From positions 1 through 64,000 of the forward strand of contig CANNER010000003.1 of assembly GCA_947503715.1 (NCBI GenBank): a DNA stretch of 64,000 nucleotides, in the 5' to 3' direction. This document shows positions 1 through 64,000 of the stretch, piece after piece (position 1 is the first letter of the stretch; each line of letters starts with the position of its first letter). Below the pieces are notes generated by a model, which searched no databases, was not told the origin of the DNA, and saw only the letters and a list, made by a program, of their open reading frames with translations. The position numbers and the translations under genes were made by a program. Source of the stretch: an uncultured Caulobacterales bacterium. GTDB taxonomy: Bacteria > Pseudomonadota > Alphaproteobacteria > Caulobacterales > Maricaulaceae.

Positions 1-85
1 CGACTGGGCGACTGGGCGACTGGGCGACTGGGCGACTGGGCGACTGGGCGACTGGGCGACTGGGCGACTGGGCGACTGGGCGACT
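1..85. repeat. Tandem octamer repeat, unit CGACTGGG
   Basis: Ten perfect copies of the 8-bp unit CGACTGGG are followed by a partial copy (CGACT) at 81-85. The array touches the left edge of the window, so its true length is unknown. It lies downstream of the ompA-type gene and its terminator, outside any gene seen here. Arrays of this kind can change length by replication slippage. Confidence 0.95.
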
Positions 86-111
86 CTATTTTTCACAGCC
101 CCTATGTCCAT

Positions 112-142
112 AAAAAAAAGCCCGGTTCGAAAACCGGGCTTC
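112..142 (-). terminator. Rho-independent terminator of the OmpA-family gene
   Basis: On the minus strand the stem AAGCCCGGTTTT / AACCGGGCTT is followed by eight T residues (A112-A119 on the plus strand). It starts about 25 nt after the stop codon of the OmpA-family gene, the usual place for an intrinsic terminator. Confidence 0.9.
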
Positions 143-165
143 GTAATTTTGGTTTGGCTAAAAGC

Positions 166-1524
166 CTAGTTGGACATCATCGCATCGATGTTGCCGAGTG
201 TCAGAAGAACTTCTGTACGACGGTTCAACTGTTCTTTGACGCCATCACCAGTATCGACGAATGGCTCAGTTTCACCCTTGCCTTCGGACATGATGCGGTT
301 GGCGCTTACACCCTGACGGACAAGCTCTTCCATCGCATCGGATGCGCGGCGCTTGGAAAGGCCGAGGTTGTAGGCTGCAGAACCGGATGTGTCAGTGTGA
401 CCGACAACGCGGATAGCTTCCACGTTACAGAACTGACCGATATCGAGAACACGGTTGATTGTGTTCCGTGTTTCAGCGGACTGACCTTTGTCAAATTCGT
501 AATAGATGATTTCCTGACGGAACTGCTCAGTACAAACGTTCTGAACGACTTCAACCGGGCATTCGTTCAAGTTGTAACGAAGTGAACCATCCCAACATGT
601 GACTGTTTCTTGAATCGGACACGCACCAATTGCGGCTGTCGATCCATCCCAACAGACTTCTGTTGTTGGCTCAACGATTTCAGCAGGACATTGACCTGCA
701 TTGAAGACCATAGATCCATCCCAACACTTATAATCAGGTTTAGGTGGTAGTGGTGTGATTGGAGCAACAGGAGCAGCTGCCGCGCCAAAGCGGTAACGGA
801 AGCCTGAGAGAACTTGGTGAGCACCAACATCTTCAAAGCTGACGCCTGCACCAGCCTGTGAGGACCCGGTTAAGGAGTTTAATTGAGTGGACCCAAAATC
901 AAGATCGGAAGCCTGCATGTAGCGATAGCTTGTATCCCAAGTCAGGTTATCCGTAATGTTGTAGCCCAAACCGGCAAGAAGCTGCCAACCAAGACCTGTA
1001 TCTGTGTCGCTAACGTCACATGAGAAAGCCGAACGGTTAACAGAGCCACCGAAATCACGTGTTGAGTTACAAACGGGATTGCGGACGAGTACGGGACCAT
1101 TGAGGAAATCATGAGCGGAGACGGATGCATCACCACGCACCAAGCCTAGACCTGCACCAACATATGGTTCCCATTTGCCAAAATCTGAGAAGTCATAAAT
1201 AGCATTCAACATCAAAGCATCTGTACGAAGCTTTGCGAATGAGCTCGGCACTTGCTCAACAGCACCAAGTTCAGTGAACATCGTCGTGCCGTCAAGTTCG
1301 ATACGCCAGTTGTCGCCGAAGTCATAGCCAAGAGCCGCATTGAGTGCCAGATCGCCTTCTGATTCGACATCACCCATGATGCCGCCATCAAGTTCAATGT
1401 CCGTATGTTGACCAATACCGGCAGCACCTTTCAAGTACCAACCAGATCCATCCTGAGCGGCAGCGAAAGACGGAGCTGCCATCATGGCTGCTGCGGCTGC
1501 TGCAATAAGAAGCTTCTGCTTCAT
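166..1524 (-). CDS. OmpA-family outer membrane protein with cysteine-containing linker repeats
   Basis: Likely outer membrane protein that ties the outer membrane to peptidoglycan. The 452-residue product has a signal peptide (about residues 1-23, ending near SFAAAQ), an N-terminal eight-strand OmpA-like barrel to about residue 245, a linker, and a C-terminal OmpA/MotB peptidoglycan-binding domain (VGHTDTSG and NRRTEV motifs, from about residue 340). The linker carries three imperfect repeats starting CWDGS, each with a second cysteine 11-13 residues later, and one further cysteine before the OmpA domain. The ATG at 1524 is chosen over an upstream in-frame ATG because GGAGG lies just before it and the signal peptide then begins correctly. 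It is a single gene with its own terminator. Confidence 0.93.
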   Translation of the reverse strand: MKQKLLIAAAAAAMMAAPSFAAAQDGSGWYLKGAAGIGQHTDIELDGGIMGDVESEGDLALNAALGYDFGDNWRIELDGTTMFTELGAVEQVPSSFAKLRTDALMLNAIYDFSDFGKWEPYVGAGLGLVRGDASVSAHDFLNGPVLVRNPVCNSTRDFGGSVNRSAFSCDVSDTDTGLGWQLLAGLGYNITDNLTWDTSYRYMQASDLDFGSTQLNSLTGSSQAGAGVSFEDVGAHQVLSGFRYRFGAAAAPVAPITPLPPKPDYKCWDGSMVFNAGQCPAEIVEPTTEVCWDGSTAAIGACPIQETVTCWDGSLRYNLNECPVEVVQNVCTEQFRQEIIYYEFDKGQSAETRNTINRVLDIGQFCNVEAIRVVGHTDTSGSAAYNLGLSKRRASDAMEELVRQGVSANRIMSEGKGETEPFVDTGDGVKEQLNRRTEVLLTLGNIDAMMSN

Positions 1525-1818
1525 GGGTTTTCCTCCAATAAATGGCTGCGCCATTTTTCTAGTTTAAACTTTGTAAATCCGTATACGGATTCATGAAATT
1601 CCACGAACCCCTACACGGAGTTTCGCCAGATTGCCAAGGGTCAATAAGGCTTTGCGACCGAAAATAAAAGGTTTTTTAGGCAAAGTTGCTTTTTTGCACC
1701 ACTTTTCATCGGCTTCCCGACTTAGCGAACGGCTTGAACCGCCTCACTTCATTTAATAACTAGTCGTTCTACCCTACAAACATACGTGCCGTACAATGGT
1801 TCCAAGATAATCTGGGAA

Positions 1819-1895
1819 TGGTACGCCCTCGCGGATTCGAACCGCGGACATCCTCATTAAAAGTGAGGCGCTCTAACCAACTGAGCTAAGGGCGC
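1819..1895 (-). tRNA. tRNA-Lys (anticodon TTT)
   Basis: The minus strand folds into a full cloverleaf of 77 nt. The acceptor GCGCCCT pairs with AGGGCGT (one G-U pair), the anticodon stem CCTCA/TGAGG encloses the loop CTTTTAA with anticodon TTT, and the T arm is CGCGG-TTCGAAT-CCGCG. The discriminator is A and CCA is encoded in the DNA. Confidence 0.97.
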
Positions 1896-1960
1896 TTACC
1901 AAGTGCGGCGCTATCTAGGGGCGCGCCCTACCCTCGTCAACCCTGAAAAGAGCGACAATT

Positions 1961-3094
1961 TCAGCCTTTCTCAGAGGGCCAGCCTGCACGGAAGCCTCTA
2001 ACGAAAGCCTCAAAGGTACCAGACGCGATTGACGCTCGAATGCGCGCCATCAGGTCTTCAAAATAAGCGATATTATGCCAAGAGAGAATCATCGCCCCCA
2101 AGAGTTCCTTCGACCGAATGAGATGGTGAACATAAGCCTTCGTATAGTCTTGTGAGGCCGGGCACGTGATAGATTCGTCAAGGAGGGACCGATCCTCGGC
2201 AAATTCTGCGCGTTTGATATTATAAGGGCCGCGATCCGTCCAGACTTGGCCATGGCGACCTGAGCGAGTCGGAATTACGCAATCAAACATATCGACCCCG
2301 CGATAGACGGCCTCCACGATATCAATCGGCTTTCCGACCCCCATAAGGTAACGCGGGCGGTCCTTCGGGAGGTGTGGTGTTGTGAAAGAGAGCGTTTCGC
2401 ACATTGCCTCGTGCCCCTCACCCACGGCCAGCCCACCAATCGCGAAACCGCCATATCCCCCCGATGTCGCTTCCGCTATGGAGGCTTCGGCTGACAGTTT
2501 CCGCAAATCTGGGAAGTTTGAGCCCTGAACAATCGCAAATAACGTTTGTGTTTCGCGATCGCCAAAAGCTTCCAGTGAACGCCTCCCCCAACGCAGAGAT
2601 AGTTCCATCGACTTCGCTGCTTTATCATGACTCACGGGGAAGTCCGTACATTCATCCAATTGCATAGAAATGTCGGCGCCAAGCAGGTCTGCCTGAATTT
2701 CAATACTGCGCTCAGGCGAAAGCATGTGTTTTGATCCGTCCAGATGGCTCTGGAAGGTCACGCCCTCCTCTGTCATTTTACGAAGCTTAGAGAGCGACCA
2801 AACCTGAAATCCACCGGAATCAGTCAAGATCGGACCGTCCCATCCGCCGAATTTATGCAAACCACCTAACCGCTTTACGCGCTCTGCACCGGGGCGCAAC
2901 ATCAGGTGATAGGTATTGCCCAGAATTATATCCGCACCCGCCTGGCGGACTTGTTCCATATAAAGCCCTTTAACTGTCCCCGCCGTTCCCACTGGCATAA
3001 AAGCAGGCGTGCGGATGTCACCGCGCGGCGTTTTTAGCACGCCGGTCCGGGCGGCTCCTTCTGTCGCGTGAATATCAAATGGGAACTTTGCCAT
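1961..3094 (-). CDS. tgt: Queuine/preQ1 tRNA-guanine transglycosylase
   Basis: Exchanges guanine-34 for preQ1 in GUN-anticodon tRNAs, a step of queuosine synthesis. The 377-residue TIM-barrel protein has the substrate motif [10 protein letters not shown] (Asp92), the GGLAVGEG loop (220-227) and the nucleophile region MFDCVIPTR (Asp271). The family's zinc site is normally three cysteines and a histidine; aligned with the E. coli enzyme, here only Cys311 and His340 (SWHN) remain, and the other two positions are Ile309 and Ser314. The ATG overlaps the queA stop (TAATG), so the two genes are probably translationally coupled. Function is secure from overall similarity; the altered zinc site is unusual. 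Confidence 0.95.
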
Positions 3095-4152
3095 TAGCCC
3101 GCTTTCCAGATCAGGGAAGAGTCGCCGTATGAATAAAAGCGATAACCCGTTTCAATCGCATGGGCATAAGCCGCCTGCATGACCTCACGCCCGGCCAGCG
3201 CACTGACTAACATAAAGAGGGTTGATTTGGGCAAATGAAAATTTGTCATCAATCCGTCGACCGTCTGGAACTGATATCCGGGCGTGATAAAAATATCAGT
3301 ATCGCGGGACTGCGCTTCCAGCGTTCCACTTTGTGACGCGGACTCCAAGGCGCGAAGCGCGGTCGTTCCCACGGCGATAACACGTCGACCGTCGGCCTTC
3401 GCCGCGTTGAGTCGATCTACCGTTTCAGTATCAATCGTGAACCACTCACTGTGCATATCATGGTCGTCCGTATTGTCCGATTTGACGGGTAGAAATGTCC
3501 CCGCCCCTACATGAAGTATAAGTTTTTCGGATTGCACACCTGCAGCTTCAAGCCGTTCGAGCAATTCAGGCGTGAAGTGCAGCCCCGCCGTTGGCGCTGC
3601 AACTGAGCCCGTCTCTTTGGCATAAACGGTTTGATAATCGGCAACATCCTGCCCATCCGGCGCACGTTTGCGGGCGATATAGGGCGGCAAGGGCGGCGCA
3701 CCGCACCGTTCAAACGCGGAAAGCAAAGCGTCATCCGTCGCATTAAACTGAAAACTGACATCACCGCCCTCACGCTTTTCTACGACTACGGCTTTAAGAC
3801 CTTCATCAAAATGCAGAACATCACCGATACGGACGCGTTTGGCGGGACGGACAAAGGCGTCCCACACCCCGAGGCTACGGTCTTTGTGTAAATTGACGGT
3901 CACAGACACATCGCCGCCACCGCCATGTTCGCGGGCGGGACGGATCGCGGTAAAGGCGGCAGGGAAGACTTTCGTCTCATTAAAAACCAAAACATCTCCG
4001 GCACGGAGAACATCCGGCAAATCACGTACAATCCGGTCCGTCAGATCACCAGACACGCCAATATGCAAAAGCCGCGCACTGTCGCGCGGACTTGCAGGCC
4101 GGAGAGCGATAGCGCTCTCCGGCAGGTCGAAATCAAAAAGGGAAACGTCCAT
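3094..4152 (-). CDS. queA: S-adenosylmethionine:tRNA ribosyltransferase-isomerase
   Basis: Transfers and isomerises the ribosyl group of SAM onto preQ1-34 in tRNA to give epoxyqueuosine, the step after Tgt. The 352 residues begin with the typical [14 protein letters not shown] segment and contain [25 protein letters not shown] and the C-terminal [19 protein letters not shown] motif, all hallmarks of QueA. It sits between ppiB (21-nt gap) and tgt (1-nt overlap) on the same strand. The length agrees with the family. Confidence 0.97.
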
Positions 4153-4173
4153 GGGGACGAAAGTGCCTGTCGC

Positions 4174-4632
4174 TTAAGCGACAGTCATCTTCACGATTTT
4201 ACCGGGCATGCGGGGCGGCTCACCTTTTGGGAGAGCGTGAACGAGGTTCATGCCGCTCTCGACTTCACCCCAGACGGTGTATTGTCCGTCAAGGAAACCG
4301 GCATCGTCCAAACAGATGAAGAACTGGCTGGAGGCGGAGTTCGGATTTTGCGAGCGCGCCATTGAACAGACACCTTCAATATGCGGGTGCTTGTTAAACT
4401 CGGCTTTGATCTGCTTTTTCGCGCCGCCCATGCCGGTGCCGTTCGGACAACCGCCCTGCGCCATGAAACCGTCAATCACGCGGTGGAATGTGAGCCCGTC
4501 ATAAAAGCCTTCTTTGGCAAGACGTGTGATTTGCTCGACGTGAAGCGGTGCAAGGTCGGGGCGGAGCAGGATTGTGACATCGCCAACTTCGCCTTTATTA
4601 TTGTCGACCGTCATGATGAGTTTTTCAGACAT
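4174..4632 (-). CDS. ppiB: Cytoplasmic cyclophilin-type peptidyl-prolyl isomerase
   Basis: Catalyses cis-trans isomerisation of X-Pro bonds. The 152-residue protein is a bare cyclophilin domain with no signal peptide. The active-site strand TFHRVIDGFMAQGG carries the catalytic Arg together with the Phe and Gln contacts, SQFFICLDD is the conserved core strand, and the tryptophan loop reads YTVWGEV. It follows two exported cyclophilin genes on the same strand and precedes queA, so three cyclophilins stand in a row. Confidence 0.95.
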   Translation of the reverse strand: MSEKLIMTVDNNKGEVGDVTILLRPDLAPLHVEQITRLAKEGFYDGLTFHRVIDGFMAQGGCPNGTGMGGAKKQIKAEFNKHPHIEGVCSMARSQNPNSASSQFFICLDDAGFLDGQYTVWGEVESGMNLVHALPKGEPPRMPGKIVKMTVA

Positions 4633-4699
4633 GAATTTAACCTGTTTCTAGATGTAGGTGTGGAACCGAAGCTCCAAGTTTGATTATGTTGCGGTGCGC

Positions 4700-5593
4700 T
4701 TACAACACTCGCGTCGGAACGGAAAGCTCGCAAATGTCAGGATATGTCCCGTCGGCTTCCTTTTGCATCTCCACCCAATTTGTGAAAGCCGAGCTATCGG
4801 TTTTCAAAACTTGAACGGTTGGACGGTCCCCGCCTTCAAGATCGGCGACCACATCCACTTCGTCCATATAATCCGGCATCCATTCATTACTATCACCAAC
4901 GGCGCCAACAACAGGTTTCTCCAACAGGTCACGTCCCATAACTGTCGTGCCCCAGATGGAATATTCCGTGTCGAGGTGATCGGCCTTGCCCCGCATCAGA
5001 AAAAACTGGCTATTGGCACTATTCGGATCACTCGTCCGCGCCATAGAGGTCACGCCGGGACAATGAAGGCCGAAGGCATTGACCTTATTATCCTTCGTAA
5101 ACATGGCCTGCGCGGTAGGCTGGCTGGCTATTTGAAGAGACTTGTAAAAGCCCACGCCAATCTGACCAGGACCAGCTTTTTGAGTCGTGACTTTCGCAAA
5201 GGGCATGTTTGCTCCGCGACGGAAAGTGAATTCAGCCTCCAAATCCGGAAGCGTTGAATCGCCGGTCCCATCGCCATTCGTCCCGTCGCCCGTCTGGTTC
5301 ATGAATCCTGCAATCACGCGGTGAAAGGGCACATTATCGTAAAACCCTGAGCGCGCGAGGGCTTTGACCTGCGCCACATGCTTCGGGGCAATTTCTGGGA
5401 ACAGCTCAACGGCGATATTGCCGTATTTCGTTTGAATGAGAAGCATATTCTCCGGGTCAACCGTCCGCCATGCCGTTTCAGGAGCCGTAAAAATTGCTGC
5501 ATCTGTGGATTGCGCAGTCGCGTGGTCGGACATCAAAACCGCACCCAAGAGAGCAGAGCCAATCGCAGCGGCGGATAATAATCGAGACATCAT
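4700..5593 (-). CDS. Periplasmic cyclophilin-type peptidyl-prolyl isomerase
   Basis: Probable periplasmic protein-folding isomerase. From the ATG at 5593 (297 aa; GAAGGAAAA just upstream) an N-terminal signal peptide runs to the ATAQ site near residue 27. The cyclophilin domain follows, with PFHRVIAGFMNQTGDG and SQFFLMRGKADHLDTEYS. Compared with PpiB there is an insertion of about 50 residues in mid-domain and a C-terminal extension ending LSVPTRVL. The gene is a tandem paralogue of the next gene upstream, which shares both the insertion and the PTRVL end. The in-frame ATG at 5659 would put 22 extra residues before the signal peptide and is rejected. Confidence 0.9.
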   Translation of the reverse strand: MMSRLLSAAAIGSALLGAVLMSDHATAQSTDAAIFTAPETAWRTVDPENMLLIQTKYGNIAVELFPEIAPKHVAQVKALARSGFYDNVPFHRVIAGFMNQTGDGTNGDGTGDSTLPDLEAEFTFRRGANMPFAKVTTQKAGPGQIGVGFYKSLQIASQPTAQAMFTKDNKVNAFGLHCPGVTSMARTSDPNSANSQFFLMRGKADHLDTEYSIWGTTVMGRDLLEKPVVGAVGDSNEWMPDYMDEVDVVADLEGGDRPTVQVLKTDSSAFTNWVEMQKEADGTYPDICELSVPTRVL

Positions 5594-5719
5594 GATATGT
5601 TTTCCTTCGGTCGGACGATCAGGGACTCTCACCCGCCAGGACGAGAGTATTGGTGTCACTCACCACATAAGCGAATAGATGTGAACACACTCTGACAGAT
5701 GAATAGCGGTACGGACCGT

Positions 5720-6637
5720 TTATAAAACCCGTGTCGGCACTGGCAGATTGCAGATATTAGGATAGGTGCCATCTTCATTTTTCTGGCTTTTTAACCAGTT
5801 GTTAAAAGCCGGACTATCCGTTTTCAGGACCTGCACGACTGGACGTTCATCTTCTTCCATATCGGCCGCAACCTCGACCTCATTCATCCGGTCCGGCACC
5901 CAATCCGGGATTTGACCGATTGTGCCGACAATGGGTTTGTCCAAATGCTCATATCCCATGACTGTATTGCCCCAGATTGTATATTGCGTGTCGAGATGTT
6001 CTGCCTGCGCGCGCATGAGGAAAAACTGGCTATTGGCACTATTCGGATCACTCGTCCGCGCCATGGATGTCACGCCTTTACAATGGAGACCGAACGCATT
6101 GACTTTATTATCTTCCGTCAGGCTCGCCTGAGCTGTGGACTGACTGGCAATGGGTAGCGCCTTGTAAAACCCGATGCCGATTTCACCCTCTCCGACCTGC
6201 TCCGCCGTGATGAGTGTAAAGGGCATATCCGCCCCGCGGCGGAAGGTGAATTCCGCATCAATATTCGGCAAATCCGAATCGCCTGTTCCGTCGCCATTGG
6301 AGCCGTCACCCGTCTGGTTCATAAACCCGTCAATGACGCGGTGAAACGGAACATTGTCATAAAATCCGGACCGCGCCAGCGCTTTGATTTGCGCCACATG
6401 GTTCGGCGCAATTTCGGGATAGAGCTCAATGGCGATATCGCCATATTTCGTATCAATAACGATCATATTTTCCGGATCAACCGTACGCCAAGCCTCGTCC
6501 GGGGCCGTAAAGCCGGTCTCAGATGTCGTCGCAATAGACGTTGGAAGGGTTGCCGGTGTTTCGGGTTTTTCCGCGTTACAGCCCGCAATGAAAAGCGTAG
6601 CTGTCAGAGCGGCAGCCGTTACAAAACGAAGTGTCAT
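5720..6637 (-). CDS. Lipoprotein cyclophilin-type peptidyl-prolyl isomerase
   Basis: Paralogue of the periplasmic isomerase gene just downstream, but membrane-anchored. The signal peptide ends in the lipobox LFIAGC (Cys20), followed by a Pro/Thr-rich tether. The cyclophilin domain has PFHRVIDGFMNQTGDG and SQFFLMRAQAEHLDTQYT and the same insertion and PTRVL terminus as the neighbour. It is 305 residues long. Its ATG overlaps the coaD stop (ATGA), indicating coupled translation. One member of the pair is soluble and one lipidated, so they may act at different sites in the envelope; that is inference. Confidence 0.92.
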   Translation of the reverse strand: MTLRFVTAAALTATLFIAGCNAEKPETPATLPTSIATTSETGFTAPDEAWRTVDPENMIVIDTKYGDIAIELYPEIAPNHVAQIKALARSGFYDNVPFHRVIDGFMNQTGDGSNGDGTGDSDLPNIDAEFTFRRGADMPFTLITAEQVGEGEIGIGFYKALPIASQSTAQASLTEDNKVNAFGLHCKGVTSMARTSDPNSANSQFFLMRAQAEHLDTQYTIWGNTVMGYEHLDKPIVGTIGQIPDWVPDRMNEVEVAADMEEDERPVVQVLKTDSPAFNNWLKSQKNEDGTYPNICNLPVPTRVL

Positions 6638-7125
6638 GTGAATTTATCTTTCAATCTGGCTTCAACTTCGGGTGTGACGAATTGTGAGACGTCCCCACCC
6701 AATCTTGCTATTTCTTTGACCAAACGACTGGCAATCGTTTGATATTGCGGATCGGACATCAGGAATACGGTTTCAATATCCGGGTTCAAACGATCATTCA
6801 TACCGGCCATCTGAAATTCATATTCAAAATCACTCACGGCCCTTAGGCCGCGCACTATCATCGAGGCCCCACAATTTTCAACGAAATGTATCAGCAGGCC
6901 CTCAAAAGGCAGCACATCAACCTCGATACGATCCCGAAAGGGCGCGACGACATGCTCAACCATCTGAACGCGATCATCGAGACCAAAGAGCGGGTTTTTG
7001 GCGCGATTAATGGCCACCCCAATAATGAGCTTATCGCAGAGCCGTGAGGCCCGTTTCATAATATCCAGATGCCCCAGAGTCATGGGATCAAAAGTGCCGG
7101 GATAGAGCGCAATACGTTTTGTCAT
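6634..7125 (-). CDS. coaD: Pantetheine-phosphate adenylyltransferase
   Basis: Fourth step of coenzyme A synthesis: adenylyl transfer from ATP to 4'-phosphopantetheine. The nucleotidyltransferase motif YPGTFDPMTLGH is at residues 8-19, MIVRGLRAVSDFEYEFQMA is the pantetheine/ATP segment, and ASRLVKEIARLGGD is the C-terminal nucleotide motif. The ATG at 7125 gives 163 residues, the normal size; an upstream in-frame ATG would add eight residues before the beta strand. First gene of the coaD-isomerase-queA-tgt series. Confidence 0.96.
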   Translation of the reverse strand: MTKRIALYPGTFDPMTLGHLDIMKRASRLCDKLIIGVAINRAKNPLFGLDDRVQMVEHVVAPFRDRIEVDVLPFEGLLIHFVENCGASMIVRGLRAVSDFEYEFQMAGMNDRLNPDIETVFLMSDPQYQTIASRLVKEIARLGGDVSQFVTPEVEARLKDKFT

Positions 7126-7244
7126 GGCAGGTGTTATAGAGGCTCGCACCCATGTTTCTAGAACTTGTTTGGCACATCTTTTGACTTAGTCGGGAACGTT
7201 GGGCGTGCTCCCGCATTAATTCTGTGAACATTATAGGAGAAAAT

Positions 7245-7529
7245 ATGCCCCGGACACCCAGCACAAAAATTGAAAATGCACTCATCTCGCGTGATAATCA
7301 TGAATTGGCTAAGCGACGCAAAACGCAAGTTACGCTAGGCGTCGTCGCAGGCGCTGCTATCTTGGGCGCGGTTGGATTTGCACTCGCCACGCGTTCAAAC
7401 CGCGATACAGTCGTCCGCTACGTATCGAGACTGGGAGGCCTGCTCCCCGGACAAGACGCACCGTCTTCCACAATGCGGGCGCGCCTCACAGACGTCAGCG
7501 AAAACCTCCGCGATATTTTGAACCGCTAG
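7245..7529 (+). CDS. Small single-pass membrane protein, function unknown
   Basis: A 94-residue product with a basic cytoplasmic N-terminus (ELAKRRKTQ), one hydrophobic segment at about residues 29-50 (VTLGVVAGAAILGAVGFALA) and a polar tail. I recognise no family. AGGAG sits five bases before the ATG at 7245, so this start is preferred to an in-frame GTG at 7224. A terminator hairpin follows the stop immediately, supporting a monocistronic gene. It diverges from coaD. Confidence 0.7.
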   Translation: MPRTPSTKIENALISRDNHELAKRRKTQVTLGVVAGAAILGAVGFALATRSNRDTVVRYVSRLGGLLPGQDAPSSTMRARLTDVSENLRDILNR

Positions 7530-7534
7530 ATGTG

Positions 7535-7560
7535 AGAAGAGCCTCGCCTGAGGCTTTTCT
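7535..7560 (+). terminator. Intrinsic terminator after the small membrane protein gene
   Basis: AGAAGAGCCTC (7535-7545) and GAGGCTTTTCT (7550-7560) form an 11-bp stem with one G-T pair and a 4-nt loop. T-rich sequence follows at 7556-7568. It begins six bases after the stop codon at 7529. The left end of the converging lipoprotein gene (stop at 7559) overlaps it. Confidence 0.75.
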
Positions 7561-8275
7561 ACTCTTTTTCGCCAGATAGGCTCTCGATAAGCTCCCACAT
7601 CTTTTCATCGTCAGAGGACTCGTCGCCCGTCGCGGCTTTGATCTCTTTCTGATGGATGAGACTGCGGTCCCGCAAAAAGTCACAGGCGGTTTCCGTATCT
7701 GCTTCACCTGAACCCGCAAACGTGTACCTAAATTTCAAATACTGACCCGGCTGAACCGTTGAGACCGTCAGGATGGAGAGCTTTCCAGTCCCGACAAAAA
7801 CCGTCGCAGGGTCTTGCCCGATTTGAATATTATTGCCTTCCATATTTGCAAAACCCTTGAGCAAGGCCGCCGCATCCAAAGACGATAATCCACACGTGTC
7901 TGACAGCTCATCATCAATTTCGTAACCCGATTGTTCCATTACCCCGCCAGTATCCCGCATGGAAAATCTGAAATAATCGTCAGTTGAATAATCCGGGAAA
8001 TCGCTCAGATAGACCGTGTATATACGACCATCATCACTGTTATAATTGCAGAAAGCATCGCGACCAGCAGACCCTATCAGCTCCGCCCTGGAGAGAAGAA
8101 GGCCGTCTATTTCTTCAGGACAGATGAAGCCGCGCATATTCTGTTTCATGGTTCCATCCGCAAGCTCGGAAAAGCCGGTATAGATCGTGTCTTCGATCTC
8201 GGAACCACCCCCATCTGTCGTTGCGCAGCCCGCGAATAAAACCACAGACATCAAACTCGCTAAAACACGTTTCAT
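7559..8275 (-). CDS. Lipoprotein of unknown function
   Basis: A 238-residue predicted lipoprotein: short basic N-terminus, hydrophobic stretch and lipobox LFAGC with the acylated cysteine at about residue 17. The mature part is acidic, has four cysteines (FICPEE, FCNYN, DTCGL, ACDF) that could form disulfides, and ends in a charged Asp/Glu/Lys tail. No family is recognised. The ATG at 8275 overlaps the stop of the upstream acylase gene (TGATG), so the two are probably expressed together and may act together in the envelope. Confidence 0.8.
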   Translation of the reverse strand: MKRVLASLMSVVLFAGCATTDGGGSEIEDTIYTGFSELADGTMKQNMRGFICPEEIDGLLLSRAELIGSAGRDAFCNYNSDDGRIYTVYLSDFPDYSTDDYFRFSMRDTGGVMEQSGYEIDDELSDTCGLSSLDAAALLKGFANMEGNNIQIGQDPATVFVGTGKLSILTVSTVQPGQYLKFRYTFAGSGEADTETACDFLRDRSLIHQKEIKAATGDESSDDEKMWELIESLSGEKE

Positions 8276-10503
8276 CACTTTTCTCCCCTTTCACCGGGCG
8301 CGTAACGTTCAACGGCCCGTGCTTCTACATCTGCCCGATAATACGGTATCTCTTTGAACCGTCCGGCTATGTAATCCTCGACCTGATCGGTAAAATGCGG
8401 AGAGTCGGGGTCGCCGCTCTGCCCGCCCGCGAGTAAAGTCTTAGCCTTAACCTCATCACCAAATTCAACGACGGCGACAAAACTATTCCCGCGATAGCCA
8501 TAGAGTTTTTTCGAGCCATTGGCTTGCCGCGCGCCATAAGCGGCCAGCGCGCCCCATCGACCGGATGCCATGCCGACGGGAAAGCTCGGCGCAGCGTCAT
8601 CATGCGGTTGATCAATATCGCCGGTGAGACGTTGGAAACGGTTAATCTCGCCCCAAGGCGTGTTCCAATCACCATAGTCCGCCGTCATCTTTTCCAGCGC
8701 CGAGGCAAAAAGTGCTAATTGCTCTGCCCCCTCGGCCTCTGTCGCGATATGGGTCAGCAATTCCATCCGGCTCATACGGTCTCTCGGACGGTCAGCATTT
8801 TGCAGGATTTCCATGCCGTAAAAATGCGCCAGAGCCATCGCAACAGACTCGGCGGATGAGGTGTAATCCCATGATTTCAACACCGCAATAGGCTCTGCCA
8901 ATGACGGGTCTCGGTTTGACGATTCATAGACGTCGACCAAACTCGGAATAATAATCTCAAAGGCCGGAAGGGCGGGATTATAGGCCAGTTCAATCAGGCT
9001 CTCCATCGTCATGTCTTCCGCATTTTCCAGCAGACGCACGGCGTGAATACCACGGAAATTCTCCTTATCCGGGGCCATATAGGCGGGATAATTCTCACGC
9101 TTTGGACTACCCTCGCCCGCCGCCGTGAAGGGCGTGGAATTGGCGTTTTGTATCCATCCCGTCGCAGGGTTTGTAATCGTGATCGCCTCCTCCACCGTGT
9201 GGACACCATTCCAATCCGTGCGCGAATCACTGCCGTCAACGGGACGGGAATAGTCGAATTGCGGATCGCGTTTCGGGACGAAATTGCCGTGATAATAGGC
9301 GATGGTGCCATCGGCATCCGCATAGACTGTATTATTTGACGAGTTCGTCCGGATATCCATCATCTCGCGGAACTCGGCATGGTTCTTTGTTTTCGTCCGA
9401 ATAAAGCTCTGCTGCAGCGCATTGACGGGATCCCAATTGATCTTTGTCACCGTCCAGCGGCCGTCGCTATGCGTGTGGGTGATGGGGCCATGATGGGTGT
9501 GATAAGTCGGGAAAGTCCGCTCTGAAAAATCGTCGCCATCCTTATATCGCAGGGTCACAGATCCTGTTTCGACATCACGGATTTCATCGCCGTAGAGATA
9601 CTTCAATTCACCATCGCGATCTCTGTAAATTTCTTCTACAAACTCATCGATAAAATCGACATAGGTGGAGGTGTGCATCCAGCCATTATGTTCGGAAAAC
9701 CCCTGATAAACAAAGAATTGACCCCAGGTGACCGCGCCGTAAGCATTCAATCCCTCCTCGCTCACAACATGGACTTCTGGACGAAAATAAAAGCTCGTAT
9801 GTGGATTGATAAGGAGCATCGCATCGCCGCTGCGTGTCAAATCACCAGACAGGGCAATACCGTTTGAGCCCCCAGGTTCGCTACTATCAAATATCTCAGT
9901 TTCAGTCCCTGTTTCGGGACCATTTTGCATCAAACTACGCTCCTGAATAATCTCATCCAAAGACCTCAATCCGGGCGGCGTTCCACCATAAAACTTGCGA
10001 ATGCCGTCCAGTGGAATTTGCTCAATATCTCCGCCAATCGACCCTTCGGAAAAGAACATCGGCATCCACGGCTCGAACCGCGTCAGCAGTTCCGGTGTGA
10101 CATCGGGATGGTCTGCGAGATAGTCGTTCAACCCTGCCGCCCAAGCGTCGCAGAGCGCTTTCAACTGTTCCGGCGCACCTGCATAGGCGGCCTTCGCCTC
10201 ATCCATCGTCATATAGAGCCGCGCGCGCAAATCAGAGTACAGCGCCTCCTCGCCTTTCACTTCCGCCAGGCGCCCCGTCGCCCAGACATAATTGCGCTCA
10301 ATGCGGGGGAAATCATCCTCCGCCTGAGCATAGATCATGCCGTAAACGGCGTCAGCATCGGTTTGGCCGTAGATGTGCGGGACACCGTAATCATCGCGCA
10401 GAATTTCGACGGTATATGAAGTCTCATTCGGGCTTGTCGGGCTATCACAGGCGAGCAGAACAAGACTCGAAACGGAAAGGGCAATACATCTAAAAAAATT
10501 CAT
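8275..10503 (-). CDS. Penicillin acylase family lipoprotein (Ntn-hydrolase)
   Basis: Member of the penicillin/cephalosporin/acyl-homoserine-lactone acylase family, which cleaves amide-linked acyl groups after autocatalytic cutting of the precursor. The 742-residue product has a lipobox LVLLAC (Cys19), the alpha-chain motif RDDYGVPHIYG (36-46), then the maturation site GGSNGIALSG in which Ser213 would become the nucleophile of the beta chain. Downstream NSSNNTVYADADGTIAYYHG and NANSTPF match the beta-chain oxyanion and substrate region. AGGAG precedes the ATG by seven bases. Substrate cannot be told from sequence; a lipid-anchored form is less usual than the soluble periplasmic enzymes. Confidence 0.88.
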   Translation of the reverse strand: MNFFRCIALSVSSLVLLACDSPTSPNETSYTVEILRDDYGVPHIYGQTDADAVYGMIYAQAEDDFPRIERNYVWATGRLAEVKGEEALYSDLRARLYMTMDEAKAAYAGAPEQLKALCDAWAAGLNDYLADHPDVTPELLTRFEPWMPMFFSEGSIGGDIEQIPLDGIRKFYGGTPPGLRSLDEIIQERSLMQNGPETGTETEIFDSSEPGGSNGIALSGDLTRSGDAMLLINPHTSFYFRPEVHVVSEEGLNAYGAVTWGQFFVYQGFSEHNGWMHTSTYVDFIDEFVEEIYRDRDGELKYLYGDEIRDVETGSVTLRYKDGDDFSERTFPTYHTHHGPITHTHSDGRWTVTKINWDPVNALQQSFIRTKTKNHAEFREMMDIRTNSSNNTVYADADGTIAYYHGNFVPKRDPQFDYSRPVDGSDSRTDWNGVHTVEEAITITNPATGWIQNANSTPFTAAGEGSPKRENYPAYMAPDKENFRGIHAVRLLENAEDMTMESLIELAYNPALPAFEIIIPSLVDVYESSNRDPSLAEPIAVLKSWDYTSSAESVAMALAHFYGMEILQNADRPRDRMSRMELLTHIATEAEGAEQLALFASALEKMTADYGDWNTPWGEINRFQRLTGDIDQPHDDAAPSFPVGMASGRWGALAAYGARQANGSKKLYGYRGNSFVAVVEFGDEVKAKTLLAGGQSGDPDSPHFTDQVEDYIAGRFKEIPYYRADVEARAVERYAPGERGEK

Positions 10504-10545
10504 GAACAGACTCCTGCACTTTACATATCAAGTTAACCCCCGAAT

Positions 10546-10576
10546 GCAAAAGCCCCGACCGATTGGCCGGGGCTTT
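10546..10576 (-). terminator. Intrinsic terminator of the YadA-like gene
   Basis: On the minus strand AAAGCCCCGGCC and GGTCGGGGCTTTT pair around a short AAT loop and are followed by TTTTGCATT. The hairpin starts about 25 nt after the stop codon at 10600. Confidence 0.85.
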
Positions 10577-10599
10577 CCAGATTATATCAGTCAGTTCGA

Positions 10600-12414
10600 T
10601 TACCAGCTGGCATTAAAACCAGCACGTCCACCAAACTCGCTATTTTCGAAACCAGTCGTGACACCACCGTTAAACTGGACGTTGTCACTGATACGATAAG
10701 CAACAGACCCGGCGATCGCGCCTTCGCTGTCATAGATGCCAAGCCCCCCTGACACTGCAAACGTATGACCCATAGGTACATAGGCCGTGTCCAGAGCGAT
10801 CGCGGCAGCAATGCCGCTTGTGTTTTTCTTGATTGCATCAGCATTCACGCCAATCGCACCTGTATTTGCCAAAATAGCGTTTGTATTCGACAAAATTGCG
10901 TCACGGTTCAGACCGATTGCGGCACTGTTCAATCCAATTGCTGCTTGGTTCTGGGAAATAAGTCCCGTATTTGCACCGAGTGCATTTGAGAGGGAGTAAT
11001 CGGTTGACAGATTACCTTGGCGATCAGTTGTAACGACACCAATCTCACCGCTTTGCGATGCAGAGGATTGCTCGGAATTCAACCCGGACAAACGGTAAGT
11101 TGCGGACTCGCCGCCAATGGCAACCTGACCGTCTTCGGTCGCGACGACACCGTCACCAATGGCAATTGAACCCTCGCCGCTGGCAGAAGATTGATTACCA
11201 AGTGCGATTGAACCCGCACCGGACGCATCTGCAGCTTCACCGACAGCCAAAGAACGCACGCCGGAAGCGTTCGCAAGATGACCAAAAGCCTGCGCCCGCT
11301 CCGCCAGTGCGCGTGAACGCCAACCGACGGCTGTGGACCCTGCGTCGCGGGCACGACTTTGTCCACCAATTGAGGTCGTAGATGTACCTTCAGCAGCGGC
11401 AAGGGACCCGATAGCAACCGCATCAGTACCGTTTGCGCGGGCAAGGCTGCCTAACGAAGCTCCTCTTTCGCCAGCAGCCTCGGAATTTGCGCCAATGGAC
11501 GTTGAAGCAAACCCTGAAGCATCCGAGTTATGTCCGAAAGCTGAAGACTGATTTCCGGAAGCATTGGCATTATTGCCAAATGCAGACGAAACAGCGCCAG
11601 AAGCATTAGACTCGTTACCAACTGCCGTAGAATTTGTACCTGAGGATTGCGCGGCTTCGCCGACTGCAAGTGAACGTACACCAGTCGCATTGGCCAAGTG
11701 ACCAAACGCCTGTGCGCGCTCCGCACTTGCATTTGAACGCCAACCAATGGCGGACGCACCAGGACCTTCTGCGTTGGCCTCACCGCCGACGACAGTTGTA
11801 GAATTACCATTTGCAACAGCCTGTGTACCAATGGCGATAGCGTCAACACCGGATGCCGTTGACTGGTTACCCTGTGCAATTGACTCCTGTCCTTCTGCAA
11901 CAGCTTCTTCGCCGACAGCTAATGAACGAACGCCTTCTGCTCTCGCAAGATGACCAAAAGCCTGTGCCCGCTCCGCCAATGCGCGTGAACGCCAACCTAC
12001 GGCTGTTGTTCCGGCTCCATTGGCCCGGCTCTGGCCACCTACGGACGTTGTGGATGCCCCCTCAGCACTCGCTAATGATCCAATTGCTGTGGCATCAACG
12101 CCGTTTGCCCGGGCAATACTGCCGACAGCTGTGGCACGGCTATCCGTAGCTTCCGAGTTTGCACCGATAGACGTCGAAGCAAATCCTGACGCTTCAGAAC
12201 TGTGACCGTAGGCAGAGGCCTGGTTGGACGTCGCTTCGGCATCGTTACCAACAGCCGTTGCAACAGCGGCCGGTGCCGACGAGTTGTTACCGATTGCTAT
12301 TGAATCAGGTCCTGCCATCCCGACCTGCGCAAAGGCCGAATTTACAGTAAAACCTGTCACAGCAAATGTCACAGCTGATGTGAAAAGAAGTTTTTTAAAT
12401 GATGATTGAGTCAA
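10600..12414 (-). CDS. YadA-like trimeric autotransporter adhesin
   Basis: Predicted surface adhesin that trimerises and exports itself through a C-terminal barrel. From a TTG start at 12414 (GGGAG seven bases upstream) the 604-residue product has a signal peptide ending NSAFAQ, then a long head of 14-residue YadA/Hep_Hag repeats (patterns such as AIGSLASAEG and AVGWRSRA). A short neck and coiled-coil stalk follow with repeated AIGLN/AILSNT heptads, then a roughly 70-residue YadA anchor ending in Trp (AGFNASW). A block of about 112 residues of the head occurs twice, with a partial third copy. No ATG is available at the signal peptide; the first in-frame ATG codons lie beyond it. Gene stands alone with its own terminator. 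Confidence 0.9.
   Translation of the reverse strand: MTQSSFKKLLFTSAVTFAVTGFTVNSAFAQVGMAGPDSIAIGNNSSAPAAVATAVGNDAEATSNQASAYGHSSEASGFASTSIGANSEATDSRATAVGSIARANGVDATAIGSLASAEGASTTSVGGQSRANGAGTTAVGWRSRALAERAQAFGHLARAEGVRSLAVGEEAVAEGQESIAQGNQSTASGVDAIAIGTQAVANGNSTTVVGGEANAEGPGASAIGWRSNASAERAQAFGHLANATGVRSLAVGEAAQSSGTNSTAVGNESNASGAVSSAFGNNANASGNQSSAFGHNSDASGFASTSIGANSEAAGERGASLGSLARANGTDAVAIGSLAAAEGTSTTSIGGQSRARDAGSTAVGWRSRALAERAQAFGHLANASGVRSLAVGEAADASGAGSIALGNQSSASGEGSIAIGDGVVATEDGQVAIGGESATYRLSGLNSEQSSASQSGEIGVVTTDRQGNLSTDYSLSNALGANTGLISQNQAAIGLNSAAIGLNRDAILSNTNAILANTGAIGVNADAIKKNTSGIAAAIALDTAYVPMGHTFAVSGGLGIYDSEGAIAGSVAYRISDNVQFNGGVTTGFENSEFGGRAGFNASW
11219..11552 (-). repeat. Long internal repeat of the adhesin head, copy B
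   Basis: Encodes a head segment from NQSSAFGHNSDASG to GEAADASG. It matches the segment encoded at 11891-12227 nearly residue for residue, including FASTSIGANSEA, LARANG, GGQSRA and GWRSRALAERAQAFGHLA. A partial third copy covers about 11637-11810. The pattern indicates segmental duplication within the gene. Confidence 0.85.
11891..12227 (-). repeat. Long internal repeat of the adhesin head, copy A
   Basis: Encodes NQASAYGHSSEASG to GEEAVAEG, the other full copy of the roughly 112-residue unit at 11219-11552. Recombination between the copies would shorten or lengthen the head by about 110 residues or a multiple. Confidence 0.85.
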
Positions 12415-12566
12415 GTTTGATCTCCCAAAAATAGTTGTTAGGGACAACAAAACTACACGCAAAATCACACACAGCCACAAATCCCAGTTTAGGGAACCAC
12501 ACCTATTAATAGAAAAGCAAGGAAAAACTCAATAATTTCTTTATTTTAGACGAATATCTTAAAATT

Positions 12567-12584
12567 TTTTAACCGGGGTTAAAA
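12567..12584. other. Palindrome TTTTAACC-GG-GGTTAAAA in an AT-rich gap
   Basis: Perfect 8-bp arms separated by two bases lie in the 225-bp AT-rich gap between the gyrA stop and the adhesin start. It could be a weak gyrA terminator (the minus strand continues into an A/T-rich run) or an operator for the adhesin promoter. No further signal separates these. Confidence 0.4.
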
Positions 12585-12639
12585 GATTTGATTGAAACTT
12601 AAATTTACTGATAGAGACCTCGACAAACAAATCCCAAAA

Positions 12640-15402
12640 TTAAATGTCAATTTCACTTTCGGACCTGAAATCGTCTTCACCTTCCGTCTCTTCAATCCGC
12701 TCGACAGACACGACGCGCTCCTCATCCTTGACGCGGATGACGGTGACGCCGCGCGCACTGCGAGAGACGATGGAGATGTTGCGGACGGGGCATCGGATGA
12801 GCTGACCGCCATCGGTGACGATCATGAGCTGGTTGTCTTCCTCGATGCTCATCGAACGGACGAGTTTGGCGTCGTCTGATTTTTTGCCACGGTCCAGATT
12901 TTGCGCGGTCACGCCCTGCCCGCCGCGATTCATGCAGCGATAATCATAAGACGAACTACGCTTGCCCAGACCATCATCGGCAAGGGTCAGGACGAATTGT
13001 TCATTGGCCTGCAGGAATTCGAGGCGTGCATCATCAAGCGAGGTTTGGACTTCGAGATCATCCGCCTCGTCATCTGTCTCATCCCCCAGCGCGCGGCGCG
13101 TCGCATTGGCATGTTTCATGTAGGCGCGGGCTTCATCAGTTTCGATATCAACGTGACGCAGAATGGCCATGGAGATGACTTCATCGCCATCTGCGAGTTT
13201 AATACCGCGCACGCCCGACGATGTCCGACCGACAAAGCGACGAATATCCGTCGTGCGGAAGCGAATGGATTTACCATTGGCCGTCGTCAGCATGGCATCA
13301 TCATCTTCGGAACAAATACGGACATCGACAATGCCATCACCCTCATCCGGCTTCATCGCAATCTTGCCGTTACGGTTGACGCGGGTGAAATCAGACAGGC
13401 TGTTCCGCCGCACACCGCCGGAGCGGGAGGCGAAGAGGATATCCATATCCGCCCAGTCTTCCTCATTCTCGGGCAGCGCCATGATCGAATTGATCTTTTC
13501 GTCTTGGCTGAGTGGCAGCAGATTAACGAGCGCTTTACCGCGTGTATTCGGCCCACCAGGTGGGAGTTTCCAAACCTTGAGTTTATACGCCATGCCTGTC
13601 GAGGAGAAGAACAAAACCGGCGTGTGAGTTGTCGCAACGAAGACGGTTGTAACGTAATCCTCATCCTTCATGGACATGCCGGAGCGGCCTTTACCGCCTC
13701 GGCGTTGCGCACGATAAGTGTCAAGTGGCGTCCGTTTGACATACCCAGCCGCGGTGACTGTGACGACCATATCTTCGACGGCGATGAGGTCTTCATCTTC
13801 GAAGTCGAGCCCACCCGCGACGAATTCAGAGCGACGCGGCGTTGCATACTTCTCTTTGATTTCAGAGAGTTCTTCCGAGATGATCGCCTGAACGCGGGCG
13901 CGGCTGCGCAGGATATCGAGCAGGTCGGTGATGGTCGCGGCGAGCTTCTCGGCTTCTTCTGTAATTTCGTCCATACCGAGTGCGGTAAGCTTGACGAGGC
14001 GCAGATCGAGAATGGCTTTTGCCTGTTCTTCGGTCAGTTGGATATTGCCATCATCCAGCAATTTGGAGCGTGGGTCGGCGATCAATTTGATCAGCGCCCC
14101 CATACCTTTGGCGGGCCATGTCCGCGCGAGGAGGTTTTCCCGCGCATCTTTTGGATTGGCGGAGGACCGGATGATCCGAATAATTTCGTCAATATTCGCA
14201 ACAGCCGTGGCGAGGCCCACAAGGATGTGGGCGCGGTCGCGGGCTTTGGCGAGGTCGAACTTCGTCCGCCGCGCAATAACGTCCTCACGGAAGCTTAGAA
14301 ACGCTTCCAGCATATCGCGGACATTCATCTGTTCCGGCTTACCACCATTCAGGGCGAGCATGTTGGAGCTGAAATTCTGCTGCATCGGTGTGTAGCGGAA
14401 GAGTTGGTTCAGCACGACTTCCGGTACGGCGTCGCGCTTGAGCTCGACGACGAGGCGCATGCCGACACGGTCAGATTCATCGCGGACACCGGAGACGCCT
14501 TCGATCTTCTTATCATTGACCAAGGCCACGATCTTTTTTTGCAGGTTCGCCTTATTGACCTGATAAGGCAATTCCGTCGCGACAATCGCGAAACGGTCCT
14601 TCCGGATTTCCTCAATCGCGGTAACCGCGCGAACCGTGACAGAGCCTCGGCCCGTTAAGACGCCCTGTTTTGCACCCGACCGACCCATGATCTGACCACC
14701 CGTTGGGAAATCGGGTCCGGGAATAATCTCCAATAATTCATCATCAGAGAGCTGGCCATTTTCCATCAGAGCCAGTGTCGCCTCAATCACCTCGCCCAAA
14801 TTATGCGGCGCAATGTTTGTCGCCATACCCACAGCAATACCGCCCGCGCCATTGACGAGGATGTTCGGAAACCTTGCAGGCAAAACGACAGGTTCTTGCT
14901 CGGATGAATCGTAATTATCCTGAAAATTGACCGTATTCTTCTCAATATCCGCAAGCAGAGACGCCGCAGGGCGGTCCATCCGGACTTCTGTATATCGCAT
15001 CGCGGCGGGCGGATCTCCGTCCACCGAGCCAAAGTTCCCCTGCCCATCCAGCAATGGCAGACGCATGGAGAAATCCTGCGCCATGCGGACCAGCGCGTCA
15101 TAGACGGCCGTATCGCCATGCGGATGGTATTTACCTATCACATCACCCACAACCCGCGCGGATTTACGGTAGGCTTTCTCCCGCGTAAATCCGTTCTCAT
15201 GCATCGAATAGAGAATGCGACGATGCACGGGTTTCAACCCGTCACGCACGTCCGGAATAGCGCGACTGACAATCACACTCATCGCGTAATCGAGATAGGA
15301 GCGTTTCATCTCCTCCTCGATCGTGATCGGCGTCACCCCGTCTTCCAGAGGCGGATTAAGGCCTCGATTTTCGTCTTCGGGGATGTCGGTTTCGTCGACC
15401 AT
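12640..15402 (-). CDS. gyrA: DNA gyrase subunit A
   Basis: Breakage-reunion subunit of DNA gyrase, which introduces negative supercoils. The 920-residue protein has the winged-helix active site with catalytic Tyr137 (AAMRYTEVR). The quinolone-resistance segment [17 protein letters not shown] is at 93-109; Thr98 stands at E. coli Ser83 and Asp102 at Asp87. A coiled-coil tower follows, then the C-terminal beta-pinwheel with the GyrA box QRRGGKG that marks gyrase rather than topoisomerase IV. The end is acidic. Monocistronic; diverges from sodC. Confidence 0.98.
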
Positions 15403-15498
15403 TCAGCACTCGATTCGGCAGGGTTGAATTATTTCGTGGAACCTAGCACCTTGCCGTCACGTATTCAAACCAGACGCCCAATTTTATAGAGAGACTCC

Positions 15499-16035
15499 AT
15501 GTCAAAATTATCAATGATTTCAATGCTCGCCACAGTTTCACTCGTCCTCGCGGCCTGCGGCGGAGCAGATGCACCCGAAGAGACGATGACAGTCGACATC
15601 ATGAACACGGCAGGCGCGAAAATCGGCACGTTGAAGATCGAAGATGACGGCGCGGAGGGTGTGGAACTCGATATTCAAGTCACAGGCTTGGAGCCTGGCA
15701 TTTCCGCTATGCATATTCACGAAACGGGGAAATGTATCGCACCGGATTACACGAGCGCAGGCGGGCACTTCAATCCTGGCCAGGTCGCCCATGGTCAGGT
15801 CGCGGACGGCCCACATGCAGGCGATATGATGAATATCGAAATCGACCAAGACGGAACCGGGTCGTTCGAAATAGAGAATGAGAAAGTCTCCCTGCGCGGC
15901 ACAAACGGCCTCCCCGCCCTGATGGACGCGGACGGCTCCGCCCTCATCATCCATGCGAAAGCCGATGATTATGAAAGCCAGCCGAGTGGCGCCGCAGGGC
16001 CAAGAGTCGCCTGTGCGGTCATTCCGGCTGGTTGA
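15499..16035 (+). CDS. sodC: Cu/Zn superoxide dismutase, lipoprotein type
   Basis: Converts superoxide to oxygen and hydrogen peroxide in the envelope. The 178-residue product has a signal peptide with lipobox LVLAAC (Cys20). Copper ligands are seen in MHIHETGKC and in IIHAKADDY. The zinc loop GGHFNPGQVAHGQVADGPHAGD carries the bridging His, two further His and the Asp. The two disulfide cysteines (GKC and ACAVI) and the conserved Arg (GPRVAC) are present. All metal ligands are intact, so activity is likely. Divergent from gyrA and convergent with the DUF2330 gene. Confidence 0.95.
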   Translation: MSKLSMISMLATVSLVLAACGGADAPEETMTVDIMNTAGAKIGTLKIEDDGAEGVELDIQVTGLEPGISAMHIHETGKCIAPDYTSAGGHFNPGQVAHGQVADGPHAGDMMNIEIDQDGTGSFEIENEKVSLRGTNGLPALMDADGSALIIHAKADDYESQPSGAAGPRVACAVIPAG

Positions 16036-16069
16036 CGCAAGCATTTGATTGTCAATCTAATGCAAAGGA

Positions 16070-16092
16070 ACCGAAGGGCTTTGCCCTTCGGT
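16070..16092. terminator. Hairpin between convergent sodC and DUF2330 genes
   Basis: ACCGAAGGGC and GCCCTTCGGT form a perfect 10-bp stem with a TTT loop, located between two converging stop codons. No clear T run follows on either strand, though the minus side continues TCCTTT. Position suggests a bidirectional terminator; the weak T tract makes this tentative. Confidence 0.5.
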
Positions 16093-16136
16093 GCTATCTA
16101 CAACCGGCTCAGAGGGTTAATTTGATACACTAGGAA

Positions 16137-17510
16137 TTACTCGTCGTCCCAAATACTCTTCCACCATGTCGGTCCGCGATCTTCTTTATCATCGCGAATT
16201 TCGAATTTGGTCCCGACTCCCGCGTCCTCAATATCTTTCCAGATATCTTTCCGATCCCATCCGGTCAGATTGGCGAGGACCTTCACTTCTTCGTCTTTCC
16301 GCTTATTAACCGCGACCTTGTAGTCTTTCGCGGCCTCGCATTTCATCTCGCCCTCATAAGCGTGGCGGAGGACGTAGCGGCCTTGGAAGTTCTGACGGTT
16401 GCCGGTCGTTTTAAATTTCAGGTCCTCGGGGAAACTCTTCGCATCATAGCGCACATGTAAACGGGTCACGAAAACATCCCGCGCGAGCGATTTCCCGCCG
16501 CGACGGGGCGATTGATTGCTGGCCTGCCAGAACACGCCCAGTTCCTGTAACTCTTCAGGCGAGAGCGGGTCTGCGGCGCAGGGGTCGCACCAATTCATGT
16601 CCCACGCATATTCCATGAATACGCCGTGCCCGCCCTCACGTTTGGCGGCGGTTTTATACATGCTCTTATAGAAGTCGGGAAATTCATCCTTGATATAGAC
16701 GGGCAGTTCTTGCCCAGTTGGGATTTTCTGGGTCCGGTAATTGGTCGTCTCCACCTGACCGTCACGGGTCAGCGCATAGACGAACAAGTCTTGCTCTCCC
16801 CGCGCATTTAACGTGCCGAGACGGATGGGGAGCATGAATTTCGGCGACTCAAACGCCACAGCTATGGGACGGAGATATTCATTTCCGGTCTGGGATTGCT
16901 CCTCCAAATTTACTTTGGCGACGAAGAATTTCATATCCTGTTTGATGTAGGAGCCAAGGATACGCCCGGCCCCGTCCGGCACCTGATAGCCGTTTTCGTC
17001 AAGATAGGTCATCAGCCCATCCGATTGCTCGGCAGAGAGGAGTTGAATGTCATATTCCCCAACGGTGAATTCATCTTCAATCGTCACGCCGAGGGATTTG
17101 GCTCTACTACGCGTACCTGTGGTAACGACCACATCGTTGACGGCACCGCGTTGAAACTCCAATATCAGTCTTTGATCGCAAGGATTATCATCAAAATACT
17201 CAACCAATCTCGGCGCGGTATAGGCATCCAAATGTTTCAGGATTGCCGGATCACTAATATGAACTTGTTCCCGCTTGATCGCGGTCGGCACGGGAATGAC
17301 CATCGCAAATTCGGTCAGGTCACCCTGATAATCATTGGCCATCGTTATGACCGTACGGTCGCCGTCCCGCATCAGCGCGACTTTGGAAGATTGATTGAAC
17401 AGGTCCGTTCCGGCCTTCGCGACATAGAAGCCACAGAAAGCCTGCGCCGATGTCGCGGTCGTCAGGACGCCGAATGCGAGGGCGCTACTCAGCAGGTGTG
17501 AGAGTTTCAT
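16137..17510 (-). CDS. Exported DUF2330 domain protein
   Basis: Secreted protein of the DUF2330 family, whose function is unknown. The 457 residues begin with a signal peptide (cleavage near SAQAF, about residue 24) directly followed by the family's N-terminal motif CGFYVAKAGTDLFNQ and VALMRDGDRTVITMANDYQG. There are further cysteines (DNPCDQR, NWCDPC, MKCEAA) suitable for disulfides or metal. AAAGGAG sits six bases before the ATG. The gene overlaps the end of the upstream RnfD/NqrB-like gene by 26 nt, so the two are a translational unit and are likely to work together. Confidence 0.85.
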   Translation of the reverse strand: MKLSHLLSSALAFGVLTTATSAQAFCGFYVAKAGTDLFNQSSKVALMRDGDRTVITMANDYQGDLTEFAMVIPVPTAIKREQVHISDPAILKHLDAYTAPRLVEYFDDNPCDQRLILEFQRGAVNDVVVTTGTRSRAKSLGVTIEDEFTVGEYDIQLLSAEQSDGLMTYLDENGYQVPDGAGRILGSYIKQDMKFFVAKVNLEEQSQTGNEYLRPIAVAFESPKFMLPIRLGTLNARGEQDLFVYALTRDGQVETTNYRTQKIPTGQELPVYIKDEFPDFYKSMYKTAAKREGGHGVFMEYAWDMNWCDPCAADPLSPEELQELGVFWQASNQSPRRGGKSLARDVFVTRLHVRYDAKSFPEDLKFKTTGNRQNFQGRYVLRHAYEGEMKCEAAKDYKVAVNKRKDEEVKVLANLTGWDRKDIWKDIEDAGVGTKFEIRDDKEDRGPTWWKSIWDDE

Positions 17511-18336
17511 GGGAAGCTCCTTTCAGGGAGAGTGTCGTTGGCCAGTGATAGCGACCAGCTGGGAGATAACGATCAATCAGCGGCACGGTGGGCGCGCAGA
17601 GAATGAGCGCGAGAATAATGCCTGCCGCGTTGAACAAGTGGAATTGAATAATGAAACCCAGCGTCGCGACGAGCGCGGCGAAGAGCACACGCCCCGCCCG
17701 CGAATCCGGCGTCGTCTTCGGGTCGGAAATCATGAAAAACGCAAAGATGAGCAGCGCGCCCGATTGCATTTGATGGATGGGAATCGCGAGAGGGTCGCCG
17801 AGCCAGAGCGCGCGTCCAAGGACGAGCGAGGCGTAGAAAACAAGCAAGGCAATCGACACATCCCAGCGCTTCGCCTTGCCCGTCACAACACCGCCCAGTG
17901 CGAGCAAGAGCAGCGCAAATAAAGTCGCCTGCCCCCACTGCCCCGGTGAAATCCAAGCTGCACCAAAGAGGAGCGAGACAATCACGAGTCCGAAATTGGC
18001 AGGATTGAAGATGTGCTTTCCCTGCCAGCGAATGAGGTATTTTGAGAGGACTGCAATGATACCCGCCGCGATGGAGAGCGTGATTGAGCCGGTGCGGAGC
18101 AGAAGCGTCAGAGAAAAGGCTGAGATTAACGGACTACGCGGATCAAAAGGCCGGCCAATTGCGCGATCTGCGAGCGCCTGTGTGCCCAGCGTCGCGCCGA
18201 CACATCCAACGGCATGCCACCACGGCAAATGAAAAGCAAAATGCGATGCGCCGAGCAGGATGAGCGTACACAAGACGCCAATCTGATAGTGGCGCGGGTC
18301 CGCCCAGAGGAATTTGAGAATACGTGAAGCCGTCAC
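17485..18336 (-). CDS. Orphan RnfD/NqrB-like membrane protein
   Basis: Polytopic inner-membrane protein (about 8-9 hydrophobic segments, 283 aa) of the NqrB/RnfD/RnfE family, whose members are subunits of ion-pumping electron-transport complexes. The family signature is visible as GKHIFNPANFGLV and FAFFMISDPKTTP. In true NqrB/RnfD the motif before this reads SGAT, with the Thr carrying FMN covalently; here it is QSGALL, so that Thr is replaced by Leu. No other rnf or nqr gene is nearby. The second of two in-frame GTG codons (18336) is chosen because AAAGGGG would overlap the first. It overlaps the DUF2330 gene. Confidence 0.8.
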   Translation of the reverse strand: MTASRILKFLWADPRHYQIGVLCTLILLGASHFAFHLPWWHAVGCVGATLGTQALADRAIGRPFDPRSPLISAFSLTLLLRTGSITLSIAAGIIAVLSKYLIRWQGKHIFNPANFGLVIVSLLFGAAWISPGQWGQATLFALLLLALGGVVTGKAKRWDVSIALLVFYASLVLGRALWLGDPLAIPIHQMQSGALLIFAFFMISDPKTTPDSRAGRVLFAALVATLGFIIQFHLFNAAGIILALILCAPTVPLIDRYLPAGRYHWPTTLSLKGASHETLTPAE

Positions 18337-18350
18337 AGCCACCCCTTTGT

Positions 18351-18363
18351 GTTACAGTGTAAC
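18351..18363. promoter_or_regulatory. Palindromic operator candidate GTTACAGTGTAAC
   Basis: A perfect 13-bp palindrome lies 15 bp upstream of the GTG start of the RnfD-like gene, where a repressor site would overlap the promoter or leader. It resembles short TACA/TGTA dyads bound by several winged-helix and TetR-type repressors. No regulator gene is adjacent, so the binder is unknown. Confidence 0.45.
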
Positions 18364-18440
18364 TATAGAAGAGGAAGATATGGCGACAATAGGGCGCAGG
18401 TGGGGATTTGGGTTACAAATGAGTTAGATGAGAAAGAGAG

Positions 18441-18803
18441 CTAACCAACAATTTTTTTAAAGCCGCCCCAAATCATCCGCTTTCCATCCCACGGCATGTC
18501 CTCAGGATCCATTTGCAGTTCCGGATCCTTCATGGCCTCTTCCCAGCCTTTGTCTCGCGTTTCTTTATCCGGCCATGTACAGAAGGAAAACACGACATTT
18601 TCGTTATCTTTTCGAATAACGGCGGTATGGAATGAGTTGACTTTACCCTCGGGCAAATCATCGCCCCAGCTTTCAACATATTCTAACAAGCCGTATTTTC
18701 GCATGACTCGCGCGAAGGTCTCGGCTTGCTCAATATATTCAGTCTTTTTATCATTAGGAACGGCCAGCAAAAAGCCGTCCACGTATTTACCCTGAACCGC
18801 CAT
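18441..18803 (-). CDS. DUF1428 (YbaA-like) protein
   Basis: Small cytoplasmic protein, 120 residues, of the DUF1428/YbaA family with a ferredoxin-like (dimeric alpha-beta barrel) fold. Family motifs are YVDGFLLAVP at the start, GLLEYVESWGDDLPEGK, FSFCTWPDKETRD and the C-terminal KRMIWGGF. AGGAGG stands five bases before the ATG. The biochemical role of the family is not established. Single gene on the minus strand between the RnfD-like gene and ssb. Confidence 0.88.
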   Translation of the reverse strand: MAVQGKYVDGFLLAVPNDKKTEYIEQAETFARVMRKYGLLEYVESWGDDLPEGKVNSFHTAVIRKDNENVVFSFCTWPDKETRDKGWEEAMKDPELQMDPEDMPWDGKRMIWGGFKKIVG

Positions 18804-18862
18804 ATTATCCTCCTATAATGGGAGGCCTATAGCAGACATACGTAAAAAGGGACAATTAGCGC

Positions 18863-19408
18863 CTAAAACGGAATTTCATCATCCAGATCGAAATCGCCCT
18901 TCGGACCTTCTTGCGAGGAGGCGCTGCGGCTGCCGCCCTGATCCATATTGCCATAACCGCCTCGGTCTTGGTTGTAGCCTCCGCCACCACCGCCACCGGA
19001 ACGTCCACCGCCTCCGCCGCCATAGCCGACATTTCCGCCGCCACCACCTTGGCTGCCGGCGCTGTCTAGCATAGTCATATTGCTGCCCGGCCCCTGCAGG
19101 ACGATTTCTGTTGTATATTTATCATTGCCGTCGCGATCCTGCCATTTGCGGGTCTGCAACTTGCCTTCGATATAGAGCTTCGAGCCTTTCTTGACGTAGC
19201 GTTCGACGACACCGACGAGGCCTTCACCGAAAATCGCGACGCGGTGCCATTCCGTTTTCTCGCGACGTTCACCGCTCTGCTTGTCGCGCCAGTTCTCGGA
19301 CGTGGCGAGACTGATATTTGCGACTTTCCCGCCATTGCCGAATGTGCGGACTTCCGGATCGTTGCCGACATTGCCGACGAGAATTACTTTATTGACTGAG
19401 CCTGCCAT
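18863..19408 (-). CDS. ssb: Single-stranded DNA-binding protein
   Basis: Coats single-stranded DNA during replication, repair and recombination. The OB fold occupies about residues 1-110 ([21 protein letters not shown], then [10 protein letters not shown] and [11 protein letters not shown]). A glycine-rich linker of more than 50 residues follows, and the end is the acidic tip [10 protein letters not shown] that recruits partner proteins. The second of two adjacent ATG codons is used because AGGTGG is too close to the first. The gene diverges from uvrA, with a LexA box in the gap, so SOS control is likely. Confidence 0.97.
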
Positions 19409-19429
19409 CATACCACCTATTGTATTTTT

Positions 19430-19444
19430 GTTCTCATTATGTTC
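19430..19444. promoter_or_regulatory. LexA (SOS) box GTTC-N7-GTTC between ssb and uvrA
   Basis: GTTC TCATTAT GTTC matches exactly the direct-repeat LexA operator known in alphaproteobacteria. It lies 22 bp upstream of the ssb start and 118 bp upstream of the uvrA start, in the gap shared by the divergent genes. The same motif precedes recA at 63953-63967. Confidence 0.88.
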
Positions 19445-19562
19445 TAGCCACTCCACCTTATCACTGCAAGAGGGCGGCTGAGTCTGACTTGTTTTGATTG
19501 TGACAGCCCCCTAAGTCCACGCCCGCGCGTAGATAACCTGTTAAGAACCGAGACCCTTCCCC

Positions 19563-22415
<2,853 letters not shown>

Positions 22416-22493
22416 GTTTTGAGCGAGGGGTGGAATAGTGAATAATCCACGTATTAGGGAAACTTAATCCTCGGTTTCGGGAAAACATATGAT

Positions 22494-22534
22494 TGTCACC
22501 CCGCACAAGCCCGGAGGGCGAAGATGCGGGGCCT
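22494..22534 (+). repeat. 41-nt palindromic repeat, copy 1
   Basis: Short REP-like element whose ends CCCCGCA and TGCGGGG pair to form a hairpin. The same 41 nt occur at 59344-59384 on the opposite strand with three differences. In both places it lies 145-180 bp upstream of a copy of the candidate structured RNA and points the same way relative to it. Confidence 0.8.
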
Positions 22535-22562
22535 GTCGTTTACGGACTAAACTCAAGAAACA

Positions 22563-22646
22563 CCGTCATTACCGCCCTTGTGGCGGTAATCCATGCGATG
22601 GTCGAACCTTGGTTATGGATTACCGCCACAAGGGCGGTAATGACGG
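22563..22646. repeat. Perfect 32-bp inverted repeat with 20-nt loop
   Basis: The arms 22563-22594 and 22615-22646 are exact reverse complements. Each arm contains a smaller palindrome, ACCGCC-CTTGT-GGCGGT. An RNA or single strand from here would form an unusually long hairpin. There is no T run after it on either strand, so it does not look like a terminator. It may be a mobile palindromic element or a processing/regulatory structure. Confidence 0.85.
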
Positions 22647-22699
22647 AGAAGAGAGAGACGGGCTGTTGCCCAATCCCCGTTTATAAAAATAATACCCCC

Positions 22700-23119
22700 G
22701 CACTTATCCAGCCCGGGCTACATTCAACTCGTTCTTTCGGACATGGGACAGGCAAGTGATCGTTGGCGTGTCGTGCCGAAGGACGGTGTGCTTAGAAGCA
22801 TCTTGTAACGGAGATGTGGAGGAGCCCAGCCGCGAGCGCCTGACTCTCTGGAACGAGAGCAGTCAAGTAAGGCCGTCGTTGGAAAGACACCGCCGCGTTG
22901 GTTTGTGTATTTGTTTTCAACAATTACACGAAGCGCAAGGGTTATTGTTGCCTAGCAAACAGTAATAACCCGAGATTTGGAAGATGTAACGGTTTCGCCG
23001 ACTAAGTTGATTTTTCTATTAGAAAATTCAACGACCCAAACCTCACGTGCTTGGCCCCTGCGTAAAAACTTTTTTCTCTTGGTTCCCCATCGCGGGAGGC
23101 CACCACGCGGACGTCCCAT
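22700..23119 (+). ncRNA. Candidate large structured RNA, copy 1
   Basis: No gene is seen between uvrA and the DUF1993 gene (770 bp). This part is a diverged, oppositely oriented copy of 58.66-59.24 kb. Conserved blocks keep their order: 22671-22693 (promoter-like, TTTATAAA), 22731-22752, 22851-22860, about 22888-22914, 22972-23002 (30 of 31 nt identical to copy 2), 23041-23067 and 23085-23117. Ends pair as ATGGGAC (22743-22749) with GTCCCAT (23113-23119). Hairpin 22841-22865 (TGACTCTCT loop AGAG-C-AGTCA) keeps the GAACGAGAGC loop side while its outer helix differs from copy 2 but still pairs. A second hairpin has GGGTTATT/AATAACCC. The start is set about seven bases after a -10-like AATAAT. 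No clear terminator was found. The family is not recognised. Confidence 0.5.
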
Positions 23120-23186
23120 TTATCAGGACAATCGCCTCCCCCGCCGCACGCTTAGATCGTCGGTTGCAGCCTTCGCTTGTCTAAAA

Positions 23187-23702
23187 TTAGAGGCCCCCGC
23201 CCCCAAAGTAATCGACCTTACCCAGCGGCACACCGTTATGACGGAGGATATTATAAACCGTTGTCACGTGGAAGTGGATATTGGGAAGAGTGAAGCCCGA
23301 AAGATAGGAAATACCCGTGAAATCCATTTCACCGCGCGGGCCCATCTTGACGGAAAATTCGCGGCTTTCCTTGCCATCCAAATCCGCCGAAGTGACGGTC
23401 GCCATATCCGCCTTGGCGCGCTCCAGAACCGCATGACATTCGGCAAAACTGGTCGGCGCGCCCTCATAGCTCGGCGGCTCAATTCCCGCGATGCGGAACG
23501 GCGCGTTCTTGGCGAGCTCGGCGCAGGTCTGGACCTGTTTCGCCAATGGCCACATATCCGGCGCCAGCCGCGCATTTAGAAAGACCTCCGACTCGATGCC
23601 ACGCTCCGCAGCATTGGCTTCCGCCTTGCGCAGAAGATGGGCGAGATTATCCAGCAGGCGTGGCAGGGCTTGGACGGCATTGGACATTGAGAGTGTGGAC
23701 AT
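23187..23702 (-). CDS. DUF1993 family protein
   Basis: A 171-residue cytoplasmic protein of the DUF1993 family, predicted to have a DinB-like four-helix fold. Recognisable segments are the start MSTLSMSNAVQALPRLLDNL, the LAPDMWPLAKQVQTCAELAK helix, and NIHFHVTTVYNILRHNGVPLGKVDYFGG near the end (His-rich, possibly metal-binding as in DinB-like proteins). AGGAGG lies five bases before the ATG. Enzymatic role unknown. It converges with the candidate RNA on the other strand. Confidence 0.87.
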   Translation of the reverse strand: MSTLSMSNAVQALPRLLDNLAHLLRKAEANAAERGIESEVFLNARLAPDMWPLAKQVQTCAELAKNAPFRIAGIEPPSYEGAPTSFAECHAVLERAKADMATVTSADLDGKESREFSVKMGPRGEMDFTGISYLSGFTLPNIHFHVTTVYNILRHNGVPLGKVDYFGGGGL

Positions 23703-23733
23703 GCAGTCCTCCTATTAAGTCATTGAGCTCCGA

Positions 23734-25311
23734 CTATGTATTGGGCGGCCAGTCTCCGGAAGCTTTAGCTTTGGATAGCACGCCTGCAAAATCGTCCTCA
23801 ATCACCCCGGCTGTCGCCTTCGCCGCGCCGACAACGCCAGGAACGCCTGCGCCCGGATGTGTCCCTGCGCCGGTAATATACATATTGTCGATGACATCAT
23901 CGCGGTTATGCGGACGGAACCAGGCCGATTGCGTCAGGATCGGTTCGACCGAGAAAGCACTGCCGAGATGGGAGTTCATCTCGTCGCGGAACCCGAAGGG
24001 CGTCAGCGTATGCATAACTTCCAAATGATCGTTCAATCCGGGAATTGCGTGTTCTTCCAGATAGTCGAGGATCTTCTGCGCATAGGCCGGCCCAATCTCG
24101 TCCCAATCCAGATCGGCGTGACCCAGATGCGGAACAGGCGCGAGCACGTAATAGGCGGATTTCCCTTCCGGCGACATCGTAGAATCCGTAACAGAAGGCG
24201 CGTGGAGGTAGAGCGAGAAATCATCCGAGAGCTTGCCACCCTTCCCGAAAATCTCGGCAATCAATTCCTTATAACGCTGCCCGAAGAGAATGATGTGATG
24301 TTTCAGATGTTCCGGCGTCGGGATGTCGAGCCCGAAATAGATCACGAAAAGCGACATGGAATGGCGCTTCTTGGTCAGGGCTTTGCCGTATTTCGCGCCG
24401 CGCTTATGCTTGCGCAAAAGTTGCTGATAGGTGTGCACGACATCCGCATTGCTGGCCACCAGATCTGCGTCCTGTGTCCATCCATCCGCGGTTGTTACGC
24501 CCGTCACGCGGTCGCCTTCTGTATGGATATCTGTGACCTCGGAGTTCAGACGGACGTCGCCGCCAATATCCTTGAAAAGGCTGACCAAACCTGCGACGAG
24601 TGCGCCCGTCCCGCCCTTGGCAAACCAGACACCGCCCTTGCGCTCCAATGCATGGATGAGGCCGTAAATCGCGGAAGTCGCAAACGGGTTACCGCCGACG
24701 AGGAGCGATTGGAAGGAGAGGAGCTGCCGCGTCTTCTCATCCTTCACAAATTTGGAGACTTGCGCATAAACACTCCGGTCCGCACGAAGGCGGACGAGTT
24801 GAGGGGCGGCGGCGAACATCTGGCTCATTTTCAGGAAAGCCGTCGTGCCGAGCTTCTCATAACCCTCGCGGTAAAGCTCCTGCGAATAGGCGAGAAATTT
24901 CCGGTAGCCTTCGACATCATCGGGATTGCGGGACCGGATTTGTTCTTCGAGGAAATCCTGATCATTATTGTAATCGAGGACTTCGCCGTCTTCCCATTGC
25001 AGGCGGTAGAACGGGTCTACGGGCAGCAGCTCGACATAGTCCTTCATCTCGCGGCCCGCGACCGTGAAGAGTTCTTCGAGGCAATCGGGGTCGGTGATAA
25101 CGGTCGGCCCGCCATCAAATTTGAACCCACCCATTTCGTAAACATAGGCGCGGCCGCCCGGCTTATCCCGATTGTCGAGCAGCGTCGTCTGGAATCCCAT
25201 GGCCTGCAAACGGATGGCGAGCGCGATGCCACCAAAACCAGCACCCACAACGATGGCCGTGGGACGTGCGGAGGATTTGACCATTTTGGCCGGATCAACT
25301 TGGATATTCAT
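23734..25311 (-). CDS. crtI: Phytoene desaturase
   Basis: FAD-dependent desaturase that converts phytoene to lycopene in carotenoid synthesis, at the membrane. The 525 residues begin with the dinucleotide-binding motif VVGAGFGGIALAIRLQ (21-36) and a following DNRDKPGGRAY. The C-terminus has the carotenoid-desaturase signature TGAGTHPGAGVPGVVGAAKA. The ATG directly follows the crtY stop (TAAATG), so the pair is cotranslated. Desaturation by CrtI followed by cyclisation by CrtY would give beta-carotene; phytoene synthase (crtB) and crtE are not in this window. Confidence 0.95.
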   Translation of the reverse strand: MNIQVDPAKMVKSSARPTAIVVGAGFGGIALAIRLQAMGFQTTLLDNRDKPGGRAYVYEMGGFKFDGGPTVITDPDCLEELFTVAGREMKDYVELLPVDPFYRLQWEDGEVLDYNNDQDFLEEQIRSRNPDDVEGYRKFLAYSQELYREGYEKLGTTAFLKMSQMFAAAPQLVRLRADRSVYAQVSKFVKDEKTRQLLSFQSLLVGGNPFATSAIYGLIHALERKGGVWFAKGGTGALVAGLVSLFKDIGGDVRLNSEVTDIHTEGDRVTGVTTADGWTQDADLVASNADVVHTYQQLLRKHKRGAKYGKALTKKRHSMSLFVIYFGLDIPTPEHLKHHIILFGQRYKELIAEIFGKGGKLSDDFSLYLHAPSVTDSTMSPEGKSAYYVLAPVPHLGHADLDWDEIGPAYAQKILDYLEEHAIPGLNDHLEVMHTLTPFGFRDEMNSHLGSAFSVEPILTQSAWFRPHNRDDVIDNMYITGAGTHPGAGVPGVVGAAKATAGVIEDDFAGVLSKAKASGDWPPNT

Positions 25312-26514
25312 TTACGGCGCGTCCTTCTTGCGTTCGCGCCTGATAAAGGCGGATTCGCTGAAATTATAAAGTGCTTTAGATACGGGCACGGGCGGCTTTC
25401 CGATGAGGATGCGCGCTTTGTCGCGCCACGTCAGCGTGCCGCCATAGAACCGTTCGATCAGACCTTGGTTCAGCCCGTAAAACCGCTGGAGGACGCTATA
25501 GCGTTCCGTGGGCTTTGCCGCGCGGAACAGCATGCGGTTGAGGAGGCGGAGGAAGCGTTCGGACTTATATTTCTCACGCTTCAAATTTATGCACGCAGAA
25601 TAAATATGTCCCTCGGCTTGTTCGTCAGGAAAGTTTTTGAAACAGTCAAAACCCCAAGCCAACCAGTAAGCATTTTTCAACGCATCTGGAAAACTATATC
25701 CAGTTACAGCATGAAAAAAACCACCCCGTATACCAATGGCTGGCGGGTAATATGCATCTTTTTTTACCGCCAATGTTATTGGCAGAACCCCCTTCTCCCG
25801 CCTCACAACCTCATACTCATCCACACGCAAGCGATCGCGGATATAATCCTTAATCAGCGCATCCACCTCTTGGCTCTGCAAGTCGGGGCCGTCCGTGTAA
25901 TATGTATCTTCAACAAGGAGTTCGGTTTCAGAATAGGGCAAGCAATAGACAAAGCGGTACCCGCCAAGTTGCTCCACTGTCGCGTCCATAATGATGGGAC
26001 GTTCAACGCCATGCGGCGTCTCGGTTTTAATCACGTGACCGACAAACTTCTGATAACCGAGAAAGACATCGTTATTCGGTTCGAACCCACGCGCATCCAA
26101 AACGCAGGTCGCGGACAATTTCTCCCCATTCCCCAAAACCACGTGATCAGGAGAGAGCGTCTCCACCCGCGTGTTCAACCGAACCTGCAAGCGCCCGCTT
26201 TCAATATGCGGCTGAACACAGGCGCGGAGTGTCTCGCTATTTCCGGTACAATAGGGAATATCCAGAGTCCGTTCCCGCTTTGGGAATTTCACGTCATAGC
26301 GATCCCATTGATAAGCAATAAAAGGTTTGATCCAATCTTGCAGATCCGGCGCTACATCAGTCAGATTAAACGACCATGTGTGATCGCCCGCGATTTGGTC
26401 CGAAGCTTCGACAATCTCAATCGTCAGACCGGGGTTTACATCAAGGCAGCGCCACGCCGTCAGCAGACCGGAGAGGCCTGCGCCAACGATGATCATATCA
26501 GGCGTTTCTGTCAT
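25312..26514 (-). CDS. crtY: Lycopene beta-cyclase
   Basis: Flavoprotein cyclase forming beta-ionone rings of beta-carotene from lycopene. The 400-residue protein has the N-terminal IIVGAGLSGLLTAWRCL motif, DHTWSFNLTD near residue 45, GYRFVYCLPYSETELLVEDTYY in the middle and the lycopene-cyclase motif GFFHAVTGYSFPDAL. It is the first gene of the crtY-crtI pair. The segment at about 25580-25790 is visibly richer in A/T than its surroundings, yet the frame is open throughout and family motifs continue. Confidence 0.93.
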   Translation of the reverse strand: MTETPDMIIVGAGLSGLLTAWRCLDVNPGLTIEIVEASDQIAGDHTWSFNLTDVAPDLQDWIKPFIAYQWDRYDVKFPKRERTLDIPYCTGNSETLRACVQPHIESGRLQVRLNTRVETLSPDHVVLGNGEKLSATCVLDARGFEPNNDVFLGYQKFVGHVIKTETPHGVERPIIMDATVEQLGGYRFVYCLPYSETELLVEDTYYTDGPDLQSQEVDALIKDYIRDRLRVDEYEVVRREKGVLPITLAVKKDAYYPPAIGIRGGFFHAVTGYSFPDALKNAYWLAWGFDCFKNFPDEQAEGHIYSACINLKREKYKSERFLRLLNRMLFRAAKPTERYSVLQRFYGLNQGLIERFYGGTLTWRDKARILIGKPPVPVSKALYNFSESAFIRRERKKDAP

Positions 26515-26882
26515 AGGTTGGGTTTATGCCACGCGGTGAAAAGTACAAGCCATCACTGTCAGGCAGGACTGTCCTATGAGGAGGTCAAACACTGATTTCG
26601 CAAACCAATTTATAAAATTTTTGTCCTCACCTGAAACAAATCCTATGCTTAAAGGTGCAAAATTAACTAAAAAAAACTTAGGGTTAGGATAACTTATACA
26701 CGAACAATACTGTGAATCACTCCCAAACACTGTCTAGCGCTGTCATAAACAAATTGTCTGGAGCAATCCGGGCAGACGGATGGTGCGGTTGCCCCACATC
26801 GGCCAAGCTATCCGTCACTTGAATTTCAGAATTGGCTTCGGCTAATACGGATAGATAGGTCGGTTCCCCCACACGAACCGGT
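26515..26882. other. Gene-free AT-rich gap between crtY and ccmE
   Basis: 368 bp without a convincing gene. The part 26600-26720 is strongly AT-rich with an A8 run, and probably holds the crtY promoter. Next to the ccmE stop, the minus strand has CGGTTC-GTGTGGGG-GAACCG (about 26863-26882), a possible 3' hairpin without a T run. Short open frames here overlap ccmE or lack ribosome-binding sites. Confidence 0.5.
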
Positions 26883-27332
26883 CTATTTATCTTCTCCGTC
26901 ACGGTAGGAAATTTCAGGCTGATAATTTTCATCATGTTTCGCGAGAACTTCCACGGCTTGAAAGGTCGTCGGTGAAGTGAGCCGCCCTGAAATCACGACG
27001 CCCTGCCCTTCCCGAAAAAGATCCGGCAAGGCACCAGTGTAGGTCACATTAATGGGCATACGCATTTCGCGTTCAAAATCTTCTACCCTAAACCGCGTTG
27101 TCAGGCCCTGCGTATCGACGGTCCCCTCAGCCACCAGCCCGCCGATTTTGAAGATATCAGAACGGGGCTCAAATCCTTCAGCCACCACATCAGATGGGTT
27201 TTCAAAGAACTGCGTATTCTCATTGAGGGCCTGCAAGATCAGAAACAAACCTGCCGCCAGCATAAGACCGAGAATACCGATCCAAAGAAGGCGACGGTTA
27301 CGATTGGGCGGTTTAACACGGGTATCTGACAT
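26883..27332 (-). CDS. ccmE: Cytochrome c maturation heme chaperone CcmE
   Basis: Periplasmic, membrane-anchored carrier that binds heme covalently and hands it to the ligation complex. With the ATG at 27332 the product has 148 residues: basic N-terminus PNRNRR, one membrane segment at about 15-34, a beta-barrel OB fold, and the heme-binding motif HDENY (His133, Tyr137). The start is chosen by family length; there is no good ribosome-binding site. It diverges from ccmABCD with less than 100 bp between starts. ccmF, ccmG and ccmH are not present in this window. Confidence 0.92.
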   Translation of the reverse strand: MSDTRVKPPNRNRRLLWIGILGLMLAAGLFLILQALNENTQFFENPSDVVAEGFEPRSDIFKIGGLVAEGTVDTQGLTTRFRVEDFEREMRMPINVTYTGALPDLFREGQGVVISGRLTSPTTFQAVEVLAKHDENYQPEISYRDGEDK

Positions 27333-27425
27333 GTGCGGAGACATAGCACGGACGGCCTCCCCCGCAAGCGCAATGGCGCAGTCCAAATGAGTGACATCAT
27401 CGCGCACCACCGCTATGGACGTCCT

Positions 27426-28007
27426 ATGACGGGTACCGCCACATTAAAGCTGACGGATGTTGATATCATTCGGGGTCACCGGACCCTGATATCTGCATTG
27501 ACGCTGACCTTGGACCGACCACAACTTCTCTGGGTTGAAGGGGGGAACGGGATTGGAAAAACATCCCTGCTGCGCACTTGCGCGGGATTGAGCCAGCCTG
27601 CCTCCGGACAGGTTGCGTGGGCCCTGAATGAAGAGAGCTGCAAAGCTCCCGACGCCGTCGCGTTTTTGCCTGCGGACACTTACAATAAATCCGGCCTAAC
27701 TACGCTAGAATCCGCGCAATTCTGGGGCGCGGACTTGGGTACTGTGGATATGGAATCCCACGCTACAACTCGGACGGAACGGCTTTCAACCGGCCAAGCG
27801 AAACGACTCTCGATCGCCAATCTTATCGCTGCGGAAAAGCCAATTTGGATTTTGGACGAACCCCTTGCGGGTTTGGACGCCTCGGGTCGGGAGGATGTGA
27901 CCGCGCTCTTATCCGAACACATCTCCAATGACGGCATAGCCATCGTCGCGTCGCATACGCCCATTCCCGTTGCAAATATCTTCACGCAAAGACTTACGCT
28001 CGGATGA
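27426..28007 (+). CDS. ccmA: Heme exporter ATP-binding protein CcmA
   Basis: ATPase of the CcmABCD system that releases holo-CcmE during cytochrome c maturation. With the ATG at 27426 it has 193 residues: Walker A GGNGIGKTS (39-47), the ABC signature LSTGQAKRLSIA and Walker B IWILDEPLAGLD. Upstream in-frame starts would add up to 31 residues that look nothing like the family. It overlaps ccmB by four bases (ATGA), the first of a chain of coupled genes. Confidence 0.93.
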   Translation: MTGTATLKLTDVDIIRGHRTLISALTLTLDRPQLLWVEGGNGIGKTSLLRTCAGLSQPASGQVAWALNEESCKAPDAVAFLPADTYNKSGLTTLESAQFWGADLGTVDMESHATTRTERLSTGQAKRLSIANLIAAEKPIWILDEPLAGLDASGREDVTALLSEHISNDGIAIVASHTPIPVANIFTQRLTLG

Positions 28008-28672
28008 TCGGTGTTTCGACCATACTTAAACGTGACGTAAAGCGCGCGGCCCGCTCCGGCGGGACATGGGCTTACGGGCTGGTCTTCATGGTGATCTTCC
28101 TAACGCTTTCCGCGATTGCCTTAGACGGAGAGATGTCAACGCTGCGCCGCCTTGGCGTGCCGCTCATCTGGCTGGCCGTGACATTCGCAACCCTGATGAG
28201 CGCGGACCGCGCATTTTCAGAAGATATAAAAGACGGGACAACGGGACAGCTTTGGCTGGGCGGGTTCGGATATCTGGAACAGGCGGGCAGTGGGATCTTC
28301 GCCTTCGGCCTCATCCATCTTCTCCCACTGATTATAACGGCTCCGCTTTGGTCGGTGCTCTTTGATCTGAATTCTGAGACGGTCATCGGCCTCGTCGCCG
28401 CGCTCCTGCTGGCCTTTCCGGGCATAGCGGCCTTCACAGCGCTTGCCGGGGCTCTAACGGGTGGCCAAGGAAAAGGCGGCTTCCTCGCGATTTTCATCAG
28501 TGCGCCGCTCCTCGTGCCGATCCTGATTTTCGGCGTGGCGGCGTCGCAAGCCTATGCCATCACAGGCTGGGCTGCGGTAGAATTTCGCGCTCTCGCGGGC
28601 TTGTCTCTTCTGGCATTGGCAGTATCAGTACCCGCAACTGCCGCTGCCCTGGCGGCCAATACGGATCGTTAA
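28004..28672 (+). CDS. ccmB: Heme exporter membrane protein CcmB
   Basis: Membrane subunit of the CcmAB transporter. The 222 residues contain about six hydrophobic segments and the family features LKRDVKRAARSGG at the N-terminus, SADRAFSEDIKDGTTGQLWLGG (a conserved cytoplasmic loop) and LPLIITAPLW. It overlaps ccmA by four bases, and ccmC starts at the next base after its stop. Confidence 0.94.
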   Translation: MIGVSTILKRDVKRAARSGGTWAYGLVFMVIFLTLSAIALDGEMSTLRRLGVPLIWLAVTFATLMSADRAFSEDIKDGTTGQLWLGGFGYLEQAGSGIFAFGLIHLLPLIITAPLWSVLFDLNSETVIGLVAALLLAFPGIAAFTALAGALTGGQGKGGFLAIFISAPLLVPILIFGVAASQAYAITGWAAVEFRALAGLSLLALAVSVPATAAALAANTDR

Positions 28673-29428
28673 ATGCGCTTTATCAGCTATCTCGCCAATC
28701 CCGCCCGTTTTCTGCGGTTCTCCAAATACGCGACACCGATTGCGGGTTGGCTGGCCTTGGCCCTGATTGGCGTTGGAACTCTGGTGTCCCTCATCTTCTC
28801 TCCCCCCGCGATTGAGCACGGGCAGACCGTGCGGATGATGTATGTCCACGTTCCTGCGGCTTGGTGTTCCATGGCGGCCTATACTGCGATTGCGGTGGCC
28901 AGCCTTGTCAGTTTCGTCTGGCGGCATAATCTCGCCGATAGTGTCGCGAGGTCCCTCGCCCTGCCGGGGGCCGCGTTTACCTTCCTCGCCTTGGTCACGG
29001 GGAGCCTCTGGGGGCGTCCGGCTTGGGGGACATGGTGGCAATGGGACGGGCGGATGACCTCTGTTCTCGTGCTGCTTTTCATCTATATCGGATATATGGC
29101 GATTTGGAATATCGTCGCGGATCGTCGCCAAGCGGCCCGTCTCGCCGCAATTGTTGCCATGGTCGGATGGCTCAATATTCCGATCATCAAATTCTCGGTG
29201 AATTGGTGGAATACGCTGCACCAGCCCGCGACGATATCGGAACCTGGCGCGCCGGGATTGCCCTTTGAATTGCTGCTTCCGCTCCTCCTCATGGCGCTGG
29301 GCTATACCGCCCTTCTCGCTTGGTTTGCCTTACGGGGAACCGAAGCCGAATTGGCAGAGTTAAAATCCCAACGGGCCGCCACCAATAAACCTGCTTCCGT
29401 CAAACTGGAGACGGTGACACATGATTGA
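28673..29428 (+). CDS. ccmC: Heme-handling protein CcmC
   Basis: Loads heme onto CcmE in the periplasm. The 251 residues form about six membrane segments. The tryptophan-rich WWD motif WGRPAWGTWWQWD is at about 113-125, with the two heme-ligand histidines in MMYVHVPAAW (His59) and WNTLHQPAT (His183). The stop overlaps the ccmD start (ATGATTGA). Confidence 0.97.
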   Translation: MRFISYLANPARFLRFSKYATPIAGWLALALIGVGTLVSLIFSPPAIEHGQTVRMMYVHVPAAWCSMAAYTAIAVASLVSFVWRHNLADSVARSLALPGAAFTFLALVTGSLWGRPAWGTWWQWDGRMTSVLVLLFIYIGYMAIWNIVADRRQAARLAAIVAMVGWLNIPIIKFSVNWWNTLHQPATISEPGAPGLPFELLLPLLLMALGYTALLAWFALRGTEAELAELKSQRAATNKPASVKLETVTHD

Positions 29429-29528
29429 TTTCGGTAAAAACACGGCCTTTATTCTGGCCTCTTACGGCATCTCTGCGTTCACGCTTGGATTGCTCGTCAT
29501 TCTAACGCTGAGAAAACCTCGCAGATGA
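29421..29528 (+). CDS. ccmD: Small heme-exporter accessory protein CcmD
   Basis: A 35-residue protein: short N-terminus MIDFGKNTAF, one membrane helix (about 9-30) and a basic end LRKPRR. Size, hydrophobic profile and position immediately after ccmC identify CcmD, which in other bacteria stabilises the CcmABC-CcmE complex. It overlaps ccmC by eight bases and mazG by four (ATGA). Confidence 0.88.
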   Translation: MIDFGKNTAFILASYGISAFTLGLLVILTLRKPRR

Positions 29529-30280
29529 CCGATCTCGGCGCGACGCCCTATGCGCGGATCACGAAGCTGATGGACCGTCTGCGGACGGATTGCCCGTGGG
29601 ATCACGAGCAGACATTCGAAACCATCGCGCCCTACACAGTGGAGGAAGCCTATGAGGTCATGGACGCGATCAATCGTCAGGATATGACCGATCTAAAATC
29701 CGAACTTGGCGATCTTCTGTTTCAGGTTCTGTTCCACTCGAAAATCGCGAGCGAAGATGGAGCCTTCGATTTCGCGGATGTCTGTGACGGTCTTGTCGAG
29801 AAGATGGTGCGGAGGCATCCGCATGTCTTCGAAGGGGCGGAGAAACCCGATTGGGATGCGATTAAAGCGGCAGAGCGGAGCGGTAAGGGCGAGCAGAAAA
29901 CGCTGGACGGTGTCGCGCTGTCGCTCCCCGCCTTATTACGGGCGGAAAAGTTGCAGAAACGCGCGGCGAAGAAGGGATTTGACTGGCCGGATACGGATGG
30001 TCCTTATGAAAAGTTGTCTGAGGAAATCGAGGAAGTTCGTGAAGCTGTGAAAGACGGCGATGTTGACGAGATCGAGAACGAGATTGGCGATCTACTCTTC
30101 TCCGTCGTGAATCTCGCGCGGAAACTGAAAATCGATCCGGAAGCCGCGCTGCGCAGTGCCAACGGCAAATTCACAAAACGGTTTAACGAAGTTGAGAAGC
30201 GCGCAGAGCCAGACCTAGAATCGCTCACTCTGGATGAGATGGAAGCCCTCTGGCAGGCGGCTAAACGCGACGGGCTCTAA
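29525..30280 (+). CDS. mazG: Nucleoside triphosphate pyrophosphohydrolase
   Basis: Hydrolyses NTPs to NMP and pyrophosphate, cleaning the nucleotide pool. The 251-residue protein has the two MazG repeats, each with the metal-binding EExxE...ExxD pattern: EEAYEVMDAI with SELGDLLFQVLFH, and EEIEEVREAV with NEIGDLLFSVVNLARKL. TDCPWDHEQTFETIAPYTVEE is the typical N-terminus. It is coupled to ccmD and converges on hflX with a 4-bp overlap of the ends. Confidence 0.96.
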   Translation: MTDLGATPYARITKLMDRLRTDCPWDHEQTFETIAPYTVEEAYEVMDAINRQDMTDLKSELGDLLFQVLFHSKIASEDGAFDFADVCDGLVEKMVRRHPHVFEGAEKPDWDAIKAAERSGKGEQKTLDGVALSLPALLRAEKLQKRAAKKGFDWPDTDGPYEKLSEEIEEVREAVKDGDVDEIENEIGDLLFSVVNLARKLKIDPEAALRSANGKFTKRFNEVEKRAEPDLESLTLDEMEALWQAAKRDGL

Positions 30281-31593
30281 TTGATAATAAGTTCGCGGTA
30301 GCGGGCCAGAAACTTACCGGCATCCGACTCATTTACACGGACCTGCATCAGGACTGTGCCGTCATCAGACGCTTCATCGCGGAGGACTTGCCCGTTCTCA
30401 TGCAACCAAGCGCGGGCCGAGAAGTTGGCAGGCGTGATTTTCACATCCAGAATATGGTCGTTGCGGGTCAGTGCTTCCTCAATCCCGTTCTCCAGCGCCT
30501 CGATACCTTCACCTGTCAGGCAGGAGATTTCGAACGCATCCATCATATCGGCATGTGTGCGCGTCGCATTGGCGCGTTCTGAAAGATGTTCAGCTTCCAG
30601 CTCGTTCAACAGATCGACCTTATTCCAGACCTCGATAATCGGCTGGCCATGTTCAGGTCCGGCCTCGATCTGTTCCAGCACTTCCATGACTTCCTCGCGT
30701 CTCCGTTCCGTCAAAGGATCGGACATGTCACGCACATGAAGCAGCAAGTCGGCTTCTTTCACTTCCTCCAGCGTCGCGCGGAAGGCGGTGATAAGGGAGG
30801 TCGGCAGGTCAGAGATAAAGCCAACAGTATCAGACAGCACAGCCGTTTGCCCGCTCGGCAAAGGTAGAATACGATGGGTCGTATCCAGCGTCGCAAAGAG
30901 CATATCCTTCGCCATGACACCACCCGTCGTCAGTTTGTTGAACAGCGTCGATTTCCCCGCATTGGTATAACCAACAAGCGCGACGACACGTTCGGGTGCG
31001 CGTTGGCGGGCTTTGCGTTGCAGTCCACGCGTGCGGCGGACATCGTCCAATTTGCGCTTCAGGCGCGTTATCTTGTCATTCAGGACGCGACGGTCGCTCT
31101 CAATCTGCGTTTCACCCGGACCCGCCAGACCGCCTGTGCCACCCCGCTGCCGTTCCAAATGGGTCCAGGTCCGCACGAGGCGGGAGCGTTCATAACCCAA
31201 ACGCGCGAGCTCGACCTGAAGCGAACCTTCTTTCGTCGCCGCGCGGAGGCCGAAAATTTCGAGGATCAGGCCCGTCCGGTCGATGACTTTAACTTTGAGA
31301 GTGCGTTCCAAGTTCCGTTGCTGAACGGGCGTGAGTGACGAGTTGATAATGACAAGCGTCAATTCATTTGCGGCAATCTCCGCCGCCATTTCGTCAATCT
31401 GACCCGAGCCGAAGAAATTCGAACTGCGAATATCGCGGATCGGAATGATTTTCGCGACCGACGGTTCAACGCCAAGCGCTTCGGCGAGACCAATGGCCTC
31501 TTCTAAGTCATAATCCGCATCTGATGCGCGATTATCGGCAAATCGGGGATGCGCGACGAGGGCGCGGTCCTGTTTAACAGCATGTTCAACCAT
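30277..31593 (-). CDS. hflX: GTPase HflX
   Basis: Ribosome-associated GTPase that splits stalled or heat-inactivated ribosomes. The 438-residue protein has the HflX N-terminal domain (SNFFGSGQIDEMA, then RTGLILEIFGLRAATKEG), the glycine-rich GGTGGLAGPGETQIESDRR segment, and the G domain with G1 GYTNAGKST (208-216), G3 DTVGF and G4 NKVD. It lies 14 bp downstream of hfq, the usual alphaproteobacterial hfq-hflX order. Confidence 0.97.
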   Translation of the reverse strand: MVEHAVKQDRALVAHPRFADNRASDADYDLEEAIGLAEALGVEPSVAKIIPIRDIRSSNFFGSGQIDEMAAEIAANELTLVIINSSLTPVQQRNLERTLKVKVIDRTGLILEIFGLRAATKEGSLQVELARLGYERSRLVRTWTHLERQRGGTGGLAGPGETQIESDRRVLNDKITRLKRKLDDVRRTRGLQRKARQRAPERVVALVGYTNAGKSTLFNKLTTGGVMAKDMLFATLDTTHRILPLPSGQTAVLSDTVGFISDLPTSLITAFRATLEEVKEADLLLHVRDMSDPLTERRREEVMEVLEQIEAGPEHGQPIIEVWNKVDLLNELEAEHLSERANATRTHADMMDAFEISCLTGEGIEALENGIEEALTRNDHILDVKITPANFSARAWLHENGQVLRDEASDDGTVLMQVRVNESDAGKFLARYRELIIN

Positions 31594-31607
31594 GCAGGGC
31601 CGTAACC

Positions 31608-31853
31608 CTACTCGTCGTCAGTATCAACAGGATCGTGCAACTGAACGGGACCGCCTGGCATGATCGTGGAAATTGCGTGTTTGTAAACAAGCTGGACCTG
31701 ACCATCGCGGCGCAGCAGGACGCAGAAATTATCGAACCACGTCACCATACCTTGCAATTTCACTCCATTGACGAGAAAAATCGTAACGGGCGTTTTTGCT
31801 TTGCGAACAGCATTTAGAAATGTGTCCTGAAGATTTTGATTACGGTCTGGCAT
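31608..31853 (-). CDS. hfq: RNA chaperone Hfq
   Basis: Hexameric Sm-like protein that pairs small RNAs with mRNAs. The 81 residues show Sm1 ([21 protein letters not shown]) and Sm2 ([11 protein letters not shown]) with the uridine-binding residues conserved, and a short acidic tail. GGGGGAG stands just before the ATG. The gene lies between trkH and hflX on the same strand. Confidence 0.98.
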
Positions 31854-32002
31854 ATCACTCCCCCTTTATTTTTATGTTTAAGCCATAACATAGGGTAAAG
31901 TGTTATGGCGTCCCACACCGCAGTTTGTGGCGCAGTCGATTTGGGGTTGCAAGCCTCAATCCATCAGATGTGACGAAAAATGTCTTAGGCTGTCGCCTTG
32001 GC

Positions 32003-33442
32003 CTAGCGCTTCCAAAAATTAGGCATAAAGAGCGCAACAGCGCCGAGAACTTCTATTCGGCCCATCAGCATCAGAATAATGAAGACCCCCATCTGTCCAG
32101 ACGTGAATTGCTCATAGGTCAGGCCTGATTCCGGGAGTGTCAAATTCAGCAGCGGCCCGACATTGGACAGGCTCGCCGCAGAGGTGGCTATGGCATCATC
32201 CAAGGAAAGTCCGACAACGCCCATCAGGGATATCCCAATCCCAAAGGCCAATGTGTAAGCAAAGAAATACATCCAGATAGAGAGAAAGGCCGCATCCGAG
32301 ATGGTCTGCGACTTGAATTTCATGGGCAGCACGCGTGAAGGATGAGACAGGCGCGACAATTCTGTGCCCAAATGACGGAAGAGCAGGAGCATGCGGATGA
32401 GCTTTACTCCTCCCGCTGTCGACAATGCAGAGCCGCCTACTAAGGCCACGGTGATCAGAATAGCCGGCGGGACCATGTCGATGCTGATCACCTGATATTG
32501 AAATCCGGTGGAACTGACAAAATAGGCGCTATCGAGGAAGAGATCGAATAGATTACCCAATCCGGAAAACAACACGCCGATGACGACGAGACTGGCCAGG
32601 ATTACGAACAGCGCACGATGTTCCGCATTCAAGATCAAACGCCAAGCCTCGCGCATCTTCCGCAAGCGGAAGAAATCCCAAATAATGGCAAGATTGAGCG
32701 CGCCAAAAATACAGAGAACCGCCAGAACCGTGGCGGCGAAAGGCGGTATGTAAAGCTGGAGAGGGCCTGCTCGGGGTGTTAGCCCCCCCGTGCTGATCCC
32801 GCTCAAGGCTAAGCATAAAGCCTCAAAGGCCGGTGCCCCGCCCAAAGTCATGAGGGTGAACCCGATCAAAGCCAATAAAAGATATATCCCCGCCACCAGG
32901 CGCCCAATAGCGATGAGGCGCGTGAACAATTCCCCTTTGCGCGATGTGAAAAGAATGGACCGGTGCACCCCCGTTCCGGTTTGGTTTACCGCCGCTAATA
33001 TCACGATGGCAAAGGTCGCCACACTGACCCCGCCCGCCCATTGCAGGAGAGATCTCCAAAATAAAAGGACCGGCGGGAGGGCGTCCGGCACAAGCCGTGT
33101 CGCGCCCGTCGTCGTGAAAGCGGAGACACTTTCAAAATAAGCGGAGAGAAGGTCCGGACTTGCCCCCATCACACGGAAGGGCACGCAGAGAATCGCAGGC
33201 ACTAAAACCCAGAACATGGTTAGGAAAACCAGGGCTTCAGCTTTGGTTTCATGCTCTCCGGTGCCAGAAGAAAGCATAACCAGCAAAAGACCAAATACAC
33301 CGATGGAGACACCCAAGGATGCCATAATTATGGCCCCGGACAGGTCTTGCGCGATGAAGCTAATGATTGCCGTGATCGTAAACAGTCCCGTGCAGAGCAG
33401 GAACGTTCGACCCAGCCAGAATAATATGCGGTCTATCGCCAC
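32003..33442 (-). CDS. trkH: TrkH-type potassium uptake protein
   Basis: Channel-like membrane subunit of the Trk potassium uptake system, gated by TrkA. The 479 residues contain four membrane-pore-membrane repeats whose filter loops read SAFTTTGATR, SGISTGGLTPR, VSSTGFQYQ and ASLSNVGPL. The start is a GTG at 33442. It lies just downstream of trkA on the same strand, with a 13-bp gap, as expected for partners. Confidence 0.94.
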   Translation of the reverse strand: MAIDRILFWLGRTFLLCTGLFTITAIISFIAQDLSGAIIMASLGVSIGVFGLLLVMLSSGTGEHETKAEALVFLTMFWVLVPAILCVPFRVMGASPDLLSAYFESVSAFTTTGATRLVPDALPPVLLFWRSLLQWAGGVSVATFAIVILAAVNQTGTGVHRSILFTSRKGELFTRLIAIGRLVAGIYLLLALIGFTLMTLGGAPAFEALCLALSGISTGGLTPRAGPLQLYIPPFAATVLAVLCIFGALNLAIIWDFFRLRKMREAWRLILNAEHRALFVILASLVVIGVLFSGLGNLFDLFLDSAYFVSSTGFQYQVISIDMVPPAILITVALVGGSALSTAGGVKLIRMLLLFRHLGTELSRLSHPSRVLPMKFKSQTISDAAFLSIWMYFFAYTLAFGIGISLMGVVGLSLDDAIATSAASLSNVGPLLNLTLPESGLTYEQFTSGQMGVFIILMLMGRIEVLGAVALFMPNFWKR

Positions 33443-33455
33443 CTAGCGTATACCG

Positions 33456-34829
33456 TTAATAGTAATCAGAACTGACACGGAACATCGTCACAATATCGGA
33501 CAAGGCCCCCTTCTCAGCGAGCAGGACAACACGATTGCCCGGACGCAGAACGATGTCCGGCGTTGGGAATATAACACCTGCATCAGATATCACGGCGCCG
33601 ATAGCCACGCCCTCGCCCAAGCTCAGATCTCGCAGAGCTTTGCCAGCCATGGGAGATGTGTCGAGCACTTCGCCCTCAATCACTTCCGCACCGCCATTTT
33701 CAAGGGAGTAGACTTCGAGAATACGACCACGCCTAACGTGACGTAAAATAGAAGAAATGGTCGAGGCCCGCGGATCGATGACCATATCAATGCCAAGCTC
33801 TGACTGCATATCCTGCATGGAGAGTTCGTTGATCAGACTGATCGTGTGAGAGGCCCCTAATTTCTTGGCAAGAACTGCTGACAGGATATTCACACTATCA
33901 CTATCGGTCAGACAAATCACCATTTCCGCACTGGAGACGCCGGCTTCTTCCTGAATATCCGCATCCATGGCATCCCCATTAAGGATCACAGTTCGCGTCA
34001 GATTGGCGGCGGACGCTTCGGCCCGGTCTTTATTGCGTTCGATCACCCGGACACGCATCCCGGAGGTTTTTTCCAGTGATTCCGCAACATAGATACCAAT
34101 ATTACCGCCGCCAATAATCACAATATGGCGGGCTTTGGTTTCTCTTGAGCCCAGCACTTCCAGAAGCCGCGTCGCATGGGCAGATTGTGTGATAATGTAG
34201 GCGCGGTCTCCGATTTCCAACGGATCATCCGGTGTTGGGGCGAATATCTCCCCTTCCCGCTCAATACCCACCACGGCAGCATGAAGCCCCGTAAAGAGGT
34301 CTGGAATTTGACGGATGGGCGTCTGGATGATGGGGCAATCCGCAGAAATTTCGACGCCCAGCATTTGCACGGCCCCATCCCCAAACGGAACGACGTTAAA
34401 CGCACCGGGCGTGTTTAAACGCCTTAGGATAGATTTCCCAATCTCAATCTCGGGTGAGATGATAATATCAATGGGCATATTCTCACGCGAATAAAGGTCA
34501 TTCCATTCACTGCTGAGATAACCTTGCGCCCGCACACGCGCGACTTTCGTGGGCACGTCAAAGAGCGAATGCGCGACCTGACAGGCCATCATATTGACCT
34601 CATCATAATGTGTGACCGCAATAATCATATCGCAGTCCTTCACACCCGCCCTAACCAAGACATCCGGATGGCTGCCGTGACCGATCACACCCCGCACATC
34701 GAGTTGGTTCGTAATCTGACGGATGAGGTCGGGGGACGTATCAATGACGGTAACGGTATTGCGCTCCGCTGATAGGCGTGCGGCCAAACCATATCCGACC
34801 CGTCCCGCTCCACAAATAATGACGCGCAT
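33456..34829 (-). CDS. trkA: Trk potassium uptake regulatory protein TrkA
   Basis: Peripheral, nucleotide-binding subunit that controls TrkH. The 457 residues hold two RCK units, each with a Rossmann motif: VIICGAGRVGYGLAARL at the N-terminus and HIVIIGGGNIGIYVAESL at about 234, and each followed by a TrkA-C domain. AGGAT precedes the ATG. The gene follows ntrX by 23 bp, giving the ntr-trk linkage common in alphaproteobacteria. Confidence 0.96.
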   Translation of the reverse strand: MRVIICGAGRVGYGLAARLSAERNTVTVIDTSPDLIRQITNQLDVRGVIGHGSHPDVLVRAGVKDCDMIIAVTHYDEVNMMACQVAHSLFDVPTKVARVRAQGYLSSEWNDLYSRENMPIDIIISPEIEIGKSILRRLNTPGAFNVVPFGDGAVQMLGVEISADCPIIQTPIRQIPDLFTGLHAAVVGIEREGEIFAPTPDDPLEIGDRAYIITQSAHATRLLEVLGSRETKARHIVIIGGGNIGIYVAESLEKTSGMRVRVIERNKDRAEASAANLTRTVILNGDAMDADIQEEAGVSSAEMVICLTDSDSVNILSAVLAKKLGASHTISLINELSMQDMQSELGIDMVIDPRASTISSILRHVRRGRILEVYSLENGGAEVIEGEVLDTSPMAGKALRDLSLGEGVAIGAVISDAGVIFPTPDIVLRPGNRVVLLAEKGALSDIVTMFRVSSDYY

Positions 34830-34852
34830 GTCGTAATCCTAAAGTTGGCGGC

Positions 34853-36238
34853 CTAGCTGTCCCGCGTCGATGTTCCCAAGCCTAGAGATTTGAGTTTGCG
34901 ATGCAAGGCCGAACGCTCCATTCCAACAAAGCTGGCTGTGCGTGAAATATTACCGCCAAATCTGTCAATTTGCGCTTGTAAATATTCCCGTTCAAAATGC
35001 TCACGCGCATCACGGAGTGGCATCGCAATAATCCGGTCATTATCTGGCGAGTTTGTTCCACTTCGGACCACAGAGACTTCTTTCGGTAGGGTTTCGAGTG
35101 TAATGGCTTGGGTCGGCTCTCCCGTTGCGAGGATTAGCAACCGCTCTACATTATTGCGTAATTGGCGGACATTTCCCGGCCAATCATGCGCTTGCAGCGC
35201 CGCCATCGCATCGTCTCCGATTTGTCTGGCCGGTAGACCCGTAGACGCCGCGAGTTGTTCGATAAAATGCTCCACCAGAGCCGGAATGTCTTCCCGACGT
35301 TCTGACAATTTCGGCGCATGAAGCGGCATAACATTGAGTCGATGGAAGAGATCTTCGCGAAACCGTCCCATTGAAACTTCATCGGTCAGATCGCGAGACG
35401 AGCTCGTGATGACGCGCACATCCACTTGTACATCATCCTGCCCCCCAATGCGGTTAAACCGTTGCTCAACGAGCAGGCGGAGCAATTTACCCTGGGTTTC
35501 GAGCGGCATATCCGCCACTTCATCGAGGTAAAGCGTCCCATTATGCGCGCGTTCCAGCAGACCCGTTTTCTGCGGTGTATCCGGACCGGACGCTTCGACT
35601 CCGAATAATTCCTCTTCTACACGTTCAGGGACCATAGAGGCGGCGTTCACCGCCTTAAATGGACCATCAGATCGATTGGACTGCCCGTGCAGCAGGCGTG
35701 CTAAAAGCTCCTTACCCGTGCCCGATGCACCCGTGATGAGAACCCGGGAATTCGTCGCGGCAACCCGCGCAATTTTCTGCCGAAGTTGCGCGATTTGCGC
35801 AGAGCTGCCAACTAATCGGTCAACATTGACAGTCTTACCCTTCAACTCCTCATTTTCCTGACGCAGCCGGGAATTTTCCAAGGCACGCGTGGCGGTGATG
35901 ATCAGTTTTTCAGCTTTGAACGGTTTCACAATATAATCAAATGCCCCTTTCCGAATGGCAGAAACGGCCGTCTCGACCGTGCCGTGCCCAGAAATGACGA
36001 TGATTGGAATATTTTCATAGCGGGCCTTCAAGGCCGTCAGCAATTCGATCCCGTCCATGTCCGAGCCCTTAAGCCAGACATCCAGAACAACGAGGTTGGG
36101 CTTGCGGGTCCGCACGGCTTCCAAGGCCGCTTGCGACGTTGCAGCTTCCCGCACCTGATAGCCCTCGTCCTCCAAAATACCGGAAATCATGGCCCGAATA
36201 TCGGTTTCATCCTCAACAATCAGAACATCGGATGTCAT
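34853..36238 (-). CDS. ntrX: Nitrogen-related response regulator NtrX
   Basis: Response regulator paired with NtrY, linked in alphaproteobacteria to nitrogen and redox/envelope control. The 461 residues have a receiver domain with phospho-acceptor Asp53 (VVLDVWLKG), an AAA+ domain (Walker A GASGTGKEL, Walker B GTLYLDEVADMP) and a C-terminal Fis-type helix-turn-helix (GGNISRTASFVGMERSALHRKL). The GAFTGA loop that contacts sigma-54 is absent; this is the known state for NtrX of alphaproteobacteria. The start overlaps the ntrY end by four bases. Confidence 0.95.
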   Translation of the reverse strand: MTSDVLIVEDETDIRAMISGILEDEGYQVREAATSQAALEAVRTRKPNLVVLDVWLKGSDMDGIELLTALKARYENIPIIVISGHGTVETAVSAIRKGAFDYIVKPFKAEKLIITATRALENSRLRQENEELKGKTVNVDRLVGSSAQIAQLRQKIARVAATNSRVLITGASGTGKELLARLLHGQSNRSDGPFKAVNAASMVPERVEEELFGVEASGPDTPQKTGLLERAHNGTLYLDEVADMPLETQGKLLRLLVEQRFNRIGGQDDVQVDVRVITSSSRDLTDEVSMGRFREDLFHRLNVMPLHAPKLSERREDIPALVEHFIEQLAASTGLPARQIGDDAMAALQAHDWPGNVRQLRNNVERLLILATGEPTQAITLETLPKEVSVVRSGTNSPDNDRIIAMPLRDAREHFEREYLQAQIDRFGGNISRTASFVGMERSALHRKLKSLGLGTSTRDS

Positions 36239-38475
36239 AAGACCTCACTTTGGCTAGGGCTGGAAAGCACTTCTGTTTCAGTTTCTTGCGGCAGGTAAAT
36301 TGTCGTCCGGGCCCCCAACTGAGACTCTGGCGTGTCGAGCATTAACTGCCCGCCATGATCTTCGACAATTCGCTTCACAATGGCGAGGCCGAGCCCCGTC
36401 CCGCTCTCACGCGTCGTGACATAAGGCTCCATCAGGCGATCCGTATCTTTGAACGGCCAACCCGGACCATTATCAACAATCTCTATGGCGACGCGTTTAC
36501 CGATCGACTTCAGCGAAATCGTCACCTCTCCGCTGAAATGCGCAACAACGCCTGCATCCACTTTGCGCTGAACCGCCTCCGCCGCATTCTTCAGGACATT
36601 CGTGAGCGCTTGGGACAATAAGCGTGCATCCCCGTAGACAAGGGTCGATGTCGGCCAAGGTCCTTTGCGTCGGAAGCGAATGTCAGGAAATGATACGCCT
36701 TGCGCAAAAATCGTTTCCGCCAAAATCGTCACAATATCGGTGGGTTCCAAATCAGGAGACGGCATGCGCGCAAAGGCGGAAAATTCATCCACCATCTGCT
36801 CCAAGCTTCCGACTTGCCGGATAATGGTTTGGGTACAATTATCGAATGTCTCACGGTCCGAGGTGATCTCATTCGCATATTTGCGCGACAGACGTTCCGC
36901 CGACAGTTGAATAGGCGTGAGTGGATTTTTGATTTCATGCGCGATTCGCCTGGCGACTTCACGCCACGCTGAATGCCGCTGGGCGGAGACCAGACGCGTC
37001 ATATCATCAAAGGTCAGAACCCAACCCGTATCATTGCGAACGCCCTTATAGGCGGATACGTGAAGATCGAAAATCCGGGACCCCCCGCCCATTTCCAGTG
37101 TCACCTGATCTTCTGCCGTACCCGCAATTGACTCACGCGCCTTGGCAAAAGCGGGCGCGAATTCTTCGAGCACGAGTTTAATGGGTTGCCCGATCAGGTC
37201 TTCACCTCTGTCTTCCAGCAGCTTTTTCGCGGCATCATTGGACACCGTGATCTTGCCCTGCTGCGTGAGGCCGATAACGCCCGCACTCACACCTGACAGC
37301 ACGGCTTCGGAAAATTGTCGGCGCTGTTCTGAAACATCATGTTCCCGGATTAATTCATCGCGCTGACTCTCGAGCTGGGATGTCATGCGATTAAACGCCG
37401 AACCGAGGTCTGATATTTCGCCCCAATCCCCCGTGACATCCACACGCGCCGCCATATCTCCGGCCCGCACACGTTCCGCCGCATTTACGAGACCTGAGAG
37501 CGGGTCGATGATTCGATTCGCCAATGCGAGCCCTAACCAGATGGACGCCATGAGAATTAAGAGCGCGCTATCGAGGAATGTCAGGAAGAAAATCTGATTC
37601 ATTCGCGCCTGATTCTCATTAAAACGCGAGATTTGCAGGCTGGCATTTTCAATGCCCTGAATCGAAGACAGAACCTGATTGTCTGAGCGCAGGACATGTC
37701 CGGCATAAAGATAAGTGTTCGGGGCCTCGGAAAGTTTGGCCAGCGCGATGAGATAATTAATATCCTCGCGCTTCTGGAACGCGATTTCGGCCATATCCAG
37801 ACCCGCCAATATGTCAGGTTCAGGAATACGTAAATCCGGCGCACCCGCACCCTCTGCACGGGTCAAAACGAATCCGTCCTCGCGCAAGATATAAACAGCA
37901 TCAAGGTTCCGGGTTTGGGCTTCGCGCAACAGTTCTGCGGTAAAGGTTATGCGGGAGCCAAAATCCTGATTGCGGGTAATACCCTGCCGGAGATCAGACA
38001 CATCACGCCCTAAATTCTCAAATTCCTGTGCGATATATCCGTCAAGGATTTGACGGGCCTCTTCCATATTATTGCGAACACTCTCTCCAAACAGACCCGA
38101 CAGGTTCTGGGTGAGCAACGATGTCGAAAACCCGCCAACCAAAATGGCCGGCGTAAGGGCGGCGAGAGAGAAAATCATTACGAACCGCCTATGCAAAAGC
38201 GGCGCGCCCTGCCGGCCGGATTTTGCAAAAACAGTCGTCCAAATACGAACCCCGAGATAGACAGCTAAAATCAAGATCAGAGCGAGATTATAACGCAAGA
38301 TATCATAGGCTTGTTCAATCCGCGCCGCATCAGCGGAATAAGACAAGAGCGCCCCCAAAATCGTCAACAGAATGGAGGCAATAAAGAGCGCGCCAAAGAC
38401 AGTTGACCGCACGAGGCGAGGTCCGCGTTTGGCAGCGGGAATAGGCTGTGCCGCTAAAGGTAATTGGCCTGACAT
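36235..38475 (-). CDS. ntrY: Membrane sensor histidine kinase NtrY
   Basis: Sensor kinase for NtrX. From the ATG at 38475 it has 746 residues: several N-terminal membrane segments, an extracytoplasmic region, a HAMP linker (LANRIIDPLSGLVNAAERVRAGDMAARV), a PAS domain, the phospho-acceptor H box VARRIAHEIKNPLTPIQLSAE, and a HATPase domain ending GTGLGLAIVKRIVEDHGG. An in-frame TTG at 38538 would add 21 residues; neither start has a clear ribosome-binding site. It sits between ntrC and ntrX. Confidence 0.95.
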   Translation of the reverse strand: MSGQLPLAAQPIPAAKRGPRLVRSTVFGALFIASILLTILGALLSYSADAARIEQAYDILRYNLALILILAVYLGVRIWTTVFAKSGRQGAPLLHRRFVMIFSLAALTPAILVGGFSTSLLTQNLSGLFGESVRNNMEEARQILDGYIAQEFENLGRDVSDLRQGITRNQDFGSRITFTAELLREAQTRNLDAVYILREDGFVLTRAEGAGAPDLRIPEPDILAGLDMAEIAFQKREDINYLIALAKLSEAPNTYLYAGHVLRSDNQVLSSIQGIENASLQISRFNENQARMNQIFFLTFLDSALLILMASIWLGLALANRIIDPLSGLVNAAERVRAGDMAARVDVTGDWGEISDLGSAFNRMTSQLESQRDELIREHDVSEQRRQFSEAVLSGVSAGVIGLTQQGKITVSNDAAKKLLEDRGEDLIGQPIKLVLEEFAPAFAKARESIAGTAEDQVTLEMGGGSRIFDLHVSAYKGVRNDTGWVLTFDDMTRLVSAQRHSAWREVARRIAHEIKNPLTPIQLSAERLSRKYANEITSDRETFDNCTQTIIRQVGSLEQMVDEFSAFARMPSPDLEPTDIVTILAETIFAQGVSFPDIRFRRKGPWPTSTLVYGDARLLSQALTNVLKNAAEAVQRKVDAGVVAHFSGEVTISLKSIGKRVAIEIVDNGPGWPFKDTDRLMEPYVTTRESGTGLGLAIVKRIVEDHGGQLMLDTPESQLGARTTIYLPQETETEVLSSPSQSEVL

Positions 38476-38576
38476 ATCAGTCTGATTATTCAGAACAGGT
38501 CCCGCTGCAACTGCCCCTAAGGGGCTAGACTGTTGCAACTATATCGCGGTGTTGCTAAAATTCAACACTGTTTGTC

Positions 38577-39890
38577 TTAAGAGATATCCAAGGATTTCAA
38601 CCGCGTACGAAGCGTATTGCGGTGGATGCCCAACTTATCCGCCGCCTTGGCCCGGTTCCCGCCCGTCAGGCGAAGAGCCTCAACAATGAGAGGCCTTTCG
38701 ACCCAGGCCAGCGCTGTTGTGTAGGCCGACTCGCCCTCGTCATTTTCCGCATTCAACAGACTGCGACAGGCCTCTTCTAATTGTTGTCCTAAACGGTCCC
38801 GATTAGCGTCGGCTTTTTCGACGGGCGGCAGGTCTTTGTTGAATTCCTGCAGAACCATATCCGCCGTGATCACATCATCAGAGTAAAGGACGGCCAGTCG
38901 CCGGACCAGATTCTCTAATTCCCGGACGTTCCCGGTCCATTTATGGCGGTGTAAAACATCCAGCGCATCATTATCGAACCGCCGGGATTGATTGGGAGAG
39001 GCCTGAACGAGAAAAGCTTCCGCGAGTTCATAAGTGTCCTTATCGCGGGAGGCGAGATTCGGGATTTTAATCTCCGCCACATTTATCCGAAACAAAAGGT
39101 CATCACGGAACAGGCCTTTCTCAACCAAGTCCCGCAAGTCTTTCCGTGTCGCAGAAATCACGCGGGGGCGACTATTGGGCGGTATCATTTCAGCCTCATT
39201 CATCAGGGCGAGCAACCGCTCCTGCGTTGCCATGGAGAGTTCACCAATCTCGTCAATATAGATATCGCCGCCATTGACCTTCTGAAGCGTGAGAGACGTG
39301 TTTTCAAAATCTGTTGTCCGCAGAAACGGGCGATCCGCTCGAGGCCCACCATCATGGAGCAGACGCGCCACGAGATCTTTCCCGGACCCAACAGCGCCCT
39401 GAATAAGGACGGGCAGATTACCCGCTGCAAAACGTGACACGGCACGGAAGACGGGCTGCATCACGGCACTCCGTCCAATCATGGGAAGACGTTTATTCTC
39501 ACTCCGCATACGGGTCTTTCGCGGATTGACCGATTGTCCCGCCCGCGCGACGGCATTTGTGACATCGTCCAAATCAAACGGCTTCGGCACATATTCGAAC
39601 ACTTTGTGCTGACCAGACTTCAGCGCCGTGTTCACCGTATTATTCGCGCTGATGATGATGACCGGAAGTTTCGGACGAGCGGCTGAGAGTTGCGGCAGGC
39701 TCTCAAATACCTCGCGTCCGCCCATCATGACATCTGTCACCACAATATCACCCTGCCCGGCCTCCGCCCATTTCAGCAACGTATCCGCATTATCCGTTGC
39801 TTTCACACTGTGGCCTGCACGGGTGAGGGCTTTCGAGAGAACCAAACGCACACTGTCATCATCATCGGCGAGGAGGATTTCATATTTCAT
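38577..39890 (-). CDS. ntrC: NtrC-type response regulator lacking the sigma-54 contact loop
   Basis: Partner of NtrB in nitrogen control. The 437 residues have a receiver domain (Asp53 in VVTDVMMGG), an AAA+ domain and a Fis-type HTH (GGNRAKAADKLGIHRNTLRTRL). The AAA+ domain is reduced: Walker A is GAVGSGKDL, Walker B is GGDIYIDEIGEL, and the roughly 25-residue stretch that normally holds ELFGHEKGAFTGA is replaced by a shorter unrelated segment. Such a protein is not expected to activate sigma-54 polymerase; Rhodobacter capsulatus NtrC, which also lacks GAFTGA, works with sigma-70. Its start overlaps the ntrB end. Confidence 0.92.
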   Translation of the reverse strand: MKYEILLADDDDSVRLVLSKALTRAGHSVKATDNADTLLKWAEAGQGDIVVTDVMMGGREVFESLPQLSAARPKLPVIIISANNTVNTALKSGQHKVFEYVPKPFDLDDVTNAVARAGQSVNPRKTRMRSENKRLPMIGRSAVMQPVFRAVSRFAAGNLPVLIQGAVGSGKDLVARLLHDGGPRADRPFLRTTDFENTSLTLQKVNGGDIYIDEIGELSMATQERLLALMNEAEMIPPNSRPRVISATRKDLRDLVEKGLFRDDLLFRINVAEIKIPNLASRDKDTYELAEAFLVQASPNQSRRFDNDALDVLHRHKWTGNVRELENLVRRLAVLYSDDVITADMVLQEFNKDLPPVEKADANRDRLGQQLEEACRSLLNAENDEGESAYTTALAWVERPLIVEALRLTGGNRAKAADKLGIHRNTLRTRLKSLDIS

Positions 39891-40939
39891 AGTGATAACT
39901 CTTCGGTGTTAGAGTGAGGCGGCGCAGGAAGGAGCAGGGAGAAAACGGTACGGCCAGGAACAGATTGTACTTCGACTATGCCCTCATGTGCGGCGGCCAC
40001 TTTGGAAACCAGCGCCAGACCAAGACCTTGTCCGTCCGTTTTTGTTGTCACGAAGGGCTGGAATATCTGGGCCAGAAGGTCCTTTGGAATTCCGGGACCA
40101 TCATCGATGATTCGGATTTGCATCGGTAAATGTTTAGCGGACGGCCCCCCGCGCACACCGGATCGGAATGAGGTTTCCAAACGGATTTTACCCTTATGGC
40201 CCGTACTTTCCGCTGCGTTCTTGATCAGGTTCAAAAGGGCCTGCATCAGTGTGTCCGCGTCGCCATAAGCATGTGGGAGTGACGGGTCATATCGCTCATC
40301 AAAGACGACATTCGGGCTAGCCGATTGAATGATACGACGCGCCTGTCGTAGGATTTCGTGAATATTCACGCGCTGCCCCTCTTCCGGGTCAGCATCCCCC
40401 AGTTTCTCCATCCGGTCTGCTAGACGGCTAATTCTGTCAATTTCTGACCCGATAAGATCAATCAACGCCAAGCCCTCTACGCTGGCAACATCATCGCGCA
40501 GGAGTTGCGCCGCGCCTTTTATACCGGCGAGCGGATTTTTGAGTTCATGGGCAATCATTCTGCCCATACCCGTTACGACCTGACCGCCAATTTTCGTTTC
40601 ACGTGGCTGCGGGCCGAGGAACCAGACCGATAGGCCGACGCCATCAGATGTCATATAGGCAGTCAGATGGGCCATGCGTCCGTCTCCGCCCGCTTTGATA
40701 TCTTTGACCGACACATGACGGGTCGTTATGGCGGCGTGTTTATCTCGCGCTTTACCCGTAATACCCTGCGAGTCCGGGTCTGTTGCGACGATATCCCAGA
40801 GGCGTTTTCCCTCAATTTTATGAGATGACCGCCCCAGCCATTCCTGTGCAGCTTGGTTTACCCAAAGAATATGGTCGTCATCATCCAGCTTAAATAGCGG
40901 GAATGGCCAGTCTTCGACAAGCGGTACAATATTCGTCAT
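39887..40939 (-). CDS. ntrB: Nitrogen regulation histidine kinase NtrB
   Basis: Soluble kinase/phosphatase for NtrC, in other bacteria controlled by PII. The 350 residues have an N-terminal PAS domain (WPFPLFKLDDDDHILWVNQAA), the H box GRMIAHELKNPLAGIKGAAQ with His131, and the HATPase boxes NLIKNAAES, DDGPGIP and GQGLGLALVSKVAAAHEG. Overlaps of four bases with dusB and ntrC suggest one transcript dusB-ntrB-ntrC. Confidence 0.95.
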   Translation of the reverse strand: MTNIVPLVEDWPFPLFKLDDDDHILWVNQAAQEWLGRSSHKIEGKRLWDIVATDPDSQGITGKARDKHAAITTRHVSVKDIKAGGDGRMAHLTAYMTSDGVGLSVWFLGPQPRETKIGGQVVTGMGRMIAHELKNPLAGIKGAAQLLRDDVASVEGLALIDLIGSEIDRISRLADRMEKLGDADPEEGQRVNIHEILRQARRIIQSASPNVVFDERYDPSLPHAYGDADTLMQALLNLIKNAAESTGHKGKIRLETSFRSGVRGGPSAKHLPMQIRIIDDGPGIPKDLLAQIFQPFVTTKTDGQGLGLALVSKVAAAHEGIVEVQSVPGRTVFSLLLPAPPHSNTEELSL

Positions 40940-41925
40940 GCCGCCACCGCATTTTGGAAGAACACCTGTGACAGCGCTTCCGCAACATCCTCCGCGTCCA
41001 ACCCCTGACAGACACGTTTACGCAACGGGTCATCCTTGGACAATCCGGCATCGTCGCAGTAGGCCGCCAGATGTTTGCGGGCGAAGCGGATGGCTTTCCC
41101 TTCGGGATAAAAATCGTGGATATCGCGATAATGTGCGACGGCAATTTCTGATTTCTCTGCCAATGTGGGTTGGCTGACCGAGTCACCATCTACCGCCGCC
41201 CGGATTTCCGCAATATCCCAGGGCCGCCCGATCAGAGAGCGTCCGACCATCACACCGTCTGCGCCTGACTCCTCCATAGCTTTCACGGCATCCGCGCCGT
41301 CGAAAATATCTCCATTGACGAAGACCGGACGATCAACCGCAGTAACGACAGAGGAAACAGCCACCCAATCGGCCTCACCTTTATAAAATTGACACCGTGT
41401 ACGCCCATGGACGACGAACATTTGAATCCCAATATCTTCGGCAGACTTTGCAATATCTGCCGCATTTAAACTCTCATGATCCCAGCCCAAGCGCATTTTT
41501 AGTGTCACAGGCACATCGACTGCTTCAACAACTGCCTCGATGATCTCAAGCGCCAGTTTCGGCTCCCGCATCAGGGCCGACCCTGACAGGGCCCCTGTCA
41601 CTTTGCGCGCGGGACAACCCATATTGATGTCGATAATATCCGCGCCCGCCGCCTCGCACGCCTTCGCGCCCTCGCCCATCCAATGCGGATCCCGCCCAAC
41701 GAGTTGAATGGCGAGCGGGTCCACATATCCCCGACCCGACGCTTTCGCGAGATTTTCCGCATCACCCGAGACAAGACGCTCACTTGCGACCATTTCAGAC
41801 ACGACTAAGCCCGGCTCAAATTGGTGCAGAACCTTCCGAAAGGGCAAATCCGTCACCCCCGACATGGGCGCGATCAGGACACGACTTTTCAAGACATGCT
41901 TGCCGATATGGATTGGGTTTGCCAT
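40936..41925 (-). CDS. dusB: tRNA-dihydrouridine synthase (DusB/NifR3 type)
   Basis: FMN enzyme that reduces uridine to dihydrouridine in tRNA. From the ATG at 41925 it has 329 residues: LIAPMSGVTDLPFR at the N-terminus, DINMGCPARKVTGALSGSALM with the catalytic cysteine, VTLKMRLGW, HGRTRCQFYKG and the FMN-phosphate loop ADGVMVGRSLIGRPW. An upstream in-frame start would add 102 residues antisense to ispDF and is rejected. First gene of the ntr block, as in other alphaproteobacteria, where it is called nifR3. Confidence 0.96.
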   Translation of the reverse strand: MANPIHIGKHVLKSRVLIAPMSGVTDLPFRKVLHQFEPGLVVSEMVASERLVSGDAENLAKASGRGYVDPLAIQLVGRDPHWMGEGAKACEAAGADIIDINMGCPARKVTGALSGSALMREPKLALEIIEAVVEAVDVPVTLKMRLGWDHESLNAADIAKSAEDIGIQMFVVHGRTRCQFYKGEADWVAVSSVVTAVDRPVFVNGDIFDGADAVKAMEESGADGVMVGRSLIGRPWDIAEIRAAVDGDSVSQPTLAEKSEIAVAHYRDIHDFYPEGKAIRFARKHLAAYCDDAGLSKDDPLRKRVCQGLDAEDVAEALSQVFFQNAVAA

Positions 41926-41986
41926 TGCAGTCGTCGTAAGCTGTTTTTGCGAACCGCACAATAATTCACCGGAGTTGGAAAGCACG

Positions 41987-43132
41987 ATGACACGTGACGC
42001 ACTCATATTGGTCGCCGCCGGAAAAGGCATGCGCGCGGGCGGGGATATACCGAAACAATATAGGCGAATTGGATCACAACCCCTTTTAGTTCTAACACTG
42101 CAAAATGCTCTAAAAGCCCATAATTTCGGGACAATCATTGTCGCTATAAGCGCAGATGATGATTTTGCGGAAGGCTGCCTCGCGCCCTTTGGCGACGAGG
42201 TCAGAACGACCATTGGTGGGGCGACACGCACGGATTCTGTGCGGGCGGGGCTGAATGTCCTGCAAGGCGAGAGAATCGATCATGTCTATATACACGATGC
42301 CGCGCGGCCCTTCCTGACACAGACGCTTTTGCAGGACTTATCGAACGCTCTCGAAACGCATCAGGCCACGGCACCTGCCCTACCCATCGCTGATGCGCTC
42401 AAAACCTTGGAGGGAGATAGCGTGGACCGCGATGCGTTAAGACGGGTGCAAACACCACAAGCCTTTCGTTACGCCGATATCCTATCGGCTTTTGACGCTG
42501 CGAAACCGGGCGAAAGCCATGCCGATGATATTGCGGTTGCGCGGGCCGCTGGCCTCTCCCTCTCCTTCACGTCCGGTGATCCCGATAATTTCAAGGTGAC
42601 CTATCCCGAAGATTTCGCCAAAGCAGAGCGCATGGTAGATCAAACTTACACCGCAACAGGTTCCGGCTTCGACGTGCATCAATTCGATTTCGAATCCGAT
42701 GATCCGCTTTGGCTATGCGGCGTTCCGATTAACTGCGGCTACACACTGAAGGGGCATTCAGATGCAGATGCGGGACTGCATGCGCTGACGGATGCCATTC
42801 TAGGCGCGCTTTGTTTTGGGGATATTGGCGATCATTTTCCGCCCTCCGACCCGCAATGGAAAGGCGCGTCGAGCGATAAGTTTCTGATTTTTGCGATAAA
42901 AAAAGTGAAGGAACGCAACGGTTTACTCCAACATGTGGATGTTACGTTGATCTGCGAACAACCGAAAATAAAACCGCATCGCGACGCCATGCGAGAGAAG
43001 ATTGCAGAGCTTTGTGGTCTTCCCCTCAACCGTGTCAGTGTGAAAGCGACAACAACCGAAAAGCTCGGCTTCACAGGGCGTGGTGAAGGTCTGGCCGCAC
43101 AGGCCACAGCAACAGTAAGGTTTGGATCATGA
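41987..43132 (+). CDS. ispDF: Bifunctional isoprenoid enzyme IspD-IspF
   Basis: Fusion of 2-C-methyl-D-erythritol 4-phosphate cytidylyltransferase and 2,4-cyclodiphosphate synthase, two steps of the MEP isoprenoid pathway that also supplies carotenoid precursors. The 381 residues split into IspD (LILVAAGKGMRAGGDIPKQY, then DAARPF, about 1-220) and IspF (GSGFDVHQF with metal-binding Asp and His, then LKGHSDADAGLHALTDAILG, to the end). The ATG at 41987 has GGAAAG upstream; the open frame further upstream is antisense to dusB. It overlaps pncC by four bases. Confidence 0.97.
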   Translation: MTRDALILVAAGKGMRAGGDIPKQYRRIGSQPLLVLTLQNALKAHNFGTIIVAISADDDFAEGCLAPFGDEVRTTIGGATRTDSVRAGLNVLQGERIDHVYIHDAARPFLTQTLLQDLSNALETHQATAPALPIADALKTLEGDSVDRDALRRVQTPQAFRYADILSAFDAAKPGESHADDIAVARAAGLSLSFTSGDPDNFKVTYPEDFAKAERMVDQTYTATGSGFDVHQFDFESDDPLWLCGVPINCGYTLKGHSDADAGLHALTDAILGALCFGDIGDHFPPSDPQWKGASSDKFLIFAIKKVKERNGLLQHVDVTLICEQPKIKPHRDAMREKIAELCGLPLNRVSVKATTTEKLGFTGRGEGLAAQATATVRFGS

Positions 43133-43626
43133 GCCAGAATATGTTGAAAGAGATTTTCGGCCTTTCGGCGGAACTCGTGGAAAAAGCGACGACTAAAGGC
43201 TGGACATTGGCGACGGCAGAAAGCTGCACGGGCGGCTTAATCGGCGCGGCCATCACCGCGACATCGGGCAGTTCCGCAATGTTTAAGGGCGGGATCATCG
43301 CCTATGATAATCAGATCAAAACCAAACTCCTCGCCGTGCCGCCCTCCACCATCGGGAAATATGGTGCGGTCAGCGAGATTGTCGCCACACGTATGGCCGC
43401 AGGTGCTGTTGAACGTTTAAATGTCGACCTGGCCGTTGCGGTGACAGGCGTTGCGGGCCCGGGCGGCGGTAGTGAGGAAAAACCAGTCGGAACCGTCTGG
43501 ATCGGCATTGCAACGCGGGAGACGAGCTTTGCCGTGCTTCATCACTTCGCAGATATGAGCCGAAACAAAGTCAGAGATGCAACCTGTTTGGAGGCTCTGA
43601 AGGCGCTTCTAAAAGCGTTAGACTAG
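43129..43626 (+). CDS. pncC: CinA C-terminal-type nicotinamide-nucleotide amidase
   Basis: Stand-alone CinA C-terminal domain, the family of NMN amidase PncC that recycles pyridine nucleotides. The 165 residues show the signature ATAESCTGGLIGAAITATSGSS, KGGIIAYDNQIK, and AVAVTGVAGPGGGSEEKPVGTVWIG. It is coupled to ispDF (ATGA) and converges on the COQ10-like gene with a 9-bp overlap of the ends. Confidence 0.92.
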   Translation: MSQNMLKEIFGLSAELVEKATTKGWTLATAESCTGGLIGAAITATSGSSAMFKGGIIAYDNQIKTKLLAVPPSTIGKYGAVSEIVATRMAAGAVERLNVDLAVAVTGVAGPGGGSEEKPVGTVWIGIATRETSFAVLHHFADMSRNKVRDATCLEALKALLKALD

Positions 43627-44133
43627 GCCCTCTGCTTTCAAACCGAGCCGTTTCAACTCCGGGCCGGAGTCGTAAAGCTTCTCACCAATATGTGGCAGAG
43701 TTCTCCCTGCGCGGGTCTCAAACAAGTTCATAATATGAACCGCCGCCTTGGCGAATTTTTCGCGAAGGAGGAATTCTAAGGGCATCGCTTTCAACCGCAC
43801 ATCCACGACGACATCGACGACGGTAGAGCCATCTTCAATTGGATGAAATTTCCACTCATTCAATAGAGATTTAACCGCGCCGCCCTTTTCTGCCTTTTTG
43901 ACGCTAATCTTCATGGTGCTTGGGTCAATCGTAACATGAGATTTAAAGGTCTCACGGATCATCTTATACGCGACTATGGCCTCGGCTTCGAACTCCGTGT
44001 CAGATAGTTTTTTCGTGATACGAAGCGCCGAAATCAGATCGATAAATTCCGGATAATTTTCAACATCCGCGACCAACGCGAATAAACCATCCGCGTCATG
44101 ACGGATGCGTCTGACAATTCTCGTCGACGGCAT
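43618..44133 (-). CDS. COQ10/RatA-like START-domain protein
   Basis: A 171-residue member of the SRPBCC (START-like) superfamily that includes mitochondrial COQ10 and bacterial RatA. Typical features are HDADGLFALVADVENYPEFI at the N-terminus, a central antiparallel sheet, and the long C-terminal helix region. In alphaproteobacteria and mitochondria it is linked with ubiquinone function; a toxin role as in E. coli RatA is not implied. Its ATG overlaps the lipA stop (TAATG). Confidence 0.88.
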   Translation of the reverse strand: MPSTRIVRRIRHDADGLFALVADVENYPEFIDLISALRITKKLSDTEFEAEAIVAYKMIRETFKSHVTIDPSTMKISVKKAEKGGAVKSLLNEWKFHPIEDGSTVVDVVVDVRLKAMPLEFLLREKFAKAAVHIMNLFETRAGRTLPHIGEKLYDSGPELKRLGLKAEGLV

Positions 44134-45098
44134 TAGCGGCTAACGCCTAGTTTAGCATCGCGCGCGGCCCGCATTTGTGCAAAGTCACTATCCGCATGAT
44201 AGGACGAACGGGTGAGCGGACTGGCTGACACCATCAAGAAGCCTTTCGCCCGCGCGATCGTCTCATAGGATTTAAACTCTTCCGGCGTGACAAAACGGTC
44301 AATTTTCGCATGTTTCCGCGTGGGCTGAAGATATTGGCCAATGGTCAGGAAATCGACGCCGGCGGACCGCATATCATCCATGACCTGCATGATCTCTTCT
44401 TTCGTTTCACCCAAACCCACCATGAGGCCGGATTTCGTGAATTGCGACGGATCGCGGTCCTTCACCTTCTCTAGCAAACGCAGCGAATGATAGTAACGCG
44501 CCCCCGGACGAATTTTCAGATAGAGACGCGGCACCGTTTCCAGATTGTGGTTAAACACATCAGGCCGCGCATCAATCACTTTATTCGGGGCGTCGCCCTT
44601 GCGCAGAAAATCAGGCGTCAAAATTTCAATTGTTGTGTCGGGCGACTTCGCACGAATAGCCTCAATCACGTCGACAAAATGCTGCGCACCGCCATCGTCG
44701 AGGTCGTCCCGGTCCACAGATGTAATCACGACATGTTTGAGTTTCATCTCAAGGACAGCTTCCGCAATCTTCTTTGGCTCATAGGCATCCACATCTTGCG
44801 GCAATCCTGTTGCCACATTGCAAAATGCGCAAGCCCGCGTACAGATTTCGCCCAGCACCATGAAGGTTGCATGAGATTTCTCCCAACACTCCCCGATATT
44901 CGGACAAGCTGCTTCCTCACAAACGGTCACGAGGCCTTTGTCTTTCACGATCTTCCGTGTCTCCGCATAGCCTTTAGACGTCGGCGCTTTCACGCGAATC
45001 CATTTGGGCTTGCGCAGGACTTCTGTATCCGGTCGGTTCGCCTTTTCAGGATGTCGCGGTCTTGCTTTATTCGCGTTCAGATCAAGTATCGTAGCCAT
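44133..45098 (-). CDS. lipA: Lipoyl synthase
   Basis: Radical-SAM enzyme that inserts two sulfurs into octanoyl-lipoyl domains, needed by the pyruvate dehydrogenase encoded nearby. From the ATG at 45098 it has 321 residues: the auxiliary-cluster cysteines Cys60, Cys65 and Cys71 ([12 protein letters not shown]), the radical-SAM triad Cys86, Cys90 and Cys93 (CTRACAFC), and the RSSYHA motif near the C-terminus whose Ser binds the sacrificed cluster. Upstream in-frame starts would add 30 residues not found in the family. Coupled to the COQ10-like gene. Confidence 0.97.
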
Positions 45099-45231
45099 GA
45101 GCGCTAAATGGGCGGGCAAAGCGGCGGATTCAAGCAAATTCAGCTTTCCAAGCTGCGCCAAATCCGCAACTCTAACCCCCATGAACACGCCGATTGAAAA
45201 ACAGAGCCCATTGTCTGAAAAGGTTCTTAAT

Positions 45232-45906
45232 ATGGAACCTAGCCGCGTACTATTGGTGGAAGATGAGCCCAGCGCCTTTGAACGCTGTGCACAGCTTGTC
45301 GAACAACACCCTCGCCTCGAACTTTTTGCAGGTGTGAATAACTATACTGAAGCCAAAGCATTGGTCGACACCAAAGCCGAACAGTTCGACCTCCTCCTGA
45401 CCGACCTCCAACTGGGTGACGGTGATGGGGCAGACCTCATCCGTGCATGGCGGAGTGGTGACGAAGCGGATCATAGGCGTGCGATGGTCATTTCCGTCTT
45501 TGGCGACGTCACCAGCGTTATCCGGGCTGTCGAGGCGGGCGCGGATGGATACCTCCTCAAAGGTGGATCTGACTTTGAAATGTTCAATTCAATCACAACG
45601 GTCTTGGAAGGCGGTGCGCCGATTAGTGCAGCTGTGGCTGGTCATCTGCTCAAACGTGTGCGCCGTGAGAGCCCTAAACCGGCCCAACCTCAAAAACCCA
45701 ACCTACTGTCAAAGCGTGAAATCGAAGTTCTTTCCGCACTGGCACGCGGACGATCTTATAAAGAGGTTGCGCGGGATATGGATATCTCGCCCCATACGGT
45801 CGGGGGACATGTGAAGAGCATCTATCACAAACTGGCCGTTACCTCGCGGGGTGAGGCAGTCTATAAAGCTGTCCAAGAAGGCATGATCGATCTGAACGCA
45901 AGTTAA
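45232..45906 (+). CDS. NarL/LuxR-type response regulator
   Basis: Transcription regulator, 224 residues from the ATG at 45232 (AAAGG eight bases upstream; another in-frame ATG at 45181 lacks such a site). The receiver domain has the acidic pair Glu10-Asp11, phospho-acceptor Asp58 ([13 protein letters not shown]) and the Lys of YLLKGGS. The LuxR HTH reads [26 protein letters not shown] and [16 protein letters not shown]. Its stop overlaps the start of the adjacent kinase gene (TAATG), so they form a two-component pair. It diverges from lipA; its target is not evident. Confidence 0.92.
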
Positions 45907-47810
45907 TGGACACCCTATCGCATGGACTCTCGCATTCTCGCGAAAGCTTGTCCGGGGCAATGCGCCTTACCGTTGTGGTCCTATCTACTGTTCTCGCCCT
46001 TTATCTTTCTATCCTCATAAGCGAGCGAATGATGGTCCCGGAAAACGTGGTCAAACTCGACAGTTTGGCCACGGCTGTTCCTGACGGCAGTCCACGATTG
46101 ACGGTTGGGCGAGACGGATATGGAAGTTATATTGGACAACGCGGCGCGGATACAGCTTACATATCGGGTGATATCACCGATCATGTCAAAGGCCTGACGG
46201 AACCTGCGATCCTCATCCAATATTCTCGACGTACAATTGACATGAGGGTCAATGGCGAAAGGTTACTGCCTTATAGTCGGCCAGCCCGTCTTAATGGTCA
46301 TATTTTTCAGGAACCACATTTATACTTATTCCCAGAGGAACTTAAGCCACCTTACTTTCTGGAGATGAGGGCGCAAACGACAAAAAATCAGCCTTATGTC
46401 GGCATGCCTCTATTGTCTGAAAAACGTAACCTTCTGCGAGCTTACCGTTGGCAATATGTTGTGGGTGTCTGGATGGTCACCTTCTCCGCAGCGGCCTGCA
46501 TGATTGGCGGTTTGATCGCGTTCCTACTCTCACTCCGTTCAAAAAGGCCTGGAGAGATGGTTGCATTCGGCTGCCTCATGCTGGGTTGGATGACGGTTTG
46601 CCTCACATATACCGGCGTTTTTACAGGCGCACTTGGGAATATAGGTAACCTTATCTATACTTTCGCTATTTTCATAGTCGCCGTTTCCGCACTCTCTTTC
46701 ATTAATGAATGGACATTCAGAAAACGATGGATTCGGTATTATGCTGTCCCTTTGATGGCATTGCTCTATCTAGGCTTATTCATCGCAATGATCTTCCTGG
46801 ATAGATCCGTTTTTATCGACATTATCTTGATCGCAGATGTTATTGCCGTGTTTGCAATCGTAACTATGATTTGGCAAGTTTGCTCTGCTCTTCTCAGAGA
46901 ATTGAAGATCAGTATGTTTAGTGCAGTTGTCTTCCTCTCAACCATTCTTGCCGTCGTTATAGATATCATCTCATCTGTATCTTTAGATGCGACAGCAGCC
47001 ATCTGGATGGGAACGCCTGTGACACTTCATTATGGGCCAATCGTTTGTATTTTCCTGGGATTAACGATCTTAAGTGGTTTTCTGAGAAGTTTCGTAGAAA
47101 CCCAGAGAATGCTGGCAAAATCCAACACATTCCTTGTCTCTCAACTCGCCGAGCGGGAAGCCGAAATCGCAAATGTTTACGCACAACGTGAGACCGAAAT
47201 GCGTGAGGCTGCGCTCGTGGATGAACGCAAACGGATCATGCGCGATATGCATGACGGCGTCGGCGGGAAGCTGCTGTCACTCTCACTCCGTGCAAAAGGT
47301 GGGCGTTTGGCCCCCAGCGAGATGGGAAAAGAGCTTGATGACAGCCTTCAGGAACTTCGCCTCATCGTCGATTCGATGGACACAGCCGATGGCGAACTGG
47401 ACCTCGCGCTCGGTGCGCTTCGCGGACGATTGGAACCTGCTCTTTATGAAGCCGGCATAGAACTGGATTGGGATGCGGGCGACCTGGGGCATCAGCCGAA
47501 TTACGGACCGGAAGAGGTGCTTTCCATTTACCGGATCATTCAAGAGGCCGTGATAAATATTATTCGTCATGCCAAGGCCTCAGAAATTCATTTTAAAAGC
47601 CGGATACTGCCCAATGGCACGATTGAAATTACGATTGAAGATGATGGGATTGGACTATCACAAGACAATTTGCGGCCAGGCGCAAAGGGACTGTCCAATC
47701 TTAGAACACGCACCAAGGACCTAAATGGAAATATTGAATTTCTAGCCGCCACAGAATCGAAATCCGGGCTCCGCGTACGGTTGGAGTTACCAGGTAATAT
47801 TGACGCATGA
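45906..47810 (+). CDS. Membrane sensor histidine kinase (HisKA_3 type)
   Basis: Kinase partner of the upstream LuxR-type regulator. The 634 residues have an N-terminal helix (20-39), an extracytoplasmic part of about 140 residues with a jelly-roll-like 7TMR-DISM extracellular character, seven hydrophobic segments between about 185 and 395, a coiled coil (400-440), the HisKA_3 box ERKRIMRDMHDGVGGKLLSL with His449, and a HATPase domain (YRIIQEAVINIIRHAKAS, DDGIGL). No known ligand domain is recognised. The HisKA_3 class pairs with NarL-type regulators, as here. Confidence 0.9.
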   Translation: MDTLSHGLSHSRESLSGAMRLTVVVLSTVLALYLSILISERMMVPENVVKLDSLATAVPDGSPRLTVGRDGYGSYIGQRGADTAYISGDITDHVKGLTEPAILIQYSRRTIDMRVNGERLLPYSRPARLNGHIFQEPHLYLFPEELKPPYFLEMRAQTTKNQPYVGMPLLSEKRNLLRAYRWQYVVGVWMVTFSAAACMIGGLIAFLLSLRSKRPGEMVAFGCLMLGWMTVCLTYTGVFTGALGNIGNLIYTFAIFIVAVSALSFINEWTFRKRWIRYYAVPLMALLYLGLFIAMIFLDRSVFIDIILIADVIAVFAIVTMIWQVCSALLRELKISMFSAVVFLSTILAVVIDIISSVSLDATAAIWMGTPVTLHYGPIVCIFLGLTILSGFLRSFVETQRMLAKSNTFLVSQLAEREAEIANVYAQRETEMREAALVDERKRIMRDMHDGVGGKLLSLSLRAKGGRLAPSEMGKELDDSLQELRLIVDSMDTADGELDLALGALRGRLEPALYEAGIELDWDAGDLGHQPNYGPEEVLSIYRIIQEAVINIIRHAKASEIHFKSRILPNGTIEITIEDDGIGLSQDNLRPGAKGLSNLRTRTKDLNGNIEFLAATESKSGLRVRLELPGNIDA

Positions 47811-47925
47811 GACCAGCTCGCCTCTGCAAATTGGCGAGATTGACGCCCTAAACTGACTTTCGGCACAAATTTTGCAACGTTTTAACCTCAATCTGCCATG
47901 TGGCAGGCAAAGGAGGTTTGGTACC

Positions 47926-49053
47926 ATTACGACGCAAACTGATAATAGACCCGAAGATCGTGAGACTCACGTTATTCGCGACGGTCACGATAACTTCTTC
48001 ACACCGCTGAGATTGCTCTTTGCCTCTCTCGTTGTGATTGGTCATGCCTTTGTCATTGCCATGCGCGACCCGACCCTAGAGCCCCATATTTTCTATCATT
48101 ACACGTTCAGTTATATGGCCGTGAATATGTTCTTCATTGCCTCGGGATTTCTCGTCACGAAATCGATGGTCTATCGCGGCGACACGCCCAGTTTCCTTTC
48201 TGCGCGGGCCTTGCGCATTTTCCCGGCTCTAGTCGTACACGTCATATTTGTGATGATCGTGATCGGCCCCTTGGCCACAAGTCTGCCGTTGAAAGCGTTT
48301 TTCAGCTCGCCTGACTGGTATCTCCAACCCGTCAAGGTTTTGACTTTCTACAAGACCGGCATGGTTATGCCTGGAGCCTTTGAAGGCAATGCGGAAAATT
48401 TCGGATCTGCCCCACTATGGACGCTACGATATGAGGTTCTGGCCTATATTGCGACATTGGGCGTTTTCAGCCTTGGCCTGTTGAAACGAAAATGGATGGC
48501 GCTGGCCCAATTTATTCTGCCTTCTATCGCATGGATTATATTCACGCAGTTGAACCTGTTTGAAAACCTTCCAGCGACACTTAACAACATGTGTCGTTTT
48601 GGGATTGCCTATGGGTTGGGGGCTACAATTTACGCTTATCGCGACCGCCTCACCTTCCATTGGGTGAGCCTATTTGTCCTTTTGGCATTAAGTTGGATGT
48701 TTCGCTCAACCCCGGTTGTTGAGGTTATTATGAACCTCATCTTGGCTTGGGTCGTCTTTAAACTCGCCTATATACGCGCCCCGCGTTTCGCGTTTTTGCA
48801 GAAACTTCCGGACCTCTCTTACGGCATCTACATCTATCATTGGTGCGTGTTGCAGATGCTGTTTCACTGGATGCCGGATCTGTCGGTTTTAACACTCTTC
48901 GTGCTGGGCTTTCCCCCAACTGTCGTGCTTGCAGCGCTGAGCTGGTATATTATCGAAAAGCCGATGCTCAAGAGCAAGACACGCTTTGCAAATTGGCTAC
49001 GCCATATCGGACTGAAACAGCGTAAGCCGTCAGGCGCAATGCTTCTCGACTAG
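47926..49053 (+). CDS. Acyltransferase-3 family membrane protein (OafA/YrhL type)
   Basis: Predicted inner-membrane O-acyltransferase modifying a surface glycan or lipid. It has about ten hydrophobic segments and family motifs FFTPLRLLFASLVVIGHAF (with the catalytic His), FFIASGFLVTKSM, SLFVL and DLSYGIYIYHWCVLQ. The start is odd. A perfect AAAGGAGG lies nine bases before an in-frame ATT at 47926, and the protein from there (375 aa) begins with a normal polar N-terminus. The alternative TTG at 47872 has no ribosome-binding site, and no ATG or GTG fits. It converges on lpdA with overlapping ends. Substrate unknown. Confidence 0.82.
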   Translation: MTTQTDNRPEDRETHVIRDGHDNFFTPLRLLFASLVVIGHAFVIAMRDPTLEPHIFYHYTFSYMAVNMFFIASGFLVTKSMVYRGDTPSFLSARALRIFPALVVHVIFVMIVIGPLATSLPLKAFFSSPDWYLQPVKVLTFYKTGMVMPGAFEGNAENFGSAPLWTLRYEVLAYIATLGVFSLGLLKRKWMALAQFILPSIAWIIFTQLNLFENLPATLNNMCRFGIAYGLGATIYAYRDRLTFHWVSLFVLLALSWMFRSTPVVEVIMNLILAWVVFKLAYIRAPRFAFLQKLPDLSYGIYIYHWCVLQMLFHWMPDLSVLTLFVLGFPPTVVLAALSWYIIEKPMLKSKTRFANWLRHIGLKQRKPSGAMLLD

Positions 49054-50444
49054 AAGTGAATTGTCCGCCCATAAGCGTCCAGCACGGCCTCATGCATCAT
49101 CTCTGACAGCGTTGGATGCGGGAAGACTGTTTCCATCAATTCATGCTCGGTCGTCTCCAGCTTTTGCGCGATGGTATAGCCCTGAATAAGTTCTGTCACT
49201 TCCGCGCCAATCATATGCGCGCCCAGTAATTCGCCAGTCTTCGCATCAAAGACCGTTTTCACGAGACCTTCCGGTTCACCCAGCGCAATTGCTTTGCCGT
49301 TACCCACATAGGGGAAACGTCCGACTTTGACGTCATAGCCCGCCGCTTTTGCTTGAGCTTCAGTATGACCGACGGAGGCGATCTGCGGATGGCAATAGGT
49401 GCAGCCCGGAATGGCATTGGCATTAAGAGGATGCGGATTTCCGCCTGCGATCTTCTCGATACAGATAATGCCTTCATGGGACGCTTTATGCGCGAGCCAT
49501 GGCGGCGTCGTGACATCACCAATCGCGTAGAGCCCGGGAACGCCCGTGAAACTAAAGTCATCCACCTGAATGAAACTCCGCTCGACTTTGACGCCCAGTT
49601 TTTCAAGCCCCATATTTTCCGTATTCCCGACAATGCCAATCGCGAGAATGACGCGATCAAATTCATGCGTTTCGTCTTTTCCATTGGTCGTCAGGGTCGC
49701 CGTCACGCCTTTTGCGCCGGGTTTGACAGATTTGACTTGGGTCTTTGTCTTGATGGTCAGGCCTCGCTTCTCAAACGCCTTGCGTGCCATTTTTGAAATT
49801 TCTTCATCCTCGGCGGGCAGGATGCGGTCGACCATTTCGACTACCGTCGTGTCCGCACCAAACGCGGAGAAGAAGGACGCGAATTCCATACCGATCGCGC
49901 CTGAGCCGATGACCAGCAATTTGTCCGGAATGGTATCGGGCGTCATCGCTTCCCGCGCCGTCCAGATATACTTCCCATCAGGCTCTAGACCCGCTTGCGG
50001 AATGGTCCGCGCCCGCGCACCAGGGGCGAGAATAACGTGTTTCGATGTGTAGCTTTTGCCGTCGACATGAACCGTCGGCGCGGGTTTGCCCGGCGTCATC
50101 GACGCAAATCCCGGAATGACCGTGATCTTGTTCTTCTTCATCAGATGTTTGATGCCCGCAGAGAGCTGCCCAGCGATATTACGCGAACGCTTGACGATCT
50201 TTGCGAGGTCATAGCTCGGCTCTGCACTCAAACCATAATTCTCGGCATGCTGCATATTGTGGAACACTTCGGCGGAGCGCAGCAAAGCCTTTGTCGGGAT
50301 ACACCCCCAGTTTAAGCACACGCCGCCCAAATCGGCTTTCTCGATGATCGCAGTTTTAAACCCGAGCTGTGACGCACGGATGGCGGTCACGTAGCCCCCT
50401 GGACCAGAACCAATGACGATGACGTCGAAAGATGTTTCGGACAT
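49050..50444 (-). CDS. lpdA: Dihydrolipoyl dehydrogenase (E3)
   Basis: FAD enzyme reoxidising dihydrolipoyl groups of 2-oxoacid dehydrogenases. From the ATG at 50444 (AAGG seven bases upstream) it has 464 residues: FAD motif VIVIGSGPGGYVTAIRAS, the redox disulfide GGVCLNWGCIPTK (Cys43, Cys48), the NAD motif LLVIGSGAIGMEFASFF, the FAD motif GLYAIGDVTTPPWLAHKA, and the C-terminal FPHPTLSE with the active-site His. It follows the pdh genes on the same strand, separated by one unknown gene. Confidence 0.97.
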   Translation of the reverse strand: MSETSFDVIVIGSGPGGYVTAIRASQLGFKTAIIEKADLGGVCLNWGCIPTKALLRSAEVFHNMQHAENYGLSAEPSYDLAKIVKRSRNIAGQLSAGIKHLMKKNKITVIPGFASMTPGKPAPTVHVDGKSYTSKHVILAPGARARTIPQAGLEPDGKYIWTAREAMTPDTIPDKLLVIGSGAIGMEFASFFSAFGADTTVVEMVDRILPAEDEEISKMARKAFEKRGLTIKTKTQVKSVKPGAKGVTATLTTNGKDETHEFDRVILAIGIVGNTENMGLEKLGVKVERSFIQVDDFSFTGVPGLYAIGDVTTPPWLAHKASHEGIICIEKIAGGNPHPLNANAIPGCTYCHPQIASVGHTEAQAKAAGYDVKVGRFPYVGNGKAIALGEPEGLVKTVFDAKTGELLGAHMIGAEVTELIQGYTIAQKLETTEHELMETVFPHPTLSEMMHEAVLDAYGRTIHF

Positions 50445-50514
50445 GAAATAACCTTGCATTAGAGACGCAAGGCTTATGACTCAAACCGGGTCGGCTTTGA
50501 ACCGTTAATTCGCG

Positions 50515-51447
50515 CTATTCGCTATATTTGCGCATCATATTAGCGCGTTCTTGGCGTGTCGCCGTCAGGATCGTGATGATTTCAAGACGGATGGGCGCGG
50601 CCAGTTCATCAATCTCGATTTCATCCAAGACGGCAAAAGCCGCATCCGCATTCCCGCGTTTCGCCAATCCCGTCCCGATGCGAGAGCGGGCCGTGTCGCG
50701 GAGTTCCGGCGTCGAGAGCTCGCCCACAATATCGGCGGCCTGCCCCATATCCCCGCGATCAATCGCGTAGTCGATGACTTCGAGGAGTGCCTGATTGCGC
50801 ATATCCGTGACTTGGAGCTTCCGGGCTTCATCCAAAACGCGATCATAATTTCCGCCTTTCGACGGGAGGCTCTGCTGCGGTGTATCAACCTTTGTTCCAC
50901 GCGCGGTTTCGATTTTTTTCTCCACCACGTCAGAGGGAAGGAAACCGGAACCGGGGCCATCCTTACGGGCGGCGTCAATAATGTTCTGATCCGTGACGGG
51001 ACGCTTCGCTGCCCCGTTCATCATCCGGATGATGTCCTCACGCGTGCGGGACCCCGTTGTTTTTTTCTTCTCAGGCTCGGCCTCAGTCTTAGCCTCAGAT
51101 TTATATGTTTTAGCGGAAGACGGCTTAGACTTTTTCATCTCAGGCTCCGCCTCTGCTTTTGGTTCAGGTTTCTCTTCCTCGACCTTTTTCTTGTCGGACT
51201 TCAAATAATGATCTAGAAACTTCGTCTTTGGCGGGTCACTGGCCTCAACGGTTTCAATCGTAACAGTCTCGGTAGTATTGCGCGTCTCGGTGACAGTGGT
51301 CTTTCCGCCTGCGAGTTCGGACCCGTTCAGCTCGACACGGACATCCTCATCCGCTTCCGTCGCAACCGCGCCTTCCGTCCCGAAATAGACGATAGACCCC
51401 GCGAGAACGGATAGAATACCACCGGTGAGCAAAGCTTTCATCAACAT
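50515..51447 (-). CDS. Exported protein with charged linker and helical repeats, function unknown
   Basis: A 310-residue product from the ATG at 51447 (AAGGAG six bases upstream). A signal peptide or anchor lies at about 4-25 (ALLTGGILSVLAGSIVYFG). A long Lys/Glu/Pro-rich stretch at about 75-140 is probably disordered. From about residue 205 to the end there are tandem helix pairs (QALLEVIDYAIDRGDMGQA, TGLAKRGNADAAFAVLDE) resembling TPR-type repeats. I recognise no family. It lies between pdhC and lpdA on the same strand, but nothing ties it to pyruvate metabolism. Confidence 0.75.
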   Translation of the reverse strand: MLMKALLTGGILSVLAGSIVYFGTEGAVATEADEDVRVELNGSELAGGKTTVTETRNTTETVTIETVEASDPPKTKFLDHYLKSDKKKVEEEKPEPKAEAEPEMKKSKPSSAKTYKSEAKTEAEPEKKKTTGSRTREDIIRMMNGAAKRPVTDQNIIDAARKDGPGSGFLPSDVVEKKIETARGTKVDTPQQSLPSKGGNYDRVLDEARKLQVTDMRNQALLEVIDYAIDRGDMGQAADIVGELSTPELRDTARSRIGTGLAKRGNADAAFAVLDEIEIDELAAPIRLEIITILTATRQERANMMRKYSE

Positions 51448-51525
51448 ACGACACTCCTTAACTAGAGTGAACTGTACCACATCTGAACGGTTTTCGCCAA
51501 TTAAGCTCCCTTAAGAGGCGAGTCT

Positions 51526-52875
51526 CTACAACATCATAGTGATGGGCGTTTCGACATAGCGTTTGAACACGCCGAGCCATTCCGCGCCGAGCGCCCCGTC
51601 AACGACACGGTGATCGCAGGTCAGTGTCACGGACATAACCGTCGCAACCGCCAGTTCACCGTCTTTCACAACAGGTGTCGGTGCGCCTGCCCCGACGGAC
51701 AGAATCATGCCGTGCGGTTCATTGATGATAGAGCCGAAGGACTTGATGCCCATCATCCCCAGATTGGAAATGCTGAACGTACCGCCCTGATATTCCTGCG
51801 GCTTGAGTTTCCTCTCCCGCGCACGTCCTGCGAGATCTTTCATCTCGGTCGAGATGGTCGACAGGCCCTTATTCTCGGCCTGACGCACAATCGGCGTTAT
51901 CAAGCCGCCCTCGATTGCGACAGCCACGGCGACATCGGCGTGATTGTGATAGGCGATGCCGTCGGGCGTAAAGCTCGCATTGGCCGCAGGCACGGCTTTC
52001 AGCGCGAGAGCCGCCGCGCGGATGAGCATGTCATTGACTGAGACTTTGACGCCTTCGGGCGCTTGGGCGTTCAACTGCTTGCGCATGGCCAGCAATGCGT
52101 CGATTTCGCAATCCACGATGAGCGGGAAGTCAGGGACATTATTATTTGAAGCAGAGAGACGCTTCGCGATCACTTTACGCATGCCGTCTAGCGGCTCCAG
52201 CGTGTAGGTTCCGGCTTCCACACCCAGCTTGGCCAGATAATCCGCCCCACCGGAGCGCACGGCGCCGACTTCGGTGGAATCAGAAGCGGGTACAGCCGTT
52301 TCTTTTGTCTCGGCTTTCGCGGGCGCAGCGGCCGGTGAATAGCTCTCAACATCCGCCTTCACGATACGGCCATGTGGGCCGGAACCGGAAACATCGGAAA
52401 GTTCAATCCCTGCTTCCTTGGCGAGACGTTTCGCGAGAGGGGACGCTTTGATACGCTCACTGCCTGACGCCTTGGATGCGGAGAGTTTCGACTTATCAGC
52501 AGCCGTCGTTTTTGGCGCGTCATCCTGCGGTCCGCGACCGTGGCCCTTATCCGCAACCTCTTCTGCTTTCGGCGCAGCACTTTCCTTTGCGCCGCCGCCG
52601 ACTTCATAACCGTCCAGCGCACTCTCATCCTCATCCTCTTCGAGGAGGATCGCAATCGGCGCATTGACTTTCACGCCATCCGTGCCCGCCGCGACGAGCA
52701 ATTTCGCAATCGTGCCCTCTTCCACGGCTTCAACTTCCATCGTCGCCTTATCGGTCTCGATTTCAGCCATGACATCGCCGGACGACACAGTGTCTCCCTC
52801 GGCGACGAGCCATTTAGAGAGTGTGCCCTCCTCCATAGTCGGGGACAGGGCGGGCATGAGGATTTCAATGGGCAT
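51526..52875 (-). CDS. pdhC: Pyruvate dehydrogenase E2 (dihydrolipoyl acetyltransferase)
   Basis: Core acetyltransferase of the pyruvate dehydrogenase complex. The 449 residues have one lipoyl domain ([16 protein letters not shown], lipoylated Lys about 43), an Ala/Pro/Glu linker, the peripheral subunit-binding domain (IKASPLAKRLAKEAGIEL), and the catalytic domain ending with the active-site HRVVDGALGAEWL. The ATG at 52875 begins [17 protein letters not shown] as usual; an upstream in-frame start would add 16 residues. A small lipoprotein gene separates it from pdhB. Confidence 0.96.
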   Translation of the reverse strand: MPIEILMPALSPTMEEGTLSKWLVAEGDTVSSGDVMAEIETDKATMEVEAVEEGTIAKLLVAAGTDGVKVNAPIAILLEEDEDESALDGYEVGGGAKESAAPKAEEVADKGHGRGPQDDAPKTTAADKSKLSASKASGSERIKASPLAKRLAKEAGIELSDVSGSGPHGRIVKADVESYSPAAAPAKAETKETAVPASDSTEVGAVRSGGADYLAKLGVEAGTYTLEPLDGMRKVIAKRLSASNNNVPDFPLIVDCEIDALLAMRKQLNAQAPEGVKVSVNDMLIRAAALALKAVPAANASFTPDGIAYHNHADVAVAVAIEGGLITPIVRQAENKGLSTISTEMKDLAGRARERKLKPQEYQGGTFSISNLGMMGIKSFGSIINEPHGMILSVGAGAPTPVVKDGELAVATVMSVTLTCDHRVVDGALGAEWLGVFKRYVETPITMML

Positions 52876-52886
52876 AATATCTACTT

Positions 52887-53393
52887 TTATTGTAAAATGT
52901 ATACTTTTGAAGCAATCTTCCAAGTATTATCAATATTTATAAGCGTAATCGCATCGTAAACTCGGTCTTCAATTTTAAATATAACGACGGCCATACGTTC
53001 ATCGACAACATTCATAGAGAGAATTTCAAAGTTGTCGAAAGTTAAGTCTGGATTACCGGGCTCAGCCCATCCAACCACCGTTGAGTGCATATCTGTCCAT
53101 CTTTGCAAATACGACTTCCCTGCATCATCTTTACTTGGAAAAAACATAACAGAATCAGGGTGGAATGCGTCTCTTAACGTCTCAACAGAACTATTTTTCT
53201 GTCCGCCTAAATATTTCTCGTAAAGAACATTCTTTATCTCTTCACGCGTTTTCGAGGGCAGCTTCATAACTGCAGACGTAACCTCAATTACTTTCTCGCC
53301 CCCTTCATCTGAAACATCAGTGGCCGCGGAACCGCATGCTGCCAACAGAGAAACAAGCGGGACCACGAGGAAGAGTTTAATATTGTCTATCAT
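52887..53393 (-). CDS. NTF2/SnoaL-like lipoprotein within the pdh cluster
   Basis: A 168-residue predicted lipoprotein. The signal peptide has lipobox LLAAC (about Cys20). The mature part looks like an NTF2/SnoaL-type cone fold (TREEIKNVLYEKYLGGQKN, AFHPDSVMFFPSK, then a C-terminal sheet ending WKIASKVYIL), but this assignment is by pattern only. The gene is clearly richer in A/T than pdhB and pdhC, which suggests later insertion into the cluster. The ATG at 53393 lies one base after the pdhB stop (TAATATG). No role in the complex is implied. Confidence 0.7.
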   Translation of the reverse strand: MIDNIKLFLVVPLVSLLAACGSAATDVSDEGGEKVIEVTSAVMKLPSKTREEIKNVLYEKYLGGQKNSSVETLRDAFHPDSVMFFPSKDDAGKSYLQRWTDMHSTVVGWAEPGNPDLTFDNFEILSMNVVDERMAVVIFKIEDRVYDAITLINIDNTWKIASKVYILQ

Positions 53394-53394
53394 A

Positions 53395-54810
53395 TTATCC
53401 CACATAACACGCCCGCTTCGCCGCCTCGACGACATCTTCCGTCCCCGGCAAGCTCAACGCTTCCAGGTTAGCGGCATATGGCAATGGCACATCCGCTTGG
53501 AAAACGCGTTCCGGTGGGGCGTCGAGATAATCGAAGGCTTCCTTCACAACGACGGCGGCGATTTCCGCGCCGATGCCGGATTGGCCCCAGCCCTCTTCCG
53601 CGCAAACGATGCGGTTTGTTTTCTTGACCGATTCAATCACCGTATCTGTATCGAGCGGGCGGATTGTGCGGAGGTCGATGACTTCCGCGCTAATGCCTTG
53701 CTCCGCCAGAATATCGGCAGCCTCTAAACAGCGCCCGACCATGCGGGAATGCGAGACAAGCGTGACATCTGTACCTTCGCGGCGGACCTTTGCCTTGCCA
53801 ATCGGAATGATGAAGTCGTCCATATCCGGCACGTCAAAGCTCTCGCCATACATGAGCTCATGCTCCAAGAAGACAATCGGGTTCGGGTCACGAATGGCGG
53901 CTTTCAACAAGCCCTTCGCATCTGCCGCATCATAGGGCGCTACGACTTTCAGTCCGGGGACATTGGCGTACCAACTGGAATAATCATGGCTGTGCTGCGC
54001 ACCAACACGTGACGCCGCGCCATTCGGACCGCGGAAGACAATCGGACAGCGCATCTGCCCACCGGACATATAGAGCGTCTTGGCCGCAGAGTTGATAATG
54101 TGATCAATGGCTTGCATGGCAAAGTTAAATGTCATGAATTCGACAATCGGTTTCAATCCGCCCATCGCAGCACCGACACCAATACCGGCAAAACCATACT
54201 CCGTAATCGGCGTATCGACAACGCGGCGGCTGCCAAATTCCTGCAAGAGTTCGCGGGTCACTTTATAGGCGCCCTGATATTCGGCGACTTCCTCGCCCAT
54301 GACGAAGACTGTCTCATCACGGCGCATTTCCTCGGCCATCGCATCGCGGAGTGCATCACGGACCGTCGTTTCGACGAGTTTGATATTCGTCGGAATATCG
54401 GGATCATTCGCGACTTTGGTTTTGGGCATCCCACCGGAGGAGTCGCGATTGGCGCTCGTATTTTCAGGATGGACCGCGCCGGATGTGCCCGGTTTGTCGT
54501 CACCCTTATCATCTTCGACTTTCATATCGCCGCCAACTGGTGCTGAAGACAGATCATCCGCGCTATCGCCCTCTTCAAGCAATTGCAGGATCACCGCGCC
54601 GACTTTTACATTGTCCGTGCCCGCCGCGACGACAATCTTCCCAACAGTGCCTTCGTCAATCGACTCGACTTCCATCGTCGCCTTATCGGTCTCGATTTCC
54701 GCGAGAATATCGCCGGAGGAGACTTCGTCGCCTTCTTTGACCAGCCATTTTGACAATGTGCCTTCCTCCATCGTCGGAGACAAAGCGGGCATTTTAATAT
54801 CGATAGCCAT
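53395..54810 (-). CDS. pdhB: Pyruvate dehydrogenase E1 beta with N-terminal lipoyl domain
   Basis: Beta subunit of the thiamine-diphosphate-dependent E1. The 471-residue protein carries an extra lipoyl domain at the N-terminus ([17 protein letters not shown], then [16 protein letters not shown]), an arrangement known in alphaproteobacteria. A linker leads to the E1-beta part ([79 protein letters not shown]). The ATG at 54810 overlaps the stop of the MAPEG gene (TAATG). Confidence 0.97.
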
Positions 54811-55211
54811 TAGAATAAGAGCTCCCAAAGGATCATGAGGATACCGACAATGGCGACAAACCATGCCAGCGTGCGTACCCAAGGTACGCCAAACCAATAA
54901 GTTGGGGCGAAGACAAGACGCCCCCAGAAAAACAATGCCGCGCCGAGTGCGGTCAGTGAAGAAAAGCTATCCGTCACCGCCGCGACGAGGACGAGCGGAA
55001 CAAACATACACATTGATTCCACAAAATTCGCCTGAGCGCGTTTCGTGCGTCCGTGAAAGGGCGTCAGGCCTGAACCGGGCAAATCATCACGCGGACCGAC
55101 CAAATCGGAAAGGCTGGCCTTCTTCGAGAAAGTCGCCGCCGTCGCCTGCGCCAAAATCATGACGAAGAAGAGCGCAACACTCCAAACGAGATATTTGAGT
55201 TCGACGGCCAT
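54810..55211 (-). CDS. MAPEG-family membrane protein
   Basis: A 133-residue protein with about four membrane helices of the MAPEG superfamily (membrane-associated eicosanoid/glutathione metabolism). Typical features are the loop [23 protein letters not shown] and [27 protein letters not shown]. In bacteria substrates are mostly unknown. Both ends overlap neighbours as TAATG (with the DUF3291 gene upstream and pdhB downstream), so it is part of the pdh operon by layout. Confidence 0.87.
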
Positions 55212-55699
55212 TACGCACAATCCTTTTTCGGCAATTGCGGCGTGACGGCTTGGCCGTCCACATCGAAAGGAATAGCGAAGGAAAACGCATCAGGCGTTGG
55301 ACCCATTTCACGGATAAGATCCAGTTTGGCCTTGGCCTCATCAAGGTCGGGAATATGCCCGTCCTCGACCCACCAGAGCACCATATGTTCGCGCGGGATG
55401 GGGGTAAACCAGTCACGCTTGCCCTGCATGACTTTCGTATGTGCCGTTTTGTAAACGAAGTGGAACAGACTCTCTATATCTGCCCAAACGCTCATATTGA
55501 CGAGAGTCATCGGGCCTTGCCCCTCCATCCGAAGTGTCAACGCGCCGTCTTCCGGCCCGTCATCTACCATACGCCAGATGAAGCCGGGTGCCCGGTCGGC
55601 CAGCGCATTAATCGCGTCAATCCGACCCGTGAAGCCGACCATTTCGGGCGCTTCGGTCGGATGACGCGCATCCGCGATATTGAGCTGGGCGAGTTGCAC
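55211..55699 (-). CDS. DUF3291 family protein
   Basis: A 162-residue protein matching the DUF3291 pattern: MQLAQLNIADARHPTEAPEM, FTGRIDAINALADRAPGFIWRM, VNMSVWADIESLFHFVYKTAH, and HMVLWWVEDGHIPDLDEAKAKL. This looks like a dimeric alpha-beta barrel (monooxygenase-like) fold; activity is unknown. The start is a GTG at 55699, six bases past the pdhA stop. It is embedded between pdhA and the MAPEG gene. Confidence 0.85.
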   Translation of the reverse strand: MQLAQLNIADARHPTEAPEMVGFTGRIDAINALADRAPGFIWRMVDDGPEDGALTLRMEGQGPMTLVNMSVWADIESLFHFVYKTAHTKVMQGKRDWFTPIPREHMVLWWVEDGHIPDLDEAKAKLDLIREMGPTPDAFSFAIPFDVDGQAVTPQLPKKDCA

Positions 55700-55705
55700 C
55701 TGAGC

Positions 55706-56713
55706 TTAAGCCTCAACCGGCAGTAGGACATCCGTCCAAAGCTCATCCGGATGCGGCTCGGGGGACTCCAACGAGAAATCGGCGGCGTCTTTGACGATCT
55801 CTTTGATCTCTTTGTCAATCGCCTTCAGCTCGGCCTCATCCGCCCATTTTTTCTCCATCAAGCGCGCCCGCGCCCAATCAATCGGATCGCGTTCAGATCG
55901 TGTTTTCGTCACTTCGTCACGGGAGCGGTATTTCGCAGGATCGGACATGGAATGCCCGCGATAACGGTAGGTTTTCATTTCGAGGATCATCGGCCCCTTG
56001 CCGTCCCGCGCATGTTTGATGGCTTTGGCGGCGGCGTCGCGGACTTCAAGGACGTTCATCCCGTCGACCTGAATACCTTCAATTTCGAAACTGCTGCCGC
56101 GTTTATAGAGCTCGGTTTCCGCAGAAGACCGCTCGACCGATGTGCCCATCGCATATTGGTTATTCTCAATCACAAAGACTACGGGAAGGTCCCAGAGTTT
56201 CGCCATGTTGAATGTCTCATAGACTTGCCCTTGGTTCGATGCCCCATCACCGAAGAAGGCGAGGCTGACAAAGCCATTGTCGAGATATTTATTCGCAAAG
56301 CCCAGCCCTGCACCAATTGGCACCTGCGCGCCGACAATACCGTGACCGCCATAGAATTTTTTATCCGTGCTAAACATGTGCATGGAGCCGCCCTTGCCGC
56401 GCGAATAGCCGCCCTCGCGACCCGTCAGTTCGGCCATGACGCCACGGCTTTCCATGCCGCAAGCCAACATATGTCCGTGATCGCGATAACCTGTGATCAT
56501 CTGGTCGCCGTCAATCATCGCGGCGCGACAGCCTGTGACGACGGCTTCCTGCCCGATATAGAGATGGCAGAAGCCTGCAATCTGGCCCATGCCATAGAGT
56601 TGGCCCGCCTTCTCCTCGAACCGCCGAATGAGGAGCATGTCGCGGTAGAAGCCGAGCAGCTCGTCCTTATTGGTTTTGAGTTCAGCTTTTTTCTTAGCGG
56701 GTTTTTTCGCCAT
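55706..56713 (-). CDS. pdhA: Pyruvate dehydrogenase E1 alpha
   Basis: Alpha subunit of E1, decarboxylating pyruvate with thiamine diphosphate. The 335 residues show the substrate/cofactor segments LYIGQEAVVTGCRAAM, RDHGHMLACGM, GKGGSMHMFS and GAQVPIGAGLGFA. The thiamine diphosphate motif starts GDGASNQGQVYE and ends FVIENNQYAMGTS. The phosphorylation-loop segment YRYRGHSMSDPAKYR is present. First gene of the pdhA-DUF3291-MAPEG-pdhB-lipoprotein-pdhC series. Confidence 0.97.
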   Translation of the reverse strand: MAKKPAKKKAELKTNKDELLGFYRDMLLIRRFEEKAGQLYGMGQIAGFCHLYIGQEAVVTGCRAAMIDGDQMITGYRDHGHMLACGMESRGVMAELTGREGGYSRGKGGSMHMFSTDKKFYGGHGIVGAQVPIGAGLGFANKYLDNGFVSLAFFGDGASNQGQVYETFNMAKLWDLPVVFVIENNQYAMGTSVERSSAETELYKRGSSFEIEGIQVDGMNVLEVRDAAAKAIKHARDGKGPMILEMKTYRYRGHSMSDPAKYRSRDEVTKTRSERDPIDWARARLMEKKWADEAELKAIDKEIKEIVKDAADFSLESPEPHPDELWTDVLLPVEA

Positions 56714-56781
56714 GTCTGGACCTTTATTTCACATCCGAAATAATAACAGAATTGTTCAGGCCTGTTGTTGTCAGACTAGCC

Positions 56782-57066
56782 TTACGGGTCAAGCCAAATC
56801 GTCAACTCTTTCGTGTCCGAAACGTATAAATCACGCCGCGCCGCGATCTCCAGCGCGTCCAGATCCAGACCTTCATTCCGCAACGCATCCACATCTTGCG
56901 CAAGCTGTAAATGCTGTGTCTCACGCTCTGCCAGAGTAACAGAAAGTCGCTCTGCCTCGTCCGAATAACTCATCCACGACAACAGACCTTGCGAGCCGGA
57001 AAACGCGTGAAAGGCCAGATAGGCATAGAGCGCGATGAGCCCTATGGCGGGCGCACGGCGTTTCAT
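56782..57066 (-). CDS. FtsB/DivIC-like septum formation protein
   Basis: A 94-residue single-pass membrane protein: short basic N-terminus MKRRAP, membrane helix (about 8-28), then a periplasmic coiled coil (EAERLSVTLAERETQHLQLAQDVDALRNE) and a short domain with LEIAARRDLYVSDTKELTI, resembling the FtsB/DivIC family that links cell-division proteins. Its place directly after eno matches the common eno-ftsB order. The start is at 57066; eight more residues are possible upstream. Confidence 0.85.
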   Translation of the reverse strand: MKRRAPAIGLIALYAYLAFHAFSGSQGLLSWMSYSDEAERLSVTLAERETQHLQLAQDVDALRNEGLDLDALEIAARRDLYVSDTKELTIWLDP

Positions 57067-57134
57067 ATCAATGTGCGGGATTCGGCGCATTTCGCCTTGT
57101 CCCGCAATCGGGTTAGCTTTGGGTTAACGAAACC

Positions 57135-58430
<1,296 letters not shown>

Positions 58431-58455
58431 CTAATAATAATGTAGTGTGAAAGAC

Positions 58456-58635
58456 TTAGTCTTTAGGGGTCAGAACCTGACGACCTTTATACATGCCTGA
58501 TTTCAGGTCGATGTGGTGCTGACGACGCAGTTCACCACTGTCTTTATCTTCGACGTAGTTGGTTGCGGTCAGGGAGTCGTGCGAACGGCGCATGCCGCGG
58601 CGCGAATTGGAAATCTTGGACTTAGGGACAGCCAT
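58456..58635 (-). CDS. rpmF: 50S ribosomal protein L32 (bL32)
   Basis: A 59-residue basic ribosomal protein starting [20 protein letters not shown], typical of the zinc-free bL32 form (no CxxC pairs). GGAGG stands five bases before the ATG at 58635. A T-rich hairpin lies 22-50 bp upstream, either ending the RNA encoded upstream or serving as a leader structure for this gene. Confidence 0.97.
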
Positions 58636-58656
58636 CGGGGCCTCCATTTATAAATC

Positions 58657-58685
58657 AAAAAAGCGACTCCCGATACAGGGGTCGC
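58657..58685 (-). terminator. T-rich hairpin upstream of rpmF
   Basis: On the minus strand GCGACCCC and GGAGTCGC pair (one C-A mismatch) around a 7-nt loop and are followed by TTTTTT (58662-58657). It is placed to end the candidate RNA encoded just upstream on the same strand. Because it sits only 22 bp before the rpmF start, an attenuator in the rpmF leader is also possible. Confidence 0.6.
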
Positions 58686-59211
58686 GTGCGTTGGGCGCTA
58701 CCTAATGGCAGAATACGCAATGTGCAAGCCGTTTATCAGTTATGCGGATGCGCGAAAACTGCGACCGCCCATCTTGGGGCCGGCAGGGATCGAAAAAGAA
58801 GGGACTGTCCGCGTGGGGCCTCCAGCGATGGAGTACCAAGGGTAGGTCTTTCATCTTTGTTTTACGCAAAAGGCCATGCGCGTGAGGTCCGGGGAGAGGT
58901 CGGCGAAACCGTTACATCGTCCAAATCTCAGACTTCACCATTTCCAGGCGGCGAAGCCTTTGCGCTCTCGCATCGGGCTCACGCCAAATACAAGGCCACG
59001 CGGCAATGGTTTTTGATTGAACGGCCGGTCGAATAAACCCCAGAGTCTGCCCACTTGGAACAGCCGGTCGGCTCTCGTTCAAAAAGGTCCGGCTCAGTCC
59101 GACGTCTCACCGCCGGATGCTCAACCCCACCGTCCCCCAGACCAGCAGGTGAGCTCCTACCTGTCCCGTGTCTGAAAGAACGACTTAAACATATGCGCAT
59201 TGCGTTAAGTG
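58657..59211 (-). ncRNA. Candidate large structured RNA, copy 2
   Basis: No gene is seen between rpmF and arfB (825 bp). On the minus strand this is a diverged copy of 22.70-23.12 kb, in the same block order: 59240-59218 (TTTATAAA promoter-like), 59181-59160, 59080-59071 (GAACGAGAGC), 59009-58985, 58929-58899 (30 of 31 nt identical), 58887-58860 and 58835-58807. The ends GGGAC (59167-59163) and GTCCC (58805-58801) pair. The hairpin with loop side GAACGAGAGC is closed by AGCCGG/CCGGCT (59094-59089 with 59067-59062), quite different from the closing helix in copy 1, yet still paired. A -10-like TAGAAT precedes the proposed start, and a T-rich hairpin ends it. Length about 555 nt. The RNA class is not recognised. 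Confidence 0.55.
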
Positions 59212-59268
59212 GGGATCATTCTATTTATAAATGAGGATTGGCTACCAACCCTACCGACGACTTTCCAA

Positions 59269-59384
59269 TGTCATCCCGCACGCAACGCAGTGGAGATGCA
59301 GGACCTATCGTCAAATAACTTAAGCTAACGTTTTGTAATCGTTAGGCCCCGCATCTTCACCTTTCGGGCTTGTGCGGGGTGACA
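59269..59384. repeat. REP-like palindromic repeat doublet
   Basis: Two related short palindromic elements in inverted orientation: 59269-59306 and 59344-59384, about 37 bp apart. The second matches the element at 22494-22534 in 38 of 41 positions. The doublet lies upstream of copy 2 of the candidate RNA, as the single element does for copy 1. Nothing else is seen between 59385 and 59460. Confidence 0.8.
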
Positions 59385-59460
59385 GTGGTTTGCGGTTTCA
59401 GGAATTATTATAGTCGCAAAAATGGGGATATAGTTTCACTTAAATGCGGATTGACGTCTC

Positions 59461-59886
59461 TCACCAATCCTTGACCCGCCCCCGCAGGCTCTTAATCTCA
59501 CTTCGGCGTTTCGCCGCTTTTATCGACCGCTTCTTCGAACTCCAACTCGGCCGCGTCTTCTTGCGCGGCAGCTCCACATAAATGGCTTTCTTCAGCAATG
59601 ACTTCAGACGCCTGACCGCATCCTCCAGATTGCGGTTCTGGCTGCGATGGTTTTGCGCCTTAATCACGACGACCCCGTCCTGCGTGATGCGGGAATCACG
59701 GAAATTATTGATGCGGCGACGATAGGTTTCGGGGATATGAAAACTGTTTAAATCACAGCGTAACTGTATGGCGGAATTGGTTTTATTCACCGATTGCCCA
59801 CCCGGGCCGGACGACCGAATAGCAGATGTCTCAATCGCATAGGACGGCACAGAGAACCGCTTGTCGATATAAAGCGGGTCGTCCAT
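59461..59886 (-). CDS. arfB: Alternative ribosome-rescue factor ArfB (YaeJ)
   Basis: Codon-independent peptidyl-tRNA hydrolase that frees stalled ribosomes. The 141 residues have the release-factor GGQ motif in SSGPGGQSVNKTNS (Gly29-Gly30-Gln31) and a strongly basic C-terminal tail (KKTRPSWSSKKRSIKAAKRR) that occupies the empty mRNA channel. It has no codon-recognition domain, as expected. It begins five bases after the alaS stop on the same strand. Confidence 0.95.
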   Translation of the reverse strand: MDDPLYIDKRFSVPSYAIETSAIRSSGPGGQSVNKTNSAIQLRCDLNSFHIPETYRRRINNFRDSRITQDGVVVIKAQNHRSQNRNLEDAVRRLKSLLKKAIYVELPRKKTRPSWSSKKRSIKAAKRRSEIKSLRGRVKDW

Positions 59887-59891
59887 CCGTC

Positions 59892-62525
59892 TTAGATAGC
59901 GGCCTTGATTGCCGCGAGAGCCGCATCCGCATTTTCAGGCTGACTGCCGCCCGCCTGCGCCATGCCGGGTTTGCCGCCGCCGCGCCCGCCAACTTCCGCC
60001 GCGCCCTTATTGACGAGATCAGAGGCGGAATGGGTCGCTTGCACATCCTCAGACACGGCAACCGCCACAGCGACTTTGCCGCCATCACGCGCGACGAAAG
60101 CCACGATACCGGAGCCCAATTGGTCCATCTGTTCATTCAACATGGAGCGCAGGTCCTTGCCGGAGACCCCGTCAAGAACTCGTCCCAAGAAGCTGACACC
60201 ATTAATCTCTTCCGGTCCGGAGGCTGCGCCCCCGCCGCCAAGCGCCAGTTGTTTCTTCGCCTCGGACAAGTCTTTTTCGAGTTGTTTCCGTTCCGCCATT
60301 AGGGCTTCAATGCGGGACGGGACATCTTCGGGTTTTGTCTTGAAAATATCGGCAGCCTGACGGGTGATTCCGGCTTGGCCTTCCAGATATTGGCGCGCCG
60401 CTTCGCCCGTGACGCCTTCGACACGGCGGATACCGGCCGCAACAGCGCCTTCATTTGTGACCTTGAACAGCGCAATATCGCCCGTGCGGTCAACATGGGT
60501 TCCGCCGCAGAGTTCGACGGAATAGGGTTTGTCGCTCTCGTCCAGTGGATCGCCTAGGGAGAGCACACGGACTTCATCACCATATTTCTCACCAAATAGC
60601 GCAACCGCACCCGCTTCAATCGCGGCTTCCGGCTCCATGAGTTTTGTCTCGGCGGGCTTGTTCTGTTGAATAACGGCGTTCACCTCATCCTCGACCCGCG
60701 CGAGTTCTTCGCGGGTGATGGCGGAAGGATGGGAAATGTCGAAACGGATGCGTTCACCGTCGACCATCTGACCCTTTTGCGCGACATGTTCGCCGAGCAC
60801 GCGGCGCAGGGCTTCGTGCAGAAGATGCGCGGCGGAATGGTTGCGTTTCGTGCGTTCGCGATTATCCGCATCAACGGCCAGATGCGCTTCGTCGCCGACC
60901 TTCACTATGCCGGATAATGTGCCGATATGAGCGTGGAGATCGCCCGCGCGTTTCTGGACGTCCGCAATCTCTATGCGTGCGCCATTTTCAAAAATAGCTA
61001 CACCCTTATCGCCCGCCTGCCCGCCGGATTCGGCGTAGAACGGGGTTTCGTGTGTGAGGAAGACGACATCGCCATCCGTGGCTTCGCCGACTGCAACATC
61101 ATTCTGGATGAGGGCGACGACGCCCTGCCCGCTGGAGAGATTATCATAGCCTGTAAATTCTGTCGGGCCGCCCTCTTCGCGCAAGGCTTTGAAGAGTTCT
61201 TCGCCTGCGCCGCCCGCAAATTTCCCGCCATCGGCTTTGGACTGCTCGCGTTGTTCCGTCATGGCGACGTCGAACCCGTCTGTATCGACTTCTATGCCTT
61301 TGGCGCGGAGCGCGTCCTGCGTCAGGTCGAGGGGGAAGCCGTATGTGTCGTATAATGTGAAAGCCGTGCGGCCATCGAGTTTGTCGCCTTTGGATAGGTC
61401 GGCTGTCGCCTCCTCCAACAGTGCCGTGCCGCGGCCTAATGTGCGGCGGAAGCGGATCTCTTCCTGCTCGAACACGGATTCGATATTGGCTTGGGCGCGC
61501 CCCAGTTCGCCATAGGCTTGGCCCATCTCACTCACGAGGGTCGGGACGAGACGGTGCATGAGCGGGTCTTTCGCGCCGAGAATATGGGCATGGCGCATGG
61601 CGCGGCGCATGATGCGGCGCAGGACGTAACCGCGCCCCTCATTGGACGGCGAGACGCCATCCGCCATGAGGAAAGAGCAACTGCGAAGATGATCGGCAAT
61701 GACGCGGTGGCTGAATTTCGCCTCGCCTTCGGCTTTTACACCCGTCAGGTCCACAGACGCGCCAATGAGTGTTTTGAACAGGTCAATATCGTAATTATCG
61801 TGCTGTCCTTGAAGGATAGCCGCGATACGTTCCAGGCCCATACCCGTATCGATAGAAGGGCGCGGGAGGTCGACCTGTGTACCATCTGCTTTCCTCTCAT
61901 ATTGCATGAAGACGAGGTTCCAGATTTCAATGAAACGGTCACCATCCTCATCCGGTGAGCCCGGAGGGCCGCCCGGAATTTCAGGGCCGTGGTCAAAGAA
62001 AATTTCGGAACAGGGGCCGCAGGGACCCGTATCGCCCATGGCCCAGAAATTATCGGAGGTCGCGATGCGAATGATGCGGTCATCCGGCAAACCCGCAATC
62101 TTTTTCCAGAGGTCAAAGGCGACATCATCCGTGTGATAGACGGTGACGAGGAGTTTGTCTTTCGGCAAGCCGAAATCTTGCGTGATCAATTTCCACGCAT
62201 GTTCAATGGCTTCCGCTTTGAAATAATCACCAAAGCTGAAATTGCCGAGCATTTCGAAGAAAGTGTGATGGCGTGCCGTATAGCCAACATTATCAAGATC
62301 ATTATGCTTCCCCCCCGCCCGCACGCATTTTTGCGAGGTCGCCGCGCGCGGAAAATCGGGGGTGAGCGCACCCGTGAACCAGTCTTTATACTGAACCATA
62401 CCCGCATTCACGAAGAGCAGAGTCGGATCGTCCTTCGGCACGAGCGGAGAACTCGGCGCAACGGTATGCGCGTTATTTTCAAAGAAGCCCAAAAACTGGG
62501 ACCGGATATCATTCAACGATGTCAT
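59892..62525 (-). CDS. alaS: Alanine-tRNA ligase
   Basis: Charges tRNA-Ala and edits mischarged Ser/Gly. From the ATG at 62525 it has 877 residues: class II catalytic core ([52 protein letters not shown]), the editing domain with zinc ligands in [12 protein letters not shown] and [12 protein letters not shown], and the C-Ala domain ending with an Ala/Gly-rich region ([15 protein letters not shown]). Upstream in-frame starts (62555, 62609) would lengthen the N-terminus beyond the family norm. Located downstream of recA, as in several alphaproteobacteria. Confidence 0.98.
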
Positions 62526-62731
62526 AGGGATAAATCCATAAAGCGAGCGCTTCATATAGAAAGAGCGCCTGACAGTGCCAAGCGCTCTTTTGACTGAACT
62601 CTGTCTCAATTCTGCCAGTGTCGGGGGACGGGCAGCGGGGAAGAGACGAAACTGACCCCCGCCGGATTTCGGGAGCGGAGATCAATGGGGATGTTCAGCC
62701 GTTACTGTAAGATCCGAGGGGGCCCTGTTGA

Positions 62732-63838
62732 CTAGGCGCCCAGACCGAGTTTGGGTTCTTCGCCATTATCCTCGACCTGTTCCTGCTTGGGCATGAGAAG
62801 CTCGTCCTCGATCAGACCTTCATTCATGCGGATGCGGCGCTCGATATCATTGGCCATGTCCGGATTGGCGAGGAGAAATTTGCGAACATTCTCGCGGCCC
62901 TGGCCAATACGCTCATCACCATAGGAGTACCAAGAGCCGGACTTCTCAACGACTTCAGCTTTCACGCCGAGGTCAATCAACTCACCCGTTTTGGAAATAC
63001 CCTCACCATACATGATATCGAACTCGACCTGACGGAAAGGCGGCGCGACTTTGTTCTTCACGACTTTCACGCGGGTCTGGTTGCCAATGACTTCGTCGCG
63101 ATATTTGATCGCACCGATACGGCGGATATCGAGACGGACAGAGGCGTAGAATTTCAAGGCGTTACCGCCCGTTGTTGTCTCGGGTGAGCCGTACATAACG
63201 CCGATTTTCATCCGGATCTGGTTGATGAAGATGACCATACAACCGGATTTCGAGATCGACCCTGTCAGCTTGCGCAGGGCCTGGCTCATCAGACGCGCTT
63301 GCAAACCCGGCAGGCTATCGCCCATGTCGCCCTCAAGTTCAGCGCGCGGTGTCAAGGCGGCAACGGAGTCAATGACGAGAATATCAATTGCACCGGAGCG
63401 CACGAGCGTATCGGCGATTTCCAAAGCCTGCTCGCCCGTATCAGGCTGCGCAATGAGAAGTTCGTTCACGTCCACGCCCAGCTTGGCCGCATAGACTGGA
63501 TCAAGCGCATGTTCCGCATCGATAAAGGCCGCAACGCCGCCCGCTTTCTGACATTCCGCAATCGCGTGGAGAGTCAGTGTTGTTTTACCGGAAGATTCCG
63601 GCCCGTAAATTTCAACAACACGGCCTTTTGGCAAGCCGCCTATACCGAGCGCGATATCGAGACCGAGTGAACCGGTTGAGATCGCTTCAACATCCATTGT
63701 GGACTTATCGCCCAGTTTCATGACCGAATTCTTGCCAAAGGCGCGGTCAATTTGTGACAGAGCTGCGTCGAGTGCCGCGCTCTTATTCTTGTCTGACGCC
63801 TTTTCGACGACTTTGAGAGGTGTGCTATTTCTCGCCAT
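62732..63838 (-). CDS. recA: Recombinase RecA
   Basis: Strand-exchange protein and co-protease for LexA cleavage. The 368 residues have Walker [10 protein letters not shown] (79-87), IDAEHALDP, Walker [13 protein letters not shown], the L1 region [21 protein letters not shown], and L2 [29 protein letters not shown]. The C-terminal tail is acidic. GGAG stands eight bases before the ATG. A LexA box lies about 115 bp upstream, so the gene is under SOS control like ssb and probably uvrA in this window. Confidence 0.99.
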
Positions 63839-63952
63839 GAGATTAACTCCAATATGCCGCCGGAGCCCTTCGACGGTTTTAAAAGTTACGGCTGCAATCG
63901 GACTGCCGTTAAATCGTATGTTTCATATTTGTTCCGCATATTCAAGCAAAAA

Positions 63953-63967
63953 GAACAAAAAAAGAAC
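63953..63967. promoter_or_regulatory. LexA (SOS) box upstream of recA
   Basis: GAAC-AAAAAAA-GAAC, read on the recA strand as GTTC-N7-GTTC, is the alphaproteobacterial LexA operator. It lies 115 bp upstream of the recA start in a region free of genes to the window edge. It matches the spacing of the box between ssb and uvrA. Confidence 0.88.
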
Positions 63968-64000
63968 ACATGTTCAAATGTTTGTTTTCAGAGACTTACG

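Follow-up and report, generated by a model that had tools for sequence, protein, structure and literature searches.

We describe a large structured RNA that forms a dispersed multicopy family in the genome of an uncultured Caulobacterales bacterium and in some of its relatives, and we consider it probable (roughly 70%) that this is a standalone, homodimeric RNA of the scaffold or binding-platform type, in the manner of OLE or GOLLD, which would be transcribed, pair with itself and switch its fold. It was recognized in a window of 64,000 nt, the whole stretch of DNA that was analysed. This reading draws on a widely dispersed RNA family, a structure backed by covariation, loop palindromes that are maintained while their letters change, two partner helices that are both conserved, a free-standing gene context, and fixed chromosomal positions combined with concerted evolution, all of which are directly observed and are presented below.

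The original prediction stated that the gene-free stretch after uvrA matches, in opposite orientation, the gene-free stretch before rpmF, and this was borne out: the two stretches align end to end with co-linear blocks in the same order, and they are copies A and B of one RNA on opposite strands. Copy A, whose conserved and helix-bounded part was delimited by alignment, own-lineage structure and fold, occupies 22731-23117 of the plus strand, between uvrA (ending at 22415) and a convergent minus-strand gene at 23187-23702. Copy B occupies 58801-59181 of the minus strand, has a type-2 central module and the loop palindrome GAGCUC (59156-59151), and is directly followed by rpmF, also on the minus strand. 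The plus-strand conserved block at 22972-23002, which contains a hairpin CGGU/GCCG and is kept in 15 own copies, reproduces the identity noted earlier, 30 of 31 nt, with 58899-58929. Chance cannot account for the match of the two stretches: a genome search with the same sequence brings up dozens of additional places, the best of them at an E-value of 4e-95. As for the limits first proposed (22671-23120), the RNA does lie inside them, at 22731-23117, but 22671-22730 is promoter-like DNA and an extra conserved hairpin region is found at about 23118-23190.

Across the source genome the count of two becomes at least 35, and some marine bacteria related to Litorimonas carry about 40 copies per genome. 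In the source genome about 30 dispersed places match the copy query by sequence search, and a covariance model built on the 3' domain (R1) detects 35 loci at E <= 0.01, a number that rises to 42 when the limit is E <= 1. Litorimonas cladophorae, placed by the NCBI taxonomy in Maricaulales, Robiginitomaculaceae, has 43 copies, genomes of two other genera have 15 and 12, and two genomes of the same genus have 7 and 8. In three further genomes of this genus, all near-complete, no copy is found; copy numbers thus range from 0 to 43 inside one genus, and the RNA is dispensable in the lineage. The scan of the bacterial family found the RNA in 31 of 137 genomes and in 6 of 19 genera. Matches in the order sample (348 genomes) were confined to this same bacterial family, and no copy was found beyond it in the class sample (385 genomes) or the phylum sample (398), which makes zero copies in the approximately 1,100 genomes sampled outside and restricts the RNA to a single bacterial family. 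An origin as a phage or plasmid element was rejected, since viral contigs did not match the 21-nt signature pattern and the plasmids and phages searched gave no match either. Contigs of metagenome-assembled genomes, those of four of our genomes among others, often stop inside or beside these RNA genes. Assemblies therefore probably break at the repeats, and the counts for such genomes are lower bounds.

The RNA reading of the conserved stretches is strongly supported by covariation. RNAalifold, applied to 26 full-length copies whose central module is of the most frequent type, gave 74 pairs, 37 of them with compensatory double changes. Pairing is possible in 96.4% of the cells of this structure, as against 84.5% when partners are re-dealt, and double-change cells number 242 as against 79 in shuffles (none of 500 shuffles as high; slid controls at most 51), these controls not being phylogeny-aware and the cells not being independent, as paralogues share modules by conversion. 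When 15 copies of the source genome were aligned, 111 pairs were obtained, with 90% pairing, and copy A folds with a minimum free energy of -144.7 kcal/mol (z -4.69). A large multi-helix fold backed by covariation is therefore present, and the view that the stretch holds a large undescribed structured RNA gained support both from this extensive covariation among homologues and from the Rfam searches. In these, cmscan at gathering score found nothing relevant in 20 further loci or in the window, where the one match was a tRNA at another place, and searches with permissive filters gave chance matches only; known classes such as RNase P RNA, tmRNA, 6S, SRP, GOLLD, ROOL, OLE, HEARO and others were rejected on this basis. 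A protein-coding origin was also rejected, as conservation tracks helices rather than frames.

The fold begins with helix P1 and its hairpin P2. P3 then closes a multibranch domain, P6 closes a 3' domain that holds P7 and P8, and GUCCC comes last; in copy A all of these are on the plus strand. P1 (22733-22745 with 22772-22783) covaries between CGG/CCG and CAG/CUG and is rebuilt from other bases in distant genera. The multibranch domain (22784-22892; P3, 22784-22789 with 22887-22892) has exchangeable internal modules, and whole modules of types 1, 2 and 3 are swapped among copies, with type 1 in copy A. The 3' domain (22893-23110), identified by covariation and model R1, is closed by the eight pairs of P6 (22893-22900 with 23103-23110), which are 100% paired, four of them with compensatory changes. 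GUCCC (23113-23117) is complementary to GGGAC at 22745-22749, and a closing pseudoknot between them is possible, both strands being nearly invariant and offering little evidence by covariation. In the alignments most copies also have the conserved hairpin region after the core (23118-23190), with the pattern GCCGnCCCC...GGGCGGTCGCAG followed by AGC-TTTC-GCTTG, which is possibly a further 3' domain or a site of processing or termination. As a separate observation, small palindromic hairpins of the form GTGCATTTT...AAAATGCAC and its variants extend different hairpins or loops in different copies (five loci among others), as if a tiny mobile palindrome had entered loops of the RNA.

Hairpin P2, which follows GGGACAGG, varies in its letters among copies, and its tip is nearly always palindromic. 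At least 11 core palindromes occur: GAGCUC, GAGGCCUC, GACGUC, UGAUCA, CGAUCG, AGCGCU, GUAUAC, GUCGAC, GGCGCC, ACGCGU and UGUACA. Among 59 distinct hairpins, collected from 211 loci, 44 have a 6-nt Watson-Crick palindrome, as compared with 7.6-8.4 in shuffles (maximum 17); when G-U pairs are allowed the number becomes 53, as compared with 23-29, and the remaining 6 have no 6-nt palindrome even so. Hairpin P2 of copy A (22751-22764, plus strand) belongs to the second type, UGAUCG in its loop at 22757-22762 pairing with itself through one G-U. At the same loop position, genomes of distant genera use further palindromes, GCGCGC and GUCGAC in G034 and CGUACG and ACGCGU in G028, and a genome of the same genus (G004) has ACCGGU and ACAUGU. 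Because a single chain does not allow adjacent bases of a loop to pair with each other, pairing between two molecules is suggested, and the RNA would dimerise through this loop. As far as sequence can tell, the loop behaves as a symmetric kissing loop with palindrome switching; the palindrome could have some other symmetric purpose.

The 3' end of the RNA looks bistable. Strand X (23053-23062 in copy A, plus strand) is the ten bases directly before the UAAAAC stretch, strand Y (23081-23088) is directly before the CRUCGC loop, and strand Z (23091-23101) is complementary to both. RNAalifold preferred X:Z to the local Y:Z hairpin, and testing each by re-dealing partners over 67 distinct triples showed that both are conserved: X:Z has a mean of -11.8 kcal/mol as against -8.8 for re-dealt partners (z -8.0, 0 of 500), Y:Z has -9.0 as against -6.8 (z -9.0, 0 of 500), and the control X:Y gives z -1.9. 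The two helices overlap and are mutually exclusive. Since Y:Z is local it should form first, and X:Z, more stable on average, would follow.

Each copy appears to have its own promoter. A sigma-70-like -10 hexamer is located 6-7 bases before P1, with its A2 and T6 columns conserved in 29 own and 90 other copies. In copy A the promoter-like region (22670-22730, plus strand) contains TACATT at 22719-22724, which leaves 6 nt to the RNA start, with conserved CAATCCCCGTTTATAAAAATAATACCCCC upstream; in copy B (59182-59245, minus strand) it contains TATGTT at 59193-59188 with GAATGATCCCC upstream; and the Litorimonas group has an extended -10 (TGnTAnnnT) plus a conserved AGAATGATCC. Transcription likely starts at P1 because of the position of this hexamer, and the candidate transcript would have its 5' end at GUUCUUUC and its 3' end near GUCCC or the downstream hairpin. 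The next downstream gene is on the same strand in 58 of 95 cases (one-sided p 0.02) and convergent in the other 37, including copy A, which is at most a weak bias towards positions upstream of genes. The median distance from the RNA start to the downstream gene is 500 nt for same-strand and 431 nt for convergent genes, and some convergent genes lie within 315-450 nt of the RNA start; the RNA body fits between its neighbours. Because the neighbouring genes lie in every orientation, these are taken as standalone RNA genes. Flanking genes include degP/htrA, nrdB, msrA, an SDF symporter gene and purH; all ten that were sampled are housekeeping genes, with no transposase among them and no sign, in this sample, of a transposase or integrase association.

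Several further features of the surroundings were recorded. Homologues of degP/htrA, two degP groups among them, are directly downstream on the same strand at six loci in several genomes. Both copies in the window are closely preceded by REP-like repeats (22494-22646 and 59335-59384), which share a 50-nt element at 88%; a perfect 32-nt inverted repeat (22563-22594 / 22615-22646) is found upstream of copy A, and GC-rich repeats of a similar kind precede many other copies in the source genome. The window itself starts with about ten units of a tandem 8-nt repeat, CGACTGGG (1-88).

The positions of the RNA genes are fixed across genomes. In other genomes, 18 of 24 homologues of the genes flanking our own copies are close to the RNA, where 28% would be expected (p 2e-6), and side and strand are identical in 17 of these 18. 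In all 15 positional pairs the RNA resembles a paralogue from the same genome more than the copy at the corresponding position, and the nearest neighbour is within the same genome for 67 of 84 copies (16.5 after label shuffling, maximum 37). In recently shared pairs, similarity bins are 0.94-0.86 inside the RNA body and 0.72 just upstream, against a background of 0.69, and promoter and downstream DNA are at background similarity in most such pairs. Orthologous positions together with likeness within a genome constitute concerted evolution that does not extend beyond the RNA body, which homology-bounded gene conversion or RNA-templated copying would produce, the tract limits fitting both.

These patterns also have to be weighed under the main rival, namely that the RNA is a non-autonomous selfish mobile or repeat element with structure, spreading as RNA or DNA without benefit to the host. 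Dozens of copies, inconsistent orientation to genes and the range from 0 to 43 copies in one genus are what this predicts, copy number combined with orientation being the mark of such elements (PMC11109978), and likeness of recent copies over the RNA body only is what RNA-templated spread would leave. Conversion bounded by homology explains the same tract limits equally well, however, and a selfish element does not readily account for copies at orthologous sites that agree in side and strand, for an elaborate many-helix structure retained in copies that differ by 20-40%, for conserved promoter-like DNA at each copy, or for the ten sampled flanking genes, which are of housekeeping type without a transposase. 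We therefore regard it as unlikely, while giving it more weight than the two explanations that follow.

The bistable 3' end also invites the view that the RNA is a cis-acting leader of the downstream gene, like a long riboswitch or ribosomal leader, with X:Z and Y:Z as its expression platform. Copy B precedes rpmF, degP homologues are downstream in five syntenic loci, nrdB and other genes recur, and the same-strand excess is significant at the one-sided p of 0.02. A leader should always be in a 5' untranslated region, which the convergent genes, including that of copy A, contradict, and the downstream genes have no common pathway, while the RNA is far longer than usual riboswitches. The simple form of this view was rejected on the orientation statistics, and we hold the view as a whole to be improbable. 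Still more improbable is that the P2 palindrome is a DNA site within the RNA gene rather than an RNA-RNA contact. Palindromes are typical of the sites of dimeric DNA-binding regulators, yet one protein would fix the letters, which here vary freely over at least 11 cores without loss of symmetry, and the palindrome is always positioned at the loop of a covarying RNA hairpin.

At the sensitivity of our searches no Rfam family is related to the RNA by descent, and by behaviour it is nearest to OLE, GOLLD and ROOL. OLE dimerises through L9.3, a symmetric kissing loop in which the inner tetranucleotide alternates among GGCC, GAUC and AGCU, and palindrome switching in OLE L9.3 and GOLLD L21a has been used as evidence for intermolecular kissing loops, contacts that were seen by cryo-EM (PMC12286853). 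Both OLE and our RNA are large, lineage-restricted and non-coding with a palindrome-switching loop; our RNA differs in having no covariance-model match to OLE, in its tens of copies dispersed over a genome and in a set of at least 11 palindromes in the loop. Likewise ornate are GOLLD and ROOL, with conserved intermolecular kissing loops (the self-interacting loops of GOLLD being B8/B9), but they are RNAs of phages or prophages, whereas ours has no Rfam or phage match and a single candidate contact, which gives no evidence for a cage. In the HIV-1 DIS, a 6-nt palindrome flanked by purines in an apical loop drives homodimerisation (PMC7357161); this is an element of a viral leader, unrelated to our RNA in sequence and context. 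The smtA motif ('Soda Lake RNA'; over 350 nt, strongly covarying, found in a single genus) and other orphan large RNAs are long, covarying and taxonomically narrow like ours, although the smtA motif belongs to another lineage and neither multiple copies nor palindromic loops were reported for it (PMC11109978). MRSC-type motifs also have dozens of copies per genome, inconsistent orientation and covariation (PMC11109978), but the example described there consists of one long stem and is sometimes found close to transposases, whereas our RNA has 13 helices and promoter-like DNA, lies at orthologous sites and has no transposase among the ten flanking genes that were checked. A literature search that covered few subscription papers found no earlier description of the family. 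We regard it as a new class among the known ornate RNAs, and its dozens of dispersed paralogues per genome with diversified loop palindromes have no precedent in the literature examined.

In the explanation that we prefer, that of a standalone homodimeric RNA, each copy would be transcribed from its own promoter, starting at P1, into an intricately folded non-coding RNA of about 240-390 nt, or more in copies with inserted hairpins. The symmetric kissing loop of P2 would join it to a second copy bearing the same palindrome, and the 3' switch between X:Z and Y:Z would provide a kinetic fold and a final fold. The dimer would then act as an RNA scaffold or binding platform, our best guess by analogy for the cellular role, rather than regulating a gene in cis as a leader or encoding a protein. 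Conversion would keep the genomic copies alike and leave a few pairing classes per genome. A bolder extension, which we offer as a speculation that is rather unlikely to hold in full, is a multigene family of self-recognising RNAs, in which about 40 paralogues per genome are sorted by their palindromes into pairing classes, the transcribed body is copied through an RNA template, and one chromosome encodes orthogonal dimers or assemblies.

To our knowledge, oligomers made of RNA alone occur naturally in very few classes, among them bacterial OLE and the GOLLD and ROOL RNAs of phages and prophages. The presence of 43 copies in a named strain, Litorimonas cladophorae KCTC 23968, makes the claims presented here testable. 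Positions that are fixed and sequences that evolve in concert, yet copy numbers from 0 to 43 within one genus, pose an evolutionary puzzle. If our reading is true, dozens of paralogues per genome with varied self-complementary loops would be a natural library for the specificity of RNA-RNA recognition, and elaborate RNA assemblies would be able to grow into large chromosomal gene families.
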